Shown here piece after piece: positions 1 to 64,000 of a stretch of 64,000 bases of DNA. The notes beneath the pieces are model-generated. The model was not told the DNA's origin, did not search any database, and saw only the letters and a program-made list of their open reading frames with translations. The stretch lies in NCBI GenBank assembly GCA_024653485.1, contig JANLFY010000008.1:1-64000 (forward strand), given 5' to 3'. The number at the start of each line of letters is the position of its first letter. Positions within the stretch are counted from its first letter, which is position 1. The position numbers were made by a program, and so were the translations under genes. The stretch is from Bacillota bacterium (GTDB lineage Bacteria > Bacillota > SHA-98 > UBA4971).

Positions 1-439
1 AGATCCCCGATCCCGAAAACCCCCTCTGTGTGCCCTGTCACTGTCGAACCCGGGTACTCGCGTGAGCACGCTTCCGGCGCGTTTCGCAGTCGCGGGTTCC
101 AGAACGATAGGAGGGTCAGAATCACAGCGGAGCACGGAGGGCCTTCGCAGAATATCGGGCGCCAGCCGGCAGTCTTTGCCGGTGATCTGGTGAGTCAGCG
201 GCAGAGGACGATGGGGTGGCCCAGGCTTTAGACACGGTCCGGGGCTCAGGAGCGTTGCCTCTCGAGAGGCATGGAGGAGCGCGCGAATTCGGCGGTGGCA
301 AACAGGACTTGGAATGATGATAGGAGAATACCAGTACATCGCAAGACATGTTTGCTGCGGTCCTTTTCGCTATCGTCCTCGCAGCTACGACCTTAAGAGA
401 AGGCTTGAGCGAAATCCCGAGACCTGGGAGGTGTTGGGC
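1..439. other. Left-edge stretch without a recognised gene
   Basis: I see no protein of recognisable family on either strand. The open frames here are short or lie opposite the downstream gene and have no convincing ribosome binding site. An ATG at 314 is in frame with the oxidoreductase that follows, but the 42 extra residues it would add do not look like part of that family. Confidence 0.5.
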
Positions 440-2068
440 GTGGGTGTCTCCATCCTGATCATCGGGGCCGGTGTCGCGGGGCTTTCCACAGGGTGCTACG
501 CTCAGATGAACGGCTTTACCACGGAGATCTTCGAGATGGGCGACAAGCCGGGCGGGCTGTGCACGGCATGGACGCGCGGGGGCTATACGTTCGACTACTG
601 CATTCACAATTTGGCTGGGACCGCGCCAAGCTCACGGTATTATCGGATGTGGCGGGAACTGGGCGCTCTGCAACCGGAGAGCAACACACGGGCTGGAGCC
701 GAGTCCACGGCTGAAGAAGCTGAACTGGCTCGACCGTACAGTCCAGAGGCTCGCACACGCCCTGCGGGTCCAGACTGGACCGACGCCGGAGGTTGTCCCG
801 TGTATCACTACAAGGAACTGGTCCGCGTGGAAGATCCCTCTGGCAAGTCTCTCACGATTGGACCGGACATCGACAGGCTTGAGCGGGATCTAGTTGCCTT
901 GGCCAAGGACGACACGGGGGTCATCCGTGAATACGTCCAGGGTGTGCGCGCCTTCAAGGGCCTAGATCTCCTCAGCTTGACGGGCGCGGGCATCGGCGGC
1001 GCGCTGAGACTGCTCCCCCATGCCGGTAAGGTGCTCAGGTGGATGAAGCCTACTCTCGCCGAATTCGCTCAGCGGTTCTCTGACCCCTTTCTGCGGCGGG
1101 CGTTCCGTTATGTCCAGTATGACATGCCTGCGACTCCCACGGGCGTACACCTCAGTATGATCGCGGGTATGAGCCGCGGGGACTGCGGTTGGCCGGTGGG
1201 GGGCTCGCTGGCCTTCTCGCGCGCCATAGAGCGGCGCTACCGCGACCTGGGAGGTCGGGTTCACTACAGGTCGAAGGTGGCGAGAATCCTCACGGAAAAC
1301 GGACGGGCCGTCGGCGTTCGTCTGGCGGATGGCTCGGAGCACCGAGGAGACGTGGTGGTCTCGGCGGCGGACGGGCACGGCACAATCTTTGATATGCTAG
1401 AGGGTCGCTACGTGAACCAGGCTGTCCGCTCGTACTACGCCGCGGCGCCCGAGACTCAGGACATGGCCTTGCACGTGTGCTTTGGAGTGAACCGAGATCT
1501 CTCACGGGAGCCGCACGCTCTCGTTCTGCTCCTCGATAAACCTGTGGAGATCGCGGGACACGTGCGGGACAGGCTCGGCGTAGAGATCCTCAATTTCGAC
1601 CCAGTCATGGCCCCGCCGGGAAAGTCCGTGATAAAGGTCCCGCTGGAGGCCAGGTATGCCTTCTGGCAATCTCTGAAGTCCGGCGGAGGAGACGCATACC
1701 GCGCCGCAAAGGAAGAGGTCGCCGCACAGGTCTTGGACTTGCTCGAAACGCGTTTTTCAGGGCTTGGCAGGCAAGTGGAGGTTACTGACGTTTCCACGCC
1801 GCTCACCGTGGAACGCTACACGGGGAACTGGCGCGGGTTGCAAGCGTGGATGCCCCCCGGCAATCCCATGGGCGCCTTTCTCAAGGGGGCCTTCATGAGC
1901 ACCCTCCCGGGGCTTGGTGGATTCTTCATGGTGGGACAATGGGCGTGCGGCGTGATCGGCTTGACTACTGCCGCCTCCGCCGGCCGGAGGCTGGTCCAGT
2001 CGCTCTGCCGGCGCTTTGGACGTCCTTTCGCGGCCTTTGAGTCGGAGAGCGAGGAGTACCGACGCTGA
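440..2068 (+). CDS. Phytoene-desaturase-like FAD/NAD(P)-dependent oxidoreductase
   Basis: The protein of 542 residues opens with a Rossmann FAD-binding fold: the GAGVAG loop is at residues 9-14, followed by an acidic strand end (EIFEMGDKPGG). This is the layout of the CrtI/phytoene desaturase superfamily, and the length agrees with it. Such enzymes oxidise or isomerise hydrophobic polyene or carotenoid-like substrates, but the substrate here cannot be told. I chose the GTG at 440 because GGGAGG lies 8 bases upstream and the Rossmann strand begins at once. An in-frame ATG at 314 would add 42 unconserved residues. No carotenoid genes lie nearby, and the next gene is convergent, ending 7 bases away. 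The superfamily call is firm and the function is open. Confidence 0.8.
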   Translation: MGVSILIIGAGVAGLSTGCYAQMNGFTTEIFEMGDKPGGLCTAWTRGGYTFDYCIHNLAGTAPSSRYYRMWRELGALQPESNTRAGAESTAEEAELARPYSPEARTRPAGPDWTDAGGCPVYHYKELVRVEDPSGKSLTIGPDIDRLERDLVALAKDDTGVIREYVQGVRAFKGLDLLSLTGAGIGGALRLLPHAGKVLRWMKPTLAEFAQRFSDPFLRRAFRYVQYDMPATPTGVHLSMIAGMSRGDCGWPVGGSLAFSRAIERRYRDLGGRVHYRSKVARILTENGRAVGVRLADGSEHRGDVVVSAADGHGTIFDMLEGRYVNQAVRSYYAAAPETQDMALHVCFGVNRDLSREPHALVLLLDKPVEIAGHVRDRLGVEILNFDPVMAPPGKSVIKVPLEARYAFWQSLKSGGGDAYRAAKEEVAAQVLDLLETRFSGLGRQVEVTDVSTPLTVERYTGNWRGLQAWMPPGNPMGAFLKGAFMSTLPGLGGFFMVGQWACGVIGLTTAASAGRRLVQSLCRRFGRPFAAFESESEEYRR

Positions 2069-2074
2069 CCGCTC

Positions 2075-3268
2075 TCAGCCTTCAGCCGCCCAAACGAAGC
2101 GTTTCGGTCGCTTGGTCTTCGTGGGAGTGAGGTAGCCCTCTTGCACCAGGGCTTCGAGGTCTCTGTACGCTGTCGTCGCGCTGACCCGGAAATGTTCCTG
2201 ATAGCTTCTGGCCGTCCAGACGCTGCCCCGTTGGGCAAGGACGAGAGCTTCGCGCACGCGTCCCACATGGTCTCTCACGGAGACGGCGCCTGAATCAGAC
2301 GGCACTGTGTCTTGCCCCGTGAGGTCCCACCCGACGTGGCCCTCGGCGACCGCACTTGCCGTCTGCGTGTCGTTCCAAGGAACGGTCTCGCCGGCACCCT
2401 CAAACCCCTCCCGAAGCACGACCACAGCGGCGGATAGCCAGCGGTACGCCATATTCTGAGCTATGCCTCGCGTCTCCGCGAAGAGCCACTGCACTGCCGG
2501 ATACTCCGCCTGCAACGCTGCTACGACGTTGAGCAGCCACGCCGTAGAGACTCGGGCTTCTCTCGCTGCTTTCACCATGTCGCTGAGACGTCCCTCCACC
2601 ACGAGGATGCTCCTTGGCAGTTGGCTTAGCTCGGCCAGCTGCATTCTCAAGGTGCCCGATGACACGGCGCTAACTACATCACCCAGCGACTTGCGTTCCA
2701 CCGCCGCCACAAGCTTGTCTCCGAAGAACACACCGTAGTCTCCCACTGGGAGCTCTCTTCGCTCTGTTCGTGCGTTCTGGCGCGGGAACTTCCAGGGATA
2801 GCGTTCCCGATGGTCTACGGCCACCGCGAGCACCCGCTTCTCCAAGCCCCTCGCGACCGGCACACGGATTCCCGGGCGTGCTGATTGCATAGTCTTCTGG
2901 GTCCGCCAGAAAACAAGCGTGCGTCCTCGGCTCTCCGTCCAGATGAACATGGAGCGACGCCTTTGGCGCCGCCTCAGAACCAAGTGGACTGCCTTGCCCG
3001 CCCGCCAGCATGACTGAACAGGGGCTGTCTCGAGCACTTCCGATTCCGCAGGCCACGCATCGGCCTCCAACTCCAGGCAGAAGAGGTCCTTGCCGTGCGG
3101 CCACGTATCCGAGGTCGCCAGGACGAGAGGACGTTCCCCGGCCACGGGTAGGGAAATGAGGTAAGGCAGCCGCGTGTTAGACTTGGGATTGCGAGCCACG
3201 ATGAACGCGTGGGAAGCAGGCTCATTTCTGGAACGTGCGCCAGCGGAACTCGTGTCGTCAGTGCTCAA
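2075..3268 (-). CDS. ERCC4-domain nuclease with C-terminal winged helix-turn-helix
   Basis: This 397-residue protein carries an XPF/ERCC4-type nuclease core in its middle. Residues 151-155 read VDHRE, GDY is at 176-178, and the catalytic ERKxxxD signature (ERKSLGD) is at 191-197. The family cuts branched or flapped DNA using a divalent metal. The last 60 or so residues look like a winged helix (SATTAYRDLEALVQEGYL) of the kind that reads DNA. The first 130 residues are basic, rich in Trp and Arg, and not recognised. The start is TTG, with GAGGTGAG 5 bases upstream. The gene follows rsgA on the same strand after 167 bases. A role in DNA repair, or in control of a mobile element, is inferred. 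Confidence 0.75.
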   Translation of the reverse strand: MSTDDTSSAGARSRNEPASHAFIVARNPKSNTRLPYLISLPVAGERPLVLATSDTWPHGKDLFCLELEADAWPAESEVLETAPVQSCWRAGKAVHLVLRRRQRRRSMFIWTESRGRTLVFWRTQKTMQSARPGIRVPVARGLEKRVLAVAVDHRERYPWKFPRQNARTERRELPVGDYGVFFGDKLVAAVERKSLGDVVSAVSSGTLRMQLAELSQLPRSILVVEGRLSDMVKAAREARVSTAWLLNVVAALQAEYPAVQWLFAETRGIAQNMAYRWLSAAVVVLREGFEGAGETVPWNDTQTASAVAEGHVGWDLTGQDTVPSDSGAVSVRDHVGRVREALVLAQRGSVWTARSYQEHFRVSATTAYRDLEALVQEGYLTPTKTKRPKRFVWAAEG

Positions 3269-3435
3269 GAAGCCTCACCTCACCGCCCAGGGTGGCCGTC
3301 ATTGACAGCCCAATATCGAACTTGCCCAGCTCCATTCTCGTACCGCGTGGCGGATATGTCAACCTGGTTTTCTGCTCGCTCCGCTCAGCGTCGCCTCTCT
3401 TCGTCTGAACCGCCAAACCGTGCGGCGGGCTCTCC

Positions 3436-4365
3436 TTAACAGGGACCACCACGCACCAGCTTCACGTAATGCTCATAGCGCGAGCGTCGTATGAATCCCG
3501 ATTCGACGGCGTCGCGCACGGCACATTCCGGCTCAGAAACGTGGACGCAGTCGGAGAACCTGCACCTTCCGATGTAGGGCCTCATTTCCCGGAAGCACGG
3601 CGCGAGGTCCCTGGCCGGGATCTCCCACAGCCCGAATTCCCTCATTCCGGCGGTGTCTGCTACGAATCCACCGGCTGTCAGCGGGATGAGCCGCGAGGCG
3701 GTGGTCGTGTGCCGCCCCCGGTGAGTGGTCTTCCCGACTTCTCCTGTGGCCAGCTTGATCCCGGGCTCGACCGCGTTGAGCAGGGACGACTTTCCGACCC
3801 CCGAAGGTCCTACCACGACGGAGATCCTCCCTGAGAGAACAGCATTGAGCTCGTCGACGCCCTGGCCGGTCCTGACGCACGTGCGGAGAACGCGGTATCC
3901 GATCTCCTCATACGGAGCTGCCATTCCCTGGACGTCTTCTGGAGACACGAGGTCGATCTTGTTGAGACACACGATACAAGGTATGCCGGAATGCTCGGCT
4001 ACGGCCAGGTAACGGTCAAGGGCCCTCGCTCTGAACGCGGGTTCAGCTGCGGCGAACACGATGACGATCCGGTCGACGTTCGCCGCGATGACTTGTTCTC
4101 CGGGGCGGTCGCCCGCCGCTCTCCGTCCGAACGAGTTGCGTCGTTTCTCAATCTCCTCTATCACGCCCTTGTCGTGCTCGAGTAGCGCAAGGCGGACGAG
4201 ATCGCCCGGCGCGACCGGGTTTGTGGCGCTGCCCGTCTCCCTCACCAGCCTGCGCCTGATCGTGCAAAGGACAGCCCTGCCGTCGACTAGGACGTGGTAC
4301 ACGTCGTTTCCTATCTGCAGAACGAGTCCGCGGCGGAGGTTGTCCTCTGGTACGCGTTCACCCAT
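3436..4365 (-). CDS. rsgA: Ribosome small-subunit-dependent GTPase A (RsgA)
   Basis: RsgA is a circularly permuted GTPase that helps late maturation of the 30S ribosomal subunit. The order of motifs shows the permutation: an OB-fold N-terminus, then NKID (G4), then the P-loop GPSGVGKSS (G1), then DTAG (G3). A C-terminal zinc knuckle follows with the pattern CRFSDCxH and a last Cys eight residues after the second. The length of 309 residues is normal. I chose the ATG at 4365 because GGAGGTGGAG precedes it, although the frame is open further upstream. It overlaps the small upstream gene by 8 bases, which suggests coupled translation. Confidence 0.93.
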   Translation of the reverse strand: MGERVPEDNLRRGLVLQIGNDVYHVLVDGRAVLCTIRRRLVRETGSATNPVAPGDLVRLALLEHDKGVIEEIEKRRNSFGRRAAGDRPGEQVIAANVDRIVIVFAAAEPAFRARALDRYLAVAEHSGIPCIVCLNKIDLVSPEDVQGMAAPYEEIGYRVLRTCVRTGQGVDELNAVLSGRISVVVGPSGVGKSSLLNAVEPGIKLATGEVGKTTHRGRHTTTASRLIPLTAGGFVADTAGMREFGLWEIPARDLAPCFREMRPYIGRCRFSDCVHVSEPECAVRDAVESGFIRRSRYEHYVKLVRGGPC

Positions 4366-4579
4366 CGGACTCCACCTCCCCGTCGTCATCGAAGCCACCG
4401 AGGAACTCATCGATGAGCTCCATGATCTCCTGATTATCGCGACGCGGCGAGCCGTGGCGTCCCGCATGCCTTTCCTGGCGCCGCGCCTTGAGGCGTTCCT
4501 TCATCTTGACTCGATTGCGCTTTTGCTCGAGGTTCTTCTTGATCCCTGCTACTTGGTGCTTAGTCAATCTATCTGCCAT
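4358..4579 (-). CDS. Small basic protein with acidic tail, upstream of rsgA
   Basis: This 73-residue protein is not a family I recognise. Its first two thirds are strongly basic and probably helical (KKNLEQKRNRVKMKERLKAR), and its last 20 residues are acidic (GGFDDDGEVESDG). It has a good ribosome binding site, GGAGGT, 9 bases before the ATG. Its stop overlaps the rsgA start by 8 bases, so the two genes look translationally coupled. The charge pattern and the neighbour hint at an RNA or ribosome link, which is inference only. It is likely to be real, given the binding site and the overlap. Confidence 0.6.
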   Translation of the reverse strand: MADRLTKHQVAGIKKNLEQKRNRVKMKERLKARRQERHAGRHGSPRRDNQEIMELIDEFLGGFDDDGEVESDG

Positions 4580-4734
4580 CGGTACATGACCTCCATTATC
4601 ATCTTCGCGTGACGTGCGACAGGGTTGCTCGAGCGATCCTGTCGGTCGCCTTCGAAGCTGTCCTCAACGTCTTGAGTCCATGGCCTCCTTCCTTGTGAAC
4701 CGTCGCCTATCGTGTCTGGTCGGTACACAGGAAA

Positions 4735-4760
4735 GCCGTGGGCGACGCCTCACCCACGGC
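4735..4760 (-). terminator. Hairpin with short T run, minus strand
   Basis: GCCGTGGG pairs with CCCACGGC across a 10-base loop. Read on the minus strand, the hairpin is followed by TTTC. It is the second of two hairpins downstream of the Cys-rich mini-gene. Confidence 0.45.
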
Positions 4761-4793
4761 TCGAAACTAGACAGGATGTCTCGACAAACGGAA

Positions 4794-4813
4794 ATGCCCG
4801 CCAGCGCGGGCAT
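4794..4813 (-). terminator. Perfect 8-bp hairpin, minus-strand terminator candidate
   Basis: ATGCCCGC and GCGGGCAT form a perfect stem around a four-base loop. On the minus strand the stem is followed by TTCCGTTTG. It lies 60 bases beyond the stop of the Cys-rich mini-gene and would end that transcript. Confidence 0.55.
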
Positions 4814-4872
4814 ACAGAGCCGGTCTAGACTCACCTGACATGAGTTGCAGGCAGGAACCCAGTTCTCTGCTC

Positions 4873-4980
4873 TTAGGGGTTCCCGTTCATGTCAGGGCCT
4901 TCCTTCATGCCCCGACGGCAAGGTGGGTGAGGCGAATTGTGCCAGCAGCAAACATACCCGCAATGGCCCTCTTCACACAA
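4873..4980 (-). CDS. Possible Cys-rich mini-protein, 35 residues
   Basis: From a TTG at 4980 this frame encodes 35 residues with Cys at 2, 7, 11, 12 and 21 and His at 6, 14 and 18, ending in a Gly/Pro/Asn tail. GGAGG lies only 4 bases before the TTG, which is tight. The case rests on context: a TTGACA-17-TACAGT promoter sits 40 bases upstream and two hairpins follow the stop, so this is a self-contained short transcription unit. The frame stays open up to an ATG at 5163, but that lies before the promoter. A GTG six bases inside the start could begin another peptide of about 23 residues. The unit could also be a small RNA. Confidence 0.4.
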   Translation of the reverse strand: MCEEGHCGYVCCWHNSPHPPCRRGMKEGPDMNGNP

Positions 4981-5017
4981 CCCACCTCCGTTCCGGAAAC
5001 ATGATCCAGACGCTATA

Positions 5018-5046
5018 ACTGTAGCACCCGAGGGAGACGATGTCAA
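5018..5046 (-). promoter_or_regulatory. Sigma-A-like promoter, minus strand
   Basis: Read on the minus strand, TTGACA (5046-5041) and TACAGT (5023-5018) are 17 bases apart. Transcription would begin near 5011 and run into the Cys-rich mini-gene. Confidence 0.55.
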
Positions 5047-5448
5047 CAGCGGCCTCCCTGTTCTCTCACAAACCGTTCCCTGCGAAGTGGGTTGATGGAT
5101 GCGTTCCGGCTCATAGAGGAAAACGCATGGATGTCTAGAAGTGCCCATCATGCTCCTTGCCAAGCGGTGAGCGTTGACTATATCGCGGTCGGCCGCGCAG
5201 CGCAGCCGAACACAATGTCGACGTGGATGGAAAGCACTATGGCTGGGAGCATATCGGAGATCTCCTGGCTCGGCTCGATGAGGGGCTTGCTGTGACCGTC
5301 AAGGTCAGCGATGTGACCTCCTGAGTCGTAGCGGTATATCGGCTGGCCGGGCCGTGCCATGAACAGGCGGCCTGAAAGCTGGCGGATCAGGAGATGGCCG
5401 CACGGACGACGTATGAGCCGGGAGAGACGGCGGATGGGGGGAGTGAGT
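5047..5448. other. Intergenic stretch, nothing recognised
   Basis: Short open frames exist on both strands but none has a convincing ribosome binding site or a recognisable product. No strong hairpin was found. Confidence 0.4.
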
Positions 5449-5898
5449 GTGAATCTGGAGGAGGTTGCCTATTGCGGGTTGTATTGTGGCCTGTGTGCGA
5501 GCCGGCGGCGCATTCCAAAGCAGGCTGCGACGCTGCGCGAGTCCCTACGCAAGGAGGGATACGATCGCGGTTACTTCGATGTGCCCGGTCTTGACAAGGT
5601 GTTCGCCGCGTTCTGGGAGGGGCTCGGGCTCCTGGTCGACGTGCCTTGCCCGGGATGTCGAGCGGGCGCGGGTTTTCCCGATTGTAGCGTCCGGGCGTGC
5701 GCGCAGGAGCGGGAGGTGCTCGCTTGTCCCTTCTGTTCCGATTTCCCCTGCGATAGACTGGCGATGCTGAATCGCTACCCGCTTCTCGTGGCTGACGGCG
5801 AGAGGATGCGCCAGCTTGGTCTCGAAACGTGGGTAGCGGAGCAAGAGGCTCGAGCAGCTGCCGGATTCGCATATGCCGACGTGCGTTATCCGGAATAG
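5449..5898 (+). CDS. DUF3795-like cysteine-rich protein
   Basis: This protein of 149 residues starts with the pattern AYCGLYCGLC and continues with CPGC, CSVRAC and CPFCSDFPC pairs. That is the Cys layout of the DUF3795 family, whose members probably bind a metal and have no proven biochemical role. The length is usual for the family. I chose the GTG at 5449 because GGGGGGAG lies 6 bases upstream. GTG at 5443 and ATG at 5434 are in frame but overlap that site. The gene stands alone between convergent and divergent neighbours. Confidence 0.7.
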   Translation: MNLEEVAYCGLYCGLCASRRRIPKQAATLRESLRKEGYDRGYFDVPGLDKVFAAFWEGLGLLVDVPCPGCRAGAGFPDCSVRACAQEREVLACPFCSDFPCDRLAMLNRYPLLVADGERMRQLGLETWVAEQEARAAAGFAYADVRYPE

Positions 5899-6044
5899 CT
5901 ATCGGCAATAGCCACAGACAGCCACCAACGTCTTTGCACGTGGCTGCGTCCATTTCGGCAAGGATAGGCTCACCGGGCGGGCCATGGCAATACCATGGCA
6001 ATACAATGTATCATGCGCTTTACTCCGCGAACGAAGAGACGTGC

Positions 6045-6614
6045 TCATGCCTGTTGTAAGCTCCGAGATAACATGTCCAAATCGGACCAGGCGTATAATA
6101 CGGCGTCATACTGCTGGCCGCCGATCTCTATCTCATTGCGCTTGATCTCCCGGGCTCCAAGATCCTCGTAGAACTCGCGAAACGGATTGGCGGCAAGCAC
6201 CCAAACAGCCATCGAGTGGAGGCCTGCCTCGAGCAGGCTTTTCGCGATGCCAGCCACAAGCATTCTGCCGACGCCCTTTCTCTGATGCTCGGGCAGGACA
6301 TAGATTGCGTGCAATTCTCCGGCGCACTCGATCTCCTCGATCTCCGTGTCCCGATTGGGGCCCCCTGCGGCGAAGCCCACTACTCCAGACACCTCGTGCT
6401 CGGCCACCAGCACGGTTAATCCACGTGACGAGTCTGAATCTGGCGCATCGGCAAGGCTTGCAAGGCTTGCCTTCCAACGGTCCTCTCCTGCACGGTAATC
6501 GAGGCGGGCAAGATACGAATCAGCTATGATTCCTTTGTACGTAGCTCTCCAAGTATCCACGTGCACTCTGGCCAATATCGGGGCGTCAGCCGGAGTCGCT
6601 TTCCTGATCCTCAT
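6045..6614 (-). CDS. GNAT family N-acetyltransferase
   Basis: The 189-residue protein has the GNAT fold. It opens with the typical first strand and helix (MRIRKATPADAP), has a central strand with LHAIYVLPEHQRKGVGRML, which is the acetyl-CoA pyrophosphate loop (Q/RxxGxG/A), and ends with the NPFREFYEDLGA helix that packs on CoA. These enzymes move an acetyl group from acetyl-CoA to an amine; the acceptor is unknown. I chose the ATG at 6614, which has GTGAGGT upstream. The frame is open to 6737 but the extra 41 residues are not GNAT-like. Confidence 0.85.
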   Translation of the reverse strand: MRIRKATPADAPILARVHVDTWRATYKGIIADSYLARLDYRAGEDRWKASLASLADAPDSDSSRGLTVLVAEHEVSGVVGFAAGGPNRDTEIEEIECAGELHAIYVLPEHQRKGVGRMLVAGIAKSLLEAGLHSMAVWVLAANPFREFYEDLGAREIKRNEIEIGGQQYDAVLYAWSDLDMLSRSLQQA

Positions 6615-7256
6615 GAGTGACCTCACTGTCCCGCTTACGAGAATCGTCAGGACCCATCCTATGCCTTTTGGTCTCCTCAATTCGCATTGTGAGTCGCGTG
6701 GCAGGTGCGCCAGTGGCGCAACCAAGCAATTCTTCACTTGACAACAGACTCCTCCACGACAGAACTGTCTTGTTAGCCTACAGCTTGGCTTACCGCCTGG
6801 CTTGCCGCCGGCTCAGCAGTGGCGCGCGATCATCAGCGCGTACAATCACGCGCGCACGCGCGGGCGTGTCCGAGCATGTCCTTGTACGCCGCCACGTGGA
6901 GACAGGCTCGAAACAGGGAGTGGGCGAAAAGTCGACAGAACACGCATGGAGGCTAGTGAGAGCTGGTCAGAAGGAAGCGCCGGGCACCGAGCCGCAGCAG
7001 ATGTCGCCAGAGACCTTCTTGCAGGCGTCACCGCCTCAGGGGCCTGGTCGAACATCTCGGAAGGCGCGCTTCGGACCGCACGAGGTCCGAAAGACGCTTC
7101 TAGGGCGCCTTGCCCGGCGCTTAAGGAGACACCCTGAAGGACATCTGGCAGGGGTCTCCGCTCAAAGAGTATTCCCCGACGTTCCCCCGGCTATGACACC
7201 GACCGGACATGGCGAAAAGAGATTCGTTAGCCAGATTCTGACTTTCTGACTCCCTC
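6615..7256. other. Intergenic stretch with folded elements
   Basis: No gene is supported. The stretch holds an alternating CG/CA tract near 6840-6870, and two strong hairpins at 7061-7159 listed separately. It sits between a minus-strand gene and a plus-strand operon, so regulatory content for both is likely. Confidence 0.5.
7061..7159 (+). repeat. Two tandem structured hairpins upstream of the peptide operon
   Basis: The first element is two-tiered: AAGGCGC (7061) pairs with GCGCCTT (7105), and inside it TTCGGACC (7070) pairs with GGTCCGAA (7084). The second pairs GGAGACACCCTG (7125) with CAGGGGTCTCC (7149), an 11-bp stem with one bulged A. They match no riboswitch I recognise. They lie upstream of the promoter at 7257, so they belong to another transcript or act as DNA. 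Confidence 0.55.
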
Positions 7257-7285
7257 TTGCCTTCTCGTCCGGACCGTGCTATAGT
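7257..7285 (+). promoter_or_regulatory. Sigma-A-like promoter of the peptide-use operon
   Basis: TTGCCT (7257-7262) and TATAGT (7280-7285) are spaced by 17 bases. The start would fall near 7292, giving a short leader before the binding-protein ATG at 7325. Confidence 0.65.
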
Positions 7286-7324
7286 ACCTGCCAACAACCT
7301 AGCAGAAGAGAGGAGAGGGAAGAG

Positions 7325-8968
7325 ATGCAGTATCATATCCGACGGTCGCTCTGCGCGACCATACTCGCAGCAAGCCTGGTGTTGTTGTGCCTGTTACCTG
7401 GAGCAAGTGCGGCAGGTGCACAGAAACGCGGAGGCACTCTTGTCATCGGTACTACGACGGACTTGGACACGTTCAACGTTCTTGTATCCAACAGCATCAC
7501 GTCGTCATGGATTCTCGATCTGATGTACCCGAGCCTTCTCGTGATGGATGAGAAAGCCAACAAGATCCCCTACCTCGCGAAAGAATGGGGCTACTCCGAT
7601 GGTGGCCGAGTCGCCTGGTTCAAGCTCAGAGAAGACGCCAAGTGGCAGGATGGCACGCCGATCACGGCCGAAGACGTGAAGTTCACCGTCGACGTCACGG
7701 TCAAACATAGCATAGGTTTCAACGCGTCGCTCTTCTCGTCGGTGGAGAAGATCGTCACCCCCGACTCGCGTACCGTGCAGTTCTACCTCAAGGAGCCGAG
7801 CGTGAGCTTCGCGCCGAGCGCTGGTTTCTGGCTGCGCGTCGTGCCGAAGCACATCTGGGAGAAGATACAGGATCCCAAGCAGTTCGCAAACGAGAAACCG
7901 ATAGGAGCGGGTCCTTTCGCGCTAGTGAGGTACCAGCGCGGTCAATACTATGAACTCGAACCCGTCAAGCAAGGGTTCTTCGTCGAGTCGGGGCCGCCGC
8001 TAATCGATAAGGTGATCTTCAAGGTCTATCCGGACATCAATACTTTGATACTGGCTCTCAAGAAGGGCGAAGTGGACCTTTGCGCTGAGTCGATTCCGCC
8101 CGCCTCCGTGCCCGACCTCAAGAAAACAAAGGGCATCAACGTTGTTTCCGGGCCCAGCCTTGGGTACGCGTACATGATCTTCAACCTGCACTCGAAGCAG
8201 GCTGGATTCCTAGCTGATGTCCAGGTTAGGAAGGCTTTGGCCCATGCGGTGAACAAGGACATAATCAACAAGATGATCCTCGCGGGAAACGCGCTTCCGA
8301 TCGCGACCGCCGTCTCCCCGGTCCTGGACTTCTGGCACAATCCCAATGTGAAGGACTATGCATACGATCTCGAGCAGGCCAAGAAGATCCTAGACGCGGC
8401 AGGGTACAAGGATACGAACGGTGATGGGGTCCGCGAGGTTCCGGCTTCCAAGGGCGGTGGGAGACTCAGAGTGAGGATCCTCTACGATTCTGGACACGCT
8501 CAGCAGCCGAAGGTCGTGCAGATCCTCAAGGACGATCTCGCCAAGATCGGAGTTGAGCTCGTGGCGGACGGCATGGAGCGCAACGCGTACCTGGCGAAGA
8601 GGAAGGCACTGGACTTCGACCTCATGTTGGGCCGCTGGGGCATCATGGACGAGCCCGCCGACTACCTCTACTTGCTGTATCACTCAGACACGTACGGAAA
8701 GGGAGGAATCAACGAATCCGGTCCTAACGATCCCGTCCTCGACAAGCTCATAGAGGAAGCTAACAAGACCGGGGACGTAAACGTCGCGCGCGACAGGGTC
8801 TTCAAGATCCAGGAGCGCCTGCACGAGGTGATACCGGAAGTCCACCTGTACGTGGAGCAGTATTACTTCGCATACCGCGACCGGTTCACCGGCTATAGGC
8901 TGTTCCCGAGCGATCTGCGCGGGCTAGTGGATCCTCAGTCGCTCTCTGTGGTCCACTTGGCTGAGTAG
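7325..8968 (+). CDS. Peptide ABC transporter substrate-binding lipoprotein-like protein (SBP family 5)
   Basis: This 547-residue protein is the extracytoplasmic binding component of a Dpp/Opp-type importer. A Sec signal peptide spans roughly residues 1-30 and ends in an Ala-rich site. The mature part starts with the family hallmark KRGGTLVIGTTTDLDTFN, and LREDAKWQDGTPITAEDVKF follows about 65 residues later. No clear lipobox Cys is seen. The ATG is preceded by AGGAGAGGG and a good promoter. Two permeases and three peptide- or amidohydrolase genes follow, so the ligand is probably a peptide or N-acylated amino acid, perhaps with D-residues. No ATPase is encoded in this operon. Confidence 0.9.
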   Translation: MQYHIRRSLCATILAASLVLLCLLPGASAAGAQKRGGTLVIGTTTDLDTFNVLVSNSITSSWILDLMYPSLLVMDEKANKIPYLAKEWGYSDGGRVAWFKLREDAKWQDGTPITAEDVKFTVDVTVKHSIGFNASLFSSVEKIVTPDSRTVQFYLKEPSVSFAPSAGFWLRVVPKHIWEKIQDPKQFANEKPIGAGPFALVRYQRGQYYELEPVKQGFFVESGPPLIDKVIFKVYPDINTLILALKKGEVDLCAESIPPASVPDLKKTKGINVVSGPSLGYAYMIFNLHSKQAGFLADVQVRKALAHAVNKDIINKMILAGNALPIATAVSPVLDFWHNPNVKDYAYDLEQAKKILDAAGYKDTNGDGVREVPASKGGGRLRVRILYDSGHAQQPKVVQILKDDLAKIGVELVADGMERNAYLAKRKALDFDLMLGRWGIMDEPADYLYLLYHSDTYGKGGINESGPNDPVLDKLIEEANKTGDVNVARDRVFKIQERLHEVIPEVHLYVEQYYFAYRDRFTGYRLFPSDLRGLVDPQSLSVVHLAE

Positions 8969-9276
8969 AGAACGACAGCGAGCTGGTGAGCCACGCGCGG
9001 ACACCGCACGCACCGCGGGGATGAGCCAAAGCGCGAGGATGAACGCAGGAGGGTGCGCGGACCAATGAAGGGATGAGGACGCGCGTCGCGCAAGGGAATC
9101 ATGCCGCGCGATATGGTTCAGCAGGCTATCTGAAGAACCTCGTTATGCCTACGGCCGTGGACTCAGGCGTTGCCTTTCTCGAAGGCTTCCTTTTCGGACA
9201 GCCTGAGTCCACGGCTTGGCAGTCCCGTTGCTCGTCCCGTTGATCGAACCCCCAACCTCCATCGGAGGGAACGCTG
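8969..9276 (+). other. Spacer between binding protein and permease genes
   Basis: This 308-base spacer has no gene. Its main content is the long inverted repeat at 9154-9215. Such spacers after a binding-protein gene often stabilise its message or cut down transcription of the permeases. Confidence 0.5.
9154..9215 (+). repeat. 15-bp perfect inverted repeat, large hairpin
   Basis: GCCGTGGACTCAGGC (9154-9168) is perfectly complementary to GCCTGAGTCCACGGC (9201-9215). The 32-base loop holds a second small stem, GCCTT/AAGGC at 9172-9186. It is not followed by a T run, so it is unlikely to be a simple intrinsic terminator. Confidence 0.75.
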
Positions 9277-10236
9277 ATGAGCAGATATATGGTGAAACGG
9301 ATACTGCGCGGCCTGCTGACGGCCGTGGTTTCAGTATCGTTGACTTTCATCGTGGTTCGGGTCATGCCTGGGGACCCCGCCGCGATGCTCATGGACCCCA
9401 GGATGACCGAGGAGATACGACAACAGATACTGCGCGACTTCGGGCTGGACAAACCGCTGTGGGCGCAGTACCTAACATACATCGGGCAGCTGCTAAGAGG
9501 AAACCTCGGAGTATCCTTCCGGTCGCTTAGCTCCGTGACCGGGGTCATATGGTCCCGGTTGCCTTGGACACTCCTCCTCATGGGCACGAGTTTCGTCCTC
9601 ACCATCATCATGGGAGTTCCGCTGGGTGTGCTGGCGGCGGTGAGGCGCGGCGGTGCTCTCGACCGAGCCATCAACGCGTTCGCCATCGTCGGACATTCTG
9701 TTTTCGTTCCGTGGCTCGCCATCACCCTGCTCTACCTCTTGGGATACATGCTGCCGTGGTTCCCGATAGGAGGCGCGTGCGACATAGGGGTGGCGGGTTG
9801 GGATGCCGTGAGGAGCATCACCAAGCATCTGGTGCTTCCCGCGGCCACTCTCACCATAATCAACCTCGCGAGCTACGTCCTCTTTCTGAGGACGGGCATG
9901 GTGGAGACGCTGAAAGAGGACTTCGTCCGGACGGCCAGGGCGAAAGGAGTGCCGGAGAACAGCGTGGTCTTCAAGCACGCTTTGCGGAACGCTTTCCTGC
10001 CCACTGTGACGATGATGGGCCTTCAGCTCGGGTCCATGGTTGGAGGGGCGGTGCTCACCGAGTCCGTCTTCGCTTATCCCGGAGTTGGAAGGCTCATCTA
10101 CGAGTCGGTGATGCAACACGATTACCCGGTGCTGCAAGGCACGTTCATCATCCTCGCTTTCACAGTCATCCTGGCCAACATACTCACCGACCTGGCCTAC
10201 GCTTACCTGGACCCCAAGGTCAGGTTCGAGTCTTGA
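9277..10236 (+). CDS. Peptide ABC transporter permease, DppB type
   Basis: The 319-residue membrane protein has about six transmembrane segments and the DppB-type start (RYMVKRILRGLLTAVVSVS). The permease coupling loop reads DFVRTARAKGVPENSVVFKHALRN, the EAA motif that docks on the ATPase. The C-terminus, DLAYAYLDPKVRF, is typical of the family. The ATG has GGAGGG upstream. It should form a heterodimeric channel with the next gene product. Confidence 0.9.
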   Translation: MSRYMVKRILRGLLTAVVSVSLTFIVVRVMPGDPAAMLMDPRMTEEIRQQILRDFGLDKPLWAQYLTYIGQLLRGNLGVSFRSLSSVTGVIWSRLPWTLLLMGTSFVLTIIMGVPLGVLAAVRRGGALDRAINAFAIVGHSVFVPWLAITLLYLLGYMLPWFPIGGACDIGVAGWDAVRSITKHLVLPAATLTIINLASYVLFLRTGMVETLKEDFVRTARAKGVPENSVVFKHALRNAFLPTVTMMGLQLGSMVGGAVLTESVFAYPGVGRLIYESVMQHDYPVLQGTFIILAFTVILANILTDLAYAYLDPKVRFES

Positions 10237-10250
10237 GCGAGGTGAGAGCA

Positions 10251-11153
10251 GTGTCTGTAGCAGTCGATGTAGATGCGGCCGGCGTCGAGCCCGGGACGCG
10301 AGGTGCGCGACACCACGTTCTGGCTGTGGTGAGGCAGCTCGTTTCCAACCCTCTGGGTGCCATCGGCTTGTCGGTTCTTGCAGTGATGGCGCTGGTGGCC
10401 GTATTCGCGCCTGCCATAGCGCCTTACCCGTCGGGATACGGCAATCTGGAGGAGATGAGCCTGCCGCCCAGCAGCCGTCATCCATTCGGAACGGACGACA
10501 TGGGACTGGACATCCTGGCGCAGGTCGTGTGGGGCACGAGAGTATCCATGCTGGTCGGCATCGCGGCGACCATGCTCTCCCTCGCCATCGGGGTCCCCAT
10601 CGGGCTCCTTTCCGGATTCTACAGGGGGCGCGTGGACGCCCTGACTACCAGCGTGGTCGACCTGTTCCTGAGCCTCCCGGTTCTCCCACTGATGATACTG
10701 CTCGGCGCGGTGCTCGGCCCCAGCCTGACCAACGTGATCCTCGTGATCGGCTTCTTCTGCTGGCCGTCCACGGCGCGGGTCGTCCGGGCCCAGGCGCTCT
10801 CCATCGCCGAGCAGCAGTTCACGGAGGCCGCGAGGGCGATGGGCGCGACGGACGCCCGCATACTTCTGAAGCACCTTCTGCCGAACGTGTTCCCGCCGAT
10901 CATGGTGAACATGGTGCTGACCATCGCCACGGCTGTGCTGTCTGAAGCGGGGCTCAGCTTTCTCGGCCTTGGCGACCCTACACAGTGGAGCTGGGGGCGC
11001 ATCCTTGAAAACGCCCACCGAAGCGGGGCCTTTGTTACGGCTTGGTGGCACACCCTCTTCCCCAGCATCGCCATCATGCTCCTAGTCATGTCGGCGAATT
11101 TCCTGGGCATGGCGATCAACGAGATCCTCAACCCGCGCTTGAAGAGGAGGTAA
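10251..11153 (+). CDS. Peptide ABC transporter permease, DppC type
   Basis: This 300-residue membrane protein is the DppC-type partner. After a short cytoplasmic N-terminus comes a first membrane helix, the family motif HPFGTDDMGLDILAQVVWG, and the EAA loop EAARAMGATDARILLKHLLPN. It ends in NEILNPRLKRR. I chose the GTG at 10251, 15 bases after the DppB stop, with AGGTGA upstream. A TTG at 10233 that overlaps the DppB stop is also in frame. The frame is open far upstream but that part lies opposite the family structure. Confidence 0.88.
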   Translation: MSVAVDVDAAGVEPGTRGARHHVLAVVRQLVSNPLGAIGLSVLAVMALVAVFAPAIAPYPSGYGNLEEMSLPPSSRHPFGTDDMGLDILAQVVWGTRVSMLVGIAATMLSLAIGVPIGLLSGFYRGRVDALTTSVVDLFLSLPVLPLMILLGAVLGPSLTNVILVIGFFCWPSTARVVRAQALSIAEQQFTEAARAMGATDARILLKHLLPNVFPPIMVNMVLTIATAVLSEAGLSFLGLGDPTQWSWGRILENAHRSGAFVTAWWHTLFPSIAIMLLVMSANFLGMAINEILNPRLKRR

Positions 11154-11159
11154 GGCGTC

Positions 11160-12812
11160 TTGCAGGGCTTCGACATTCTGATAACCAACGCCAGAGTAAT
11201 CGATGGAACGGGTAACGACGCCTTCATGGGGAAGGTCGGAATCAAAGGCGACCGGATAGTGCACGTTTCCCGAGAGAGCGCGCCTGTACCCTTTGGGCCG
11301 CGCGAAGGGGAAGCGTCATCGTTCCACGCGGCGAAAACAGTCATCGACGCTCGGGGAAAGGTCGTGTGTCCCGGCTTCGTGGATCCCCACGCCCACCTCG
11401 AGCTTCTCATCCTCCATCAACCGCGCACCGAGGCGTACGTGGCCCAAGGCATAACCACGGCGATCAATGGAAACTGCGGGCACTCCGTTACCCCGTACGG
11501 GACGGAGCGGGTGCTGGAGTACCAGTACAGGAACGGCCTTATCACGCAGCGATTCCGCTCCACTCCGGTACCGTTCCGGTGGAACTCGTTCGCAGAGTAC
11601 ATCGAGGGTCTCGAGGCGAGCGGCGGCACTACCATAAGCCATGGATTCCTGCTGGGACACGGCACGCTGCGCTGGGCCGTGATGGGCGGCGCCATAAACA
11701 GGCCGCCGAACGAGGATGAGCGCAAGGAGCTCGAGAGGCTTGTGAGGGAAGGCCTGGAGGACGGCGCTCTCGGCATGTCCACGGGTCTCGCCTACATCCC
11801 GAGCAAGTTCGCAGCCACGGACGAAATCGTGGAGCTAGCCAAGGTGCTCGCGGAGTATGATGCCACGTACGCATCCCACATACGGTACGACCTTGGAATC
11901 GAGGCAGCGACAGCCGAGGCCATCGAGATAGGCAGGCGCTCGGGGGCGAGGGTACAGGTCTCGCATCTCCACATGGGAGCGCCTGGAGCATATGAGCTCA
12001 TCGCGAAAGCCGTGGAAGAGGGGCAGGACGTCGCGGCCGACACGATTCCGAGGAGCACGGGGCATCTCGTGCGCGGCGACCGGCTCGTGCAGTTTGTAAT
12101 GACGATGTCTCCCGAGTACTTCGACGTCGGCGTCGAAGGGGTGCTCCAGGCCATGCGCACCCGGAAGGGCAGGGAGCTTTTCAGAGAGCAAGAGCCGTTC
12201 TTCAAGCACGACCCCGAGAAGGTGTACATAGTCAACACGGGCGATCCTGCTCTAGAGGGCAAGACTGTGGCGGAAGTTGCGGCGACGCACTCGCTGGAGC
12301 CCTCGGATCTCATCTTCGACCTCTTGCTGGCTAAAGGGAAGGCGGTGACCTTCTGGTTCGGGAAAGACAGGCAGGACGCCGCGCCGGATTTCCCGCCCGA
12401 CGAGGTCATCAGGCAACCATGGCTTTCGCCTGGCACCGACATTTTGATGGTCGAGGACTGGGATCCCACGGGGTGGTACGAGCTCATGCGGCCGGGGTGC
12501 ATGGTCACCTTCATGAAGCAGGCTCGCCGCGCAGGAGTGCGGCTGGAAGAGATAATCAGGCGGATGACGTCCTTCCCGGCCAAGCAGTTCCGCATCGGCG
12601 ACCGGGGGGTCTTGGAGCCCGGCAAGGCGGCAGACGTGATAGTGTTCGACCCGGATACGCTATCGTACCCGTCGCTGGACGCGATGGATTACTCTGATCC
12701 GTACAAGCGCGCGAGCGGCATGGATTACGTGATCGTGAACGGCACGGTCGTGATGGCGCACGGCAAGCAGCTCGACGCGCGGCCCGGGCGACCGGTCACC
12801 CGCCGCGGGTGA
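11160..12812 (+). CDS. D-aminoacylase / N-acyl-D-amino-acid deacylase (amidohydrolase)
   Basis: The 550-residue enzyme belongs to the amidohydrolase superfamily and should hydrolyse N-acyl-D-amino acids to D-amino acid and carboxylate. Seen directly are the metal motif HAH (residues 77 and 79), the bridging-type Cys in NGNCGHS (residue 106), SHLHMG further on, and the C-terminal beta-sandwich return GVLEPGKAADVIVFDPDTL. The length is usual for the family. The start is TTG, with GGAGGTAAG upstream and 6 bases after the permease stop, so it is in the same operon. Dihydroorotase-like or dipeptide hydrolase activity is a possible alternative. Confidence 0.82.
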   Translation: MQGFDILITNARVIDGTGNDAFMGKVGIKGDRIVHVSRESAPVPFGPREGEASSFHAAKTVIDARGKVVCPGFVDPHAHLELLILHQPRTEAYVAQGITTAINGNCGHSVTPYGTERVLEYQYRNGLITQRFRSTPVPFRWNSFAEYIEGLEASGGTTISHGFLLGHGTLRWAVMGGAINRPPNEDERKELERLVREGLEDGALGMSTGLAYIPSKFAATDEIVELAKVLAEYDATYASHIRYDLGIEAATAEAIEIGRRSGARVQVSHLHMGAPGAYELIAKAVEEGQDVAADTIPRSTGHLVRGDRLVQFVMTMSPEYFDVGVEGVLQAMRTRKGRELFREQEPFFKHDPEKVYIVNTGDPALEGKTVAEVAATHSLEPSDLIFDLLLAKGKAVTFWFGKDRQDAAPDFPPDEVIRQPWLSPGTDILMVEDWDPTGWYELMRPGCMVTFMKQARRAGVRLEEIIRRMTSFPAKQFRIGDRGVLEPGKAADVIVFDPDTLSYPSLDAMDYSDPYKRASGMDYVIVNGTVVMAHGKQLDARPGRPVTRRG

Positions 12813-12879
12813 TACAGGCGCGGTTTTCCGCAAGCGGGCAAGCGGGAACGCGAAGGCGAAGAAGGATGGTGATGGTCGA

Positions 12880-14043
12880 GTGAGGCTCACGAGACCCTTT
12901 TACCTGCGCAAGATAGCGAGATGTAGACAGGCGCTGGCCGACAGAGGCCTAGACGGTCTGTTCATCCTCAACCACTTGAGCATCTGGTACCTGACGGGGT
13001 TCTTCCACTTTCCGACCGAGCGGCCCATCGGGGTGTTCATCGCCACCGACGAGGAAGTCCCGAGGTTCTTCATACCGAAGCTCGAGGAGGACCAGGTGCT
13101 CGAGGTGTGGGACCGCGACATAGAGACATACTTCGAGTATCCCGGGGTCGAGGACCCACTTTCGTGGATGTGCGGGCGCCTCGGCGAACTAGGCTACGGG
13201 CGCGGGCGACTGGGGTATGAGTCCAGTATATCTGTGGGCGCGAGAGACGTGTTGAGCGCGGTCCTTCCCGAAGCGCGCTGGACAGAGGCGGGTGACATCA
13301 TAGCCGGCATGCGCCTAGTGAAAGACGAGGAGGAGATCGAGCTCATCCGCAAGGCGGCTATGTACTCCGACTTCATGGTGGAAGAGGGCGTCCGGGTCGT
13401 TAAAGAGCGGGGGTTCATCTCCGAGATAGAGATCCTCGAGGAAGTGGTCAGGAGAACCGTGGACAAGATGCTCGACGAGCTGGACCCCATCGTCTACGTG
13501 TCGGGCATCGCTGCGGGACTCGTGTGCTCAGGAGAGAGGTCGGCCTTCCCCCATGGCCTTCCGAGTAAGCGCCGGATCAGGCGGGGCGAGAACCTCATCC
13601 TCAGCTTCGGGTGCGTTGTCGGAGGATACAACGCCGAAAGCGAGAGGACCGTCTTCGTGGGGAGCCCGTCGGATGAGCAGAGGAAGACGTACGAGGCTGT
13701 GAGGGAAGCGCAGGAAGTCGGCACCATGGCCCTCAGGTCGGGCCGGCCCTGCCGGGACGCGAACCGCGTGTGTCTCGACGTGCTCCGGAAGGCGGGCCTG
13801 TGGGACTACGTCAAGCATCGCCAGGGACACGGGATCGGGATCTCCAATCACGAGCCGCCGTGGATCGAGGACGGGGACGGCACCATTCTGAAGCCTGGAA
13901 TGGTCGTGTCGAGCGAGCCGGGGATATACGTCCCCGGCAAGGGAGGGTACCGCGTGTCTGACACGGTGCTCATCACCGAAGCGGGGCCGGAGAGGTTGAC
14001 ATCCTACCCTCGTGACATGGAAAAGTTGATCATCGACCTTTGA
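12880..14043 (+). CDS. M24-family hydrolase with degenerate metal site (creatinase-like)
   Basis: The 387-residue protein has the two-domain creatinase/aminopeptidase P fold, with the His motif PHGLPSKRRIRRGENL and the GHGIGISNHEPP and SSEPGIY motifs. In metal-dependent Xaa-Pro peptidases the ligands are Asp, Asp, His, Glu, Glu. Here the first Asp is Ser (LSFG), the second is Glu (GYNAESERT), and the last Glu is Ser (GGYRVSDT). This resembles creatinase and ectoine hydrolase, which work without metal. It may cleave a C-N bond in an amino-acid derivative rather than a Xaa-Pro peptide. It lies in the peptide-use operon. The start is GTG. Confidence 0.8.
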   Translation: MRLTRPFYLRKIARCRQALADRGLDGLFILNHLSIWYLTGFFHFPTERPIGVFIATDEEVPRFFIPKLEEDQVLEVWDRDIETYFEYPGVEDPLSWMCGRLGELGYGRGRLGYESSISVGARDVLSAVLPEARWTEAGDIIAGMRLVKDEEEIELIRKAAMYSDFMVEEGVRVVKERGFISEIEILEEVVRRTVDKMLDELDPIVYVSGIAAGLVCSGERSAFPHGLPSKRRIRRGENLILSFGCVVGGYNAESERTVFVGSPSDEQRKTYEAVREAQEVGTMALRSGRPCRDANRVCLDVLRKAGLWDYVKHRQGHGIGISNHEPPWIEDGDGTILKPGMVVSSEPGIYVPGKGGYRVSDTVLITEAGPERLTSYPRDMEKLIIDL

Positions 14044-14239
14044 GGATGGGGACTCAACCAGGAGGTCACACCGCTGCCTGTGGCCCGTTGCCTACCACGC
14101 GTGACCTGCACCAGACGCAGAATGCGACGACGTTCCACAATTGCGGGGACGTTCACGAAACCGGACGCACGGCGCCGCTAGGCATCGTGCAGCGCGTAAT
14201 AAGCAACAAGCAGTGCGTAGGGAGGAATGCAGCACGGGT

Positions 14240-15439
14240 ATGAACAAAAGGTACAACGGATACAGAGCCTACCAGTACCTGGAGCCTGGAGTGGACTACA
14301 GAGACTTCGTCATGTGTAAGGAGATCGGACGCGTTCCCGAGTACTTGGTTCCGCTCACCCCGGAGCAAGAGAAACGCGCGGAGGAGATAGCCCGGGATTC
14401 GATCGTCATATCGCTGCACGATCATCCCGTGGTATTCCCGGAAGACCTCGAGCGCGACCTGTTCGAATACGCCCGCGAGGGAAGGGAGAAGACCGCGTAT
14501 GAGGCGCTGTCCCACTCCTACCTTGACTGCGTGTTCGACAACATGATGGACGGAACGTGCACCATCACTTCCAAGGCTGGGTGGAAGTGGCGCGACGTGC
14601 TCTACGACCTTGGAATGAGGCTGTGCGACATCGCCCATCAGGACTTCATCATCCGTTGCGAGCGCGTAGATGATATATACCGGGCTCATGCAGAGGGCAA
14701 GATCGCCCTGGTCGCGGCCATCGAGGGCGCGGCCATGCTCGAGAACGAGGTCGACCGCGTGGACATCCTGTACGGCTTCGGCGTGCGGCTCATGGGGATC
14801 ACGTACAGTGAATCGAACGCGCTTGGGTCCGGTCTGCGTGAAGACAACGACGGTGGCCTCACCCAGTTCGGGCGGCAGGTGGTCGAGAGGATGAACAAGA
14901 TCGGAATGGCCATCGACTGCTCTCACTGTGGCGTGAAGACGGCCCTGGACGTGATCAAGACCAGCAAGAAGCCGATATTCCTGACGCACGTGGGCGCGAG
15001 GGCTTTGTGGGAGAGCAGAAGGCTGTTCCCCGACGACGTGCTAAAGGCGTGCGCGGACAAAGGCGGCGTCATCGGCATCGAGGCGGCGCCTCATACGACG
15101 CTCACGGAGAAGAACAGGACGCACTCCATCGAGTCGTACATGGAGCACTTCGAATACGTGAAGGATCTGGTCGGCATCGACCACGTGGCGTTCGGGCCCG
15201 ACACGCTGTACGGCGATCACGTCGGCTTGCACCATGCGTACGCGGCCCATCTATCCACCAAGGGCACGCAGGGCGTCAAGCATTTCGACGAAGTGGAGTA
15301 CGTGAAGGGCCTCGAGAACCCGACCGAAGCCTCGAAGAACACCCTGCGCTGGCTGGTCAAGCATGACTACTCCACCGAGAACATCAAGAAGGTCATCGGT
15401 GGGAACATCCTGCGGGTCCTGAAGGAAGTGTGGTACTAG
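14240..15439 (+). CDS. Membrane-dipeptidase-like M19 peptidase
   Basis: The protein of 399 residues is an M19 (renal dipeptidase) family member, which cleaves dipeptides including those with a C-terminal D-residue. The metal-site parts are visible: ISLHDHP near the N-terminus, the bridging Glu in AAIEGAAML, DCSHCG, FLTHVGAR and GIDHVAFGPD. The usual first motif is HxD; here it reads HDH, so the second ligand may be His. The ATG at 14240 has GGAGGA about 14 bases upstream, which is far, but no better in-frame start is seen. It closes the operon with the D-aminoacylase, supporting D-peptide breakdown. Confidence 0.85.
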   Translation: MNKRYNGYRAYQYLEPGVDYRDFVMCKEIGRVPEYLVPLTPEQEKRAEEIARDSIVISLHDHPVVFPEDLERDLFEYAREGREKTAYEALSHSYLDCVFDNMMDGTCTITSKAGWKWRDVLYDLGMRLCDIAHQDFIIRCERVDDIYRAHAEGKIALVAAIEGAAMLENEVDRVDILYGFGVRLMGITYSESNALGSGLREDNDGGLTQFGRQVVERMNKIGMAIDCSHCGVKTALDVIKTSKKPIFLTHVGARALWESRRLFPDDVLKACADKGGVIGIEAAPHTTLTEKNRTHSIESYMEHFEYVKDLVGIDHVAFGPDTLYGDHVGLHHAYAAHLSTKGTQGVKHFDEVEYVKGLENPTEASKNTLRWLVKHDYSTENIKKVIGGNILRVLKEVWY

Positions 15440-15604
15440 GCCCAATCGTGCTGAGAAACGTGCTGAGAACGGTACGCACTGTCGGCCCCGGCCCAGCAGC
15501 CGGGGCCGCGCCGTCTGCGTCCGAGCCAGCAGCGGTGCGTGAACTCTCCGCGACAGCTTCCTCTCCTTGCGATCGTAGTCGCAGGAAAGCGGGATGACCG
15601 CTCC

Positions 15605-15633
15605 TTGTCGCGACCGCAGGTACGTGCTATCAT
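15605..15633 (+). promoter_or_regulatory. Sigma-A-like promoter of the regulator-exporter operon
   Basis: TTGTCG (15605-15610) and TATCAT (15628-15633) are 17 bases apart. This places transcription start near 15640 and rules out the upstream start codons of the AbrB-type gene. Confidence 0.55.
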
Positions 15634-15749
15634 ACTATTCGTGTATACATGATCGAGTGCGCGCGTCCTCATGCGCCGGCGTGGCAGTCAAGCGTGCAAC
15701 GCCGCCGCGCGGCGCGCAGCCCGTTGCGGGAGGAGGGCGACGACCAGTC

Positions 15750-16040
15750 GTGCGCGGGCATGAGCCGGTTTTCTACGGGGCCGTGACTGTCGGAGAACGC
15801 GGTCAGGTGGTCATCCCCCAGCAGGCCAGGGAGGCTCAGGGGATCAAACCCGGCGACAAGATGCTGGTGCTTGGCGGGGGATTCGACGGCCACGGCTTGG
15901 TGATGATCAAGGCCGACGCGGTGAGCGGTCTACTTGCGAAGTTGAGCGAGCGTGTGACCCTTCTCGAGAAGGTGTTTCGCATGTCCAAGGGAGACGCCAA
16001 GGAGGACGTCAAAGAGGAGGACGTCAAGCAGGACGAGTAG
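15750..16040 (+). CDS. AbrB/SpoVT-type transcription regulator
   Basis: This 96-residue protein has the swapped-hairpin AbrB DNA-binding domain near its N-terminus: FYGAVTVGERGQVVIPQQAREAQGIKPGDKMLVLGG. The middle is a Leu-rich helix (LLAKLSERVTLLEKVF) and the tail is acidic and basic by turns. I chose the GTG at 15750, with GGAGGAGGG 12 bases upstream; longer starts lie before or at the promoter. The gene is followed by a two-gene ABC exporter. In Bacillota this kind of small AbrB regulator often controls such an exporter, which is the inferred role. Confidence 0.8.
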   Translation: MRGHEPVFYGAVTVGERGQVVIPQQAREAQGIKPGDKMLVLGGGFDGHGLVMIKADAVSGLLAKLSERVTLLEKVFRMSKGDAKEDVKEEDVKQDE

Positions 16041-16150
16041 GGCCGAGTCCGCCGACACCGAGTCCGCGGCAAATGCCTAGCTTGTCCATCCCTTCGGCCT
16101 GGCCTTGCTCCAAACGAGGGGAAAGAGGCCGTTGAGAGGCATGGTGGGCC

Positions 16151-17884
16151 ATGATAAAGCTGATGAGATTCCTCAAGCCATATAGGGCCGAGATAGCGCT
16201 GGTGGTAGGTCTCGTGTTCACTCAGACCATTTCTGAGCTGTACCTTCCGACACTTATGTCTGACATCGTCAACACGGGGATCATGAGGGGCGACATCGGC
16301 CACATCTGGCGAGTGGGCAGGCTGATGCTCCTGGTCGCTCTGGGCGGGACGGCCTGTTCCATTACGGCGGCGTTCTTGTCTGCTCGAATTGCGATGGGTT
16401 TCGGCAAGGTGCTCCGGGCGAGGATCTTCGAGCATGTTCAGAAGTTCTCGCTGCGCGAATTCGACAAGATCGGCACACCCTCCCTCATCACCCGGAACAC
16501 CAACGACGTCACGCAGATCCAGATGGTGACGATGGTCATGATGCGCATGATGATAAGCGCGCCCATCATGTGCTTCGGAGGGATCATAATGGCCTTGTCC
16601 AAGGACAGAGGCCTTGCGCGGATCCTCGCCTTCGTCCTGCCGGTCCTTGCGGCCACGGTCGTCTTCGTCGCGCGCAAGGGCTTCCCTCTCTTCAGGATGA
16701 TCCAAGAGAAGATCGACAGGATAAACCTCATCGTGCGGGAGAACCTCTCGGGAATCCGAGTCATTCGCGCCTTCAATCGGACGGACCACGAGAGGAGGCG
16801 CTTTCACGACGCCAATATCGACCTCACCGAGACCTCCATCAGGGTCAACAGACTGATGGCTCTCATGATGCCTACCATGATGTTCATCATGAACTCGACA
16901 ATGATAGCGACCATCTGGTTCGGGAGCATTCGTGTCGATCGCGGAACTCTCGAGGTCGGCAATATGATGGCGTTTTTCCAGTACGCCATGCAGATCATGA
17001 TGTCGCTGCTCATGGCCTCGATGCTCTTCATCATGATCCCCCGCGCCCAAGCCTCGGCGGACAGGATCACCGAGGTGCTGGCCATCGAGCCGGAGATCAA
17101 CGACCCGTCCGCGCCGAAGTCGGCCGCGGCGGGTGGCCTCGAGGGGCATGTTGAGTTTCGCGATGTAACGTTCAGGTATCACGGCGCCGAGGAGCCCGCC
17201 GTGAGGAACGTCTCATTCCGCGCTCGTCCCGGTGAGACCGTCGCCATTATCGGCGGAACGGGGTCGGGCAAATCGACGCTCGTCAGCTTGATCCCGCGCT
17301 TCTACGACGTAACCTCCGGCAGCGTCCTCGTCGATGGCGTGGACGTTCGCGCGATGACCCAGGAAGAGCTGAGGGTGAAGATCGGTTTCGTCCCACAGAA
17401 AGCGATGCTCTTCTCCGGCACGGTCGCCGAGAATATCCGCTACGGCAAGGAAGATGCAACGGATGAGGAAGTCGCGCGGGCGGCGAAGATCGCCCAGGCC
17501 TTCGACTTCATCTGCGAAATGAAAGACGGGTTCAACTCCGAGATCGCTCAGGGTGGCGCGAACCTTTCGGGCGGGCAGAGGCAGCGTCTGGCCATCGCCC
17601 GCGCCCTCGTGAGGAAGCCTGAGATCTACATCTTCGATGACAGCTTCTCTGCCCTTGACTTCAAGACCGACGCCAAGCTGCGGGCGGCGTTGAAGAGGGA
17701 GACGGCAGGTAGCACGGTGCTGATCGTCGCTCAACGGGTCAGCACGGTCATGGACGCGGACCGAATAGTCGTGCTTGACCGCGGCAGGGTCGTGGGGACC
17801 GGCACCCACAAGGAACTGCTCAAGACGTGCGAGATCTACCGCGAGATCGTCGCTTCGCAGCTTCCGGAGGAAGAGATCGCCTGA
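16151..17884 (+). CDS. Heterodimeric ABC exporter, subunit with degenerate catalytic site
   Basis: The 577-residue protein is a half-transporter: six membrane segments in residues 1-310, then an ATPase domain. Walker A (GGTGSGKST) is near residue 368 and the signature LSGGQ near 473. The Walker B segment reads IYIFDDSFSALD, so the catalytic Glu is Asp. That is the hallmark of the degenerate half in heterodimeric exporters such as BmrC/BmrD, LmrC/LmrD and TM287/288. Its canonical LSGGQ would complete the active site on the partner. The partner gene starts 14 bases later. The exported substrate may be a drug, lipid or peptide. Confidence 0.9.
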   Translation: MIKLMRFLKPYRAEIALVVGLVFTQTISELYLPTLMSDIVNTGIMRGDIGHIWRVGRLMLLVALGGTACSITAAFLSARIAMGFGKVLRARIFEHVQKFSLREFDKIGTPSLITRNTNDVTQIQMVTMVMMRMMISAPIMCFGGIIMALSKDRGLARILAFVLPVLAATVVFVARKGFPLFRMIQEKIDRINLIVRENLSGIRVIRAFNRTDHERRRFHDANIDLTETSIRVNRLMALMMPTMMFIMNSTMIATIWFGSIRVDRGTLEVGNMMAFFQYAMQIMMSLLMASMLFIMIPRAQASADRITEVLAIEPEINDPSAPKSAAAGGLEGHVEFRDVTFRYHGAEEPAVRNVSFRARPGETVAIIGGTGSGKSTLVSLIPRFYDVTSGSVLVDGVDVRAMTQEELRVKIGFVPQKAMLFSGTVAENIRYGKEDATDEEVARAAKIAQAFDFICEMKDGFNSEIAQGGANLSGGQRQRLAIARALVRKPEIYIFDDSFSALDFKTDAKLRAALKRETAGSTVLIVAQRVSTVMDADRIVVLDRGRVVGTGTHKELLKTCEIYREIVASQLPEEEIA

Positions 17885-17897
17885 GGATGAATGCCGT

Positions 17898-19868
17898 ATG
17901 AGCCAAGCAAACGTAAGCAGGGACAGCGTGACAAGCAGGGACGGCGTGACAAGAGTCGGTATGAATGGGGCTTTTCAGTCACATGCAAGGCCGGTCGGTC
18001 CTATGATGCCTGGCGGTTTCAGACCCGGCAGAGGCGGCTTCGGCGGCGGACACGGATTCGGCGGGCCCGTGGAGAAACCCAAGGATCTCAAAGGCACGCT
18101 GAGGAGGTTGGCGGTCTACCTCAGGCCGATGTGGCCGCGCCTGGCGGTGGTATTCCTTGCGGCCGTCGGGAGCACGGCGTTGAGCGTCGTGAGCCCCAAA
18201 GTCATGGGAAAGGCCGTCACGAGCCTGGGGCGGACGTTCGGGATGAGGCTCATGGGGCTCCCGGCCGGTGTAGACTTCCCATACATCGGCCGCATAGTCC
18301 TGTGGCTCGCCGGCTTGTACACCGCAAGCTCGCTTCTGAATTACGTGACGCAATACGTCATGGCAGGCGTTGCTCAGAGGACCGTCTGCGACATGCGCCG
18401 CGACTTGAGCGACAAGTTCGCGCGCCTGCCCTTGAGGTTCTTCGACGGACGCACTCACGGCGAGATCATGAGCCGGATGACCAACGACATAGACACCATC
18501 GGCATGACGCTCCAGCAGACCTTGGGGCAGCTCATCACGGCGTCTATTGGAATAGTCGGCGCCATAGTCATGATGTTCAGCATAAGCTGGCTCCTGACGC
18601 TGATATGTCTCGTCACGCTGCCGCTTGCTTTCTTCGTCACAGCCACGATTGCCAGAACTTCTCAGCGCAACTTCGCGGCGCAGCAGATGGAGCTCGGCCT
18701 GCTCAACGGGCATGTGGAGGAGATGTACACCGGACACAAGATAGTCAAAGCGTTTGGCCACGAGAGCAAGGCCATCGACCGGTTCAATCAGATCAACGAG
18801 CGGCTGTACAACGCGGCGTGGCGGGCTCACTTCGTGTCCGGGATGATCTTCCCTCTGATGAACTTCATGAACAACATAGGGTATGTACTCATCTGCGCGA
18901 TAGGCGGGGTGATGGTTACCAGGCGAGCGATAGAGCTCGGCGACATCACCGCTTTTCTGCAGTACCAAAGGATGTTCACAATGCCCATAGGCCAGACGGC
19001 GAATATCGTCAACATCCTCCAGTCGACGGTGGCCTCCGCGGAGCGGGTGTTCGAGCTGCTGGACGAGACCGAAGAGGTTCCTGACACCAGGGACGCTGCA
19101 GCCATTGCTTCGCCTCGGGGCGAGGTGAGGTTCGAGAACGTCAGGTTCAGCTACAAGAGGGACGTTCCGCTCATCGAGGACCTCAGCATCGAGGTCAAAC
19201 CCGGACAGACCATCGCCATCGTAGGGCCGACGGGTGCGGGCAAGACCACCCTCGTCAACCTGCTCATGCGCTTTTACGATGTCGACGCCGGACGGATCAC
19301 CATTGACGGGGTGGACATCAGGGACCTGAACCGAGGGGAGCTACGCAAGCTCTTCGGCATGGTGCTCCAGGATACCTGGCTCTTCCACGGCACCATAAGA
19401 GACAACATCGCGTATGGTCGCGAAGGGGCAACCGATGAGGAGATCGTTCGGGCCGCCAAGGCCGCCCAGGCCGATCATTTCATCAGGGCTCTTCCCGACG
19501 GCTACGACACAGTCCTGGACGAAGACGCCTCAAACCTCTCTCAGGGTGAGAGGCAGCTAGTCACCATCGCCCGAGCCCTTCTGGCCGATCCTGCCATTCT
19601 CATCCTCGACGAGGCAACCAGCAGCGTGGACACGAGGACTGAGACCTACATCCAAAAGGCCATGGCCGAGCTGATGCGTGGCCGCACGAGTTTCGTCATA
19701 GCCCACCGGCTTTCCACAATCAGAAACGCCGAACTCATCCTGGTGATGAACAACGGAAGGATCATTGAGACCGGCGCCCACGAGCAGCTGCTCGCTATGG
19801 GAGGCTTCTACGCGGATCTCTACAACAGCCAATTCCGAGGGGCTTACGCCGACGATCTGGCGGTCTGA
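17898..19868 (+). CDS. Heterodimeric ABC exporter, catalytic subunit
   Basis: The 656-residue partner has a Gly/Arg/Phe-rich cytoplasmic N-terminus of about 75 residues, six membrane segments, and an ATPase domain. Walker A (GPTGAGKTT) is near residue 445, the signature is LSQGE near 548, and Walker B ends in ILILDEATSSVD with the catalytic Glu intact. The altered signature LSQGE pairs with the degenerate Walker B of the first subunit, as expected for an asymmetric exporter. I chose the ATG at 17898, with GAGGA 10 bases upstream. The N-terminal extension is longer than usual. Confidence 0.9.
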   Translation: MSQANVSRDSVTSRDGVTRVGMNGAFQSHARPVGPMMPGGFRPGRGGFGGGHGFGGPVEKPKDLKGTLRRLAVYLRPMWPRLAVVFLAAVGSTALSVVSPKVMGKAVTSLGRTFGMRLMGLPAGVDFPYIGRIVLWLAGLYTASSLLNYVTQYVMAGVAQRTVCDMRRDLSDKFARLPLRFFDGRTHGEIMSRMTNDIDTIGMTLQQTLGQLITASIGIVGAIVMMFSISWLLTLICLVTLPLAFFVTATIARTSQRNFAAQQMELGLLNGHVEEMYTGHKIVKAFGHESKAIDRFNQINERLYNAAWRAHFVSGMIFPLMNFMNNIGYVLICAIGGVMVTRRAIELGDITAFLQYQRMFTMPIGQTANIVNILQSTVASAERVFELLDETEEVPDTRDAAAIASPRGEVRFENVRFSYKRDVPLIEDLSIEVKPGQTIAIVGPTGAGKTTLVNLLMRFYDVDAGRITIDGVDIRDLNRGELRKLFGMVLQDTWLFHGTIRDNIAYGREGATDEEIVRAAKAAQADHFIRALPDGYDTVLDEDASNLSQGERQLVTIARALLADPAILILDEATSSVDTRTETYIQKAMAELMRGRTSFVIAHRLSTIRNAELILVMNNGRIIETGAHEQLLAMGGFYADLYNSQFRGAYADDLAV

Positions 19869-19884
19869 AACCCGAACGTAGCCG

Positions 19885-19923
19885 GCCCCGCCTGTCACCC
19901 GGGATGTCGGTGCCGGGCGGGGC
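19885..19923 (+). terminator. GC-rich hairpin after the exporter operon
   Basis: GCCCCGCC (19885) pairs with GGCGGGGC (19916) across a 23-base loop, 17 bases after the exporter stop. The following bases are TGTTCC, so the T tract is weak. Confidence 0.5.
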
Positions 19924-20325
19924 TGTTCCCCCTGAATCGCCCACATTCCCCCAGACTACCGATCAGAAGTGTGCTGCGCGGCCATGCAGCGAAGCCACCC
20001 GAAGCCGTCCACGGAAAAGGGCACGGCGAAAACGAAAGGCAGCCCAAAAGTAAGCAGGGATCAAAGTGGGTTTCAACGAACTATCTTGCTGTCTTGGAAA
20101 CAACCCCTGGGGTTACTATCGTCCGAGCATGAGAAGCAGATCAGAAGAGAATTGGATGCCGCCCCGGGATTGAGGGGAAAGGGGGTCGATGGGGCTCGGT
20201 AAGCTCAAGGTCTCAGAGCGCAGGGAACATCCGGGAGAGCAGGGTAGAAGGAGGATACGAAAGTCTGCTGAGGGGGCCGCGCCAATGCCCGGCCGCTACA
20301 GACCCATAAGGAGGTAATCCTCGAG
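19924..20325 (+). other. Upstream region of the second peptide operon
   Basis: No gene is supported here. A weak promoter-like pair, TTGGAA (20094) and TATCGT (20117), is spaced by 17 bases. The message would carry a leader of about 200 bases before the strong AAGGAGGTAA site of the binding-protein gene. Confidence 0.35.
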
Positions 20326-21930
20326 ATGAGACTCGGACGGTTCGCAGCCACGACCCTGGGTATGGTGTTGATTCTGAGTCTAGTGCTTACGCTGCAAAGT
20401 GCGGCGACGCTTGCGAGCGTCAAGACAGGCGGCACTCTCAACGATTACTTCGCGGAGGACCCCGGCACCTTCGATGTCCAGGCTGACACGACGCTCGCTG
20501 TGTACGGCTTGGGCAGGGAGATCTTCAATACCCTTCTCAGGTACAAGGAGTCCACGCTGGAGCTCGAGCCGGAGCTTCTTGCAAAGATGCCGGAGATATC
20601 CAAGGACGGGCTCGTGTATTCGTTCGAACTGAGAAAGGGTGTCCGGTTCCACGACGGCAAGACCGAGCTTACTTCAGAGGACGTGAAGTTCACCATCGAG
20701 CGGATGCTCGGTCCCGTCGGCCTCAGCAAGTGGCTTTTCGATCCCATCAAAGGGGCAAAGGACTTCATAGCCAAAAAGGCCAGTTCCGTGTCAGGTATCG
20801 CCATTGTCGACAAGTACCGTTTCACTATCACCCTGGAGAAGCCATACGCACCATTTCTTGCCAATCTTGCGGTGCCCTCGGCCTCGATCTACTCCAAGAA
20901 GCTGGTGACCGAGGCCGGCGACAAGTGGCCGCACAATCCCGTGGGCACGGGCCCGTTCAGGCTCAAGAGATACGTCCCGAACACCGAGATCATCCTCGAG
21001 AGGAATCCCAACTACTTCGAGGAGGGGTTTCCCTACCTCGATGGGATCAACTACCGGATCATTGCTGACTCCACCACCGCACTCATGGAGTTCGAGGCGG
21101 GGAACCTCGATCTCGCGACCGTTCCCTCCGAGGCGGAGGAGAGACAGAGGCTTCTCAGCACGGGCAAGTACGAACTCCTGAAGTCGACGCCTCTCGCCAC
21201 GTACTACTTTGTGTTCAACATGAAAGACCCGGCGTGGAAAGACGTGAGACTTCGAAAGGCGCTCGCCATGTGCATCGACAAACAGGCCATCATCGACTCC
21301 ATTTGGGGAGGCGACGCGGTGGTGGCCACCAGCTTCGTGACCCCCGGCATTCCCGGGGCCTTTGCCATGGGCAAGGGACCCGCCCTGCCTTACGACCCCG
21401 AGGCCGCGAAGAAGCTCGTTCAACAGCTGAAGGCAGAGGGAAAGCCCGTGAAGTGTGAGGCGTGGCAGCGGGGAGGCACAGCCGTTGCCGACACCAACAT
21501 CGCCATTCAGGAGATGGCGAGGCAAGTAGGCATTGAGCTGGAGGTGGTCCTCACCGAGAGGGCAGCCTTCGGCGAGGCGAGATCCAAGGGCCAAGTCCCG
21601 GCGAACTACGGGAACTGGTGGGCCGACATCCCCGACCCCGACAACTACCTGTACACATACTTCCATCCCTCTGAGATGATGTCCACGCAGTACCGGAACG
21701 ACAAGGTCACCAAGCTTCTCGAGGAAGCCAAGGTGGAGACCGACCCCAAGGTCAGGGCCAGGAAGTACCAGGAAGCGGAGACGATCATCATCAGAGACGA
21801 CTGCGCCATCGTTCCATTGCTTCACCCAGTTGACCTGCTTCTCGTTCAGAAGAACGTCCACGGGGTGATAATGCATCCCACGGGCGTGAACAGCTACAAG
21901 CATACCTGGAAGGACGCTCCTCAGAAGTGA
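20326..21930 (+). CDS. Oligopeptide ABC transporter substrate-binding protein (SBP family 5)
   Basis: This 534-residue secreted protein is the ligand-binding part of a complete Opp/Dpp-type importer. A signal peptide covers roughly residues 1-30. The mature start is VKTGGTLNDYFAEDPGTFD, and LRKGVRFHDGKTELTSEDVKF follows some 75 residues later, both hallmarks of the family. The ATG has an excellent AAGGAGGTAATC site. Two permeases and two ATPases follow on the same strand, after a long structured spacer. The exact ligand is unknown. Confidence 0.9.
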   Translation: MRLGRFAATTLGMVLILSLVLTLQSAATLASVKTGGTLNDYFAEDPGTFDVQADTTLAVYGLGREIFNTLLRYKESTLELEPELLAKMPEISKDGLVYSFELRKGVRFHDGKTELTSEDVKFTIERMLGPVGLSKWLFDPIKGAKDFIAKKASSVSGIAIVDKYRFTITLEKPYAPFLANLAVPSASIYSKKLVTEAGDKWPHNPVGTGPFRLKRYVPNTEIILERNPNYFEEGFPYLDGINYRIIADSTTALMEFEAGNLDLATVPSEAEERQRLLSTGKYELLKSTPLATYYFVFNMKDPAWKDVRLRKALAMCIDKQAIIDSIWGGDAVVATSFVTPGIPGAFAMGKGPALPYDPEAAKKLVQQLKAEGKPVKCEAWQRGGTAVADTNIAIQEMARQVGIELEVVLTERAAFGEARSKGQVPANYGNWWADIPDPDNYLYTYFHPSEMMSTQYRNDKVTKLLEEAKVETDPKVRARKYQEAETIIIRDDCAIVPLLHPVDLLLVQKNVHGVIMHPTGVNSYKHTWKDAPQK

Positions 21931-22447
21931 GACGGCGAGACTAGAGATTGAAGTTGGAAGGCGAGCCCGGCAGGGTGAGCGGCGCACGGTGGAGCACCTA
22001 GCAGGCCGAGCACTCGTGGGAGAAGCGACTGGCTAGGGAGGACCTGGTAGAGGAGCATGGGGTAGAGGAGCATCCGGTTGCGGTCATCCGGTTGGGGTCG
22101 TCCGGGAAGGAAGCATCCAGCAGGAGGAGTACCTGGAAAGGGGCGCCCTTTAGGGGAAGGGCCCACCAGAAAGAAGGGAGACGCGCGGAGCGTGGGGTGC
22201 GCCCGCGGAACGCGTACCCCACGTCTCCGTTCCGGATCGCCACGCCTCCAGGCTCCCCGCGCCTTCTGGATGGAAATCCTCTATAGCCGCGCCCGTCGAT
22301 TCGCCCTTGACGTCCGTGGCACCTTTGTGCCCTCCGTCCGCCGCACCCTAGTCTCGCCGTTCCGACGTTGTCTCGGGACCACGTCCGACGACGGCCGCAC
22401 GTTTCGCGATCTCGAGACTCATTGCAGGGTGTTGCGAGGTGAGCGCT
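21931..22447 (+). other. Long structured spacer between binding protein and permease
   Basis: These 517 bases hold no supported gene. GGTAGAGGAGCAT occurs twice (22046 and 22061) and CATCCGGTTG twice (22071 and 22085). A hairpin AAAGGG-GCG-CCCTTT lies at 22137-22151. A larger one at 22177-22228 pairs GGAGAC and GTGGGGT on the left with the contiguous ACCCCAC and GTCTCC on the right, leaving a left-side bulge. As in the first peptide operon, the spacer follows the binding-protein gene, so differential mRNA stability is a fair inference. Confidence 0.5.
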
Positions 22448-23368
22448 TTGCTGCAGTACGTCACTCGGAGGATTCTCATGATGATACCCGTTCTGATAGG
22501 GGTGACGTTGGTCACCTTCATTCTGATGAACGTCGTCCCTGGAGATCCCGTCATCGAAATGCTGGGCAAACGAACGGATCCGCAGACAGTCGCCATGGTG
22601 AGGAGGGAGCTCGGCCTCGACGCTCCGCTTCACATCCAGTACTTGAGGTTCCTGGGGGGCGCTCTGCGAGGAGACCTCGGCACGTCATACAAGCTCAGGC
22701 AGCCGGTTACCGCGCTCATCATGAGAACGTTTCCGACCACCGCGAAGTTGGCCTTGTCCGCCGCGGTGGTCGCGATAGTATTGGGCCTCTCCGTCGGCAT
22801 CATCTCGGCGGTGAAGCAGTACTCCCTTCTCGACCATGTCACCATGGTAGGGACTCTTACCGGGATATCGGCGCCGGTTTTCTGGGTGGCGATGATCGCT
22901 CAGCTCGTGTTCGGATACTACCTCAGGTGGTTCCCGATTTCCGGGTACTACAGCCCCTGGCACATGGTCCTTCCGGCAATCGTGTTAGGGACGCGCTTCT
23001 CAGCGTCAATAGCCCGCCTTACACGCACCACGATGTTGGACGTCATAAGGCAAGACTACGTGAGGACCGCGCGAGCCAAGGGGCTGGGCGAGAGAATCGT
23101 CATTTACTCGCATGCACTGAGGAACGCGATGATCCCCATCGTGACCATAATCGGGATGCAGATCTCCGGGCTGCTGACAGGATCGTTCTTCACGGAGACG
23201 GTCTTCGCCATACCGGGCCTCGGCAGCTTGGCGGTGAGAGCCATGCAGCAGAGGGACTTCCCTCTCATGCAAGGAACGGTCCTCTTCGGAGCTGTCGTGC
23301 TTTGCTTCGGAATACTGGTCGTAGATATCTCCTATGCTTACCTCGATCCCAGGATCCGTCTGGAGTGA
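22448..23368 (+). CDS. Oligopeptide ABC transporter permease, DppB/OppB type
   Basis: The membrane protein of 306 residues starts with LQYVTRRILMMIPVLIGV, the usual DppB opening, and contains NVVPGDP, the EAA loop DYVRTARAKGLGERIVIYSHALRN and the C-terminal VDISYAYLDPRIRLE. I chose the TTG at 22448, which has GAGGTGAG 4-5 bases upstream; a GTG at 22439 overlaps that site and would add three residues. It pairs with the DppC-type protein that follows. Confidence 0.88.
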   Translation: MLQYVTRRILMMIPVLIGVTLVTFILMNVVPGDPVIEMLGKRTDPQTVAMVRRELGLDAPLHIQYLRFLGGALRGDLGTSYKLRQPVTALIMRTFPTTAKLALSAAVVAIVLGLSVGIISAVKQYSLLDHVTMVGTLTGISAPVFWVAMIAQLVFGYYLRWFPISGYYSPWHMVLPAIVLGTRFSASIARLTRTTMLDVIRQDYVRTARAKGLGERIVIYSHALRNAMIPIVTIIGMQISGLLTGSFFTETVFAIPGLGSLAVRAMQQRDFPLMQGTVLFGAVVLCFGILVVDISYAYLDPRIRLE

Positions 23369-23399
23369 CCCTCAGGACAAGGAGGCAAGAAGAAAGGAG

Positions 23400-24302
23400 A
23401 TGCGGCTTCTCACACGCGAAAGCAAGATCCCGGCCGGAAAGACCCTGTGGGCCGACTCCTGGCGGAGGCTCAAGAGGAACAAGCCCGCTGTGGTAGGCCT
23501 CGTTTTCGTCCTGCTGGTCCTCTTCGTCGGCGTTTTCGCGGACCTCCTGGCGCCTGCGAGCCCGACTGACCAAGACCTGCGCGCTCGGTTCGCGAGGCCC
23601 GGGTCACCTTCCAACATAACGAGGAACGGGACGTACATCCTCGGAGCAGATCAGTTCGGCAGGGACATCCTTTCCAGGATCATCTACGGGGCACGCGTCT
23701 CGCTGACCCTCGCCATCGTGGTAGAGGCGATCACGAGGGTCATAGGAATCACCGTGGGGTCCGTGGCAGGATACTATGGCGGGTGGATGGACATGGCCAT
23801 ATCCCGGGTGCTCGAGGTGCTCATGGCCTTCCCCGACCTCTTGTTCTACATCGGGATAAGGTTCGCTCTGGGGTCGAGCCTGCCCGTCCTCATACTTGCG
23901 TTTTCCGCCTTCGGTTGGGCCGGGACGTCGAGATTCGTCCGCGGGCTCGTCATGCAACTCAAGGAGTCGGAATACGTGGAAGCCGCCCGTGCCCAGGGCT
24001 TCTCGAGCTCACGGATCATCGTGCGACACATCCTTCCCAACTGCCTCGGCCCTTTGATCGTTTCCATCACCCTGAGCATACCGGGGACCATCATGGGCGA
24101 GGCCGGGCTTGCCTTCCTCGGCCTCGGCATCCAGCCGCCCGCCCCGAGCTGGGGGAACATGATCTACGACTCCAGGGCGTACTTGCGGGTCGCTCCATTC
24201 TTCGCGATTTGGCCGGGCATAGCGCTGATAGTGACCGTGCTTGCTTTCAACCTGTTTGGTGATGGCCTACGGGACGCGCTCGACCCGAGGCTGAGGAGGT
24301 GA
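23400..24302 (+). CDS. Oligopeptide ABC transporter permease, DppC/OppC type
   Basis: This 300-residue membrane protein has the DppC layout: a basic N-terminus, a first helix ([20 protein letters not shown]), the [16 protein letters not shown] motif, and the EAA loop [21 protein letters not shown]. It ends DALDPRLRR. The frame is open from 23334, inside the previous gene. I prefer the ATG at 23400, with AAGGAGG about 14 bases upstream and AAAGGAG directly before it, though the exact start is uncertain. It forms the channel with the preceding permease. Confidence 0.86.
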
Positions 24303-24309
24303 TCCTCGG

Positions 24310-25305
24310 GTGCCGGAGGAGTTGCTTCAGGTAAGGGATCTCACCACCAAGTTCTTCACTGACGATGGCGTCGTCACCGCCGCTGACAAGGTATCGTTCT
24401 CCGTCGGAGAGGGCGAGACCTTGGGCATGGTTGGGGAGTCCGGCTGCGGGAAGTCGGTGACCTCCCTGTCTATAATGAGGCTCATTCAGTCCCCTCCAGG
24501 GAAGATAACTTCGGGAGAGATATGGTTCCAGGGTCGGGACCTGCTCCAGATGGCTCAAGACGAGATTCGGACGATACGCGGAAACAAGATATCCATGATA
24601 TTTCAAGAGCCCATGACTTCGCTGAACCCCGTCTTCACAATAGGCAGGCAGATTTCGGAAGCCGTGATCCTCCACCAGAAGGTCTCGCGACGCGAGGCGA
24701 GGGAAAGGGCGATCGAGATGCTTCGCCTCGTGGGGATCCCCATGCCAGAGAGGCGCATTGATGAGTATCCCCATCAGTTGTCAGGAGGGATGCGCCAGAG
24801 GGCGATGATAGCCATGGCGCTTTCGTGCAACCCGAAGCTGCTCATCGCGGACGAGCCCACGACAGCGCTCGACGTCACCATCCAGGCTCAGATCCTCGAT
24901 CTCATGCGGGAGCTCAAAGAGAAGGCGGCGATGAGCGTGCTGCTCATCACTCACGACCTTGGTGTGATAGCTGAGATGGCTCAAAGGGTCTTGGTCATGT
25001 ACGCGGGCCAGGTCGTGGAGGAAGCCCGGTGCGACGAGCTCTTCGCGGAGCCGAGACATCCGTACACCGCCGCCTTGCTCAGGTCGATACCCAGGCTCGA
25101 GGCAGGCAAGATGCGGCTGCACGTCATCGAGGGGTCCGTCCCGAACCTGCTCGAACTGCCGCGCGGTTGCAGATTCCATCCGAGGTGTGGTGCGGTCCTG
25201 GATGTCTGTCGCGTCAAGACACCGGCGCTCAGCGCAATCGACGGCCGCAAGGTGAGATGTTTCCGGATGGATTCGCCCCCCGAGGCTGAGGAGGTGGCTT
25301 CGTAA
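24310..25305 (+). CDS. Peptide ABC transporter ATPase, DppD/OppD type
   Basis: The 331-residue ATPase has Walker A (GESGCGKS), the signature LSGGMRQR, Walker B ([12 protein letters not shown]) and the H-loop (LITHDLG). The C-terminal oligopeptide domain carries the Cys pattern GCRFHPRC, then C six residues later and a last VRCF, a motif linked to an iron-sulfur cluster in Dpp ATPases. The start is GTG with GAGGAGGTGATC upstream. It is followed directly by its OppF-type partner. Confidence 0.92.
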
Positions 25306-26313
25306 GTGAGCGTGGCTTTGGAAGGGGTCGGTGCGATCGAACCCTCACAGAACCTTGTCGAGGTGGAGGGCCTCGTCAAGTGGTTTCCGGTCCGAGCGGG
25401 CATCTTCAAGACGGTCGTGGGCTGGATCAAGGCAGTCGATGACGTGAGTTTCACCATCCGGCGAGGCGAGACCCTCGGCTTAGTGGGCGAAAGCGGCTGT
25501 GGAAAGACGACGACGGCCAGGGCCGTGCTCCGGCTCATAGAGCCCACGAGTGGCCGGATCTCGTTTGACGGCATGGATCTCATGCGGTTGGGCCCGCGGG
25601 AGCTCGCACGCATGCGCCCCCAGATGCAGGTCATTTTCCAGGATCCGTACGGTTCGCTGAATCCCCGGCACACGGTGATGGAGATAGTGGGGGAAGCTCT
25701 CGCCTACCACGGCATGGTCAAGCGGGGGAAGGCATTGGAGGAGAGGGTCGCGGAACTCCTGGACATGGTCGGTTTGTCTCCGCAACAAATGCGAAGGTAC
25801 CCCCACGAGTTTTCTGGCGGTCAGCGCCAGAGAATCGGGATCGCGAGGGCACTGGCCACGTCGCCGAAGCTCATTGTGTGCGATGAGCCCGTTTCCGCCT
25901 TGGATGTCTCGATTCAGAGCCAGATCCTCAACCTTCTGGAAGACCTACAGGCCAAGTTCGGGGTCACGTACCTTTTCATAGCGCACGGGCTGCACGTCGT
26001 GAAGCACATCTCCAACAGAGTGGGCGTGATGTACCTGGGCAAACTCATCGAGGTGGCGGGCAGCGAAGAGATATACGCGGAACCGCTCCACCCTTACACA
26101 CAGGCGCTCATATCAGCGATTCCCATACCCGATCCGCGGCGCCGACGCCAGAGGATGATTCTCCAAGGGGACGTGCCGAGTCCATTGAACCCGCCCCCGG
26201 GGTGCAGGTTCTGGACGAGGTGCCCGGTGATGACAGATGCGTGCAGAGAGGCCCAGCCCGTTCTCAGGGATGTGGGCAGGGGTCACCAAGTGGCCTGCTT
26301 GAGATACGAATGA
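25306..26313 (+). CDS. Peptide ABC transporter ATPase, DppF/OppF type
   Basis: This 335-residue ATPase is the partner of the preceding one. It has Walker A (GESGCGKT), [15 protein letters not shown], Walker B ([12 protein letters not shown]) and the C-terminal Cys motif GCRFWTRC with further Cys and a final HQVACLRYE. The H-loop reads IAHGLHVV. The GTG start follows the OppD stop with no gap and has GAGGAGGTGG upstream. The two ATPases may also energise the first peptide permease pair, which has none of its own; that is inference. Confidence 0.92.
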
Positions 26314-26491
26314 CGGCAAAGGTGCGGCGGGTCGGTCCTTCTCACGATGCTGCGCGCCGTGCCGCGAGTCTTGCCCGCCACTCGCTCTTCGTCGTCTGCC
26401 CCCGTTGCGTTACGCCGCGCCGTGCGTATCAGAGCCTGCGCCGTATACGAGGACTTGGCGGGCGACCTGCGCAGCTTACGAAATGCGCAGC

Positions 26492-26950
26492 TTACGAAAA
26501 CTTGGTGAGCGACGCCAGGGCGCGAAGGGCCAGGACGTAGACGAGGGGGCCGAGGCCTGTGATCTGGCCCCATGCCACCGGTGCGACCACCGACCGGTGG
26601 CGGAGCTCCTCGCGCGCGTGGATGTTGGAGAGATGTACTTCGATGGTAGGAAGACCGCATCCGGCTATGGCGTCGCGGATGGCGATGCTGTAGTGGGTAT
26701 ACGCCGCGGGGTTTATGACAAGACCCCGACAGCGGTCTGCGGCGTCCCATATTAGGCTAACTATCTCGCCCTCGTGGTTTGTTTGGTGGATCTCCACCGC
26801 CACGCCGAGAGCGCTCGCTTCCCGCTCGATGAGAGCGTTGATGCTGTCGAGGGTTTGGGCTCCATAGATGTCAGGCTCCCGCGCGCCCAACCGATCTAGG
26901 CTTGGACCGTGAATCACCATGATAGCGGTTTCAGCAGTGGTCTTTGCCAT
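26492..26950 (-). CDS. aroQ: 3-dehydroquinate dehydratase, type II
   Basis: AroQ dehydrates 3-dehydroquinate to 3-dehydroshikimate in the shikimate pathway. The 152-residue length fits the small dodecameric type II enzyme. Visible motifs are HGPSLDRLGAREPDIYG with the catalytic Tyr, TNHEGEIV, INPAAYTHYSIAIRDAI and EVHLSNIHAREELRHRSVV with the catalytic His and Arg. Compared with the usual NGPNLNLLG, the loop has Ser and Arg substitutions, so it is a somewhat divergent member. GGAGAGGAGA precedes the ATG. It is the last gene of the aro operon, 150 bases after aroKB. Confidence 0.9.
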   Translation of the reverse strand: MAKTTAETAIMVIHGPSLDRLGAREPDIYGAQTLDSINALIEREASALGVAVEIHQTNHEGEIVSLIWDAADRCRGLVINPAAYTHYSIAIRDAIAGCGLPTIEVHLSNIHAREELRHRSVVAPVAWGQITGLGPLVYVLALRALASLTKFS

Positions 26951-27100
26951 GTTCTCCTCTCCTATCAGAAGATAGCTCGCAATGGCTAGACGGCGCTCCG
27001 GGAAAGTCAGAGGGGATCCCGCAAGAGCAGTAAGAGCAGTGCGGCACTCCTCCCCGAATGCCTCGCCTTCACGCCACCACTGATGTACATCTTCTCCACA

Positions 27101-29344
27101 TCAGGGGTCTCCTGAGATCGATTCTCCAGGAACCACGAGCCTGCCTCCCGGATCGCTGCGACCCCGGGGGCACCCGCGTGAGGCCATTGGAGCCGTGGAT
27201 AGGCTGTCAAGGTTCACCGAGGCTCTTCCGGCCACGACTATCTCGTCCGCCAGGGCTTTCGCGGCACGGTCCTCGCAAACGGAGCATTTCCCTATGGATA
27301 GCGGCAGCACGACGCGGAGCTTGCCTCCGCGGACTTTCTTGTCGAGGGCCATAGCGGCTAGGATGGACTCGTGGAAGACGCCATCACACCCGGCGGGGAT
27401 CGACGTTGGCAATCCAAGGCCTGCGAGCGCTTGGCACACCCGTGCTGAGTCTTCCCCGCTAAGGCAACCCAGCCGCTCAGACGCACGACAAGCAGCGGCA
27501 AGACCTATCGCCACCGCCTCTCCGTGCGTCCAGCGACGAAAGCCGCCTGCCCGCTCGATGGCGTGTCCAAGGGTGTGCCCAAGGTTGAGGAGCAAGCGGT
27601 CCCGTGTGTCCCGCTCGTCCGTAGCCACGAGCTTGGCCTTGACCGCGACCGCCCTGCGGACGATGTCCTGACACAAAGCGGGCTCCCGCTGGAGAACCCG
27701 GGCCGCGGCAAACCTGGAGCCGTTCGAGCGTCGACGCCCCGCGGCGCATCGACCGTCCCTCGCAAAGGTATCGCCACCGCCCGCGACTCGGACAACCTGC
27801 TCCAGTGTTTCGAAGAGCTCTGGATCCCCTATGACGGAGGCCTTGATCGCTTCAGCAAGACCGCTCGTGAAGTCGCGCAGAGGCAGCGTTCCCAGGGTAG
27901 CGACGTCTGCTATGACGGCCGTGGGTTGCCAGAACGTGCCTGCCAGGTTCTTGGCCGCTCGGAGATTGATGGCGGTCTTGCCTCCTATTGAGCTGTCCAC
28001 CATTGCCAGGAGCGTGGTTGGAACCTGGATGAGCTTGATGCCCCGCATGTACGTGGCGGCGAAGAACCCCGCCACGTCGCCCACTGTGCCGCCTCCGAGG
28101 GCTATGGCCAGCGAGTCGCGGCCTATGCCGCAGGCCGAGGCGAAGTCGTACAGTTTTGCGAGTGTTGAGAGGCTTTTCGCTCTCTCCCCATCTGGAACCA
28201 TCGCCCAGACAATGCAAGGATCGCGGCCTAGCCAGGCGCGAAGGCCTTGCTCCAGACGCTCTCCGTAGAGCAATCGGATGAGGGGGGTGGTGATCACGAT
28301 GATCCTGGTCACGATGATCCTGGACGGAACGGTGCCTGGCGGACTCGGGAGGGTGCCAGGGTGGGCGGGAATGGCGCCACGTTGGCTCGGGATGCCGCCC
28401 AGTGGGTGCAAGCCGCCTGACTCCAGGGTCGATCCTGGGCTTGAGGGCGTGGGTTCAGCGGCTGCGACGGGCTCATCGGGCGCACCCAGCGTGGAGAAGG
28501 CGGCCCGGTACGCATCTGGCCGGGCGAGGATGCCGTGCCCGAGAACGTAGGAGCACGTGGAGGCTCCCGCAGTGATATCAAACTTACACCAGCCCTGGTC
28601 ACTCCGTCCCGCTGGTTCTCCCACTGCGAACGCGCCTTGCGCCGCGCCCTCGGTCCAAGCGAAGGACTCTTCTTGAGCGCGGGCAGGTCCGCTCATCTCG
28701 TGCGGCTCCCACGGCTCAGGCCCTCCTACGCCCTTATCCTGCTTGTTGCGGTCAATGCGCGCGGTCCCGCGGGAGGAAGTGACACGCCGCGTGAGCTCGC
28801 GGGCAATCTCGCGCGCGATTTCGTCGGGGCTCTTGTCATCGGTATCTATCGCGATGTGCGCCAGGCGGTAGCCGGCCTCTCGCTTGCTCATGAGGGATCG
28901 AACTTGCTCGATGTCGGTCTTCCCTACGAGAAGCGGCCTGGTGCACTTGATCTCCGCTTCCCCGGGCCGCAGGCGCAGGCGGGTGACGACGCTTTCGGCA
29001 GAAGCCCGCAGCCAGACTAGCACGCCCGTCTGCCTCAAGATCTCAACGTTTCGTTCGTTCATGAGAGCTCCGCCGCCAACGGAGATGACGGTATTCCTCA
29101 AGAGAGCTGCCCGCCTCACGGCGCGCGTTTCCAGGCGTCTGAACCACGCCTCTCCGCGAGTGCGGAAGATCTCGCTGATGGTCGAGCCCGCCTCCGCTTC
29201 GATGAGAGCGTCTGTGTCGAGGTGAGCCATTCCGAGCAGCGATGCGAGGCGTGCGCCGACGCATGACTTGCCCGCCCCCATGAATCCCACGAGTATTACG
29301 TTGTCGCGCGAAACAGTCTCGCTCGAAACACGTTCGCGTGCCAC
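27101..29344 (-). CDS. aroKB: Shikimate kinase / 3-dehydroquinate synthase fusion
   Basis: This 747-residue protein joins two shikimate-pathway enzymes. Residues 15-190 are shikimate kinase, with the P-loop GFMGAGKS at 20-27, LDTDALIE and SVGGGAL. The rest is 3-dehydroquinate synthase, with VPDGERAKSL, LGGGTVGDVAGFFAATYMRG, VDSSIGGKTAIN, LNLGHTLGHAIE and THGEAVAIG. Two low-complexity stretches stand out. About 60 Pro/Gly/Ser-rich residues interrupt the N-terminal Rossmann part of the synthase, after YVLGHGILARP, and a Gly/Arg-rich piece precedes LQREPALCQDIV. The GTG at 29344 shares one base with the aroC stop and has GGAGAGG 6 bases upstream. Confidence 0.92.
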   Translation of the reverse strand: MARERVSSETVSRDNVILVGFMGAGKSCVGARLASLLGMAHLDTDALIEAEAGSTISEIFRTRGEAWFRRLETRAVRRAALLRNTVISVGGGALMNERNVEILRQTGVLVWLRASAESVVTRLRLRPGEAEIKCTRPLLVGKTDIEQVRSLMSKREAGYRLAHIAIDTDDKSPDEIAREIARELTRRVTSSRGTARIDRNKQDKGVGGPEPWEPHEMSGPARAQEESFAWTEGAAQGAFAVGEPAGRSDQGWCKFDITAGASTCSYVLGHGILARPDAYRAAFSTLGAPDEPVAAAEPTPSSPGSTLESGGLHPLGGIPSQRGAIPAHPGTLPSPPGTVPSRIIVTRIIVITTPLIRLLYGERLEQGLRAWLGRDPCIVWAMVPDGERAKSLSTLAKLYDFASACGIGRDSLAIALGGGTVGDVAGFFAATYMRGIKLIQVPTTLLAMVDSSIGGKTAINLRAAKNLAGTFWQPTAVIADVATLGTLPLRDFTSGLAEAIKASVIGDPELFETLEQVVRVAGGGDTFARDGRCAAGRRRSNGSRFAAARVLQREPALCQDIVRRAVAVKAKLVATDERDTRDRLLLNLGHTLGHAIERAGGFRRWTHGEAVAIGLAAACRASERLGCLSGEDSARVCQALAGLGLPTSIPAGCDGVFHESILAAMALDKKVRGGKLRVVLPLSIGKCSVCEDRAAKALADEIVVAGRASVNLDSLSTAPMASRGCPRGRSDPGGRLVVPGESISGDP
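28295..28323 (+). repeat. 15-bp tandem duplication inside aroKB
   Basis: CACGATGATCCTGGT is repeated back to back. It encodes part of the low-complexity insert in the dehydroquinate synthase half and shows replication slippage there. Confidence 0.7.
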
Positions 29345-30564
29345 TAGAATCCTCTCCCATCTGCGCCGCGTTCGCGCCTGCACCCGCACCGTCGCCCTGT
29401 TTCCTCGAGGTACGCAGCCACGCGGGCCGCGATCTCGGCGACGCTGTCGCCGCCGAACTTCGAGAGGAAAGCGTCAGCGAGCACCAGAGCCACCATGGCT
29501 TCCGCCACCACTGCGCATGCGGGGACGGCGCACGTGTCGGCGCGTTCATAGTGGGCCGCGCCTTCGCGTCCCGTATCGAGCTCTACCGAGCGCAGCGGTG
29601 CTCTCATGGTGTTTATCGGCTTCATGACCGCGTCCAGCCACAGAGGCATTCCGTTCGTCATGCCTCCCTCGAGGCCGCCACCATGGTTGGAACGCCGTTG
29701 GATTCCCAGCGCCGAAGCCTCCATTTCGTCCGCTGCGGCCGTGCCCACGAGCTCCGCCAGTCGGAAGCCATCGCCGATGCCGACGCCCTTGACCCCTGGA
29801 ATGCTCATGACGGCCTGGGCCAGCCGCCCGTCGAGGCGCAGGTCCCATTGCGCATAGGTGCCGAGGCCGGGGGGAAGCCCCCACGCAATGACCTGGAATA
29901 CGCCCCCCACGCTCTGGCCGGCGGACGCCGCCTCATCGATGCGCCGCATCATCCTCGCTGCCGCTCCTGCGTCCGCGCATCGGACGGGGGACGACTCGAT
30001 GGTTTCCAGGAGCTCCGGGCTCGGCGCGCCTACCAAGAGAGACTCCAGGATAGGGGCCCACTCGCCCCCGATGCAGAGGACGTGGGAAGCGACGGCGACT
30101 CCCAACTCTTCGAGCAGCTGCCTCGCGATGGCGCCCGCCGCCACCCTCGCGGCGGTCTCCCTCGCGCTCGCGCGCTCGAGTACGTTTCGAATGTCGTCGT
30201 GTCCGAATTTGAGGGCGCCTGCCAAGTCAGCGTGTCCCGGCCTGGGCATCTTTATGGGGTCCGCGCAGGCGTCAGCGTCGTCCCAAGGGGCCATGACACC
30301 CACCCAGTTAGGGTAATCCAGGTTAGGGATCTCCAGCACGATGGGTGAACCCATGGTTAGCCCGCCCCTAATGCCAGCAGTGACGCGAGCCTGGTCTCGC
30401 TCTATCTCCATGCGGCGCCCGCGTCCGTAACCAGCCTGGCGCCGGGCGAGGTCGCGCTGGATGTCCTCGGGCCTTACGCGAAGACCCGCTGGGATGCCGT
30501 CCAGCACGACGGTGAGAGCGGGGCCGTGTGACTCACCGCCTGTCATGAACCGGAGCGCGCTCAA
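29344..30564 (-). CDS. aroC: Chorismate synthase
   Basis: AroC converts 5-enolpyruvylshikimate 3-phosphate to chorismate using reduced FMN. The protein has the family motifs RFMTGGESHGPAL, RRQAGYGRGRRMEIERD, RPGHADLAGALKFGHDDIRN, RASARETAARVA and RRSNHGGGLEGGMTNGMPL. The length of 406 residues is normal for Gram-positive bacteria. I chose the TTG at 30564, with GGAGGTGA 5 bases upstream; a GTG at 30573 lies inside that site. Its start overlaps the aroE 3' end by about 32 bases, so translation is probably coupled. The C-terminus is a short Arg/Gly-rich tail. Confidence 0.93.
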   Translation of the reverse strand: MSALRFMTGGESHGPALTVVLDGIPAGLRVRPEDIQRDLARRQAGYGRGRRMEIERDQARVTAGIRGGLTMGSPIVLEIPNLDYPNWVGVMAPWDDADACADPIKMPRPGHADLAGALKFGHDDIRNVLERASARETAARVAAGAIARQLLEELGVAVASHVLCIGGEWAPILESLLVGAPSPELLETIESSPVRCADAGAAARMMRRIDEAASAGQSVGGVFQVIAWGLPPGLGTYAQWDLRLDGRLAQAVMSIPGVKGVGIGDGFRLAELVGTAAADEMEASALGIQRRSNHGGGLEGGMTNGMPLWLDAVMKPINTMRAPLRSVELDTGREGAAHYERADTCAVPACAVVAEAMVALVLADAFLSKFGGDSVAEIAARVAAYLEETGRRCGCRRERGADGRGF

Positions 30565-31507
30565 GGCCTTCACCTCCCAGCCGATCCGCAGCTGCGGCCG
30601 CAGCGTGGAGCGCCAGCTCCATCGCCTCCACCGCCTCGGATGGCGCCTTGTGACCCGTCCACGCCTCGAAAGCCGGGATCGCTTGGTGGAAGAGTATCTC
30701 TAGCCCAGACACCACGCGCAGGCCCAGGGACCGCCCCTGTAAGAGGAGCTTGGTCGCGGCTGGTCGGTAAACCATGTCACACACGATGCAGTCCCGGGAC
30801 GGGGAGATGGCGTCGAGGACCTCATCAGGGACCGGGCTTGAGCTGGGATCGCGCGTCACGGGCGTGGCGTTCACCACAATGTCCGCGCCCTCCATGGCGT
30901 CCACAAGGGTGCGCAGGTCATCGTCTTCGCGAAACCATGGGCGCACTTCGGCTCGGAGACGCCCTCCACCAGCCGTCAGGGCGACGTCCCTCAGGCGCAG
31001 GGCGCGGTCGCGGCCGCGGTTGAGAATTACGATCTCCCTGGCTCCGGACTGGGCTAATGCCGCGGCGACACCCCTCGCTGCGCCTCCCGCTCCGAACAGC
31101 ACCACTCTGCGGCCGGCGGGGGTCTGCCCTCTCTTGGCCAAGGCGCGAAGCAGTCCGACTCCGTCGGTGTTGTCACCCACCAGAGTGTCGCCGGTCTTGA
31201 TGATCGTGTTGAGCGCACCGGCGACTCGGGCTCTGGAAGTCAATCCGTCAACTATGGATACGGCACCCTCCTTGTGTGGTATGGTAACGTTAGCGCCCAC
31301 CACCGAAGGCAACCTGAGCACAGAGCCCACGGCTTCGAGGGTTCCTGGGGGGACATCAAGTGGTCTGTAGCACCAATCGAGCCCTACGGCTCTGAAACCC
31401 GCTTCGTGCATCGGTGGAGACAAGCTGTATCGCGCGGGCCAGCCCAGGAGGAGTACGACCCTTGTCCTAGCCACTTCGGCTTCCTGCTTTCGCTCCATCT
31501 CATGCAA
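30533..31507 (-). CDS. aroE: Shikimate dehydrogenase (NADP-dependent)
   Basis: AroE reduces 3-dehydroshikimate to shikimate. The substrate domain shows YSLSPPMHEAGF and VGANVTIPHK with the catalytic Lys, and NTDGVG follows. The cofactor domain begins with FGAGGAARGVAAAL. The product has about 324 residues with an Ala-rich C-terminal tail. AAGGAGG lies immediately before an ATG at 31516; a TTG at 31507 and an ATG at 31498 have better spacing, and I chose the TTG. It lies between aroA and aroC in the operon. Confidence 0.92.
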   Translation of the reverse strand: MHEMERKQEAEVARTRVVLLLGWPARYSLSPPMHEAGFRAVGLDWCYRPLDVPPGTLEAVGSVLRLPSVVGANVTIPHKEGAVSIVDGLTSRARVAGALNTIIKTGDTLVGDNTDGVGLLRALAKRGQTPAGRRVVLFGAGGAARGVAAALAQSGAREIVILNRGRDRALRLRDVALTAGGGRLRAEVRPWFREDDDLRTLVDAMEGADIVVNATPVTRDPSSSPVPDEVLDAISPSRDCIVCDMVYRPAATKLLLQGRSLGLRVVSGLEILFHQAIPAFEAWTGHKAPSEAVEAMELALHAAAAAADRLGGEGLERAPVHDRR

Positions 31508-31549
31508 AGGAACCATGCCTCCTTGATCCCCCTAGCGTGCCAGCGTTGA

Positions 31550-33436
31550 TCAATACCGAATGGGAGCGCTCTGTGATGCCGTGCGACCCTCGGCGGGTTC
31601 GCCGGACTCCTCGGATATTGCATCCCCCGCATTCAGGGCTCGGAGCGCTGAGAGAAATCCTGGATACGACACGCGTGTCGCCTCCCACCCCTCCACAACC
31701 GTCGTGCCGCTGGCGATCAAGCCTGCCACGGCAAGCGCCATGGCCATGCGGTGATCGCCTCGAGCCGACACTCTGGCTCCGCGGAGCCTGGAAGGGTGGA
31801 TGCGGAGCGAGTCGTCGGCTTGGCTGATACGAGCGCCCATCTTCGAGAGCTCCTCCACCACAGCGGCGACCCTGTCGGTCTCCTTGACCTTCAACTCGGC
31901 GATGCCGCTGATAGAGGACGGGGTGCTCGCAGCACAAGCCAAAACGGCGAAGATCGGGACCTCGTCGATCATACTCGGGACTGCGGCAGGCGGAATGTCA
32001 ACGCCTGTGAGGGGGCCGCCGTGCTCCACGCGGATGTGCGCGCGAGGCTCAGGTCCGTCGCAGGGCAGCGGCTCGAGATGTACCGACGCGCCCATGCGGG
32101 CTAGAACTTGGACGAACCCGAGGCGCGTCGGATTCGCGCAGACGTCGAGCGCGGTGACGCTCGACCCCGGGAGGGCAGCTGCGGCCGCGAGTATGAACGC
32201 GGCGGACGACGGGTCACCTGGTACGGTCAGCTCAAACGGGTGGGGCGGGTGCCCACCGCATACGGTTACTTCTCCGGGACTACGCCAGGCATCACGTTGA
32301 TCATCTCCGTCGCCACAGGGCCAGGCAGCGACGGCGTGCAGCGCGTCTCCGGAGCCACGGCGCGTGTGGCGGAAGCTGTCTCCGGTACACCCGCGCTTGC
32401 CGGCTTCGCAGCCGACCCTGCCGCCGTCGACGCCGCTGACGCCGCGGTCAGTGCAGTTGCGCGAGGCCCACGAGCAACCATCTCCGCCGCCGTCGTGGCG
32501 ATCGCTGCTACCTCTAACCGCGCTGACCGGGCTGCGGCCAGCTCCAGCCGGCGTCTGCTTCCTCTTGACAGGGACACCCGCGAACCTTAGGAGCCGCTCT
32601 GTGTGGTCGCGGGACCAGGCCGGTTCGACCACAGTCGTCTCGCCGTCGGAATACAGGCCTGCGAGCAATACGCACGATTTCACCTGTGCGCTTGCGACAG
32701 GCAACACGTGCCTGAGCGCGCGGAGACCCGCGTCCCCCGCGCCCCTGATCACGAGCGGAGCCAGGGTGCCTCCTGCTCGCCCGTCGACCCATGCGCCCAT
32801 GGCGCGGAGCGGGACCGCGACTCTCGCCATCGGTCGTCGCCGTAGGGACTCATCGCCGGTCAGCACGAAGAGACCTTCCTGACCCGCAAGGATGCCTGCT
32901 AGAAGCCTCATTGTTGTGCCCGAGTTGCCGGCGTCAAGGACGTCCATGGGTTCCGCCAACCCCCGGAGTCCGCGCCCGGAGATCACGAGCAAGCCGCCGT
33001 TGTCATAGCACACGCGGACGCCCAACGTCTTCAGGCACCGCAGAGTAGAGATGCAGTCCTGCCCGGACGGGTAGTTGCGCACCTCGGAATCGCCGGGGCA
33101 AATGGCCGCCAGCATGGCGGCACGATGCGCGATGGACTTGTCGCCGGGAGGCTCGAAGGACCCGCGCAGAACGACGCCCCCTCCCGAGACACGAAGCGAA
33201 TGGGCCGATGGCCGGGCTTCCGGGCTCCCGGCGTTCAGATCATCGTTCTCGGCGTTCCGATCATCATCGTGCTGGAGGCCATTCCGCGCGTCGAGCTGAG
33301 TCCCGGCCTGCGGGCCGTACTGCACTCCGCACCGTGTGCCACACTGCACGCCGTGCCCGTCGAATCCGAAAGCCGCCGTCTCTTCCCGTTGCGCTGGTGC
33401 GGCCAGGTCTCGCTCTTCTCCCCGTCGCGTCCTCAC
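31550..33436 (-). CDS. aroA: EPSP synthase with N-terminal extension and internal low-complexity insert
   Basis: AroA makes 5-enolpyruvylshikimate 3-phosphate. Core motifs are present: PPGDKSIAHRAAMLAA, LDAGNSGTTMRLLAG, GDESLRRRPM, SAQVKSCVLLAGLYS, SRDHTERLL, VPGDPSSAAFILAAA, ELKVKETDRV and GDHRMAMA. At 628 residues it is about 200 longer than usual. Some 75 residues of Gln/Asp/Asn/Gly-rich sequence precede the first strand. About 95 residues rich in Gly, Arg, Asp and Cys are inserted near residues 290-385, between the SRDHTER segment and the HPFELTVPGD strand. The frame is open throughout. The GTG start has only a weak GGGGGGAAG site, so the real N-terminus is uncertain. Confidence 0.9.
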   Translation of the reverse strand: MRTRRGEERDLAAPAQREETAAFGFDGHGVQCGTRCGVQYGPQAGTQLDARNGLQHDDDRNAENDDLNAGSPEARPSAHSLRVSGGGVVLRGSFEPPGDKSIAHRAAMLAAICPGDSEVRNYPSGQDCISTLRCLKTLGVRVCYDNGGLLVISGRGLRGLAEPMDVLDAGNSGTTMRLLAGILAGQEGLFVLTGDESLRRRPMARVAVPLRAMGAWVDGRAGGTLAPLVIRGAGDAGLRALRHVLPVASAQVKSCVLLAGLYSDGETTVVEPAWSRDHTERLLRFAGVPVKRKQTPAGAGRSPVSAVRGSSDRHDGGGDGCSWASRNCTDRGVSGVDGGRVGCEAGKRGCTGDSFRHTRRGSGDALHAVAAWPCGDGDDQRDAWRSPGEVTVCGGHPPHPFELTVPGDPSSAAFILAAAAALPGSSVTALDVCANPTRLGFVQVLARMGASVHLEPLPCDGPEPRAHIRVEHGGPLTGVDIPPAAVPSMIDEVPIFAVLACAASTPSSISGIAELKVKETDRVAAVVEELSKMGARISQADDSLRIHPSRLRGARVSARGDHRMAMALAVAGLIASGTTVVEGWEATRVSYPGFLSALRALNAGDAISEESGEPAEGRTASQSAPIRY

Positions 33437-33784
33437 TTCAGTTGCTTCCCCCCGTGTCCCGCGCGTCCACCGCGTTTCTGCTCTTGTTCATCCTGCCCCT
33501 GTTCGGGCCTCCGCCCTAGCTCCCGGTCCTGCTCCCGCACCCACTCATGCCCCTGCTGCTCCTCCTACTCCTGCTCCTGCTCATGCTCATGCTTGTGCTC
33601 CTGCTCATGCTTCGGCCCTTCCTGCTCCTCGTGAGCCCTGCTCCTCGTGAGCCGGCCCTCAGATTTCTCCGGATTCCCTTCGTGCCCTCGAGCTTCAGTC
33701 CAGCAATCAGTCCCGCGGGGCCCCTTCTTCCATTGAGCCTTCGACGCACCATCACGCCACCATCAATGCATAATCCATGCATCA
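33437..33784 (-). repeat. Repeat-rich tyrA-aroA intergenic region
   Basis: This stretch of 348 bases holds no gene I can support. Near 33545-33650 it is built of imperfect CTGCTC and CATGCT units read on the plus strand. Near 33761-33790 CATCAATGCAT occurs twice around a third ATGCAT. A minus-strand frame (33806-33516) would encode a Ser/Arg-repeat peptide, but that follows from the repeat and has no independent support. Confidence 0.55.
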
Positions 33785-34858
33785 TCAATGCATCGGGCTC
33801 GTCCACGCGTCTCGTTTACTTGGCTGCCTCGGTCTCGGCATCTCCTGCGTTGCATCGTCATGTCGCGTGGGTGCGCCGCCGAACCCCCGAAACTCTTGCG
33901 TCCGCTCGATCCAAGTCTGCCTGCTTGCCTGCGCTTTCGCGAGGAACTGCCTGACCCTTGCGGCCCGCAAGCGCGCTTCCTGGTCCGCCTCGGATGAGAC
34001 GGTCGATGTCCGGGCATTGGTGATGAGAGCACGCACCTCGTCGAGCTCTCGTTGGAACTCGTCGAGCGCCTCGATCACCTGGCTTGCATTGGTCGCGAGC
34101 ATACCGGCGCCCATGTCCGGGTCGCCCGATGCCACGCGCGATGTGTCCCGAAATCCCCCCGCCGCGAGATTCCAGATGGATGGGCGGACCTTGGAACGCT
34201 CACCCACTACCCTAGCCAGGCACGCGGCCACGACCAACGGGAGGTGGCTCGTAGCGGCCACCATCGCGTCATGGTCTCCGGGTTCCATTACTTGCGGGAT
34301 AGCCCCAACCGCTTCACACAGTTCGATGACCGCCCTGACGTCGATGTCCCGCGCCCACGCGGCCGGGGTCAGCACGTAACGGCATCCTTTCAGCAGACCT
34401 GACGAGGCGTGCTCCACTCCGCTCTTCTCGCTCCCGGCCATGGGGTGGCCGCCCACGAACGGGACGTCCGGAGCGAGGTGCTTTCGCGCGAGATCGAGAA
34501 CGTAACCCTTGGCGCTCCCGACATCAGTGACCACGGACGCCTCCGCTCCGCGGGCTCCCTTCAGACAACGTCCCAGCTCTGCGAGGACGGATGGCATCGA
34601 AAGGAGCGGCGTCGCCACAACGATCAGATCGGCGTCTGTCGCCTCATAAAGCGCTCTTGCGGAGCGGTCCAGAGCCCCAAGTGCGACCGCGCGGTCGGCG
34701 GATCGCTCGTCGATGTCGAAGCCCATCACCGCGTAGCGTCCTGAAGCTCGAAGCGCCATCGCAAGAGAACCGCCGATGAGGCCGAGGCCGACCACGAACA
34801 CTCTCTTTCTGTCAGCCGAGGCGGACGAACCCGCCGAACGCAGTTGGAACTGGCTCAC
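33785..34858 (-). CDS. tyrA: Prephenate dehydrogenase
   Basis: TyrA oxidatively decarboxylates prephenate to 4-hydroxyphenylpyruvate for tyrosine. The 357-residue protein has the NAD loop VVGLGLIGGSLAMALR, VVATPLLSM, VTDVGSAKGYV, FVGGHPMAGSEKSGVEHA with the catalytic His, and ATSHLPLVVAACL. No ACT domain is present; the C-terminal 50 residues are low-complexity and Arg/Gln-rich instead. I chose the GTG at 34858, with AGAGGAG 9 bases upstream. A longer frame to 34966 lacks support. It follows aroF after about 220 bases. Confidence 0.92.
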   Translation of the reverse strand: MSQFQLRSAGSSASADRKRVFVVGLGLIGGSLAMALRASGRYAVMGFDIDERSADRAVALGALDRSARALYEATDADLIVVATPLLSMPSVLAELGRCLKGARGAEASVVTDVGSAKGYVLDLARKHLAPDVPFVGGHPMAGSEKSGVEHASSGLLKGCRYVLTPAAWARDIDVRAVIELCEAVGAIPQVMEPGDHDAMVAATSHLPLVVAACLARVVGERSKVRPSIWNLAAGGFRDTSRVASGDPDMGAGMLATNASQVIEALDEFQRELDEVRALITNARTSTVSSEADQEARLRAARVRQFLAKAQASRQTWIERTQEFRGFGGAPTRHDDATQEMPRPRQPSKRDAWTSPMH

Positions 34859-35076
34859 GGATACCACTCCTCTTCTCGTCGCCATTTGCGTCAGCCAAGG
34901 TCTTCCCATCCGCGCATGTGCTGCTGGCGCCGTCAGTCCGCCCGCTCGCGCTCGCTTCTCTTGCACTCTGCGGGCTCACCCTTGTCGGGCTCGCCTTGCC
35001 TGCGTTTGCTCGACCTTTGTTCGCACGCTCTAGGTGCGCTGTTGCCGGTCCCACCTTGAGCGCGCTGGCCAGGGCT

Positions 35077-36144
35077 CTAGTCGCGTGCCTCGCACGCACC
35101 CACTGTGTCGAGCCTTGATGGCGCAAGGACCCTCCGCCCGATCGCCTCCGCGACCGGCCCGAGCCTGCGCATCATGTCCGCGAATGCTTCAGGCCTCACC
35201 GACTGCGGGCCGTCCGACAAGGCGCACGCCGGGTCGTCGTGTACCTCTACCATCAACCCGTCCGCTCCGCACGCCACGGCCGCGAGCGCCATCGGCACCA
35301 CCATGTCCGCGCGTCCCGTGGCGTGGCTCGGGTCAACTATGACCGGCAGATGGCTAAGTTTCTTGACGACCGCAACGGCTGACAAGTCCAGAGTGTTGCG
35401 GGTGGACGTCTCAAAGGTCCTTATGCCGCGTTCGCAGAGGATCACATTGTCGTTCCCCGCGGACAGGACGTACTCCGCCGCCATCAGCCACTCGTCTACG
35501 GAGGACATCATCCCTCTCTTGAGTATGACGGGCTTTCGCTGCAGGCCGACCTCGTGAAGGAGAGCGTAGTTGTGCATGTTCCTGGACCCTATTTGAAGAG
35601 CGTCCGCGTATGTGCAGACGAGCTCGACGTCCTGAGGGGAAACCACTTCTGTTACGACGGGTAGGCCGGTTACCTCGCGCGCCTTGGCGAGGATGCGAAG
35701 ACCCAGCTCGCCGAGGCCTTGGAAAGAGTAGGGGGAGGTGCGAGGTTTGAACGCCCCGCCCCGGAGAACGGAGGCGCCCCCCGCCGCCACGACGCGGGCT
35801 ATTCGGATCATGGAATCCTCGCCTTCCACGGCGCAAGGGCCTGCGATCACCGGGACATCCTCGCTACTGCCTCCGAAGAGGACTCCTGCGATAGGGACGG
35901 GACTGCGGTTCGGAATGAACTCCCTGCTTGCGAGCTTGAAAGGCTGCAGGACGCGTACCACCCGCTCCACGCCGGGTAGGAAAGCGATTGTGTCTGGATC
36001 GAGGCGGCGTACGTCCCCTATGAGGCCTACGACCGTGCGCTCCTCGCCCCTCGACACATGCACTCTAAGGTGTGCGTTCTCGGCAATGCGCATCACGCCA
36101 TGGATCTCGTCGTCAGTGGCGCTTTGTCTCATTATGACGATCAT
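35077..36144 (-). CDS. aroF: 3-deoxy-7-phosphoheptulonate (DAHP) synthase, type I-beta
   Basis: This enzyme joins phosphoenolpyruvate and erythrose 4-phosphate, the first shikimate-pathway step. Residues 1-70 form the ferredoxin-like regulatory domain (MIVIMRQSATDDEIHGVM). The barrel follows with VIAGPCAVEGEDSM (metal Cys), GGAFKPRTSPYSFQGLG, LQIGSRNMHNY, VILKRGM, VDPSHATGR (metal His) and GLMVEVHDDP. The length of 355 residues is close to the family norm. The ATG at 36144 has GGAGG 8 bases upstream and lies within the 3' end of the aroH frame. The N-terminal domain suggests feedback by tyrosine or phenylalanine. Confidence 0.94.
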   Translation of the reverse strand: MIVIMRQSATDDEIHGVMRIAENAHLRVHVSRGEERTVVGLIGDVRRLDPDTIAFLPGVERVVRVLQPFKLASREFIPNRSPVPIAGVLFGGSSEDVPVIAGPCAVEGEDSMIRIARVVAAGGASVLRGGAFKPRTSPYSFQGLGELGLRILAKAREVTGLPVVTEVVSPQDVELVCTYADALQIGSRNMHNYALLHEVGLQRKPVILKRGMMSSVDEWLMAAEYVLSAGNDNVILCERGIRTFETSTRNTLDLSAVAVVKKLSHLPVIVDPSHATGRADMVVPMALAAVACGADGLMVEVHDDPACALSDGPQSVRPEAFADMMRRLGPVAEAIGRRVLAPSRLDTVGACEARD

Positions 36145-36823
36145 GCGTTCTTCCTCCCAGCTCCATGTGCCGGCTATCAGCCTTGTTGCTCTTGCGTCCT
36201 CGCTCCGAACCGCATCCGATCCGCTCCGATCCATCTCCTTTAGCCGTCTCGCAGTCCGCGCTTGTGTCTGCGCGCGCAAGGTCCGGGCGGAGGATGGCAG
36301 CCTCTCCCAGGTATACGTGAACGGGCCGAGCTTGGGCGCACCTGTCCGGCGACGACGACCTCGCGCGGCGGCGAGTCCGCCTGTGCACAGCGGCGCGAGC
36401 ATCTGCCGGAAGCCTTCTCGCAGCCTGACGGTTGCCGCACCTTGCGAGGCAGGGCCGGGTGAACAGGGCAGCTTGGCTGGTCCTTCGGTCCTGTGCCGCC
36501 GAGCGGTCCTGTGCCTCCGGGGCTTCCGCACGGCGGCACAACAGAAGCACTCGCAGGCAGGACGAAAGCGCTCCCTCCACCGGGATCTCGACCCCACACA
36601 TCATGGGCACGGAAGACCAGCCTGCCTCTCTCGCGGCAGCGGCGGGAAAGGCGGCGTTGAGGTCCGCGGTTGTGGTGAAGAACGCAAACACGACGCTTTC
36701 GACATCGAGACGGTTCCGGTTGAGGATGGCGGCCAACAGCTCGCCCGTGGCTTTGGCCACGCCTTCTTTCGTGTTCGCGACGGGCGCAATTGCGCCACGT
36801 ATTGCGAAAACCTCATCGCCCAT
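36113..36823 (-). CDS. aroH: Chorismate mutase, AroH class, with a large internal insert
   Basis: AroH-class chorismate mutase turns chorismate into prephenate and is normally about 120-125 residues. Here the frame has 236. The first 95 residues match well: AIRGAIAPVANTKEGV with the active-site Arg, DLNAAFPAAAAREAGW, VEIPVEGALSSCLRVLLL. Then some 70 Arg/Ala/Pro-rich residues intervene before HVYLGEAAILRPDLAR, which holds the active-site Tyr. A further low-complexity tail overlaps aroF by 32 bases. The insert sits at a known surface turn, so a working enzyme is possible. The ATG at 36823 has GGAGGGT about 9 bases upstream. It is the first gene of the operon. Confidence 0.85.
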   Translation of the reverse strand: MGDEVFAIRGAIAPVANTKEGVAKATGELLAAILNRNRLDVESVVFAFFTTTADLNAAFPAAAAREAGWSSVPMMCGVEIPVEGALSSCLRVLLLCRRAEAPEAQDRSAAQDRRTSQAALFTRPCLARCGNRQAARRLPADARAAVHRRTRRRARSSSPDRCAQARPVHVYLGEAAILRPDLARADTSADCETAKGDGSERIGCGSERGRKSNKADSRHMELGGRTHDRHNETKRH

Positions 36824-37548
36824 CGTCACGCCACCCTCCGTTCTCATCCCAGCTAGGTGCGATCACCGCATCACCCGCCGCGCCTTGATGCGTGCGTGCA
36901 CACCGTGGCCGCGCACCCTGGCAGCACGCCGGCCTATGCGGCGTGGCTGCCTGCCTCACCGGGTCCGTGCATCGCGGCTGCGGACCGAGCCTGCGCACAG
37001 CACGCAGCGTCCGGAGGTCAAGCGGGGCGGTGGTCGGGCCGTGGTCTTGAGCATCGCGAATGATGTGGGATACGAAAAGGGCTACCCCGTGAGGGGTAGC
37101 CCTCGCACTTACCCGGTTGACCTAGCCCTGGCCCCAGAAACCCGAGTTTCCTTGGGCTATCGGACGAGTCCCGTCCAGAAAGCGCCGCTTCCCAGGAACC
37201 TCGGCCTCAAAGAGCTGCTTCCCGGCTAGAGGCCGCCTTCGCGACACGCACAACGCGGTCGCGGGACGCCACCGCCGGCGCCAACTGACATGCGATGTTC
37301 TCCCCTACCGTACTACCGTCCTGCTCGAAGACCTTTAGTTACCTTGTCGTCACATGCGTGTCTCGCGGCGTCGCTCTCGTGGGAACCTGATGCCGCGAGC
37401 ACCGCGTGCTCTCACGTGAGCGGGATTCGCTGACCTGGCGAACTTGAGCCGGCCTTAGCAGCCCCGGCTCCGGCCACGGCCCCGGCCCGCGCAAGTCTCG
37501 CTCTGCCCGCCCAGACCTACCATACTGCATGGCTGCTTATTAACACGA
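36824..37548 (-). promoter_or_regulatory. Long leader of the aro operon
   Basis: Between the promoter at 37577-37549 and the aroH start lie about 720 bases without a supported gene. A terminator-like hairpin at 37104-37079 splits it. The sequence before the hairpin has several GC stems, for example around 37250. No T-box consensus was found. Premature termination in this leader is the obvious control hypothesis. Confidence 0.5.
37079..37104 (-). terminator. Leader terminator/attenuator hairpin upstream of aroH
   Basis: AGGGCTACCCC and GGGGTAGCCCT form a perfect 11-bp stem with a four-base loop. On the minus strand it is followed by TTTCGTAT. It could attenuate the aro operon or simply end an upstream transcript. 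Confidence 0.75.
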
Positions 37549-37577
37549 AGTATAGCATCCTCAGGTTGTCCGCGCAA
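37549..37577 (-). promoter_or_regulatory. Sigma-A-like promoter of the aro operon
   Basis: Read on the minus strand, TTGCGC (37577-37572) and TATACT (37554-37549) are spaced by 17 bases. Transcription would start near 37542. Confidence 0.55.
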
Positions 37578-37732
37578 GACTCTGATCTTGAGTTCCTTCG
37601 TCTCTGCTGAAGTGCGAAAGCCTCTTGGGATGTCGAGAGGACGTGGGTGCTCGCTGCGTGGGTCAGCGGGCGGAGCCTCGCCTTCTCCGCGCGCGCCTCC
37701 CCACCCACGCGGCGCTCACGGCGCTTTCGTTC

Positions 37733-38176
37733 TCACTCCGCCGGGATGGCCCTGTGCGCTAAGGCCAGGCCTACGTCGTCCAAGTGCAAGAGTCCGACCT
37801 GAAGAAATACCGCCACGGACAGGTGTTCTCCGCGGCGGGCGACGCCCACCTTGCCGCCCACGCTGAAGCCCGCCGCCCTAGGCATGAGCTGAGCGAGTGC
37901 TTCGCGCGCCGCGCCTGTTACGGCACCCTCGTGAGGATGAGACGGGGAGATGACGCCCTCTCGCTTGGCCGCCACGAGGATGCTTTCCACAGCGCGCGCG
38001 ATGGACTGTACGAAGGGCCCGCCGACGTCCACCGCCGCGGTTTTGATTCCGGCTTCGGTGAATGCCCGCTTGAGCTCCCGCTCGTGGTCACGCGATGTGG
38101 ACATGGCCATCTGCACCGCCGCTCTCGCCACCGCGGCGCTCGGTCGTTCGCAATTTGCGTTCGAATCCGGCTGCAT
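37733..38176 (-). CDS. HutP-family RNA-binding regulator
   Basis: HutP in Bacillus subtilis binds histidine and magnesium, then an RNA hairpin, and prevents termination in the hut leader. This 147-residue protein matches the clostridial HutP branch: ARAAVQMAMSTSRDHERELK, IKTAAVDVGGPFVQSI, AKREGVISPSHPHEGAVTGA, FSVGGKVGVARRGEHLSVAV and a final LHLDDVGLALAHRAIP. No hut genes are in the window; the next genes downstream on this strand are the aro operon. The ATG has AGAGGTGG about 11 bases upstream and GAGGA next to it. A promoter at 38458 lies 250 bases upstream. Control of the aro leader is inferred. Confidence 0.82.
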   Translation of the reverse strand: MQPDSNANCERPSAAVARAAVQMAMSTSRDHERELKRAFTEAGIKTAAVDVGGPFVQSIARAVESILVAAKREGVISPSHPHEGAVTGAAREALAQLMPRAAGFSVGGKVGVARRGEHLSVAVFLQVGLLHLDDVGLALAHRAIPAE

Positions 38177-38198
38177 TCCTCGAGCACCACCTCTCGTA

Positions 38199-38234
38199 GA
38201 GACGCGCTAGGAGACGCGCTGGGAGACGCGCCAG
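38199..38234 (+). repeat. 12-bp tandem repeat, three copies
   Basis: Three near-identical units (GAGACGCGCTAG, GAGACGCGCTGG, GAGACGCGCCAG) lie back to back just upstream of the hutP-family start codon. Confidence 0.8.
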
Positions 38235-38430
38235 CCAGGGGACTGAGCCAGGCGCACCCGGCGCTCTCAGCTCTTTCGCATGACAGACGCGCAGGACAGA
38301 CGCGGGAAACCCGCGACAGAGGCAGCCGAGGCATCCCCGGCAGGGCGCTTCCTGCCTCGCAGCCGCGCTGCGCCAGCGCCGTGACGCCGTTCAGGAGCAT
38401 GCCAGCGGCCATGGCCTCACCTGCCCACAT

Positions 38431-38458
38431 TCTATACCAGCTTTCCGAGTCGCGTCAA
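38431..38458 (-). promoter_or_regulatory. Sigma-A-like promoter upstream of the hutP-family gene
   Basis: Read on the minus strand, TTGACG (38458-38453) and TATAGA (38436-38431) are 16 bases apart. The message would begin near 38424 and run about 250 bases before the hutP-family ATG. An ATG at 38412 with AGGTGAGG upstream lies in another frame. Confidence 0.6.
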
Positions 38459-38797
38459 AGTGACACGTGGCTGGCCCACTGGTCACGGAGTCGAACCTTC
38501 GAGAGTGATGGCGTTTGGGGACAAGCTCTCCCTGCTTGCCTGCCCCCTAAGCGCTCATCACGAGAGCGCGCGCTGAGAGGTCGGCAGTCTCCGGGAGGCG
38601 CCGTCGTGGGCCCTCGACTTCTGCGCCTACCGAAAGCGCCGTTGCCGCTACACAGCACTTTGCTCATGTGATAGAATCGGTCCTGGAGAAATCCTGGACA
38701 TGAGCTGGAACCCGCTCGAGTGGGCGCGATAAACCCTGGCCGGCGCCGGGTCGCCGAAGATGCGAGCCGGGCGTTGTGCGGAGGAGTGGATGACCCG
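38459..38797 (+). other. Divergent intergenic region with a possible extended -10
   Basis: No gene is supported between the hutP-family promoter and the first dehydrogenase. TGATAGAAT at 38669-38677 looks like an extended -10 for the plus-strand sugar/BMC genes, but no clear -35 is present. Confidence 0.35.
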
Positions 38798-39874
38798 ATG
38801 CTGGCGGCGAGGCTGTACGGACCAAACCAGTTGCGCTTCGAGCAAGTGCCCGTCCCGGAGCTGGAAGAGGGGGAGGCCCTCATACGCATTGCTGCGTGCG
38901 GCGTCTGTCCTAGCGATGTCAGGCTCTTCACCGGCAATGCCCGGCTACCCGTAGGCAAGGTGCCGTTCCTTGCGGGACACGAATGGGTCGGAGAAGTGGT
39001 CTCCGTCCGAGTGTCCGGCCCAATTCAGTCCGCCATCCGGCCAGGTGCGCGGGTGGCCGCCTGCTGGCTCTCGTCTTGCGGCGAGTGCGAATTCTGCCGC
39101 CGTGGCTACCCAAACTACTGTGTGCAAGACAATCGTGCCCGGGTTACCGGCGGGTTCGCCGAGTACGGCAAGGCACCGGTCACGAGTCTCTGGGAGCTCC
39201 CGGCTTCCCTTGCGTATGAAGAAGCCGTCTTCGCCGAACCCCTCGCTTGCTGCGTGAACGGGCAAGAGAGGAGTCGCATTGCAGCCCGCGACGAAGTGCT
39301 CGTGATAGGCGCCGGCCCTGTCGGGTTGCTCCATGCCCAGTTGGCTCACGTACAGGGTGCGAGAGTCATCGTGTGCGACCTGGCGGCCGAACGCCTAGAG
39401 ATCGCGCGCGGGCTGGGCATAGAGGAAACGCTTCTCATCGGTGACGTCACGTCGCCGTCCATGGCTTACCGGCTTGCGGCCGAGCGGGTCCGGAAGATGA
39501 CGGAGGGGAAAGGACCCGACAAGGTCATAGTCGCCACAAACTCGGTGGACGCCGTCAGTTGGGCCTTGGAGGTCATCGCTCCCTGCGGAATCCTCAACGT
39601 TTTCGCCGGCCTTTATCCTGAAAGTCACCTGAGCCTTGACCTTAACGCAGTACACTATAAGCAGGTAACCATCACAGGGAGCCACGATTTCAACCACACG
39701 CACTTTGATGCGGCCGTGAACCTTATCGTTCGAGGACGTGTCAATGTGAGGAAGTTGATAAGCCACGTGGTTCCACTCGCCGAGCTGGAAGAGGCCTTCC
39801 GCATCGTGGCCCAGCGCCGGGGGATGAAGGTCGTAGTGAGCCCGGACCGCTTCGAACCCTCGCGCTCGTTGTGA
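38798..39874 (+). CDS. Zinc-dependent alcohol/polyol dehydrogenase (MDR family)
   Basis: This 358-residue protein is a medium-chain zinc dehydrogenase of the sorbitol/threonine dehydrogenase type. Catalytic-zinc motifs are CGVCPSD and GHEWVG; the four structural-zinc Cys are in CGECEFCRRGYPNYC. The NAD-binding loop is VIGAGPVGLLHAQLA. It should oxidise a sugar alcohol or related compound with NAD. I chose the ATG at 38798, with GGAGGAG 11 bases upstream; a GTG at 38786 is also possible. It opens the sugar-catabolic cluster, 480 bases before a second such enzyme. Confidence 0.85.
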   Translation: MLAARLYGPNQLRFEQVPVPELEEGEALIRIAACGVCPSDVRLFTGNARLPVGKVPFLAGHEWVGEVVSVRVSGPIQSAIRPGARVAACWLSSCGECEFCRRGYPNYCVQDNRARVTGGFAEYGKAPVTSLWELPASLAYEEAVFAEPLACCVNGQERSRIAARDEVLVIGAGPVGLLHAQLAHVQGARVIVCDLAAERLEIARGLGIEETLLIGDVTSPSMAYRLAAERVRKMTEGKGPDKVIVATNSVDAVSWALEVIAPCGILNVFAGLYPESHLSLDLNAVHYKQVTITGSHDFNHTHFDAAVNLIVRGRVNVRKLISHVVPLAELEEAFRIVAQRRGMKVVVSPDRFEPSRSL

Positions 39875-40350
39875 AGGCAGTACCCCTACGCTAGACTCCT
39901 ACAGACCCTCGGAAAACAGCCGCAACCTCCCGGCAGTCGGGAGGGATACGCCACCGGCTCCTCATACCTCACGCTAGCGCGATAATGGCGGAACCTGCTC
40001 GCGACTCGCGTGCACCCGCCTTTGCTGCACCATCAACACGAGAAACGCAAGGAATCGCGGCCGCAATTGAGTACGTCGCGAACGTGAAAATTCCTATCGG
40101 TAGAAAGAAGGAATTTACCACAGGGCGACGAATGATCCAATCACAGCACATCTGTCCAGATCATGTGCACATATGTTCCAGATGCTATCGTGCGGAGTCT
40201 GCAGGATGCGCTGGTAGGCTGGCAGACGCGCTGAATTGCGCAGCCCATGAACCCGGTGGCACGGGTTTCGACCGCCGGGCGCAGCGCAGCCGCAACCGTA
40301 GCCGCAGCTGCAGCCGCTGCAGGTGGCATACGAGCAAGGAGGACGCAGCA
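39875..40350 (+). other. Intergenic region between the two dehydrogenases
   Basis: No gene is supported. The part at 40270-40325 is made of imperfect CAGCCG/GCAACC units. No clear promoter pair or known operator was found, though a regulatory role is plausible with three SorC-type regulators nearby. Confidence 0.4.
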
Positions 40351-41418
40351 TTGGTTCCCAAGAGCATGCTGGCAGCAAGGTTGTACGCTCCAGGTGACAT
40401 CCGCGTGGAGCGCGTTCTGGTCCCCCAGATTGGGGAGGACGAGGTTCTCATCAAGGTCGTGGCAGCGGGGATATGCGGATCAGACCCGTCAAGGGCCATG
40501 GCCACTGGTGCCTATTCGTATCCCATCACTATCGGGCACGAGTTCGCCGGCGAAGTGGCACTGAGAGGCGCGGGCGTGACAAACGTGTCAGAGGGCGATC
40601 GCGTCACGGCGATACCTCTCATTCCGTGCGGGTCGTGCATGTACTGCAAGAGCGGCCAGTACAACCTCTGTGATCATTACGATTATATCGGTTCCAGGAC
40701 CGACGGAGCGTTCGCTGAGTACGTGAAGACCAGAGCCGAGAACGTGCTCAGGCTTCCTGACACGGTGGATTTCGAGACTGCGGCTACAACGGATCCCGCG
40801 GCTGTCGCTCTGCATTCTGTGAGGAAAGCCGGGGTTTCCGTCGGGGACACCGTTGCGGTGCTGGGGACGGGACCGATCGGGCTCTTCACGGTTCAGTGGG
40901 CCAAGATAGCGGGTGCAGTCATGGTGTTGGCCGTCGACGTCTACGACGAGAAACTCCAGATCGCCCGGGAGCTCGGAGCAGACTTGTGCGTCAACGCCAG
41001 GAATGAAGACCCTGTCGAGGTCGTGAACCGGGTGACGAAGGGACGGGGCATCAACCGGGTCATAGAGACTGCGGGCGTGCCCCAGACGCAACGCCAGGGG
41101 TGTCTGATCGCCTCGAAACTGGGATCGGTGGTTTTCTGCGGCATATCCCACGCAGGTCTCGACCTTTCTGAAGTGGCCGTCGACAGGGTGATGCGCCGTG
41201 AGATCTCGGTGATCGGGTCGTGGAACTCGGGCGATGTGACCGTGCCGCACGAAGATGACTGGAGGACCACTCTGCACTTCATGGGCGAGGGGAGACTGGT
41301 TGCGGCGCCCTTTATAACCCATCGAGAACCGCTGTCCAACGTGCCCAAGCTGTTCGACGACATCTGGAATCGCCACGTGGTCCACGGAAAAGTCCTGTTC
41401 CTGCCGCAACTAGCGTAG
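40351..41418 (+). CDS. Zinc-dependent polyol (phosphate) dehydrogenase, GatD-like
   Basis: The 355-residue MDR dehydrogenase shows GICGSDPSRAMATGAY and GHEFAGEV (catalytic zinc), CGSCMYCKSGQYNLC (structural zinc) and VLGTGPIGLFTVQWA (NAD). The N-terminus MLAARLYAPGDIRVERVLVP resembles galactitol-1-phosphate 5-dehydrogenase and its relatives. No phosphotransferase genes are present, so the substrate may be an unphosphorylated polyol. The TTG at 40351 has AAGGAGGA 7 bases upstream; an ATG at 40366 is the alternative. The FGGY kinase follows after 32 bases, which suggests a dehydrogenase-then-kinase route. Confidence 0.85.
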   Translation: MVPKSMLAARLYAPGDIRVERVLVPQIGEDEVLIKVVAAGICGSDPSRAMATGAYSYPITIGHEFAGEVALRGAGVTNVSEGDRVTAIPLIPCGSCMYCKSGQYNLCDHYDYIGSRTDGAFAEYVKTRAENVLRLPDTVDFETAATTDPAAVALHSVRKAGVSVGDTVAVLGTGPIGLFTVQWAKIAGAVMVLAVDVYDEKLQIARELGADLCVNARNEDPVEVVNRVTKGRGINRVIETAGVPQTQRQGCLIASKLGSVVFCGISHAGLDLSEVAVDRVMRREISVIGSWNSGDVTVPHEDDWRTTLHFMGEGRLVAAPFITHREPLSNVPKLFDDIWNRHVVHGKVLFLPQLA

Positions 41419-41450
41419 TCTCCCGAGGCTTTGCAGGGGGTGCCCAAGAC

Positions 41451-43007
41451 ATGGCCCGAGGCCTCTACTATCTGGGAATAGACGCTGGGACTCAGAGCCT
41501 AAGGGCGGGGCTGTTCGATGACCGCGGACGCGCTGCTGCGCTGGAGAGCGAAGAGTACCCGCTCTATCAGGAAAGACCTGGCTGGGCTGAGCAAGATCCG
41601 GATGACTGGTGGCAGGCCGCCAAGAAGGCGGTTCGGCGCTGCCTGCGATCAGCGGAAGTGAGCCCCGATCAAGTTCGCGGCGTCTCAGTCGACGGGACTT
41701 CGTCGACTGTTGTCTTCCTGGATGCGTCGGGCAGGCCCCTCCGGCGCGCGATACTCTGGATGGACTCTCGGAATCCAGATCAAGCTGCGACCATCACTGC
41801 CACCGGGCACCCTCGACTGAGGTACGTGGGTGGGCAGGAATCACCTGAGTGGATGATGGCGAAAGCCCTTTGGGTCAAAGAAAACGAATCTGAAACCTGG
41901 CGCCAGGCCGCGCGGGTGATGGAGCAGACCGACTGGCTCATTCTCAGGCTCACCGGTGAGTACACGGCGTCCCGCTGTAACGCCACGTGCAAATGGCATT
42001 ATTCGCTTCCTGACGGCGGTTTCGATGAGAGTCTGCTTGCCGCTTCCGGGCTGCTTGAGCTTCGGGATATGTGGCCTCAGCGAGTGCTGCCGATCGGCGC
42101 TCTCGCGGGAGAGCTGACCTCTCAGGCAGCCGAAGAACTCGGCCTTGAGCCCGGCACTCCCGTCGCGGAAGGCGGCATAGATGCGCACATAGGAATGATA
42201 GGTCTCGACGGTCTGGAACCCGGCAGGTTATCGGTGATTCTCGGGACTTCCAACGTTCACCTCACCAACAGCGAGCAGCCCGTGTTCCACCGTGGGATAT
42301 GGGGCCCGTATCCCGGCGCCATGCTGGAGGGACTTTGGCTAATCGAGGGCGGACAGATTTCGTCCGGTTCCATAGTGCGGTGGTTCCGCGACGTGTTCAT
42401 GACGAGCGGTGCCTGTGCGGGCGCGGCGTCAACCTCAGATCCCTATGAGACCATGAACCGCGAAGCTGCCGAAGTGCCTCCTGGGTGCGAGGGGCTGGTA
42501 GTGCTCGATCATTGGCAGGGAAACAGAACACCGTTGCGGGATCCGCTCTCACGAGGGGTCATTCTGGGGCTTTCGCTAAAGCACGGGCGTGGGCACCTGA
42601 TTCGAGCGATCTTCGAAGCGTGCGCCTTCGGAACCAGGCAAGTCCTGGAAACATTCCGAGAGGCCGGCGTTGAGGTCCATGAGTTGAGGGCGTGCGGCGG
42701 CGCGACCAAGAGCCGGTTGTGGCTTCAGATATACGCGGACGTATGTGGCGTGCCGGTCGTCCTGACGAAGGTGAGAGAGGCCTCCGTGCTCGGCTCCGCG
42801 ATCGTTGGAGCTTTTGGCGCGGGCAGATATAGCTCAATTGAGAAAGCAGCAGCATCAATGGTTGAGGTCCATGAAGTCGTGCAACCTGACACAGGCGTAG
42901 CGGACGTATACGACTTCTACTACAAGAGGTACCTCCAGACGTACGAGGCGAACCGAGACATACTTCATTCCCTGGCCGCCAGAGCTCTCTCAAAGGCAGG
43001 TGGCTGA
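41451..43007 (+). CDS. FGGY-family carbohydrate kinase
   Basis: The 518-residue protein has the FGGY kinase layout. The first ATP-phosphate loop is YLGIDAGTQSLRAGLFD, followed by GVSVDGTSSTVVFLD and WMDSRNPDQA. The second domain has GGIDAHIGMIGLD, a sugar-site Asp, ILGTSNVHL, and RACGGATKSRLWLQIYADV near the C-terminus. Such kinases phosphorylate ketoses or polyols, for example ribulose, xylulose or ribitol; the substrate is not certain. It is the likely step that creates the sugar phosphate used by the RpiB-like and DeoC enzymes of the BMC locus. Confidence 0.87.
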   Translation: MARGLYYLGIDAGTQSLRAGLFDDRGRAAALESEEYPLYQERPGWAEQDPDDWWQAAKKAVRRCLRSAEVSPDQVRGVSVDGTSSTVVFLDASGRPLRRAILWMDSRNPDQAATITATGHPRLRYVGGQESPEWMMAKALWVKENESETWRQAARVMEQTDWLILRLTGEYTASRCNATCKWHYSLPDGGFDESLLAASGLLELRDMWPQRVLPIGALAGELTSQAAEELGLEPGTPVAEGGIDAHIGMIGLDGLEPGRLSVILGTSNVHLTNSEQPVFHRGIWGPYPGAMLEGLWLIEGGQISSGSIVRWFRDVFMTSGACAGAASTSDPYETMNREAAEVPPGCEGLVVLDHWQGNRTPLRDPLSRGVILGLSLKHGRGHLIRAIFEACAFGTRQVLETFREAGVEVHELRACGGATKSRLWLQIYADVCGVPVVLTKVREASVLGSAIVGAFGAGRYSSIEKAAASMVEVHEVVQPDTGVADVYDFYYKRYLQTYEANRDILHSLAARALSKAGG

Positions 43008-43185
43008 AACCACGGAGGCCTCTCCTCGCAGGTCGGAGCGCATTTCCGGACGATGGGGGTTTCCAACTGGGATTGCTCTAGGGGAGGTGGTGATACGGGG
43101 ACGCAAAGCGCAGGATTCGTGAGGAGATGACCGTCAACTACCTCGGAACATCTCAAGTACTCATGGACAAGGGGAGGCAGAAAAC

Positions 43186-44145
43186 ATGCTGAAGAGACTC
43201 ACCTTTGGTAAGTGTGTGGTAGTTGGAATGGTCCTGGTGCTCTTGTTGGCGTCTCTCGGCGCGAGCGTGGGTGCTCAGAAGCAGTACCGCTACACGATCG
43301 GGTTCTCTCAGGTGGTCATGAACTGCCCCTACTATCTCGCACTCTATCAGGGCGCGGTTGATACCGCCGAGCGTCTCGGAGTGAAGCTGATCTGGCTCAA
43401 CGCCGACAACATCGTTGCGCGCCAGATCGCAGACATGGAGGACCTGATCACAAAGAAGGTCAACGGAATAATAGTGAACCCCGTAACCCCGACCGCGCTC
43501 GACTCGGCTGTCAAGAAGGCGCTAGCGGCGAAGATCCCGATAATCTGCGCTGACAGGGAGCTTGCAGAAGGCCACGTCGGCTACGTGGGAATCGATCAAT
43601 GGAAAGCCGGAGAGCTTGCGGGCGAGCTCATAGGCAAGACCCTGAACGGCAAGGGCAAGGTCGTGGAGATCGCGGGCGACCCGGGAGACTCGGCAGGCAA
43701 GGGTCGTGGCGGCGGGATGCACGCTGTGCTTTCGCAGAAATACCCCGGGATCAAGATCGTGGGCCCCTACATCGCTCACTACAACACAGCCGAAGGCATG
43801 GCGAGAATGGAAGAAGCGCTCGCCGCACATCCCGACGTGAACCTCGTCTACGCGCATAACGACGCCATGGCTCTCGGGGCCTTGAAGACCCTCCGGGCCG
43901 CTGGAAGGAAAGACGTCTACGTCGTGGGCATCGACGGGCAGCGCCAGGCGTACGAGGAGATCATGAAGGGCGGTCAGTACATCGGAACCGTTATCAACAA
44001 CTCATACGAGATAGCAACAAAGGCAGTAGAGATGATGGTAGACCACCTAGACGGCAAGTCGCATGCTCCTCGCGTCATCACCGGCACGATTCTCGTTACC
44101 AAGGAGAACGTCCAGAAGTACTACAATCCTGACAGCATCTTCTAA
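43186..44145 (+). CDS. Sugar ABC transporter substrate-binding protein (RbsB type)
   Basis: This 319-residue secreted protein has a signal peptide over about residues 1-30 (VVVGMVLVLLLASLGASVGA) and the ribose-binding-type fold: YTIGFSQVVMNCPYYLALYQG, KKVNGIIVNPVTPTALD, IICADRE, VYAHNDAMALGALKTLRAAG and VVGIDG. It should capture a sugar or polyol outside the membrane for the permeases and ATPase that follow. GGGGAGG lies before the ATG. The ligand is unknown; ribose, deoxyribose or a pentitol would suit the neighbours. Confidence 0.92.
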   Translation: MLKRLTFGKCVVVGMVLVLLLASLGASVGAQKQYRYTIGFSQVVMNCPYYLALYQGAVDTAERLGVKLIWLNADNIVARQIADMEDLITKKVNGIIVNPVTPTALDSAVKKALAAKIPIICADRELAEGHVGYVGIDQWKAGELAGELIGKTLNGKGKVVEIAGDPGDSAGKGRGGGMHAVLSQKYPGIKIVGPYIAHYNTAEGMARMEEALAAHPDVNLVYAHNDAMALGALKTLRAAGRKDVYVVGIDGQRQAYEEIMKGGQYIGTVINNSYEIATKAVEMMVDHLDGKSHAPRVITGTILVTKENVQKYYNPDSIF

Positions 44146-44247
44146 GAAAGCCCCGGAGGCCGGTGCGGCGCTGCTTCACCACAGCGCCGCACCGGCCGGC
44201 TGCCGGATTACCTCGGTCTTGTGGCCGGATGAAACGGAGTCAGAAGC

Positions 44248-45306
44248 ATGGAGCACTGGCAAGCAGTACAAAGGCAAGGGCAAGTCGGGATGAGCAGACG
44301 GGAGCGCATCGGCGAGCGGGTCCACGCATTCTGGGGCGCTTACAAACTGCATATCGTGTTCGCAGTGCTCGTGGGCATATCGGGATTCATGTCACCGCAG
44401 TTCTTCTCTGTCGAGAACGTGATGAACTTGCTGCTCAGGTCGAGTTTCGTGGGTCTCGTCAGCCTGGGGATGACGTTCGTGATTCTCACCGGCGGGATCG
44501 ACCTCTCGGTGGGCGCCGTGTTCGCCTTCGCAGGAGTCCTGCTTGCTACCGTGCAGCACGGCTATCTCTTCAGGTTCATGCCCGAGCTGACAGCGGGCTT
44601 CGAGCAGTCCGGCGAGCTGGCGCCCATAATGCCGTTCGCGTTCGCCTTCCTCCTTACGGTCGGCTTGGGCGCTCTGTTGGGATTCCTGAACGGAGTCCTC
44701 GTGACGAAGGCAAAGATGCCTCCATTCGTAGTTACGCTTGGAACGATGGTCGCGATTCGTGGCCTCGCGTTCACGTATACGGCAGGGTTTCCAATCCCCG
44801 GTGTGACATCGGAGGTTGAGTGGATAGGCGCAGGCCAGCTGGGCGCTCTGCCTGTACCGGTCCTCATCTGGGGTATGGCCTCGGTTGCTTGCATATTCGT
44901 CCTCGGCCGCACCGTCTTTGGGAAGAAGGTGTACGCCGTCGGCGGCAACGAACGCGCGTCGTGGCTGTCCGGCATAGACAGCGACAGGATCAAGATCACG
45001 GTCTACACGATAAGCGGTGTCCTCGCCGCGCTTGCGGGGATTCTGATGCTCGGCAGGATGGGCGCGGCTGAGCCCCGGGAAGGCGCCGGAATGGAGGCCG
45101 ACGCCATCGCGGCAGCGATCATCGGAGGAACGGCGTTGACAGGCGGCCGGGGGAGCATCGTGGGGACTCTCATAGGCGCGCTGATCCTTGGTCTAATCTC
45201 AAACTTCCTCAATCTCATGGAAGTGCCGCCCTATCCGCAACAAGTGGCCAAAGGTCTCATAATCATCGCGGCGGTGCTGATGCAGGGCAGCGCTCGGCAG
45301 CGATGA
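44248..45306 (+). CDS. Sugar ABC transporter permease (RbsC type), first of two
   Basis: The 352-residue membrane protein has about eight to ten hydrophobic segments and the RbsC motifs SLGMTFVILTGGIDLSVGA, GFLNGVLVTKAKMPPFVVTLGTM, YAVGGNERASWLSGI and IGGTALTGGRGSIVGTLIGA. The ATG at 44248 has GGAG 8 bases upstream; an ATG at 44290 is possible. The operon holds a second, distinct permease, so the channel is probably a heterodimer, unlike the RbsC homodimer. Confidence 0.9.
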   Translation: MEHWQAVQRQGQVGMSRRERIGERVHAFWGAYKLHIVFAVLVGISGFMSPQFFSVENVMNLLLRSSFVGLVSLGMTFVILTGGIDLSVGAVFAFAGVLLATVQHGYLFRFMPELTAGFEQSGELAPIMPFAFAFLLTVGLGALLGFLNGVLVTKAKMPPFVVTLGTMVAIRGLAFTYTAGFPIPGVTSEVEWIGAGQLGALPVPVLIWGMASVACIFVLGRTVFGKKVYAVGGNERASWLSGIDSDRIKITVYTISGVLAALAGILMLGRMGAAEPREGAGMEADAIAAAIIGGTALTGGRGSIVGTLIGALILGLISNFLNLMEVPPYPQQVAKGLIIIAAVLMQGSARQR

Positions 45307-45334
45307 GCGCTGACTCGTCTTGGTGGTGATTGAG

Positions 45335-46834
45335 TTGGCTGACGAATTCGTGCTGCGTATGGAGCACGTGTCGAAATCGTTCCCTGGTGTCAGGGCTCTG
45401 CACGACGTTTCTCTGGCGGTGCGTCGGGGCGAGATCCACTGTCTGGTGGGTCAGAATGGCGCGGGGAAGTCGACGCTCATGAAGATCTTGGGCGGAGCCT
45501 ACCGCATGGACGCAGGGCACATACTCCTTGACGGGGAGAAGGTGTTCTTTCCTAATCCCCACGCGGCCTTGAAGGCAGGCATATCCGTCCTGTATCAGGA
45601 ACTAGCTTTGAACCCGTGTCTGAGCGCGGCCGAGAACATCTTCCTCGGGCGTGAGATCAAGACCCGGCTTGGCGTCGTGAACATCAGGGGACAGCAGCAG
45701 GAAGCGGAACGCCTGATCAAGCCCTTCGGGGTCGAGATAGACGTCCGAGTGCCGGCGGATCAGCTCAGCATCGCTCAGCAGCAGATAGTAGCCATCGGGA
45801 AGGCTCTCTCCTTCAAGGCGAAAGTCATCGTGTTGGACGAACCGTCCGCTGTCTTGACAGTGGAGGAGCTCGGCAGGCTGTTCAACACAATGCGGGAGCT
45901 CCGTGAGGACGGAGTGGGCATCATATACATCTCGCACCGGCTGGAAGAGATCTTCGAAATAGGCGACCGAGTCACCGTCCTGAGAGACGGCGAGGTCGTG
46001 GGCACGTTCGACGTATCGGCTGTGAACGAGTCCGACCTGGTCAGGATGATGACCGGCAGGGAAGTGGTCAAGACCGGCGGCCGGCTTCGTTCGGAGACAG
46101 GCAGGCCGATGCTGGAGGTCGAGAACCTTTCGCGCCGCGGAGTGCTCCGCGATGTGAGCTTCCAGCTGCGTGCCGGTGAGATCGTCGGCGTGTTTGGACT
46201 TGTTGGGGCCGGCAGGACAGAACTCGCGCACGCTCTGGTCGGCGCGGCGAGGCCGGATTCCGGGCGGATCGTCGTCGATGGCGTGGAGGTAACGCCGGCC
46301 TCTCCACAACACGCATTAAGGATCGGTATAGGCTTGGTACCCGAAGACAGGAAGAGACACGGCCTCGTGCTCGGCATGAACGTCGCCGACAACTCGACGC
46401 TCGCAATCTGGGATAGGCTGGCGCGTCTGGGGATAGTGGACAGACGCTCCCTCATCGCGAGCGCCCAGGAGTCCGTGGACGAACTCAGGATCAAGACGCC
46501 GTCTCTTTGGGCGTTCGTGCAGAACCTGAGCGGGGGGAATCAGCAGAAAGTCGTGCTTGCCAAGTGGCTTGCCACGGCTTGCAAAGTGCTGATTCTTGAC
46601 GAGCCGACGAGAGGGGTAGACGTGGGAGCGAAAGCGGAGATCCACGAGTTGATCAGGGCAATAGCGGACAAAGGCAAGGCACTCATCGTGATATCGTCGG
46701 AGCTACCTGAGATAATGTCGCTAAGCGACAGGCTCTTCGTCATGCGCAAGGGGAGCATCGCCGGAGAATTCCTGCCCGCGCAGACCACGCAGGAAGATGT
46801 GCTTGCCTGCGCCATGGGGGTGAAGGTGGCGTGA
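45335..46834 (+). CDS. Sugar ABC transporter ATPase with two nucleotide-binding domains (RbsA type)
   Basis: This protein of 499 residues has two ATPase domains in tandem. The first has Walker A GQNGAGKST, a degenerate signature region (LSIAQQQIV) and VIVLDEPSAVLT. The second has GLVGAGRTE instead of a standard Walker A, NLSGGNQQKVVLAKWLA and LILDEPTRGVDVGAK. That asymmetry is normal for RbsA/XylG-type proteins. I chose the TTG at 45335, with GGTGGTGA 5 bases upstream; a TTG at 45320 would add five residues. Its stop overlaps the next permease start. Confidence 0.92.
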   Translation: MADEFVLRMEHVSKSFPGVRALHDVSLAVRRGEIHCLVGQNGAGKSTLMKILGGAYRMDAGHILLDGEKVFFPNPHAALKAGISVLYQELALNPCLSAAENIFLGREIKTRLGVVNIRGQQQEAERLIKPFGVEIDVRVPADQLSIAQQQIVAIGKALSFKAKVIVLDEPSAVLTVEELGRLFNTMRELREDGVGIIYISHRLEEIFEIGDRVTVLRDGEVVGTFDVSAVNESDLVRMMTGREVVKTGGRLRSETGRPMLEVENLSRRGVLRDVSFQLRAGEIVGVFGLVGAGRTELAHALVGAARPDSGRIVVDGVEVTPASPQHALRIGIGLVPEDRKRHGLVLGMNVADNSTLAIWDRLARLGIVDRRSLIASAQESVDELRIKTPSLWAFVQNLSGGNQQKVVLAKWLATACKVLILDEPTRGVDVGAKAEIHELIRAIADKGKALIVISSELPEIMSLSDRLFVMRKGSIAGEFLPAQTTQEDVLACAMGVKVA

Positions 46835-47865
46835 GTGGAGCAAAGCGGCAACAAGTCGTGACCGCGCCGGCGGCCGGCGCAGGGCTGCGCGGGTCGAGCA
46901 CCTGGATCGGTGGGTTGAGGCGCAACAGCGTATACCTCATGTTCGTGGTCTTGGTAATCATCAGTGCGCAAGTCTCACCGGCGTTTCTGACTTGGACCAA
47001 CATCGCCAACCTCCTTCGCCAAGCGAGCTACATCGGCCTCGTGAGCATTGGCATGACCTTCGTAATCATCTCCGGGGGCATCGACCTTTCGGTTGGCTCG
47101 ACAGTTGCGGTGTCAGGAGTGTTACTCGCTTACTTGTTCCACTGGGGCGGCTACAAAGGGTACGTGGTAACGCTCTCGCCTGCCATGCCGACGCCGTTCA
47201 TCGTCCTCTCCGCGCTTGCTGTAGGCGGACTTGTGGGGCTCTTGAACGGAATTCTCATAGCGAAGGCACAGATACCTGCCTTTGTGGCGACGCTGGCGAC
47301 CATGGTGTCTGTCAGAGGCATCGCATACATGCTCGCCGGGGGGCGTACCATCTTCGGGCTCGGCGAATCGCTTTCGGTGTTGGGATTCGGGAACGTGGGT
47401 CCGCTTCCCGTTCCGGTGATCATATGGCTGGGTTGCGTGCTGGCATCAGGGATAGTGCTGAAGAGGACTGTCTTCGGACGCTGGGTGTATGCTGTAGGTG
47501 GAGACGAAGACTCGGCGAGATTGTCGGGGATCAACTGTGATCGTCAGAAGGTACTCATGTATGTGGTGGCCGGCGTGTTCGCGGCGCTTGCAGGTATGCT
47601 CATGGCTTGCCGGATCGACCAGGGAGAACCGCGGCAGGGCGAGCTTTTCGAATTGGACGCCATCGCTGCGGTGGTCATCGGAGGCACGAGCCTCTCAGGG
47701 GGCCGGGGTGGTGTGGGCGGCACCGCGATCGGGGTGCTCGTTCTCACGCTCATCACAAATGTACTGAACCTCGTGGGTGTTCATCCTTTTCCGCAGCAAA
47801 TCGTGAAAGGAACAATTATCCTTGGTGGCGTATTCCTACAGCACTGGCTCGCCTCGCGGAACTAG
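46831..47865 (+). CDS. Sugar ABC transporter permease (RbsC type), second
   Basis: The 344-residue membrane protein is a paralogue of the first permease, with SIGMTFVIISGGIDLSVGS, GLLNGILIAKAQIPAFVATLATM, YAVGGDEDSARLSGI and IGGTSLSGGRGGVGGTAIG. The GTG start overlaps the ATPase stop by four bases (GTGA), so they are translationally coupled. Its extracellular loop after the third segment differs from the first permease, supporting a heterodimeric channel. Confidence 0.91.
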   Translation: MSGAKRQQVVTAPAAGAGLRGSSTWIGGLRRNSVYLMFVVLVIISAQVSPAFLTWTNIANLLRQASYIGLVSIGMTFVIISGGIDLSVGSTVAVSGVLLAYLFHWGGYKGYVVTLSPAMPTPFIVLSALAVGGLVGLLNGILIAKAQIPAFVATLATMVSVRGIAYMLAGGRTIFGLGESLSVLGFGNVGPLPVPVIIWLGCVLASGIVLKRTVFGRWVYAVGGDEDSARLSGINCDRQKVLMYVVAGVFAALAGMLMACRIDQGEPRQGELFELDAIAAVVIGGTSLSGGRGGVGGTAIGVLVLTLITNVLNLVGVHPFPQQIVKGTIILGGVFLQHWLASRN

Positions 47866-47898
47866 AATGCAGCTGGCGTCCGCGGGAGCGCAGATTCT

Positions 47899-48981
47899 GT
47901 GTCCGGCGGTGCACACATTGTGGGCGACCTTGAACACATCCGCGGCCTTGTGCGAGTGGCGAAGCTGTACCATGAAGAAGGCCTCTCTGAACAGGAGATA
48001 GCTCGGCTCGTCGGGACATCCCGTTCAACTGTCTCGCGTATGCTGACGGAGGCCAAGAGGAGAGGAATCGTCCGAATATCATTCGCCAAAGAGAACCGGA
48101 CGATCACTGAGAACGAGAATGAACTGAGGGAGAGGTTCAGACTCAAAGACGTCGTCACAGTCCCTGCGCTCGGAGACGGGTCGGAGGGACGACTGAAGGA
48201 GCGTCTTGGGGCTGCTGCCGCGGCCTACGTCTCCGAGATGCTCCAGCCCGGACAGCTTCTGGGCATATCCTGGGGGACCACTCTGTTTGAGGTGGCTCTG
48301 AAACTGCGGCCTCACAGGGTGCCGGGCACTCGCGTAGTGCAGTTGAACGGAAGCGTGGGGCAAGGGCGAGTTTCCTACCTGGGAGCGCGGGTCCTGGAGA
48401 TCATCGCCGCAAAGCTGGGTGCCCAGGCGTTTTCGTTTCCTGCCCCTGCTATCGTTGGAGACCCGGCATTCTGCGAGGCTTTGGTGCGGGAGCCTTCGAT
48501 CGCCGAAGCCCTCGAAGCTGCCAGGAAATGCGACGTAGCCGTGTTCACCGTGGGAATCGTGGATCCGTCGTGCGTGCTGGTGGAGACCGGCTACCTGACG
48601 GCTGACGACATCAGGGGCTTGCGTGCCCGAGGGGCTGTCGGGGACATATGTTCTCGGTTCTTCGACGGTTGCGGACAGATATGCGACCCGGACCTCGACA
48701 GGCGAACCCTAGGCCTGCACCTGTCCGATCTTGCGTCGATCCCCATCAAGATCCTTGTCGCCGGAGGGCAACGGAAGGCGGCAGGCATACTGGGCGCCTT
48801 GCGCGCTGGCTACGCGGAGGTCTTGATAACGGACGAGACTACGGCCAGCGAGGTCGCAGCCATGGCGAGGGGGGCTGCTTCAGTGCGGCCGAACGCGACG
48901 GACGCCGCCGACACGGTCGCTGTACACGCGCGTACGACTCTGGGCAATCGATCTCGTTGCGGTGGAGGAGTTGCTTCGTGA
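47899..48981 (+). CDS. SorC-family sugar-binding transcription regulator, first of three
   Basis: The 360-residue protein has an N-terminal helix-turn-helix (YHEEGLSEQEIARLVGTSRSTVSRMLTEAKRRGIV) and the SorC effector domain with ISWGTTLFEVALKL, VVQLNGSVGQG, TVGIVDPSCVLVETGYL and GAVGDICSRFFD. Such regulators respond to phosphorylated sugars. A 60-residue tail after ITDETTASEVAAM is rich in Ala, Thr and Arg and is not family-typical. It follows the sugar permease by 33 bases. A second SorC gene begins in its last codons. Confidence 0.88.
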   Translation: MSGGAHIVGDLEHIRGLVRVAKLYHEEGLSEQEIARLVGTSRSTVSRMLTEAKRRGIVRISFAKENRTITENENELRERFRLKDVVTVPALGDGSEGRLKERLGAAAAAYVSEMLQPGQLLGISWGTTLFEVALKLRPHRVPGTRVVQLNGSVGQGRVSYLGARVLEIIAAKLGAQAFSFPAPAIVGDPAFCEALVREPSIAEALEAARKCDVAVFTVGIVDPSCVLVETGYLTADDIRGLRARGAVGDICSRFFDGCGQICDPDLDRRTLGLHLSDLASIPIKILVAGGQRKAAGILGALRAGYAEVLITDETTASEVAAMARGAASVRPNATDAADTVAVHARTTLGNRSRCGGGVAS

Positions 48982-49925
48982 GCATCGTCGACGATGACGC
49001 GCTTTGCGCAAAGGCCGCGAGGCTCTACTATGAAGATGACTTGACTCAGGCGGAGATCGCTCGGATGATGGGGGTATCCCGACCGGTAGTGTCGCGGTGC
49101 ATATCTAGGGCCCGCGCCAGGGGCATCGTCCGTGTGGAAGTGTTCGATCCAGAAGAGGATTGCCGAGAGAGAGCCGAAGTCATCAAGCAAGCCTTTGGGC
49201 TCAAGAGCGTGTTGATCGTTCCTCACTTCGGGTACAACGAAGAGCAGGCCAAGGGGGCCGTCAGCTCGGTTGCAGCATCCTATCTCGACGGCATCGTCCG
49301 CGACGGCAGCGTAATCGCTGTTTCGTGGGGCACGACCATGTACGAGGTGGCGAAGCGCCTTGTTCCGCGACGGCTGTCGGGGGTCAGGGTGGTGCAGCTG
49401 AATGGGAACGCGAGGGCCAGCCGGACTCACGAGAACGCCGCGACGATATTGATGAACTTCGGCCAGGCGTACTCCGCGGAGTCGTACTCGCTGCCGGTCC
49501 CCGCGGTCACGCGCAGCAGGGCCCTGTCTGCGCAGCTTCTCGCCGACCCCACCATAAGGTTCACCATCGACCTGGCCAGGCAGGCTGACATCGCCATTTT
49601 CAGCATAGGCTTCCCCGACGCGCGCTCAATCCTGGTGGAAGCTGGGTACGTCACCGTCCAGGAGATAGCGGGGCTCGTTGCCCGTGGCGCGGTGGGCGAC
49701 GTGTGCTCGAGGTACTTCGGCATGAATGGCGAAGTCATCGATCCCGACCTCGACGCGCGGACGATAGGGATCGGCCTGGACGATCTCCGGAGGAAAGAGC
49801 ATTCCATCGGGGTCGCTGCGGGCGCCCACAAGGCGAGAGGAATTGTGGGTGCAGCCAGGGGCGGGTATGTGAACACGCTCATCATAGACGAACTCGCAGC
49901 CCTCGAGATGATGCGCCTCGTCTGA
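48978..49925 (+). CDS. SorC-family sugar-binding transcription regulator, second of three
   Basis: This 315-residue protein has the helix-turn-helix YYEDDLTQAEIARMMGVSRPVVSRCISRARARGIV and a SorC domain with VSWGTTMYEVAKRL, VVQLNGNARAS, SIGFPDARSILVEAGYV and GAVGDVCSRYFG. I chose the GTG at 48978, which overlaps the preceding stop (GTGA) and has GGAGGAG 7 bases upstream. A longer frame from 48648 is only the shadow of the first gene. It is clearly related to its neighbours but differs in the recognition helix. Confidence 0.88.
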   Translation: MSIVDDDALCAKAARLYYEDDLTQAEIARMMGVSRPVVSRCISRARARGIVRVEVFDPEEDCRERAEVIKQAFGLKSVLIVPHFGYNEEQAKGAVSSVAASYLDGIVRDGSVIAVSWGTTMYEVAKRLVPRRLSGVRVVQLNGNARASRTHENAATILMNFGQAYSAESYSLPVPAVTRSRALSAQLLADPTIRFTIDLARQADIAIFSIGFPDARSILVEAGYVTVQEIAGLVARGAVGDVCSRYFGMNGEVIDPDLDARTIGIGLDDLRRKEHSIGVAAGAHKARGIVGAARGGYVNTLIIDELAALEMMRLV

Positions 49926-50138
49926 GAGCCTCTCGAGTCCTGCTTCACGAACCATCCCTCCGGCACGGTCGGCCCGGGGTGGATTGAGGAACGCAGAAAA
50001 GTCCCAGGAAACTGAGGTCGCATTGGAGGATTTCCGGGGGAGACGGCGAATATCCGGACATGAGCACAGATGTGCGCGTGCGAGCACGCATGTGCGGCGG
50101 CTGGGCCGACGCCGGAGGCAACGCCCGGGAGTGAGGGC

Positions 50139-51119
50139 ATGGGTACTACCGCGGACCGAAAAGACGCCGAGCTCCTGGTGGAGATCGCGCGAATGTACTA
50201 CGAATACGGTCTCGACCAGCAAGAGATCGCAGAGAGGGTGGGCCTATCGCGCAGCCGCGTCTCCAGAATGCTGACGAGGGCGAGAGAGGCAGGCATCGTG
50301 CAGGTCACCATAGTTGACCCTTTCAGGGAGGAGTCGCTGCTTGCCCAGGAGCTCCAGGACAGGTACGAACTGAAGAGGGTCGTCGTGTGCCCCATCCCGC
50401 GGTCGAGTCAGGCTCCCCTGGCTTGGCACCTGGCGCAGGCAGCGGCCAGATTGCTGAGAGAGATCGTCCGCGACGGCTCCGTCGTCGGCGTCTGCGGCGG
50501 AACGACGATGCTTGAAGTGGCGCGGGCGCTGCGTCCGCTGAGGCGAAAGGACGTGAGCGTCGTCCAGCTCGAGGGGACGCTGTCTGGGAAGGGCGAGGCG
50601 CTGATCCACGGCAACGAAATCGCACTCTTGTTTGCAAGGGCGTTTGGGGCCACGCCCTTCTTTCTGAGCGTGCCCGCGATCGTCGCCCACGAACGGGTGA
50701 GGGAGGCGCTCCTGAGCGACCGTAACGTTGCCAAGGTCCTCGATATGGGTAAGCTCGCCTCCATCGCGGTCTTTTCCATCGGGCGTCCCGATAGGTCCTC
50801 TCTGCTCGTTCAGGCTGGCTACTTTTCGGCGGAGGAGATGGACTCGCTCGTGGCCGCGGGGGCTGTCGGAGATCTCTGCTCCCGCTTCTTCGCAGAGGAC
50901 GGATCCGTCTGCGACGACTCGCTGAACAGGAGGACGATCGGGCTGGAGCTCCAGGACTTCACTCGGAAGGATTTCGCGGTGGCGGTCGCGGGCGGCCCAC
51001 AGAAGGTCGCGGGGATTCGAGGAGCTCTGCGCGGCGGGTTCGCAAACGTGCTCGTCACTGACGAAGCGACGGCCAGACAATTGTTGGACGAAGACGCACT
51101 TGCTGGAAAGGCGAGGTGA
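50139..51119 (+). CDS. SorC-family sugar-binding transcription regulator, third of three
   Basis: The 326-residue protein has the helix-turn-helix YYEYGLDQQEIAERVGLSRSRVSRMLTRAREAGIV and a SorC domain with VCGGTTMLEVARAL, VVQLEGTLSGKG, SIGRPDRSSLLVQAGYF and GAVGDLCSRFF. I chose the ATG at 50139, with GAGTGAGGG just upstream. It lies about 210 bases after the second regulator and 7 bases before the aldehyde dehydrogenase, so it probably belongs to the BMC operon and may control it. Confidence 0.88.
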   Translation: MGTTADRKDAELLVEIARMYYEYGLDQQEIAERVGLSRSRVSRMLTRAREAGIVQVTIVDPFREESLLAQELQDRYELKRVVVCPIPRSSQAPLAWHLAQAAARLLREIVRDGSVVGVCGGTTMLEVARALRPLRRKDVSVVQLEGTLSGKGEALIHGNEIALLFARAFGATPFFLSVPAIVAHERVREALLSDRNVAKVLDMGKLASIAVFSIGRPDRSSLLVQAGYFSAEEMDSLVAAGAVGDLCSRFFAEDGSVCDDSLNRRTIGLELQDFTRKDFAVAVAGGPQKVAGIRGALRGGFANVLVTDEATARQLLDEDALAGKAR

Positions 51120-51126
51120 GACGGGA

Positions 51127-52848
51127 ATGGCGCTTGACGCAGACCTTGAGTCGATTCAAGAGGCGCGGGATGCGGTGCGTCGTGCCACCGAGGCCCGAGC
51201 GAGGCTGGCGTCGTTCTCACAGGAACAGGTCGACCGGATCGTGGCAAAGATGGCGGAGGCCGGGCGGGCGAACGCGCGCGCCCTCGCGAAGGCGGCGGTC
51301 GAAGAGACGGGTTTCGGGGTGTATGAAGACAAGGTCACGAAGAACCTCTTCGCGAGCGAACGCGTTTATGAGGCCATCCGAGGTCTGAGGACCGTCGGCG
51401 TCATCCGGTGCGACCGGTCGCGCAGGGTTGCCGAGATAGCCGAGCCGGTGGGCGTGATAGTGGCCCTCGTGCCGTCCACCAATCCCACGTCCACGGTAAT
51501 ATACAAGAGCCTGATAAGTCTCAAGGCCCGAAACCCCGTCGTCTTCAGCCCACATCCTTCTGCGTGCAGGTGCAGTTGCCAGGCGGCGCAGGTGATGGCT
51601 GACGCGGCGGCCGCCGCTGGAGCGCCGAGGGGGGCGATCCAGTGCCTGGTTCATCCGACCAAACAAGCCACGGATGAACTCATGCGCCATCCTGACACAG
51701 CCCTCATACTCGCTACCGGCGGATCGGCCATGGTGAAGGCGGCGTACAGCGCGGGCAAGCCCGCGTACGGCGTGGGACCAGGCAACGTGCCGGCGTTCAT
51801 CGAGCGCACGGCCGACATCAAGAGGGCCGTGCAGGATATCCTCTCGAGCAAGACGTTTGACAACGGCACGATCTGCGCGTCCGAGCAAGCGATAGTGACT
51901 GAGTCGGTCATCGAGGACAAGGTCGTGGGGGAGGTCAAAGCTCAAGGAGGGTACTTCCTGAACGACGCGGAGGTCGTGGCGATCTCGAAGACCGTGGTGA
52001 CGTCTGGGGGCAACATCAACCCGTCCATCGTGGGAAGGAGCGCTGAAACCATCGCCAAAATGGCCGGCATCTCCGTGCCGGCCGGAACTCGCGTGCTCGT
52101 TGCGCGTCTTTCGGGAGTCGGTCCACAGTATCCGCTCTCGAAGGAGAAGCTCAGTCCCGTGCTTGCCTTCTACGTGGAGCCTGACTGGCAGGCGGCCTGC
52201 GAACGATGCATCCAGATTCTGGAGTTCGGAGGCATCGGCCACACACTGGTCATTCACTCGCGAAATCCCGTCGTCATCAGGGAGTTCGCCATGAAGAAGC
52301 CCGTTTTCAGGATCCTGGTCAATACCCCTTCATCGCAGGGAGCCATCGGAGCTACAACGGGCCTGGACCCCGCGCTGACCCTCGGTTGTGGAACGTGGGG
52401 AGGCAGCATAACCGCGGACAATGTCGGACCTTTGCACCTGGTCAACGTGAAACGCGTGGCGTACGGTCTCGACTTCGACGGTGCCGAACAGCTGTACGAG
52501 GGGATGCTGGAAGGGGCCGCGGGGGCGGACGTCACCTGCACGCTTCCCGGCATGATCGCTCGCCCGGGGAACACATCGCGTCGGGCGAGTGTGGAAGAGC
52601 TCGGGTCGGATGCGCCTGATACGCGGCCAGGATCCAGCCGGCGCGGCCTCGTTCCCGCCATCGTCGGCCCGGCGGCCGCGGCCGACAAACCGGTGACGGG
52701 TCTCTTCCCGATCATCGCGAGAGGAGGGTCGGGCAAGGAATCGGCTTCCGTCGGGCAACCTCATCAGACCAGGCTAGTCACGGATGAGGATATCCGGGCG
52801 GTTGTCGACAAGTTCTTGTCCGAGATGGGTCGTGGGAGGGGCGGCTGA
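51127..52848 (+). CDS. BMC CoA-acylating aldehyde dehydrogenase (PduP/EutE type) with C-terminal encapsulation peptide
   Basis: The enzyme oxidises an aldehyde, here probably acetaldehyde, to acyl-CoA with NAD. The 573-residue protein shows [32 protein letters not shown], the catalytic Cys in [13 protein letters not shown] and [17 protein letters not shown]. The catalytic part ends near residue 470. About 80 Arg/Ser/Gly/Ala-rich residues then lead to a C-terminal amphipathic helix ([18 protein letters not shown]), which is the type of encapsulation peptide that targets cargo to a microcompartment. The ATG has AGGTGAG 6 bases upstream and lies just after the third SorC gene. Confidence 0.9.
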
Positions 52849-53005
52849 CGCGGCGTAGATGTCGCGTAGATGTCGATCGTGACGTGGCGACCTCGGGGCG
52901 GCTTGAGACCTGGGTCGGCGCGGCGGCGGAGGATAGACGGAGTCAGGGCGGGACCACGTGAAGACATGCCTTGCGAACGTACATTGCGACAGGGGGGCGG
53001 GACCG

Positions 53006-53281
53006 GTGGTTCAAGACGCACTGGGGATGGTTGAGACTAAAGGACTAGTGGGGGCCATAGAGGCTGCCGATGCCATGGTGAAGGCGGCGAACGTAGTGCT
53101 CATCGGCAAGGAATATATCGGCGGCGGGTACGTGACGGTCATGGTCCGCGGGGATGTGGGGGCAGTCAAGGCGGCGACAGACGCTGGAGCGGCCGCTGCC
53201 GCGAGGGTCGGGGAGCTAGTAAGCGTGCACGTCATCCCGAGGCCCCATGCGGATGTGGATGGAATCCTGCCGAGAGCGTGA
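53006..53281 (+). CDS. BMC-H shell protein, first
   Basis: BMC-H proteins form the hexameric tiles of microcompartment shells. This 91-residue protein has the standard sequence: [26 protein letters not shown], the pore loop [23 protein letters not shown], and [16 protein letters not shown] chose the GTG at 53006, with AGGGGGGCGGG upstream, which gives the usual length. Longer starts add unconserved residues. The pore loop is Gly-rich and small, as in PduA-like proteins that pass small polar metabolites. Confidence 0.93.
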
Positions 53282-53386
53282 GGCTTGATTCATCGCGTGC
53301 CGCATGACGCATGGCATGCTGCAAGGAGCGCGCAGTAGGCTCATGCTGCGCCATGTGTCGCTTTCGCGCGGCGGAGGCGGGTTGAG

Positions 53387-54163
53387 ATGGACCACAGCTC
53401 TATTGAGGATCTCGTGGCAAAGTGCGTGAGAGAGCTCGAGGCGAGGGGTCTTGTCGTCCCCGGGGTCCTCGGGGTTCCTGGAGTCCCCGGAGCTTCCGGA
53501 GTCCCCGGAGTCACTGGCGCTTTTCCCGCCCCGCCTCATGATCGGCCCGCTGGCGGCGCTGGCGGATGGGCGGTTCCGGTGGGCGTGTCCAGTCGCCACG
53601 TTCACCTGTGTGCCCGGGACTTCGAGGCGCTCTTCGGAGTGGAGAGCGCGAAAAGGGGTCTTGAGAAGCTGCGAGACCTGTCGCAGCCCGGGCAGTTCGC
53701 GGCGAAAGAGATGGTCGCGCTCGTCGGCCCCAAAGGGAGCATACACGGCGTGAGAGTGCTGGGACCTCTGAGATCGAGAACCCAGATTGAGATAAGCCGC
53801 ACGGACGGGTTCGCATTGGGGGTCTCTCCGCCGGTTCGCGACTCGGGCGACGTCGACGGGTCCGTCGCCATGACCCTGGTCGGCCCTGCTGGCGCCGTGA
53901 ACCTGAAAGAGGGCGTCATAATAGCGACCCGCCACATCCACATGAGCCCGCGGGATGCGTCTTCATGGGGCCTCCGCGACGGCGACCGCGTGGACGTGGA
54001 GGTTGAAGGGGTGCGGAGCCTGGTGTTTCGTGGCGTGCTCGTGAGGGTGAGGGAGGACTTCCAACTCGAGATGCACGTCGACACCGACGAAGCCAACGCG
54101 GCGCTCTTGCGCACCGGAGACGTGGTCAAGGTAATCGGCAGGAGTTCGGGCGGAAACGGTTAG
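53387..54163 (+). CDS. pduL: PduL-type phosphotransacylase with N-terminal encapsulation peptide
   Basis: PduL swaps CoA for phosphate on acyl-CoA, giving acyl phosphate and free CoA inside the shell. The 258-residue protein has the paired metal-binding motifs SSRHVHLCARD and ATRHIHMSPRD, and QFAAKEMVALVGPKGS between them. Residues 1-22 (MDHSSIEDLVAKCVRELEAR) form an amphipathic encapsulation helix. A Gly-Val-Pro stretch of about 25 residues with collagen-like periodicity joins it to the enzyme. It completes the acetaldehyde to acetyl phosphate route with the aldehyde dehydrogenase. Confidence 0.92.
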   Translation: MDHSSIEDLVAKCVRELEARGLVVPGVLGVPGVPGASGVPGVTGAFPAPPHDRPAGGAGGWAVPVGVSSRHVHLCARDFEALFGVESAKRGLEKLRDLSQPGQFAAKEMVALVGPKGSIHGVRVLGPLRSRTQIEISRTDGFALGVSPPVRDSGDVDGSVAMTLVGPAGAVNLKEGVIIATRHIHMSPRDASSWGLRDGDRVDVEVEGVRSLVFRGVLVRVREDFQLEMHVDTDEANAALLRTGDVVKVIGRSSGGNG

Positions 54164-54239
54164 GCCGTTTGGACGAGTGGTTCGGGAGATGGAGCTGGAA
54201 ACGATTGGAGCCTTGTGACGGCTCTGGAGGGGTAGCCCC

Positions 54240-54788
54240 GTGGGTCTGGCGATAGGTCTCGTGGAGTTTGCCAACGTGACCAAGGGCATAGAAGGAACCG
54301 ACGCGATGGTCAAAGCCGCCGACGTCGAGCTCCTGTTGGCGCGGCCCACCTGCCCGGGCAAGTTCACGACCATGGTGTCCGGCGACGTGGGCGCGGTGAA
54401 GAGCTCGATCGCGGCAGGGACAGCCGCGGGCGCTGAAGCCGTGGTGGACGAGTTCGTCCTGCCGAACGTGCATCCGGGGGTGTTTCCTGCGATCACCGCG
54501 ACATCCGATGTGCGGGAGGTGAAGGCGCTCGGCGTGATCGAGACCTTCACGGTCGCGTCCGCCATAGTCGCGGCTGACGCCGCTCTCAAGGCCGCGGCGG
54601 TCGACGCCATTGAGTTAAGGCTCGCCATCGGGCTCGGCGGAAAGTGCTTCGTTACCCTCACCGGAGACGTGGGCGCGGTTCAGGCTGCCGTGAGCGCGGG
54701 CAGCGCCGACGCGAGCGCGAGAGGGCTCCTCGTCTCGCAGGTGGTAATCCCTTCGCCTGCGAAAGAGCTTGTTGCGGCCCTCCTGTGA
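54240..54788 (+). CDS. BMC-T shell protein, PduT-like with Cys pore
   Basis: This 182-residue protein contains two BMC domains in tandem and should form a pseudohexameric trimer in the shell. The first domain's pore loop reads LARPTCPGKFTTMVSGDVGAV. The Cys in CPGK is at the place where PduT binds a [4Fe-4S] cluster on the threefold axis. The second domain has LRLAIGLGGKCFVTLTGDVGAV. The GTG has GGAGGGG 7 bases upstream. A role in passing electrons or small molecules through the shell is inferred from PduT. Confidence 0.9.
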   Translation: MGLAIGLVEFANVTKGIEGTDAMVKAADVELLLARPTCPGKFTTMVSGDVGAVKSSIAAGTAAGAEAVVDEFVLPNVHPGVFPAITATSDVREVKALGVIETFTVASAIVAADAALKAAAVDAIELRLAIGLGGKCFVTLTGDVGAVQAAVSAGSADASARGLLVSQVVIPSPAKELVAALL

Positions 54789-54804
54789 GAAAGGGGGTGC
54801 TTGC

Positions 54805-55344
54805 GTGCGCGCGGTAATAACCGAGGCTGAACTGAGAAGGCTTGCGCCGGCATCAAAGGTCCTGGCGCCGCGTGGCGCGATCGTGACGCCCTCAGCCAGA
54901 GACTACGCCAGGGACAATGGGATCGAGATCATCGAGACGACCGGCGAGGGTGTCTTCGCCTCCCCGTGCAGTGGGAACGAAGGTGCGGCGAGAGCTGCGG
55001 CCTTTGACGCGACGGAGGGCGCGACGTCACGCACGTGGTCAAGCACGCTGTCCGGGTCCGGAAGGAGTCCGTCAAGGAACTCGTCAAGGAGCTCGTCCAC
55101 CGCAGGGGGATGGCTGGCAGGAGCCGATGGAGGCTCAAGCGTCGAAACGAGCGCCGGCGTGCGCCTGCCACCGGGCATGGGTGTGCAGGAGGTCATGGAG
55201 CGAGTGGTCCGCGCTGCCGTCGCAAGGCTGGGACCGCAAGCCGACAGAGAGACGCTGGCCAGAGTATTGGCCATGGTATTGATTCACCTGGGTTACGCGG
55301 TTGCGGTGTCAGACATCACGTCCGTTGCGTCTCAGGACCGGTGA
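54805..55344 (+). CDS. BMC-associated protein with EutT/EutQ-like N-terminal segment
   Basis: The 179-residue protein starts AVITEAELRRLAPASKVLAP then GAIVTPSARDYARDNGIEII. That short segment recurs at the N-terminus of several BMC-associated proteins, including EutT-type ones. A Ser/Thr/Arg/Gly-rich linker of about 70 residues follows. The C-terminal 50 residues form helices (GVQEVMERVVRAAVARLG and ETLARVLAMVLIHLGY) and look like an encapsulation or docking unit. No enzymatic motif was found. The GTG has AAAGGGGGTG upstream. It sits between shell genes, so a structural or assembly role is likely. Confidence 0.65.
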   Translation: MRAVITEAELRRLAPASKVLAPRGAIVTPSARDYARDNGIEIIETTGEGVFASPCSGNEGAARAAAFDATEGATSRTWSSTLSGSGRSPSRNSSRSSSTAGGWLAGADGGSSVETSAGVRLPPGMGVQEVMERVVRAAVARLGPQADRETLARVLAMVLIHLGYAVAVSDITSVASQDR

Positions 55345-55360
55345 AAGGGGGTGAACCCAA

Positions 55361-55666
55361 GTGGCCATGGAAGCGCTGGGAATGATTGAGACCAGAGGGC
55401 TCGTCGCGATGATCGAGGCCGCAGACGCTATGGTCAAGGCGGCCAACGTAAGGCTCGTGGGCTGGGAGAAGATCGGCGGCGGGTACGTGACAGTCCTGGT
55501 GAGAGGGGAAGTGGCGGCATGCAAGTCGGCCTGCGAGGCCGGTGCGGCAGCGGCAGCGAAGATCGGCGAGGTCGTGTCGGTGCATGTCATTCCGAGACCG
55601 CACTTCGACCTTGAGGGAAAGCTGCCCATTTCCCTGCCCGAGACAAAGAAGGAGAAGGGCCAATAG
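55361..55666 (+). CDS. BMC-H shell protein, second
   Basis: The 101-residue protein is a paralogue of the first BMC-H, with [26 protein letters not shown], pore loop [23 protein letters not shown] and [15 protein letters not shown]. It has a longer Lys/Glu-rich C-terminal tail and a Trp before the pore loop. GAAAGGGGGTG precedes the GTG start. It should tile the shell facets together with the first copy. Confidence 0.93.
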
Positions 55667-55785
55667 CGCCCTGCTTCCCCCGGGGCCGGGCGCGACGACG
55701 GCTGTCGACTCCACGGTGGAGCCTTGGCCGTGCGGTTGCGCCCGGCGACGGCGAGGGCATGTGGGCTCACACCCGGGCTTACGTC

Positions 55786-55819
55786 CGGGTGAGTGCACCG
55801 CGCGGGTGAGTGCACCGCG
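55786..55819 (+). repeat. 17-bp perfect tandem duplication
   Basis: CGGGTGAGTGCACCGCG occurs twice back to back. The first copy overlaps a hairpin in which CACCCGG (55770) pairs with CCGGGTG (55785). The site is the gap between the second BMC-H and the first BMC-P gene. Confidence 0.85.
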
Positions 55820-55843
55820 GTTGACCAATGAGGGGGGACCTCC

Positions 55844-56137
55844 TTGATCGCGTGCAGAGTGGTGGGCACGGTGGTATGCACGAGGAAGGACGAGAAACTG
55901 GTGGGATCGAAGCTCCAAATCGTGGAGCCCGTATCCCTGGCTGACCAGTCTCCCGATGGCAAGCCCTTGGTGGCGATTGATACGGTCGGAGCGGGCGAGG
56001 GCGAGATCGTCCTCGTCGTGAGCGGAAGCTCGGCCCGACAGACGTCGAGGACTCAGAATACGCCAGTGGACGCTGTCATCATGGCTATCGTGGACTCCAT
56101 CGAGATGGGCGGCAAACTGGTGTACCAAAAGGGCTGA
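55844..56137 (+). CDS. BMC-P (EutN/CcmL-type) vertex protein, first
   Basis: BMC-P proteins form pentamers that cap shell vertices. This 97-residue protein has the family start CRVVGTVVCTRKDEKLVGSK, the middle VAIDTVGAGEGEIVLVVSGSSARQ and the end PVDAVIMAIVDSI. The start is TTG, with GAGGGGGGAC upstream. It is the first of three BMC-P genes in the locus. Confidence 0.93.
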   Translation: MIACRVVGTVVCTRKDEKLVGSKLQIVEPVSLADQSPDGKPLVAIDTVGAGEGEIVLVVSGSSARQTSRTQNTPVDAVIMAIVDSIEMGGKLVYQKG

Positions 56138-56322
56138 TGAAAGAAAGGGCTGACGAGAGAGTCGACGAGAGGGCTGGCAAGGGAGCTGCTAGCGAAAGGG
56201 CCGGCGAGAAAGCCGGAGACGACCTGGGAGTGCGCTGCCGACGCGAAGGTCGGCGAGAGGGTCGATGGGAGACCTTGCGAGAGACCTCTTGCGAGAGACC
56301 TCTAGGGAGGTCCAGTGGCTAG
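56137..56322 (+). CDS. Possible small repeat-derived charged protein
   Basis: This frame of 61 residues begins in the stop of the preceding BMC-P gene (TGATG) and is almost only Glu, Arg, Ala, Gly, Lys and Asp, built from degenerate repeats of a GAGAGGGCNGGCGAG type. No family is recognised and no separate strong ribosome binding site is seen, though coupling to the upstream stop is possible. It may be non-coding repeat expansion. Confidence 0.25.
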   Translation: MKERADERVDERAGKGAASERAGEKAGDDLGVRCRREGRREGRWETLRETSCERPLGRSSG

Positions 56323-56379
56323 GGAGGCCCAGTGGGAGCCGGTTGCTGGTCGAGTGCTGGACCGTCAGGTGGTGGAAGG

Positions 56380-57870
56380 ATGGCAGCCGCGTCGGTCACG
56401 GACATCGTAAACGCCATAGAGGCCGCAGGCGTTGTGGGAGCAGGCGGGGCGGGGTTCCCGACGCACGTCAAGTTGTCCACTGCCGTAGGCACGGTGATAG
56501 CGAACGGTGCCGAGTGTGAGCCGTTGCTTGAGGCCGACTACGCGGTGATGGCGCTCGAACCTGCGAGAGTGCTAGCGGGTCTTGAGATCGCCATGGCCGT
56601 CACCGGCGCTACGCGGGGTTATGTGGCTGTCAAGGAGAAGCGAGGAGCCGTGCTACGCGTGATGGACGATCTGGTCAAGCGCGAAAAGGGAATCAGCGTG
56701 TGCGCGCTGGACGACGTATACCCCATCGGCGATGAGCACGTGCTCGTCAATGAAGTGACTGGCCGGCACGTTCCCGAAGGCGGCTTGCCTCTGGAAGCAG
56801 GTGTCGTAGTGAACAACGTGGCTACCCTAGCCGCCGTGGCGGACGCGGTTGACGGCCGCCCGGTGACCTCGCGTTACGTGACAGTTGCCGGGGCGGTTGC
56901 GCGGCCTGTGACCGCGAGGTTCCCGATAGGAACCTCGGTGGCCGATGCCATCGCTTTCGCGGGCGGACCGCTCACCGAAAGGTACAGGGTCATTCTGGGT
57001 GGGCCGATCATGGGCAAGCTGGCGCCTGACACGGCCGCCGTGGTGACGAAGGTGACAGGGGGCATCATCGTGCTTCCTGTGGACCATCCGCTGGTGAGGA
57101 CGCGAGAGGCGGACATCGGCGTCATCATCAGGCAGGCGAGGGCGGCGTGCTGCCAGTGCATGAGCTGCACCGAGACGTGCCCGAGACATCTCTTGGGGCA
57201 TAGGATAGCTCCTCATCTGATCATGCGCGCCGTGACCATGTGGTCGGCGTCAGGGCCGCCTCCAGACACGATAGCGAGCGCTTGGCTGTGCTCCGAGTGC
57301 GCCGTGTGCGCCACCGTGGGCTGCCCATCGGGTCTTTCGCCGGTAAGGGTGAACCAAGCCCTCAAACAATCAATGGCCAGGAAAGGCATGAAGAATCCGT
57401 ACCACGAGAAGGACATCTCTTCACACCCGCTGCGAACTGCCAGGAGAGTTCCTTCTTCTCGCATGGTGACGAGGTCAGGGATAGCTTCTTACGTGACTGG
57501 CCAGGGACGCGGCCTTGCCGAGGCCGCCGCCGAAGCTGATGGCAAGGCCGGTGCCCGAGCTGGTGTCAGAGCCGGAGCCGGAGATGGCACCGGAGCCCGT
57601 GACAGAGCAGGTGGGACCGGAGGCCACAGCTCTCATACGGAGTGCGTGTCCCAGGTTTTCCAACCGAACAGGGTAGACATCCCGCTCCTTCAGCACGCAG
57701 GAGCTCCCGCTGTGCCGTGCGTGAGGATCGGGGATGAGGTGCGGGAGGGACAACCAATCGCCGAGATCCCTCCGGGGAAACTGGGGGCGAGGATCCATGC
57801 GAGCATTTCTGGGCGTGTCACGGGTATCGGCGATGCCATAACGATCGAGGCCGGGAGGCGCGGTAGATGA
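56380..57870 (+). CDS. RnfC/PduS-like iron-sulfur flavoprotein of the BMC
   Basis: The 496-residue protein resembles PduS and RnfC, which oxidise NADH through FMN and pass electrons to iron-sulfur clusters. Seen are VVGAGGAGFPTHVKLS and ANGAECEPLLEADY for the nucleotide and FMN site. Two ferredoxin-like Cys sets follow: CCQCMSCTETCP and CSECAVCATVGCP. A Gly/Ala/Arg/Asp-rich linker of about 45 residues then leads to a C-terminal barrel domain (VDIPLLQHAGAPAVPCVRIGDEV) ending GRVTGIGDAITIEA. The ATG at 56380 has GGTGGAAGG adjacent. It probably recycles NADH made by the aldehyde dehydrogenase. Confidence 0.88.
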   Translation: MAAASVTDIVNAIEAAGVVGAGGAGFPTHVKLSTAVGTVIANGAECEPLLEADYAVMALEPARVLAGLEIAMAVTGATRGYVAVKEKRGAVLRVMDDLVKREKGISVCALDDVYPIGDEHVLVNEVTGRHVPEGGLPLEAGVVVNNVATLAAVADAVDGRPVTSRYVTVAGAVARPVTARFPIGTSVADAIAFAGGPLTERYRVILGGPIMGKLAPDTAAVVTKVTGGIIVLPVDHPLVRTREADIGVIIRQARAACCQCMSCTETCPRHLLGHRIAPHLIMRAVTMWSASGPPPDTIASAWLCSECAVCATVGCPSGLSPVRVNQALKQSMARKGMKNPYHEKDISSHPLRTARRVPSSRMVTRSGIASYVTGQGRGLAEAAAEADGKAGARAGVRAGAGDGTGARDRAGGTGGHSSHTECVSQVFQPNRVDIPLLQHAGAPAVPCVRIGDEVREGQPIAEIPPGKLGARIHASISGRVTGIGDAITIEAGRRGR

Positions 57871-58325
57871 GGATAGTGATAGGCAGCGACCACGGAGGTT
57901 TCGATTTGAAGGAGGATATCAAGGCCTACCTGGCAGAGCTTGGCCACGAGTGCGTCGATTACGGCACTCACGGCAAGGAGCCTGTGGACTACCCCGACTT
58001 CGCCTTTCTAGTGGCCGAAGCGGTGGCAAGGGGGCTTTTCGAACGAGGCATAATCGTTGACAGCGCCGGCGTCGGTTCGGCAATGGCGGCGAACAAGGTG
58101 CCGGGCGTGAGGTGCGCGCCTTGCCAGGACATATACACGGCAAGGAACAGCCGTGAGCACAACGACGCCAACGTCCTAGCCTTGGGCGACAGGGTCATAG
58201 GCAAGGGCGTGGCGAGGGAGATAGTCAAGGTTTGGCTCTCCACGGAATTCGCGGGAGGAAGGCATCTGCGCCGCGTGGACAAGATCATGGAGATCGAGCG
58301 GAGATTCCTTTCGAGAGGCGACTGA
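57867..58325 (+). CDS. RpiB/LacAB-type sugar-phosphate isomerase of the BMC
   Basis: The 152-residue protein belongs to the RpiB/LacAB family, which interconverts aldose and ketose phosphates. It has VIGSDHGGFDLKEDIKAYL, VDYPDFAF, NSREHNDANVLALGDRVIG and a C-terminal GRHLRRVDKI. The usual catalytic Cys in the CGTGIG loop is replaced: the loop reads VDSAGVGSAMAANK, with Asp in its place. The enzyme may use another base or a different substrate. The ATG overlaps the preceding stop (ATGA) and has GGGAGG upstream. RpiB relatives together with DeoC are the marker of SPU-type BMC loci. Confidence 0.9.
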   Translation: MRIVIGSDHGGFDLKEDIKAYLAELGHECVDYGTHGKEPVDYPDFAFLVAEAVARGLFERGIIVDSAGVGSAMAANKVPGVRCAPCQDIYTARNSREHNDANVLALGDRVIGKGVAREIVKVWLSTEFAGGRHLRRVDKIMEIERRFLSRGD

Positions 58326-58355
58326 AACCGCGACCGGGCAACGCGCCGGTGTGAG

Positions 58356-58643
58356 GTGATCTCCCTGTTCATAGCGAGAGTTGTCGGAAAGGTTGTCGCT
58401 ACTCGTAAGGATGAGAAACTGGAAGGCGTGAAACTGCTCATCATCGAGCCGCTGAAGCGAGACGGCACCCCTTGCGGCAAGCCAGTCGTGGCCGTGGACA
58501 GCGTGGGTGCCGGCGCGGGCGAGATAGTGCAGGCGGTGAAGGGGAGAGAAGCGTCGCTTCCTCTTCCAAAGGCAGGCGCTCCGGTCGATGTGGCGATCGT
58601 GGGGATAGTGGACCGTGTGTTCCCGGACGACGGACGACGGTGA
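58356..58643 (+). CDS. BMC-P (EutN/CcmL-type) vertex protein, second
   Basis: This 95-residue protein shows ARVVGKVVATRKDEKLEGVK, VVAVDSVGAGAGEIVQAVKG and PVDVAIVGIVDRV, the BMC-P signature. The GTG at 58356 has little upstream support; GAGGTGAT lies over the start and would suit a CTG at 58365, which cannot be excluded. It differs from the first copy in the loop after AVKG, so the three vertex proteins are not simple duplicates. Confidence 0.9.
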   Translation: MISLFIARVVGKVVATRKDEKLEGVKLLIIEPLKRDGTPCGKPVVAVDSVGAGAGEIVQAVKGREASLPLPKAGAPVDVAIVGIVDRVFPDDGRR

Positions 58644-58753
58644 ACGCCGGTCATGTGACGAGGGAGAAGACGCCCAGCGCCGGGTGGGGCGTCATACGCG
58701 GCCTCCCGGTTGACGCGGTGTGACCGGGCGGCTAACACGCTCGAGGTGAGGCT

Positions 58754-59041
58754 GTGGTAATCGGCAGGGTAGTCGGGTCGGTGGTCGCGACCCAGAAGAA
58801 CGAGAGTTTTGTCGGATCCAAGATGCTCCTCGTGCAGCCCTTGGATCTCGACGGGAACGATTACGGCCAGGAGATCCTGGCCATCGACACGCAGGACGCG
58901 GGGCCCGGCGACATAGTCCTGGTCGTGAGCGAAGGCAATTCCTCGCGACAGGCCATTGGAAAGACCGATGCTCCGGTGGACTCTGTCATCATCGGGGTGG
59001 TTGACACCGTTCGCATATCTCGCCGCTTCGAAGGGAGGTAA
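58754..59041 (+). CDS. BMC-P (EutN/CcmL-type) vertex protein, third
   Basis: The 95-residue protein has [45 protein letters not shown] and [13 protein letters not shown]. The GTG has GAGGTGAGG upstream. Together with the two others it gives three BMC-P genes for one shell, with the isomerase gene set between the first two. Confidence 0.92.
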
Positions 59042-59044
59042 GCC

Positions 59045-59119
59045 GTGTTTTGCTCGACCGGACGACGGCCACTCGCAGTGCGGATCGGGCGCGACACGGC
59101 ACGGTCAGATGGGAATTGA
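59045..59119 (+). CDS. Possible 24-residue leader peptide upstream of the DeoC fusion
   Basis: A GTG at 59045, with GGGAGGTAA 3 bases upstream, opens a 24-residue frame that ends inside the first codons of the DeoC fusion (stop 59117-59119, ATG 59109). The DeoC ATG itself has no good ribosome binding site. The small frame could deliver ribosomes to it by coupling. The peptide has no recognisable function. Confidence 0.3.
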
Positions 59120-60683
59120 CGAGTTGATTGAAAGGGTAACCGATGACGTGATAGCTCAGATGAGAAAGCGAGGCGAGATCCCACAGGCCGCGACGAGTCC
59201 GCCGGCTCCGTCGCCCGCCCGTGCGGTCTCACCGTCCCCCATGCCCGGGGGCTGCCCGGCCCGCCCGAGGGTGTTGGTGCTACTGGCGGGCGACAAGGCG
59301 TCGCTCGAGAACGCCCTGACTCAACTGGGGAGAATCGGCGACCGCGGGCTGTCCGTTGCGTGCCTCGTGTCAGACGAGGTCAAGGACTTCTGGAGCGAGG
59401 GCGAGATCGCGGGGGCGCTGGGTCACGTGTCCTTCGTCGACCTGCGCGACGCAGCAGCTGCGGTATCATGCACCGACGTCGCGGTGGTTCCGGTGCTTCC
59501 TCTCCATGTGGCGGCGCGGGCGGCTTTGCTCACAGGGAATGACGCTGCCACGAAGGCTCTCATAGCGGCGCTTGCGGAGGGCAAGCGGGTGTATGCAGCC
59601 GCCGACTCGCTGGCGCCGTCCGGTCAGACCGAGAGCGAGGGCGCCAAACGTGGCGGGCACGGCTTCGCCCTCCGAAGGCAGGCGGACGAGTACCTCAAGA
59701 AGCTGCGAGAGTACGGCATGATTGTCGTCGATTCCAAGGACCTAGCACGTGAACTGGAACGCGGGATTCGCATAGTCAACCCTGGAAGCGCAGCCTCCTC
59801 GGCCTCCTTCACGGACTCGCACGGCGCAAGTCAGGCGTCTCGTGGCACCGCGGCCAGTCCGACCAAAGCTCGGCCGGAAAGCGGGGCCAACAGCGCGGAT
59901 TCAGGGTGCTCAAGGCTCTTCGGCGAGTGCTCTGCATGCGGCAAGTGCGTTCAGGAGAACCCTGATGGAACTGCCAGGATAGTCGAGGCGGGAGCGTCCC
60001 GCATCGGCGCTGCACCTGGCGTCGGGGCAATTGCCGGCGACGTTGCCGCCATGATAGACCATACGTTGCTGAAGCCTGACGCGACGAAGGACCAGGTCAT
60101 CAAGCTGTGCGAAGAAGCGAAGCAGTACAACTTCGCGTCGGTGTGCGTGAACCCGACCAACGTTAGCCTTGCCGCCAGCATCCTCAAAGGTACACCTGTG
60201 AAGGTGTGCACCGTCATAGGCTTCCCGTTGGGAGCGACGACGCCGACCGCAAAGGCGATAGAGACGCGCGACGCCATAGCGAACGGGGCGACTGAAGTAG
60301 ACATGGTCATCAATGTGGGTGCGCTCAAGTCAGGCGACTACGACCTCGTCAAACGCGATATCGAAGCGGTCGTGGACGCGGCCCGAGGCAAGGCAATCGT
60401 GAAGGTCATCATCGAGACGGCTCTCTTGACCGATGAAGAGAAAGTGAAGGCTTGCCTGCTTGCGAAGCTCGCGGGCGCTGACTTCGTGAAGACATCGACC
60501 GGCTTCGGCCCCGGAGGCGCCACAGTCGAGGACATCAGGCTCATGCGCAAAGTCGTCGGTAGCGACATGGGAGTGAAAGCCTCCGGCGGCATCAGGAACC
60601 TCGAGTCGGCGCGCAAGATGATCGAGGCGGGGGCCTCGCGCATAGGCGCCAGCGCAAGCGTGGCTATCGTGAAGGGGCAGTGA
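59109..60683 (+). CDS. deoC: Encapsulation peptide - flavoprotein-like - Cys cluster - DeoC fusion
   Basis: The C-terminal 220 residues are deoxyribose-phosphate aldolase, which cleaves 2-deoxyribose 5-phosphate to acetaldehyde and glyceraldehyde 3-phosphate. [38 protein letters not shown] with the Schiff-base Lys, and [13 protein letters not shown] are all present. The full protein has 524 residues. Residues 1-21 ([20 protein letters not shown]) form an encapsulation helix. After a Pro-rich linker, residues 50-215 or so look like a flavoprotein-type Rossmann domain ([37 protein letters not shown]). A Ser/Ala linker then holds four Cys in [14 protein letters not shown]. The ATG has only a weak ribosome binding site. 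Confidence 0.88.
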
Positions 60684-60689
60684 ACAGAC

Positions 60690-60719
60690 GAGCAGGGGAG
60701 GAGGCGCTCCCCCCTGCTC
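60690..60719 (+). terminator. Strong hairpin ending the BMC operon
   Basis: GAGCAGGGG and CCCCTGCTC form a 9-bp stem, with an inner GGAG/CTCC extension, 7 bases after the DeoC fusion stop. T tracts are weak on both sides. It may serve the convergent spore-protein gene as well. Confidence 0.65.
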
Positions 60720-60775
60720 TGTATCGCAAGCGGTTACGAGACTTGCCCAGAGATACGGGCACCTATCTCCCCGTG

Positions 60776-61141
60776 TTACTGCTGGAGTCCAGTGGTCGTG
60801 AACCCTGCCTGCTGTCCGACGTTCTGCTGCGCCGGAAGGGTGCTGGGCAGGTTGTACGCGCTGGTGGTCGTGCCGAGGTTGGCACCGAGCCCGGCCCTGA
60901 AGCCCGCTCTGACGTTGAGCGCGCTCTGCTCGACGAGAGATCTCTCAGCCGCCTCGATCATCCTCTTGACCATGTGGCCGCCAACCGCACCACACTGGGC
61001 CGACGGAATGTTACCCCAGTAACCGCCCACAATTTGGTTGACGGGGAAGTTGATCTCATTCGCGATCTCGTACTTCCACTGATCCAGGGCGTTGCCTGCT
61101 TCGACCACGAGAGCGCGATTCCTCTTCTGTCCGCGTGCCAT
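60776..61141 (-). CDS. Alpha/beta-type small acid-soluble spore protein
   Basis: These proteins coat and protect DNA in the dormant spore. The 121-residue protein has the two conserved blocks: NALDQWKYEIANE, which includes the site cut by the germination protease, and GAVGGHMVKRMIEAAERSL. It has a C-terminal extension of about 45 residues rich in Thr, Gln, Gly and Asn that is longer than normal. The usual Gly-Val-Asp stretch after the first block is replaced by INFPVNQIVGGYWGN. The ATG has GAGGTGAG upstream. A sigma-G-like CATA/CAACACTA pair may lie near 61185, but this is weak. It shows that the organism forms spores. Confidence 0.88.
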   Translation of the reverse strand: MARGQKRNRALVVEAGNALDQWKYEIANEINFPVNQIVGGYWGNIPSAQCGAVGGHMVKRMIEAAERSLVEQSALNVRAGFRAGLGANLGTTTSAYNLPSTLPAQQNVGQQAGFTTTGLQQ

Positions 61142-61394
61142 TGCTGTCTCACCTCGCTTTCTTTCTCTGCTGGTAGTGTTGCCTTAGGACAAGACTGTAT
61201 GTTAGCGAAAGTGTGGCACGGTTGCACATGATGTTCCATCGTGCACGCAAAGCCTCATCCCGCCTTGACCTGCACGAAAACGCGAAAGCGATGGTGCCAT
61301 GAAGGACCGGCGGGGACTTGTGGAGAAATACCACGGGCAGTATACGCCAGTCCCGAGAGTGGTATTTACTTTGCAAGGAGGTAACTCATCCATA

Positions 61395-61994
61395 GTGCGA
61401 TTGCTCTTGACGATGTTTTGGTCCTTTTTCAAAATCGGAGCGTTTACGTTTGGCGGAGGGTACGCGATGGTTCCCATGATTCAGAAGGAGGTCGTGGAGT
61501 CGAAGAAGTGGGTCACAAGTGAGGAGTTCATCGACATGCTTGGCCTCGCTCAGACGGCGCCGGGGCCCGTCGCCGTGAACACTTCGGTCTTCGTGGGCTA
61601 CAGGAAAGCCGGATACGCCGGCGCTGTCGTGGCTGTTGTCGGTGCGACCCTCCCTTCATTCCTGGTCATCCTTGCGATAGCCGCATTCTTCGCAGGGATC
61701 AGGAGTCTTCCTGCTGTCGAGGCCGCGTTCGCGGGCGTGCGGCCTGCTGTCGTCGCGCTCGTGGGGGGCGCCGCGTTCAAGATCGGCAAGACGGCGATCC
61801 GTGACGTCCGCGGAGCGGCACTGGGAGCTTTCGCGCTCGTCGCGGTGGCATTCTTCGACGTGCATCCCATCGCGGTGATAATCGGGTCGGCCATGGTTGG
61901 GTACTTCCTGTTCCGCAGGGACTTCCAGGACACGACCAAAGACCGACCGCGCGACGAGACCTCTTCCCAGCGCAAGGTGGTTGAAAAGCAGTGA
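61395..61994 (+). CDS. chrA: Chromate transporter family protein, first half (ChrA-like)
   Basis: This 199-residue membrane protein is one of two short ChrA-type halves. The family motif FKIGAFTFGGGYAMVPMIQKE is at the N-terminus and LAQTAPGPVAVNTSVFVGYR follows. There are five to six membrane segments. I chose the GTG at 61395, with AAGGAGGTAA 10 bases upstream, rather than an unsupported ATG at 61299. Split ChrA pairs are common in Bacillota; chromate export is the named activity, but sulfate-like anions are possible. Confidence 0.88.
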   Translation: MRLLLTMFWSFFKIGAFTFGGGYAMVPMIQKEVVESKKWVTSEEFIDMLGLAQTAPGPVAVNTSVFVGYRKAGYAGAVVAVVGATLPSFLVILAIAAFFAGIRSLPAVEAAFAGVRPAVVALVGGAAFKIGKTAIRDVRGAALGAFALVAVAFFDVHPIAVIIGSAMVGYFLFRRDFQDTTKDRPRDETSSQRKVVEKQ

Positions 61995-62509
61995 ACGTGC
62001 TGATTCTGTTTCTGACATTCGCGAAGATCGGGCTTTTCACCTTCGGAGGAGGGTACGCCATGATACCCCTCATCCAGAAGGAGATCATCCAGGCTCACGA
62101 ATGGCTCACCACGAAAGAGTTCGTGGACATAATCGCGATAGCCGAAATGACTCCCGGCCCGGTCGCTATCAACTCGGCCACTTTCGTCGGATACAAGCTC
62201 GCAGGTGTGCCAGGTGCGGCCGCGGCGACTCTAGGCGTGATACTGCCGTCGTTTGTGATCATCGTTGCCTTTGCTACCGCTTTCTTGAAGTTCAAGGATG
62301 CACCGGCCGCAAAGGCCGCTCTCAAGGGCCTTCGACCGGCGGTCACCGCGCTCATCGCCGCGGCTGCCATTTCGCTGATGCGAGCCTCGTTCGTGGACAT
62401 CGCTGGGCCAGTGATCGCCGCTGCGGTGCTCGCGGGCACATTCAAGCTGGGCGTGCATCCAATCCTTGCGATAGTGCTGGCCGCCCTCGCGGGGGTCGTG
62501 CTTTACTGA
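61991..62509 (+). CDS. chrA: Chromate transporter family protein, second half (ChrA-like)
   Basis: The 172-residue membrane protein repeats the same motifs: FAKIGLFTFGGGYAMIPLIQKE and IAEMTPGPVAINSATFVGYK. The GTG start overlaps the stop of the first half by four bases, so the two are translationally coupled and should form one transporter of two halves with opposite topology. Confidence 0.88.
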   Translation: MNVLILFLTFAKIGLFTFGGGYAMIPLIQKEIIQAHEWLTTKEFVDIIAIAEMTPGPVAINSATFVGYKLAGVPGAAAATLGVILPSFVIIVAFATAFLKFKDAPAAKAALKGLRPAVTALIAAAAISLMRASFVDIAGPVIAAAVLAGTFKLGVHPILAIVLAALAGVVLY

Positions 62510-62656
62510 GCGCCCTCGCCACCATGCAGAGCCGGTCGCCACTCGCTAGGGCGTGTCGAGGCGGCCGAGTCCCGCGACGGTGGACCGGTGAAGCCTTGTT
62601 CCGCTCGGGCCGAGGTCGGGAGAGAGGGAGACAGAGATGAACGGGGGGAAACGGCG

Positions 62657-64000
62657 TTGAAACAGAGGGAGCGCTCCGCTGTTGCGGTGGACGAAGCCTG
62701 CGGATCGGAGAGCGCCAAAGCGAGCGGCGATGGCCGGGTCCTGATGTCCGGGAACGAGGCCATTGCACGAGGAGCCTACGAAGCAGGGGTGGGCGTCGCG
62801 TGCGGGTATCCCGGCACCCCGAGCACGGAGATCATCGAGCGCATGAAGACGTTCGATGGGGTTTACGTAGAGTGGTCTCCCAACGAGAAGGTAGCGTTCG
62901 AAGTAGCCTTGGGTGCGGCGATAGCCGGCGTAAGGGCGCTCGTCGCCATGAAGCACGTCGGTCTCAACGTTGCGGCGGACCCGCTCTTCACGGCGGCATA
63001 CACCGGAGTCAACGCGGGCTTGGTGATAGTGTCCGCCGACGACCCCGGCATGCACAGTTCTCAGAACGAGCAGGACAACAGGCACTATGCGAAGTTCGCC
63101 AAAATCCCTATGCTCGAGCCCTCCGACTCTCAAGAAGCAAAGGATTTCATCGGGCTTGCTCTCGACATCAGCGAGAGGTTCGACACTCCTGTGATGCTTC
63201 GGACCACCACGCGCGTTTCCCACTCATCGGGGATCGTGTTGTTGGGCCCGCCCCGGGCGCGACTTAGGCTTGCTTACAAGAAGGCTCCACCGAAATACGT
63301 AATGGTTCCGGGCAATGCAAGGCTGCGCCGCATGGAGGTGGAGGCGCGCCAGAGGGCCGTTGCGGAGTTCGCTGAGAGTTTCTCGCAAAACGTCATCGAA
63401 TGGAACGGCGCTCGCGTGGGCATTGTTGCCAGCGGGGTCGCTTACCAGTACGCCAGAGAGATCCTTGGGAAGAACGCTTCCTACCTCAAGATCGCCATGA
63501 CACACCCCATTCCCGGGGGAATGGTGCGCGAATTCGCGTCGCGAGTCGAGCGCCTGTACGTCGTCGAGGAACTCGATCCTTTCCTTGAAGAACAGATCCG
63601 CGCAATGGGGCTGACCGTCACCGGCAAGGCGTGCTTGCCGGCTACAGGCGAGCTCACGCCGGAGATCGTGCGCAGGGCGCTGACAGAAGAGGGCGTTCTC
63701 CCGGGCAGCATGGAGCGCGCAGCGGAGTCCGCAGAAGAGAGGGCGGCTGAGGGCGCAAGAGAAGGCTTGAGAGAAGGCGCGAGAGAAGGTGCGGGAGAAG
63801 GTGCGGGAGAAGGCGAGGCCGGGAATGCCCCAGAACGCGCCGCGGATAGGATTGCCTTGGCCCCTCCGGCTGTCAGCGACGAAGCCTCCATGGTCGAAAG
63901 CGGCGAGACGAGCGAGGTCGTATCCGTGCCGGCTCGACCTCCGGTCATGTGTCCCGGGTGCCCACATAGGGGTGCGTTCTACGTGCTCAAGAAGATGAAA
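62657..64000 (+). CDS. iorA: Indolepyruvate ferredoxin oxidoreductase, alpha subunit (5' part)
   Basis: IorA oxidatively decarboxylates aryl pyruvates to acyl-CoA with ferredoxin, in aromatic amino-acid breakdown. The frame runs off the right edge without a stop. Visible are MSGNEAIARGAYEAGV, CGYPGTPSTEIIERM, SPNEKVAFEVALGAAIAG, SADDPGMHSSQNEQDNRHYA and THPIPGGMVREF, then VMCPGCPHRGAFYVLKK at the start of the TPP-binding part. The family core begins at an ATG at 62744. I chose the TTG at 62657, with GGGGGGAAA upstream, which adds 29 residues. An insert of about 65 residues built on 12-base repeats precedes VMCPGCPHRG. Confidence 0.9.
   Translation, partial: MKQRERSAVAVDEACGSESAKASGDGRVLMSGNEAIARGAYEAGVGVACGYPGTPSTEIIERMKTFDGVYVEWSPNEKVAFEVALGAAIAGVRALVAMKHVGLNVAADPLFTAAYTGVNAGLVIVSADDPGMHSSQNEQDNRHYAKFAKIPMLEPSDSQEAKDFIGLALDISERFDTPVMLRTTTRVSHSSGIVLLGPPRARLRLAYKKAPPKYVMVPGNARLRRMEVEARQRAVAEFAESFSQNVIEWNGARVGIVASGVAYQYAREILGKNASYLKIAMTHPIPGGMVREFASRVERLYVVEELDPFLEEQIRAMGLTVTGKACLPATGELTPEIVRRALTEEGVLPGSMERAAESAEERAAEGAREGLREGAREGAGEGAGEGEAGNAPERAADRIALAPPAVSDEASMVESGETSEVVSVPARPPVMCPGCPHRGAFYVLKKMK
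63754..63813 (+). repeat. 12-bp tandem repeat inside iorA
   Basis: About five units of the form GCGAGAGAAGGN follow one another and encode a Gly-Glu-Arg/Ala repeat in the linker of IorA. The reading frame is kept because the unit is a multiple of three. Confidence 0.8.

Follow-up and report, generated by a model that had tools for sequence, protein, structure and literature searches.

RsgA is a housekeeping factor of 30S subunit maturation. Ribosome stalling is known to be sensed by attenuators built on a short upstream open reading frame (uORF), one of which controls the gene of a spare GTPase, HflXr (PMC6310831). In the toiL-topAI system of Escherichia coli, a uORF-controlled transcript is turned on when tetracycline or retapamulin holds ribosomes at start codons (PMC12121999). 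A structured RNA containing a uORF, the uORFC-6-1 motif, precedes hflX, mostly in Bacillales (PMC8632094). Streptomyces coelicolor has a second RsgA/EngC gene in its WblC regulon, the pair being SCO6149 and SCO5211 (PMC7157823). Overproduction of RsgA has been reported to inactivate ribosomes and to inhibit phage T4 (PMC10475562). No report of an attenuator or uORF at rsgA was recognized in searches of the open-licence literature, and the available text of PMC2965389 has no occurrence of rsgA, that of PMC9290621 one, in a table. The type of switch is known, and its use on rsgA looks new.

The window analyzed here, 64,000 nucleotides of contig JANLFY010000008.1 from a Bacillota bacterium, contains an accessory rsgA gene (rsgA2) whose 5' leader is probably a ribosome-controlled transcription attenuator. 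The window's own genome is referred to as G000, a genome of the same genus as G002, and a genome of the same class as G016. The features of the locus are as follows.

5046-5018, minus strand: promoter TTGACA-17-TACAGT, constitutive-looking, with TG preceding the second hexamer
4989-4980, minus strand: uORF ribosome-binding site, with GGAGG at 4989-4985
4987-4980, minus strand: segment a, AGGTGGGT, the 5' arm of hairpin P1, within the uORF ribosome-binding site
4980-4873, minus strand: Cys-rich TTG frame, its 35 codons at 4980-4876 reading MCEEGHCGYVCCWHNSPHPPCRRGMKEGPDMNGNP, not conserved and judged not to be a gene
4976-4905, minus strand: uORF of 23 codons with a GTG start, MKRAIAGMFAAGTIRLTHLAVGA, stop included
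4934-4923, minus strand: segment b1, CGCCTCACCCAC, able to pair instead with the 5' arm of the terminator
4928-4921, minus strand: 3' arm of P1, ACCCACCT, partner of a
4911-4909, minus strand: segment b2, GGC, a second antiterminator piece from duplex prediction, with partner GCC at 4760-4758
4813-4794, minus strand: terminator-like hairpin T1 from the terminator scan, ATGCCCGCGCTGGCGGGCAT followed by TTCCGTTTGT, kept in G002 and G016
4761-4734, minus strand: terminator-like hairpin T2, from inverted-repeat arms and RNA fold
4760-4746, minus strand: segment c, the 5' arm and loop of T2, GCC GTGGGTGAGGCG
4579-4358, minus strand: gene, stop included, for a basic protein of 73 residues, predicted to be helical and without a known family
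4365-3436, minus strand: rsgA2, accessory RsgA GTPase gene, stop included, its start overlapping the end of the 73-codon gene

The near-ideal promoter and the ribosome-binding site of the initial annotation stand as listed, and so does its 35-codon frame, with five Cys and three His behind a TTG start at 4980. Both of its hairpins are also present, but the T-rich flank described for the second is in the window a T-poor tail, TTTCCTG, where G002 and G016 have TTTT runs instead. T2 has 12-base arms that are 92% complementary and 13 pairs in the RNA fold, and is absent from the list of the terminator scan, which includes T1. Beyond that first reading lie the GTG frame at 4976-4905, a perfect 12-base complement between its 3' part (4934-4923) and the 5' arm and loop of T2 (4757-4746), and the downstream operon. 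Of the two frames, the GTG frame has the more favorable distance from the ribosome-binding site, with 8 bases separating its start from GGAGG compared to 4 for the TTG frame. Region 4000-6000 held three promoter-like sites versus a mean of 0.4 in shuffles, and a promoter scan revealed no further minus-strand consensus promoter between the leader and the 73-codon gene or rsgA2. The RNA of positions 5017-4730 folds at −132 kcal/mol (z score of −4.52), and none of 200 shuffles was equally stable.

Several smaller features accompany the leader. Between the uORF and T1, the plus strand carries a 10-base perfect inverted repeat (CCTGACATGA / TCATGTCAGG; window 4834-4843 and 4888-4897), and the sequence around it is not kept in G016. 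In G000 and G002, a one-codon frame, GTG TGA (4978-4973, minus strand), opens two bases ahead of the uORF start; G016 (ATG) and another relative, G127 (TTG), have a comparable frame, which is absent from the other ten leaders. The window's own genome contains one further DNA match to the stretch, 29 bases long, and a repeated element was rejected as a candidate, this sole match being, by reading, a ribosome-binding site and the start of another frame.

A DNA search of 101 genomes returned matches in three: the window's own genome, G002, and G016. Both hairpins are kept in the latter two, as are TTGACA, the uORF ribosome-binding site, and the GTG frame in its 3' part. The stretch had initially been described as a self-contained unit, a description not supported by G002 and G016, where the leader stands before the same operon as in the window. 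The promoter and terminator-like hairpins should give a short RNA, as had been proposed, but not an independent one; because the leader precedes the same operon in both relatives, the most suitable reading of this RNA is an operon leader whose transcription has terminated. On sequence grounds, we assign the stretch to the rsgA2 operon as its control region (5' leader) and reject a gene for a small cysteine protein.

The 73-codon gene starts about 155 bases beyond T2. RsgA2 matches PF03193 at 192.6 bits (cutoff, 30) and TIGR00157 at 245 bits (cutoff, 100), and also matches RsgA/EngC structures in the PDB. The 73-residue protein is mainly helical by structure prediction (mean pLDDT, 72.6) and had no Pfam or NCBIfam match at E values up to 1. 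Two designed-protein chains in the PDB (E values of 0.11 and 0.74) were rejected as homologs, as was a match in genome G004 (E value of 0.0475) that was lost in the profile search. This gene was found by profile search in 3 of 17 class genomes, and in 3 of 398 genomes of the phylum sample, namely, G000, G002, and G016; a profile search of genome contigs with the protein gave no match. The same three class genomes have two rsgA matches, and the other 14 of the 17 have one. Two rsgA matches were present in 13 of 61 genomes, and the rsgA2 profile search of genome contigs returned 164 relatives, with identities of at most 47% among the best 80 of the 164.

Around the operon, an ERCC4-domain nuclease-like gene (E value of 2.7e-12; window 2075-3268, minus strand) lies downstream of rsgA2 in the window and upstream of the leader in G002. 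In genome G005, a neighboring desaturase-like gene is kept with no rsgA2 behind it; because the contig is 4 kb, an empty rsgA2 site there is only suggestive. A scan of 10 proteins among the gene neighbors of rsgA paralogs revealed no common context.

Accessory copies of rsgA extend beyond these three genomes. When 398 genomes of the phylum were searched with RsgA2 as the query, 15 had a match at an E value of 1e-66 or better; 13 of these have two rsgA matches, and the two least complete, G280 and G157, have one. In an RsgA tree of 70 rows (15 accessory copies, 12 ordinary copies of the same genomes, and 43 others), with SH-aLRT support from a quick search, the accessory copies fell into group A (nine rows; support, 100) and group B (six rows; support, 98), apart from the ordinary copies. 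The accessory label requires 2 changes on this tree, compared to a mean of 13.9 when shuffled. Groups A and B, supported as two groups, lie together on a branch (support, 99) that also includes nine rows, among them Chloroflexota, Planctomycetota, and Poribacteria. Both groups share linker residues before the GTPase domain, where 44 to 45 of 52 other RsgA sequences have a gap, and both have T at position 222 (HTTT), where 44 of the 52 have R.

Reading by eye, which covered accessory loci alone, found a ribosome-binding site and a uORF of 22 to 34 codons before the accessory rsgA in 14 of the 15 genomes; no leader was seen at the accessory locus of G295. A terminator-like hairpin could be named in 13 of the 15, G157 being the exception among the 14 leaders. 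TTGACA is exact in 8 of 9 group-A leaders, all 8 with a spacer of 17, and the group-B promoter sites are poorer (7 to 9 of 12). A leader detector, the sole means applied to second copies in other phylum genomes and run on retrieved loci, flagged 8 of 15 accessory loci versus 0 of 114 other rsgA loci at its strict setting, 13 of 15 versus 3 of 114 at medium, and 12 of 15 versus 17 of 114 when relaxed. The 19 loci flagged among 149 by an earlier version were all accessory copies; they represent nine genes, since several genes occur at multiple loci. In genome G092 (L138), a direct repeat of well over 100 bases, about 230 bases apart, was visible by eye upstream of the leader.

Two pairings compete for segment b. 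In P1, the ribosome-binding site pairs with the 3' part of the uORF. Of the 117 cells of a nine-row alignment, 89.7% pair. The covariation score of P1 was above all 500 shuffles and every slid register, the structure being derived from the same alignment on which it was tested. Two of five measures were not above shuffles: 151 of 500 were equally high for both-side pair changes, all of which lie within the four-pair basal helix, and 403 of 500 for further pair types. Native a-b duplexes had only a slight stability advantage over swapped duplexes, with 361 of 20,000 permutations reaching values as low. The alternative pairing joins b to the 5' arm and loop of T2 (b:c); in the window, G002, and G016, all 12 bases of it pair. 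A tabulation of five leaders shows changes on both sides at position 1 in G002, position 2 in G016, G092, and G127, position 5 in G127, and position 6 in G016 and G127; G092 and G127 have two nonpairs apiece at the outer end. A second short b:c piece follows 11 to 14 bases later in the predicted duplexes of seven group-A leaders with T2.

Native b-c duplexes were more stable than swapped duplexes, with 0 of 20,000 permutations as low across 13 loci and 2 of 20,000 across eight representatives, both tests being inflated by related loci. When b was shuffled 300 times at single loci, support for b:c was strong in G000, G002, and G016 (0 as low in each), moderate in G092 (7) and G148 (9), and weak in G033 (30), G234 (31), G160 (36), and G127 (43), and there was no support in G201 (143), G225 (231), G280 (133), or G257 (268). 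These comparisons indicate a b:c switch that is well supported in the window's lineage and weak or unsupported in several distant relatives. Mutually exclusive terminator and antiterminator pairings, together with an anti-antiterminator, are found in the window, G002, and G016.

These elements suggest a mechanism. The promoter would start an RNA carrying the 23-codon uORF. With no ribosome present, a would pair with b to form P1, leaving c free for d, and transcription would stop at T2, with T1 adding a further stop. If a ribosome were held at the start or on the first codons, it would cover a, and b could then pair with c before d is made; with the terminator blocked, the genes for RsgA2 and the small basic protein would be transcribed. 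On reading to the end of the uORF, a ribosome should cover b and restore termination.

This logic was compared with predicted folds of 13 leaders, using transcripts cut before d and a start region held single-stranded as if by a ribosome. With a ribosome at the start, b:c formed in 11 of 13 leaders (6.6 to 14.1 expected pairs) and failed in G280 and G225. With no ribosome, P1 prevailed in seven of the cut leaders (G000, G016, G092, G127, G280, G148, and G225), P1 and b:c coexisted in four (G002, G257, G160, and G201), and b:c prevailed in two (G234 and G033). A ribosome at the stop codon removed b:c in 8 of 13; its predicted persistence in the other five (G002, G016, G092, G160, and G033) runs against a simple switch logic. 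The uORF stop lies well beyond b in G002 and G016, so in these two genomes a ribosome would have to sit on b itself. In full-length folds with a ribosome at the start, T2 beat b:c in 12 of 13 leaders, with G033 as the exception and the window giving a mixed result (4.4 versus 6.7); the choice between b:c and T2 must therefore be kinetic, made during RNA synthesis. In these models, the switch logic fits the window well and several relatives in part.

Taken as a whole explanation, a ribosome-controlled transcription attenuator of the rsgA2 operon has a probability of about 0.7 in our judgment. Comparison among the genomes shows the position of the leader, the uORF, P1, and, in the window's lineage, b:c with its compensatory changes. 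We infer that the switch is used in cells, that it is triggered when translation inhibitors or comparable stress stall ribosomes, and that RsgA2 assists 30S subunits during such stress.

The case for translation of the uORF rests on its start codon, its ribosome-binding site, the range of its length, and gaps that preserve its frame. A GTG-type frame is open in G000, G002, and G016 (23, 34, and 31 codons), with LTHL common to all three, and the start-to-b gaps in the leader alignment are 0, 3, 6, or 9 bases, all multiples of three; frames of 22 to 34 codons arise from 11.6% of the window's 5,452 start codons. The retention of start codon, ribosome-binding site, open frame, and frame-preserving gaps speaks against a leader switched by a protein or ligand, such as RsgA2, the small basic protein, or a ribosomal protein, with a uORF region that is mainly RNA structure. 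Conservation of the structured core without conservation of the uORF peptide sequence would suit such a leader, but Rfam gave no match at its gathering score anywhere in the window, the best subthreshold match being a CRISPR-repeat hairpin (25.9 bits; cutoff, 35), and we consider this explanation unlikely.

Substitutions between the uORFs of close pairs showed no third-codon-position bias, so the uORF peptide is probably not a specific arrest peptide. By reading, the 14 uORF peptides contained no RLR, no shared motif, and no run of codons for one amino acid. The absence of a single-residue run and the little peptide sequence shared across the 14 uORFs also make it quite improbable that the leader is an amino acid attenuator, in which scarcity of one charged tRNA would stall the uORF ribosome. 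That kind of leader has an identical a-b-c-d layout, and THL or similar codons recur in group A, but these codons are the same bases that pair in P1 and b:c, and the target gene encodes a ribosome factor rather than a biosynthetic function.

A covariance model built from the nine group-A leaders matched 11 of 398 genomes when searched with Infernal's stricter filters. The nine leaders, which match by construction, had E values of 1.2e-11 or better; beyond them were a second place in G092 (E value of 9.5e-7) and two weak places, in G082 (0.00276) and G036 (0.0273), with surroundings known as ORF lists. A stand-alone, trans-acting small RNA could have its own promoter, a fold this stable, and terminator-like hairpins, but nine strong matches among the 398 genomes lie before the same kind of gene, compared to one isolated copy and two weak matches, and the uORF is conserved. 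We give the small RNA little credence. The isolated copy (G092:C73 [L170], 3992-4084) is a leader core followed by a short frame that includes a metallopeptidase-like stretch (GAHEFGHLLLHP); inspection by eye revealed no terminator there, and the copy may be a relic or a re-used leader. The Cys/His-rich mini-protein gene of the initial annotation, although open for 35 codons with five Cys and three His in the window, was dropped as scarcely credible, since its TTG lies 4 bases from GGAGG and its frame stops after six codons in G002 and three in G016 (where the first codon is TTA), with loss of the Cys pattern in both genomes and retention of the hairpins and the promoter, the very finding that the annotation had named as counting against it.

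For the attenuator, the most likely role, by analogy with HflXr, is provision of a spare RsgA when translation is inhibited. A bolder proposal, which we offer tentatively, is that accessory RsgA proteins under uORF attenuators form an inducible class for rescue or protection of 30S subunits, the small-subunit counterpart of HflXr, with a leader that senses any start-held ribosome without an arrest peptide. Such a leader would respond to many inhibitors, or else to slow, immature 30S subunits of the cell itself; in the latter case, the extra RsgA would act as feedback that repairs initiation. That several families keep a separately evolving second rsgA under an apparent stall-sensing leader suggests a role specific to stress, and a direct test becomes possible of whether 30S GTPases, like HflX, have become inducible answers to translation inhibitors. 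A leader as indifferent to its peptide as the substitutions suggest would report on start-held ribosomes in general. Since RsgA overproduction is reported to inhibit phage T4, a phage-stress role for rsgA2 is, by analogy, another possibility.

Compared with known systems, the leader shares with rli80-hflXr the order of promoter, short ORF with a ribosome-binding site, and regulated gene. The Listeria rli80 leader, before hflXr, has a 14-codon ORF with an RLR arrest motif, whereas the 14 peptides of rsgA2 leaders contain no such motif; HflX acts on 70S and 50S particles and RsgA on 30S, and induction and resistance were demonstrated for rli80-hflXr, whereas the rsgA2 switch is a prediction from sequence comparison (PMC6310831). 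An arrest motif marks macrolide-type leaders rather than all uORF attenuators, because toiL responds to start-codon stalling. Like the proposed rsgA2 uORF, toiL senses ribosomes held at a start codon, but it acts via translation and Rho-dependent termination of a toxin-antitoxin transcript, whereas the rsgA2 leader would use intrinsic terminators (PMC12121999). The uORFC-6-1 motif, likened here by its description, is also a structured uORF RNA before the gene of a ribosome-associated GTPase, but that gene is hflX, and the main text of the report has no occurrence of rsgA (PMC8632094). In S. coelicolor, as described, a spare RsgA is likewise tied to the response to translation antibiotics; control there is by a transcription factor, whereas rsgA2 here would be controlled by its own leader (PMC7157823).
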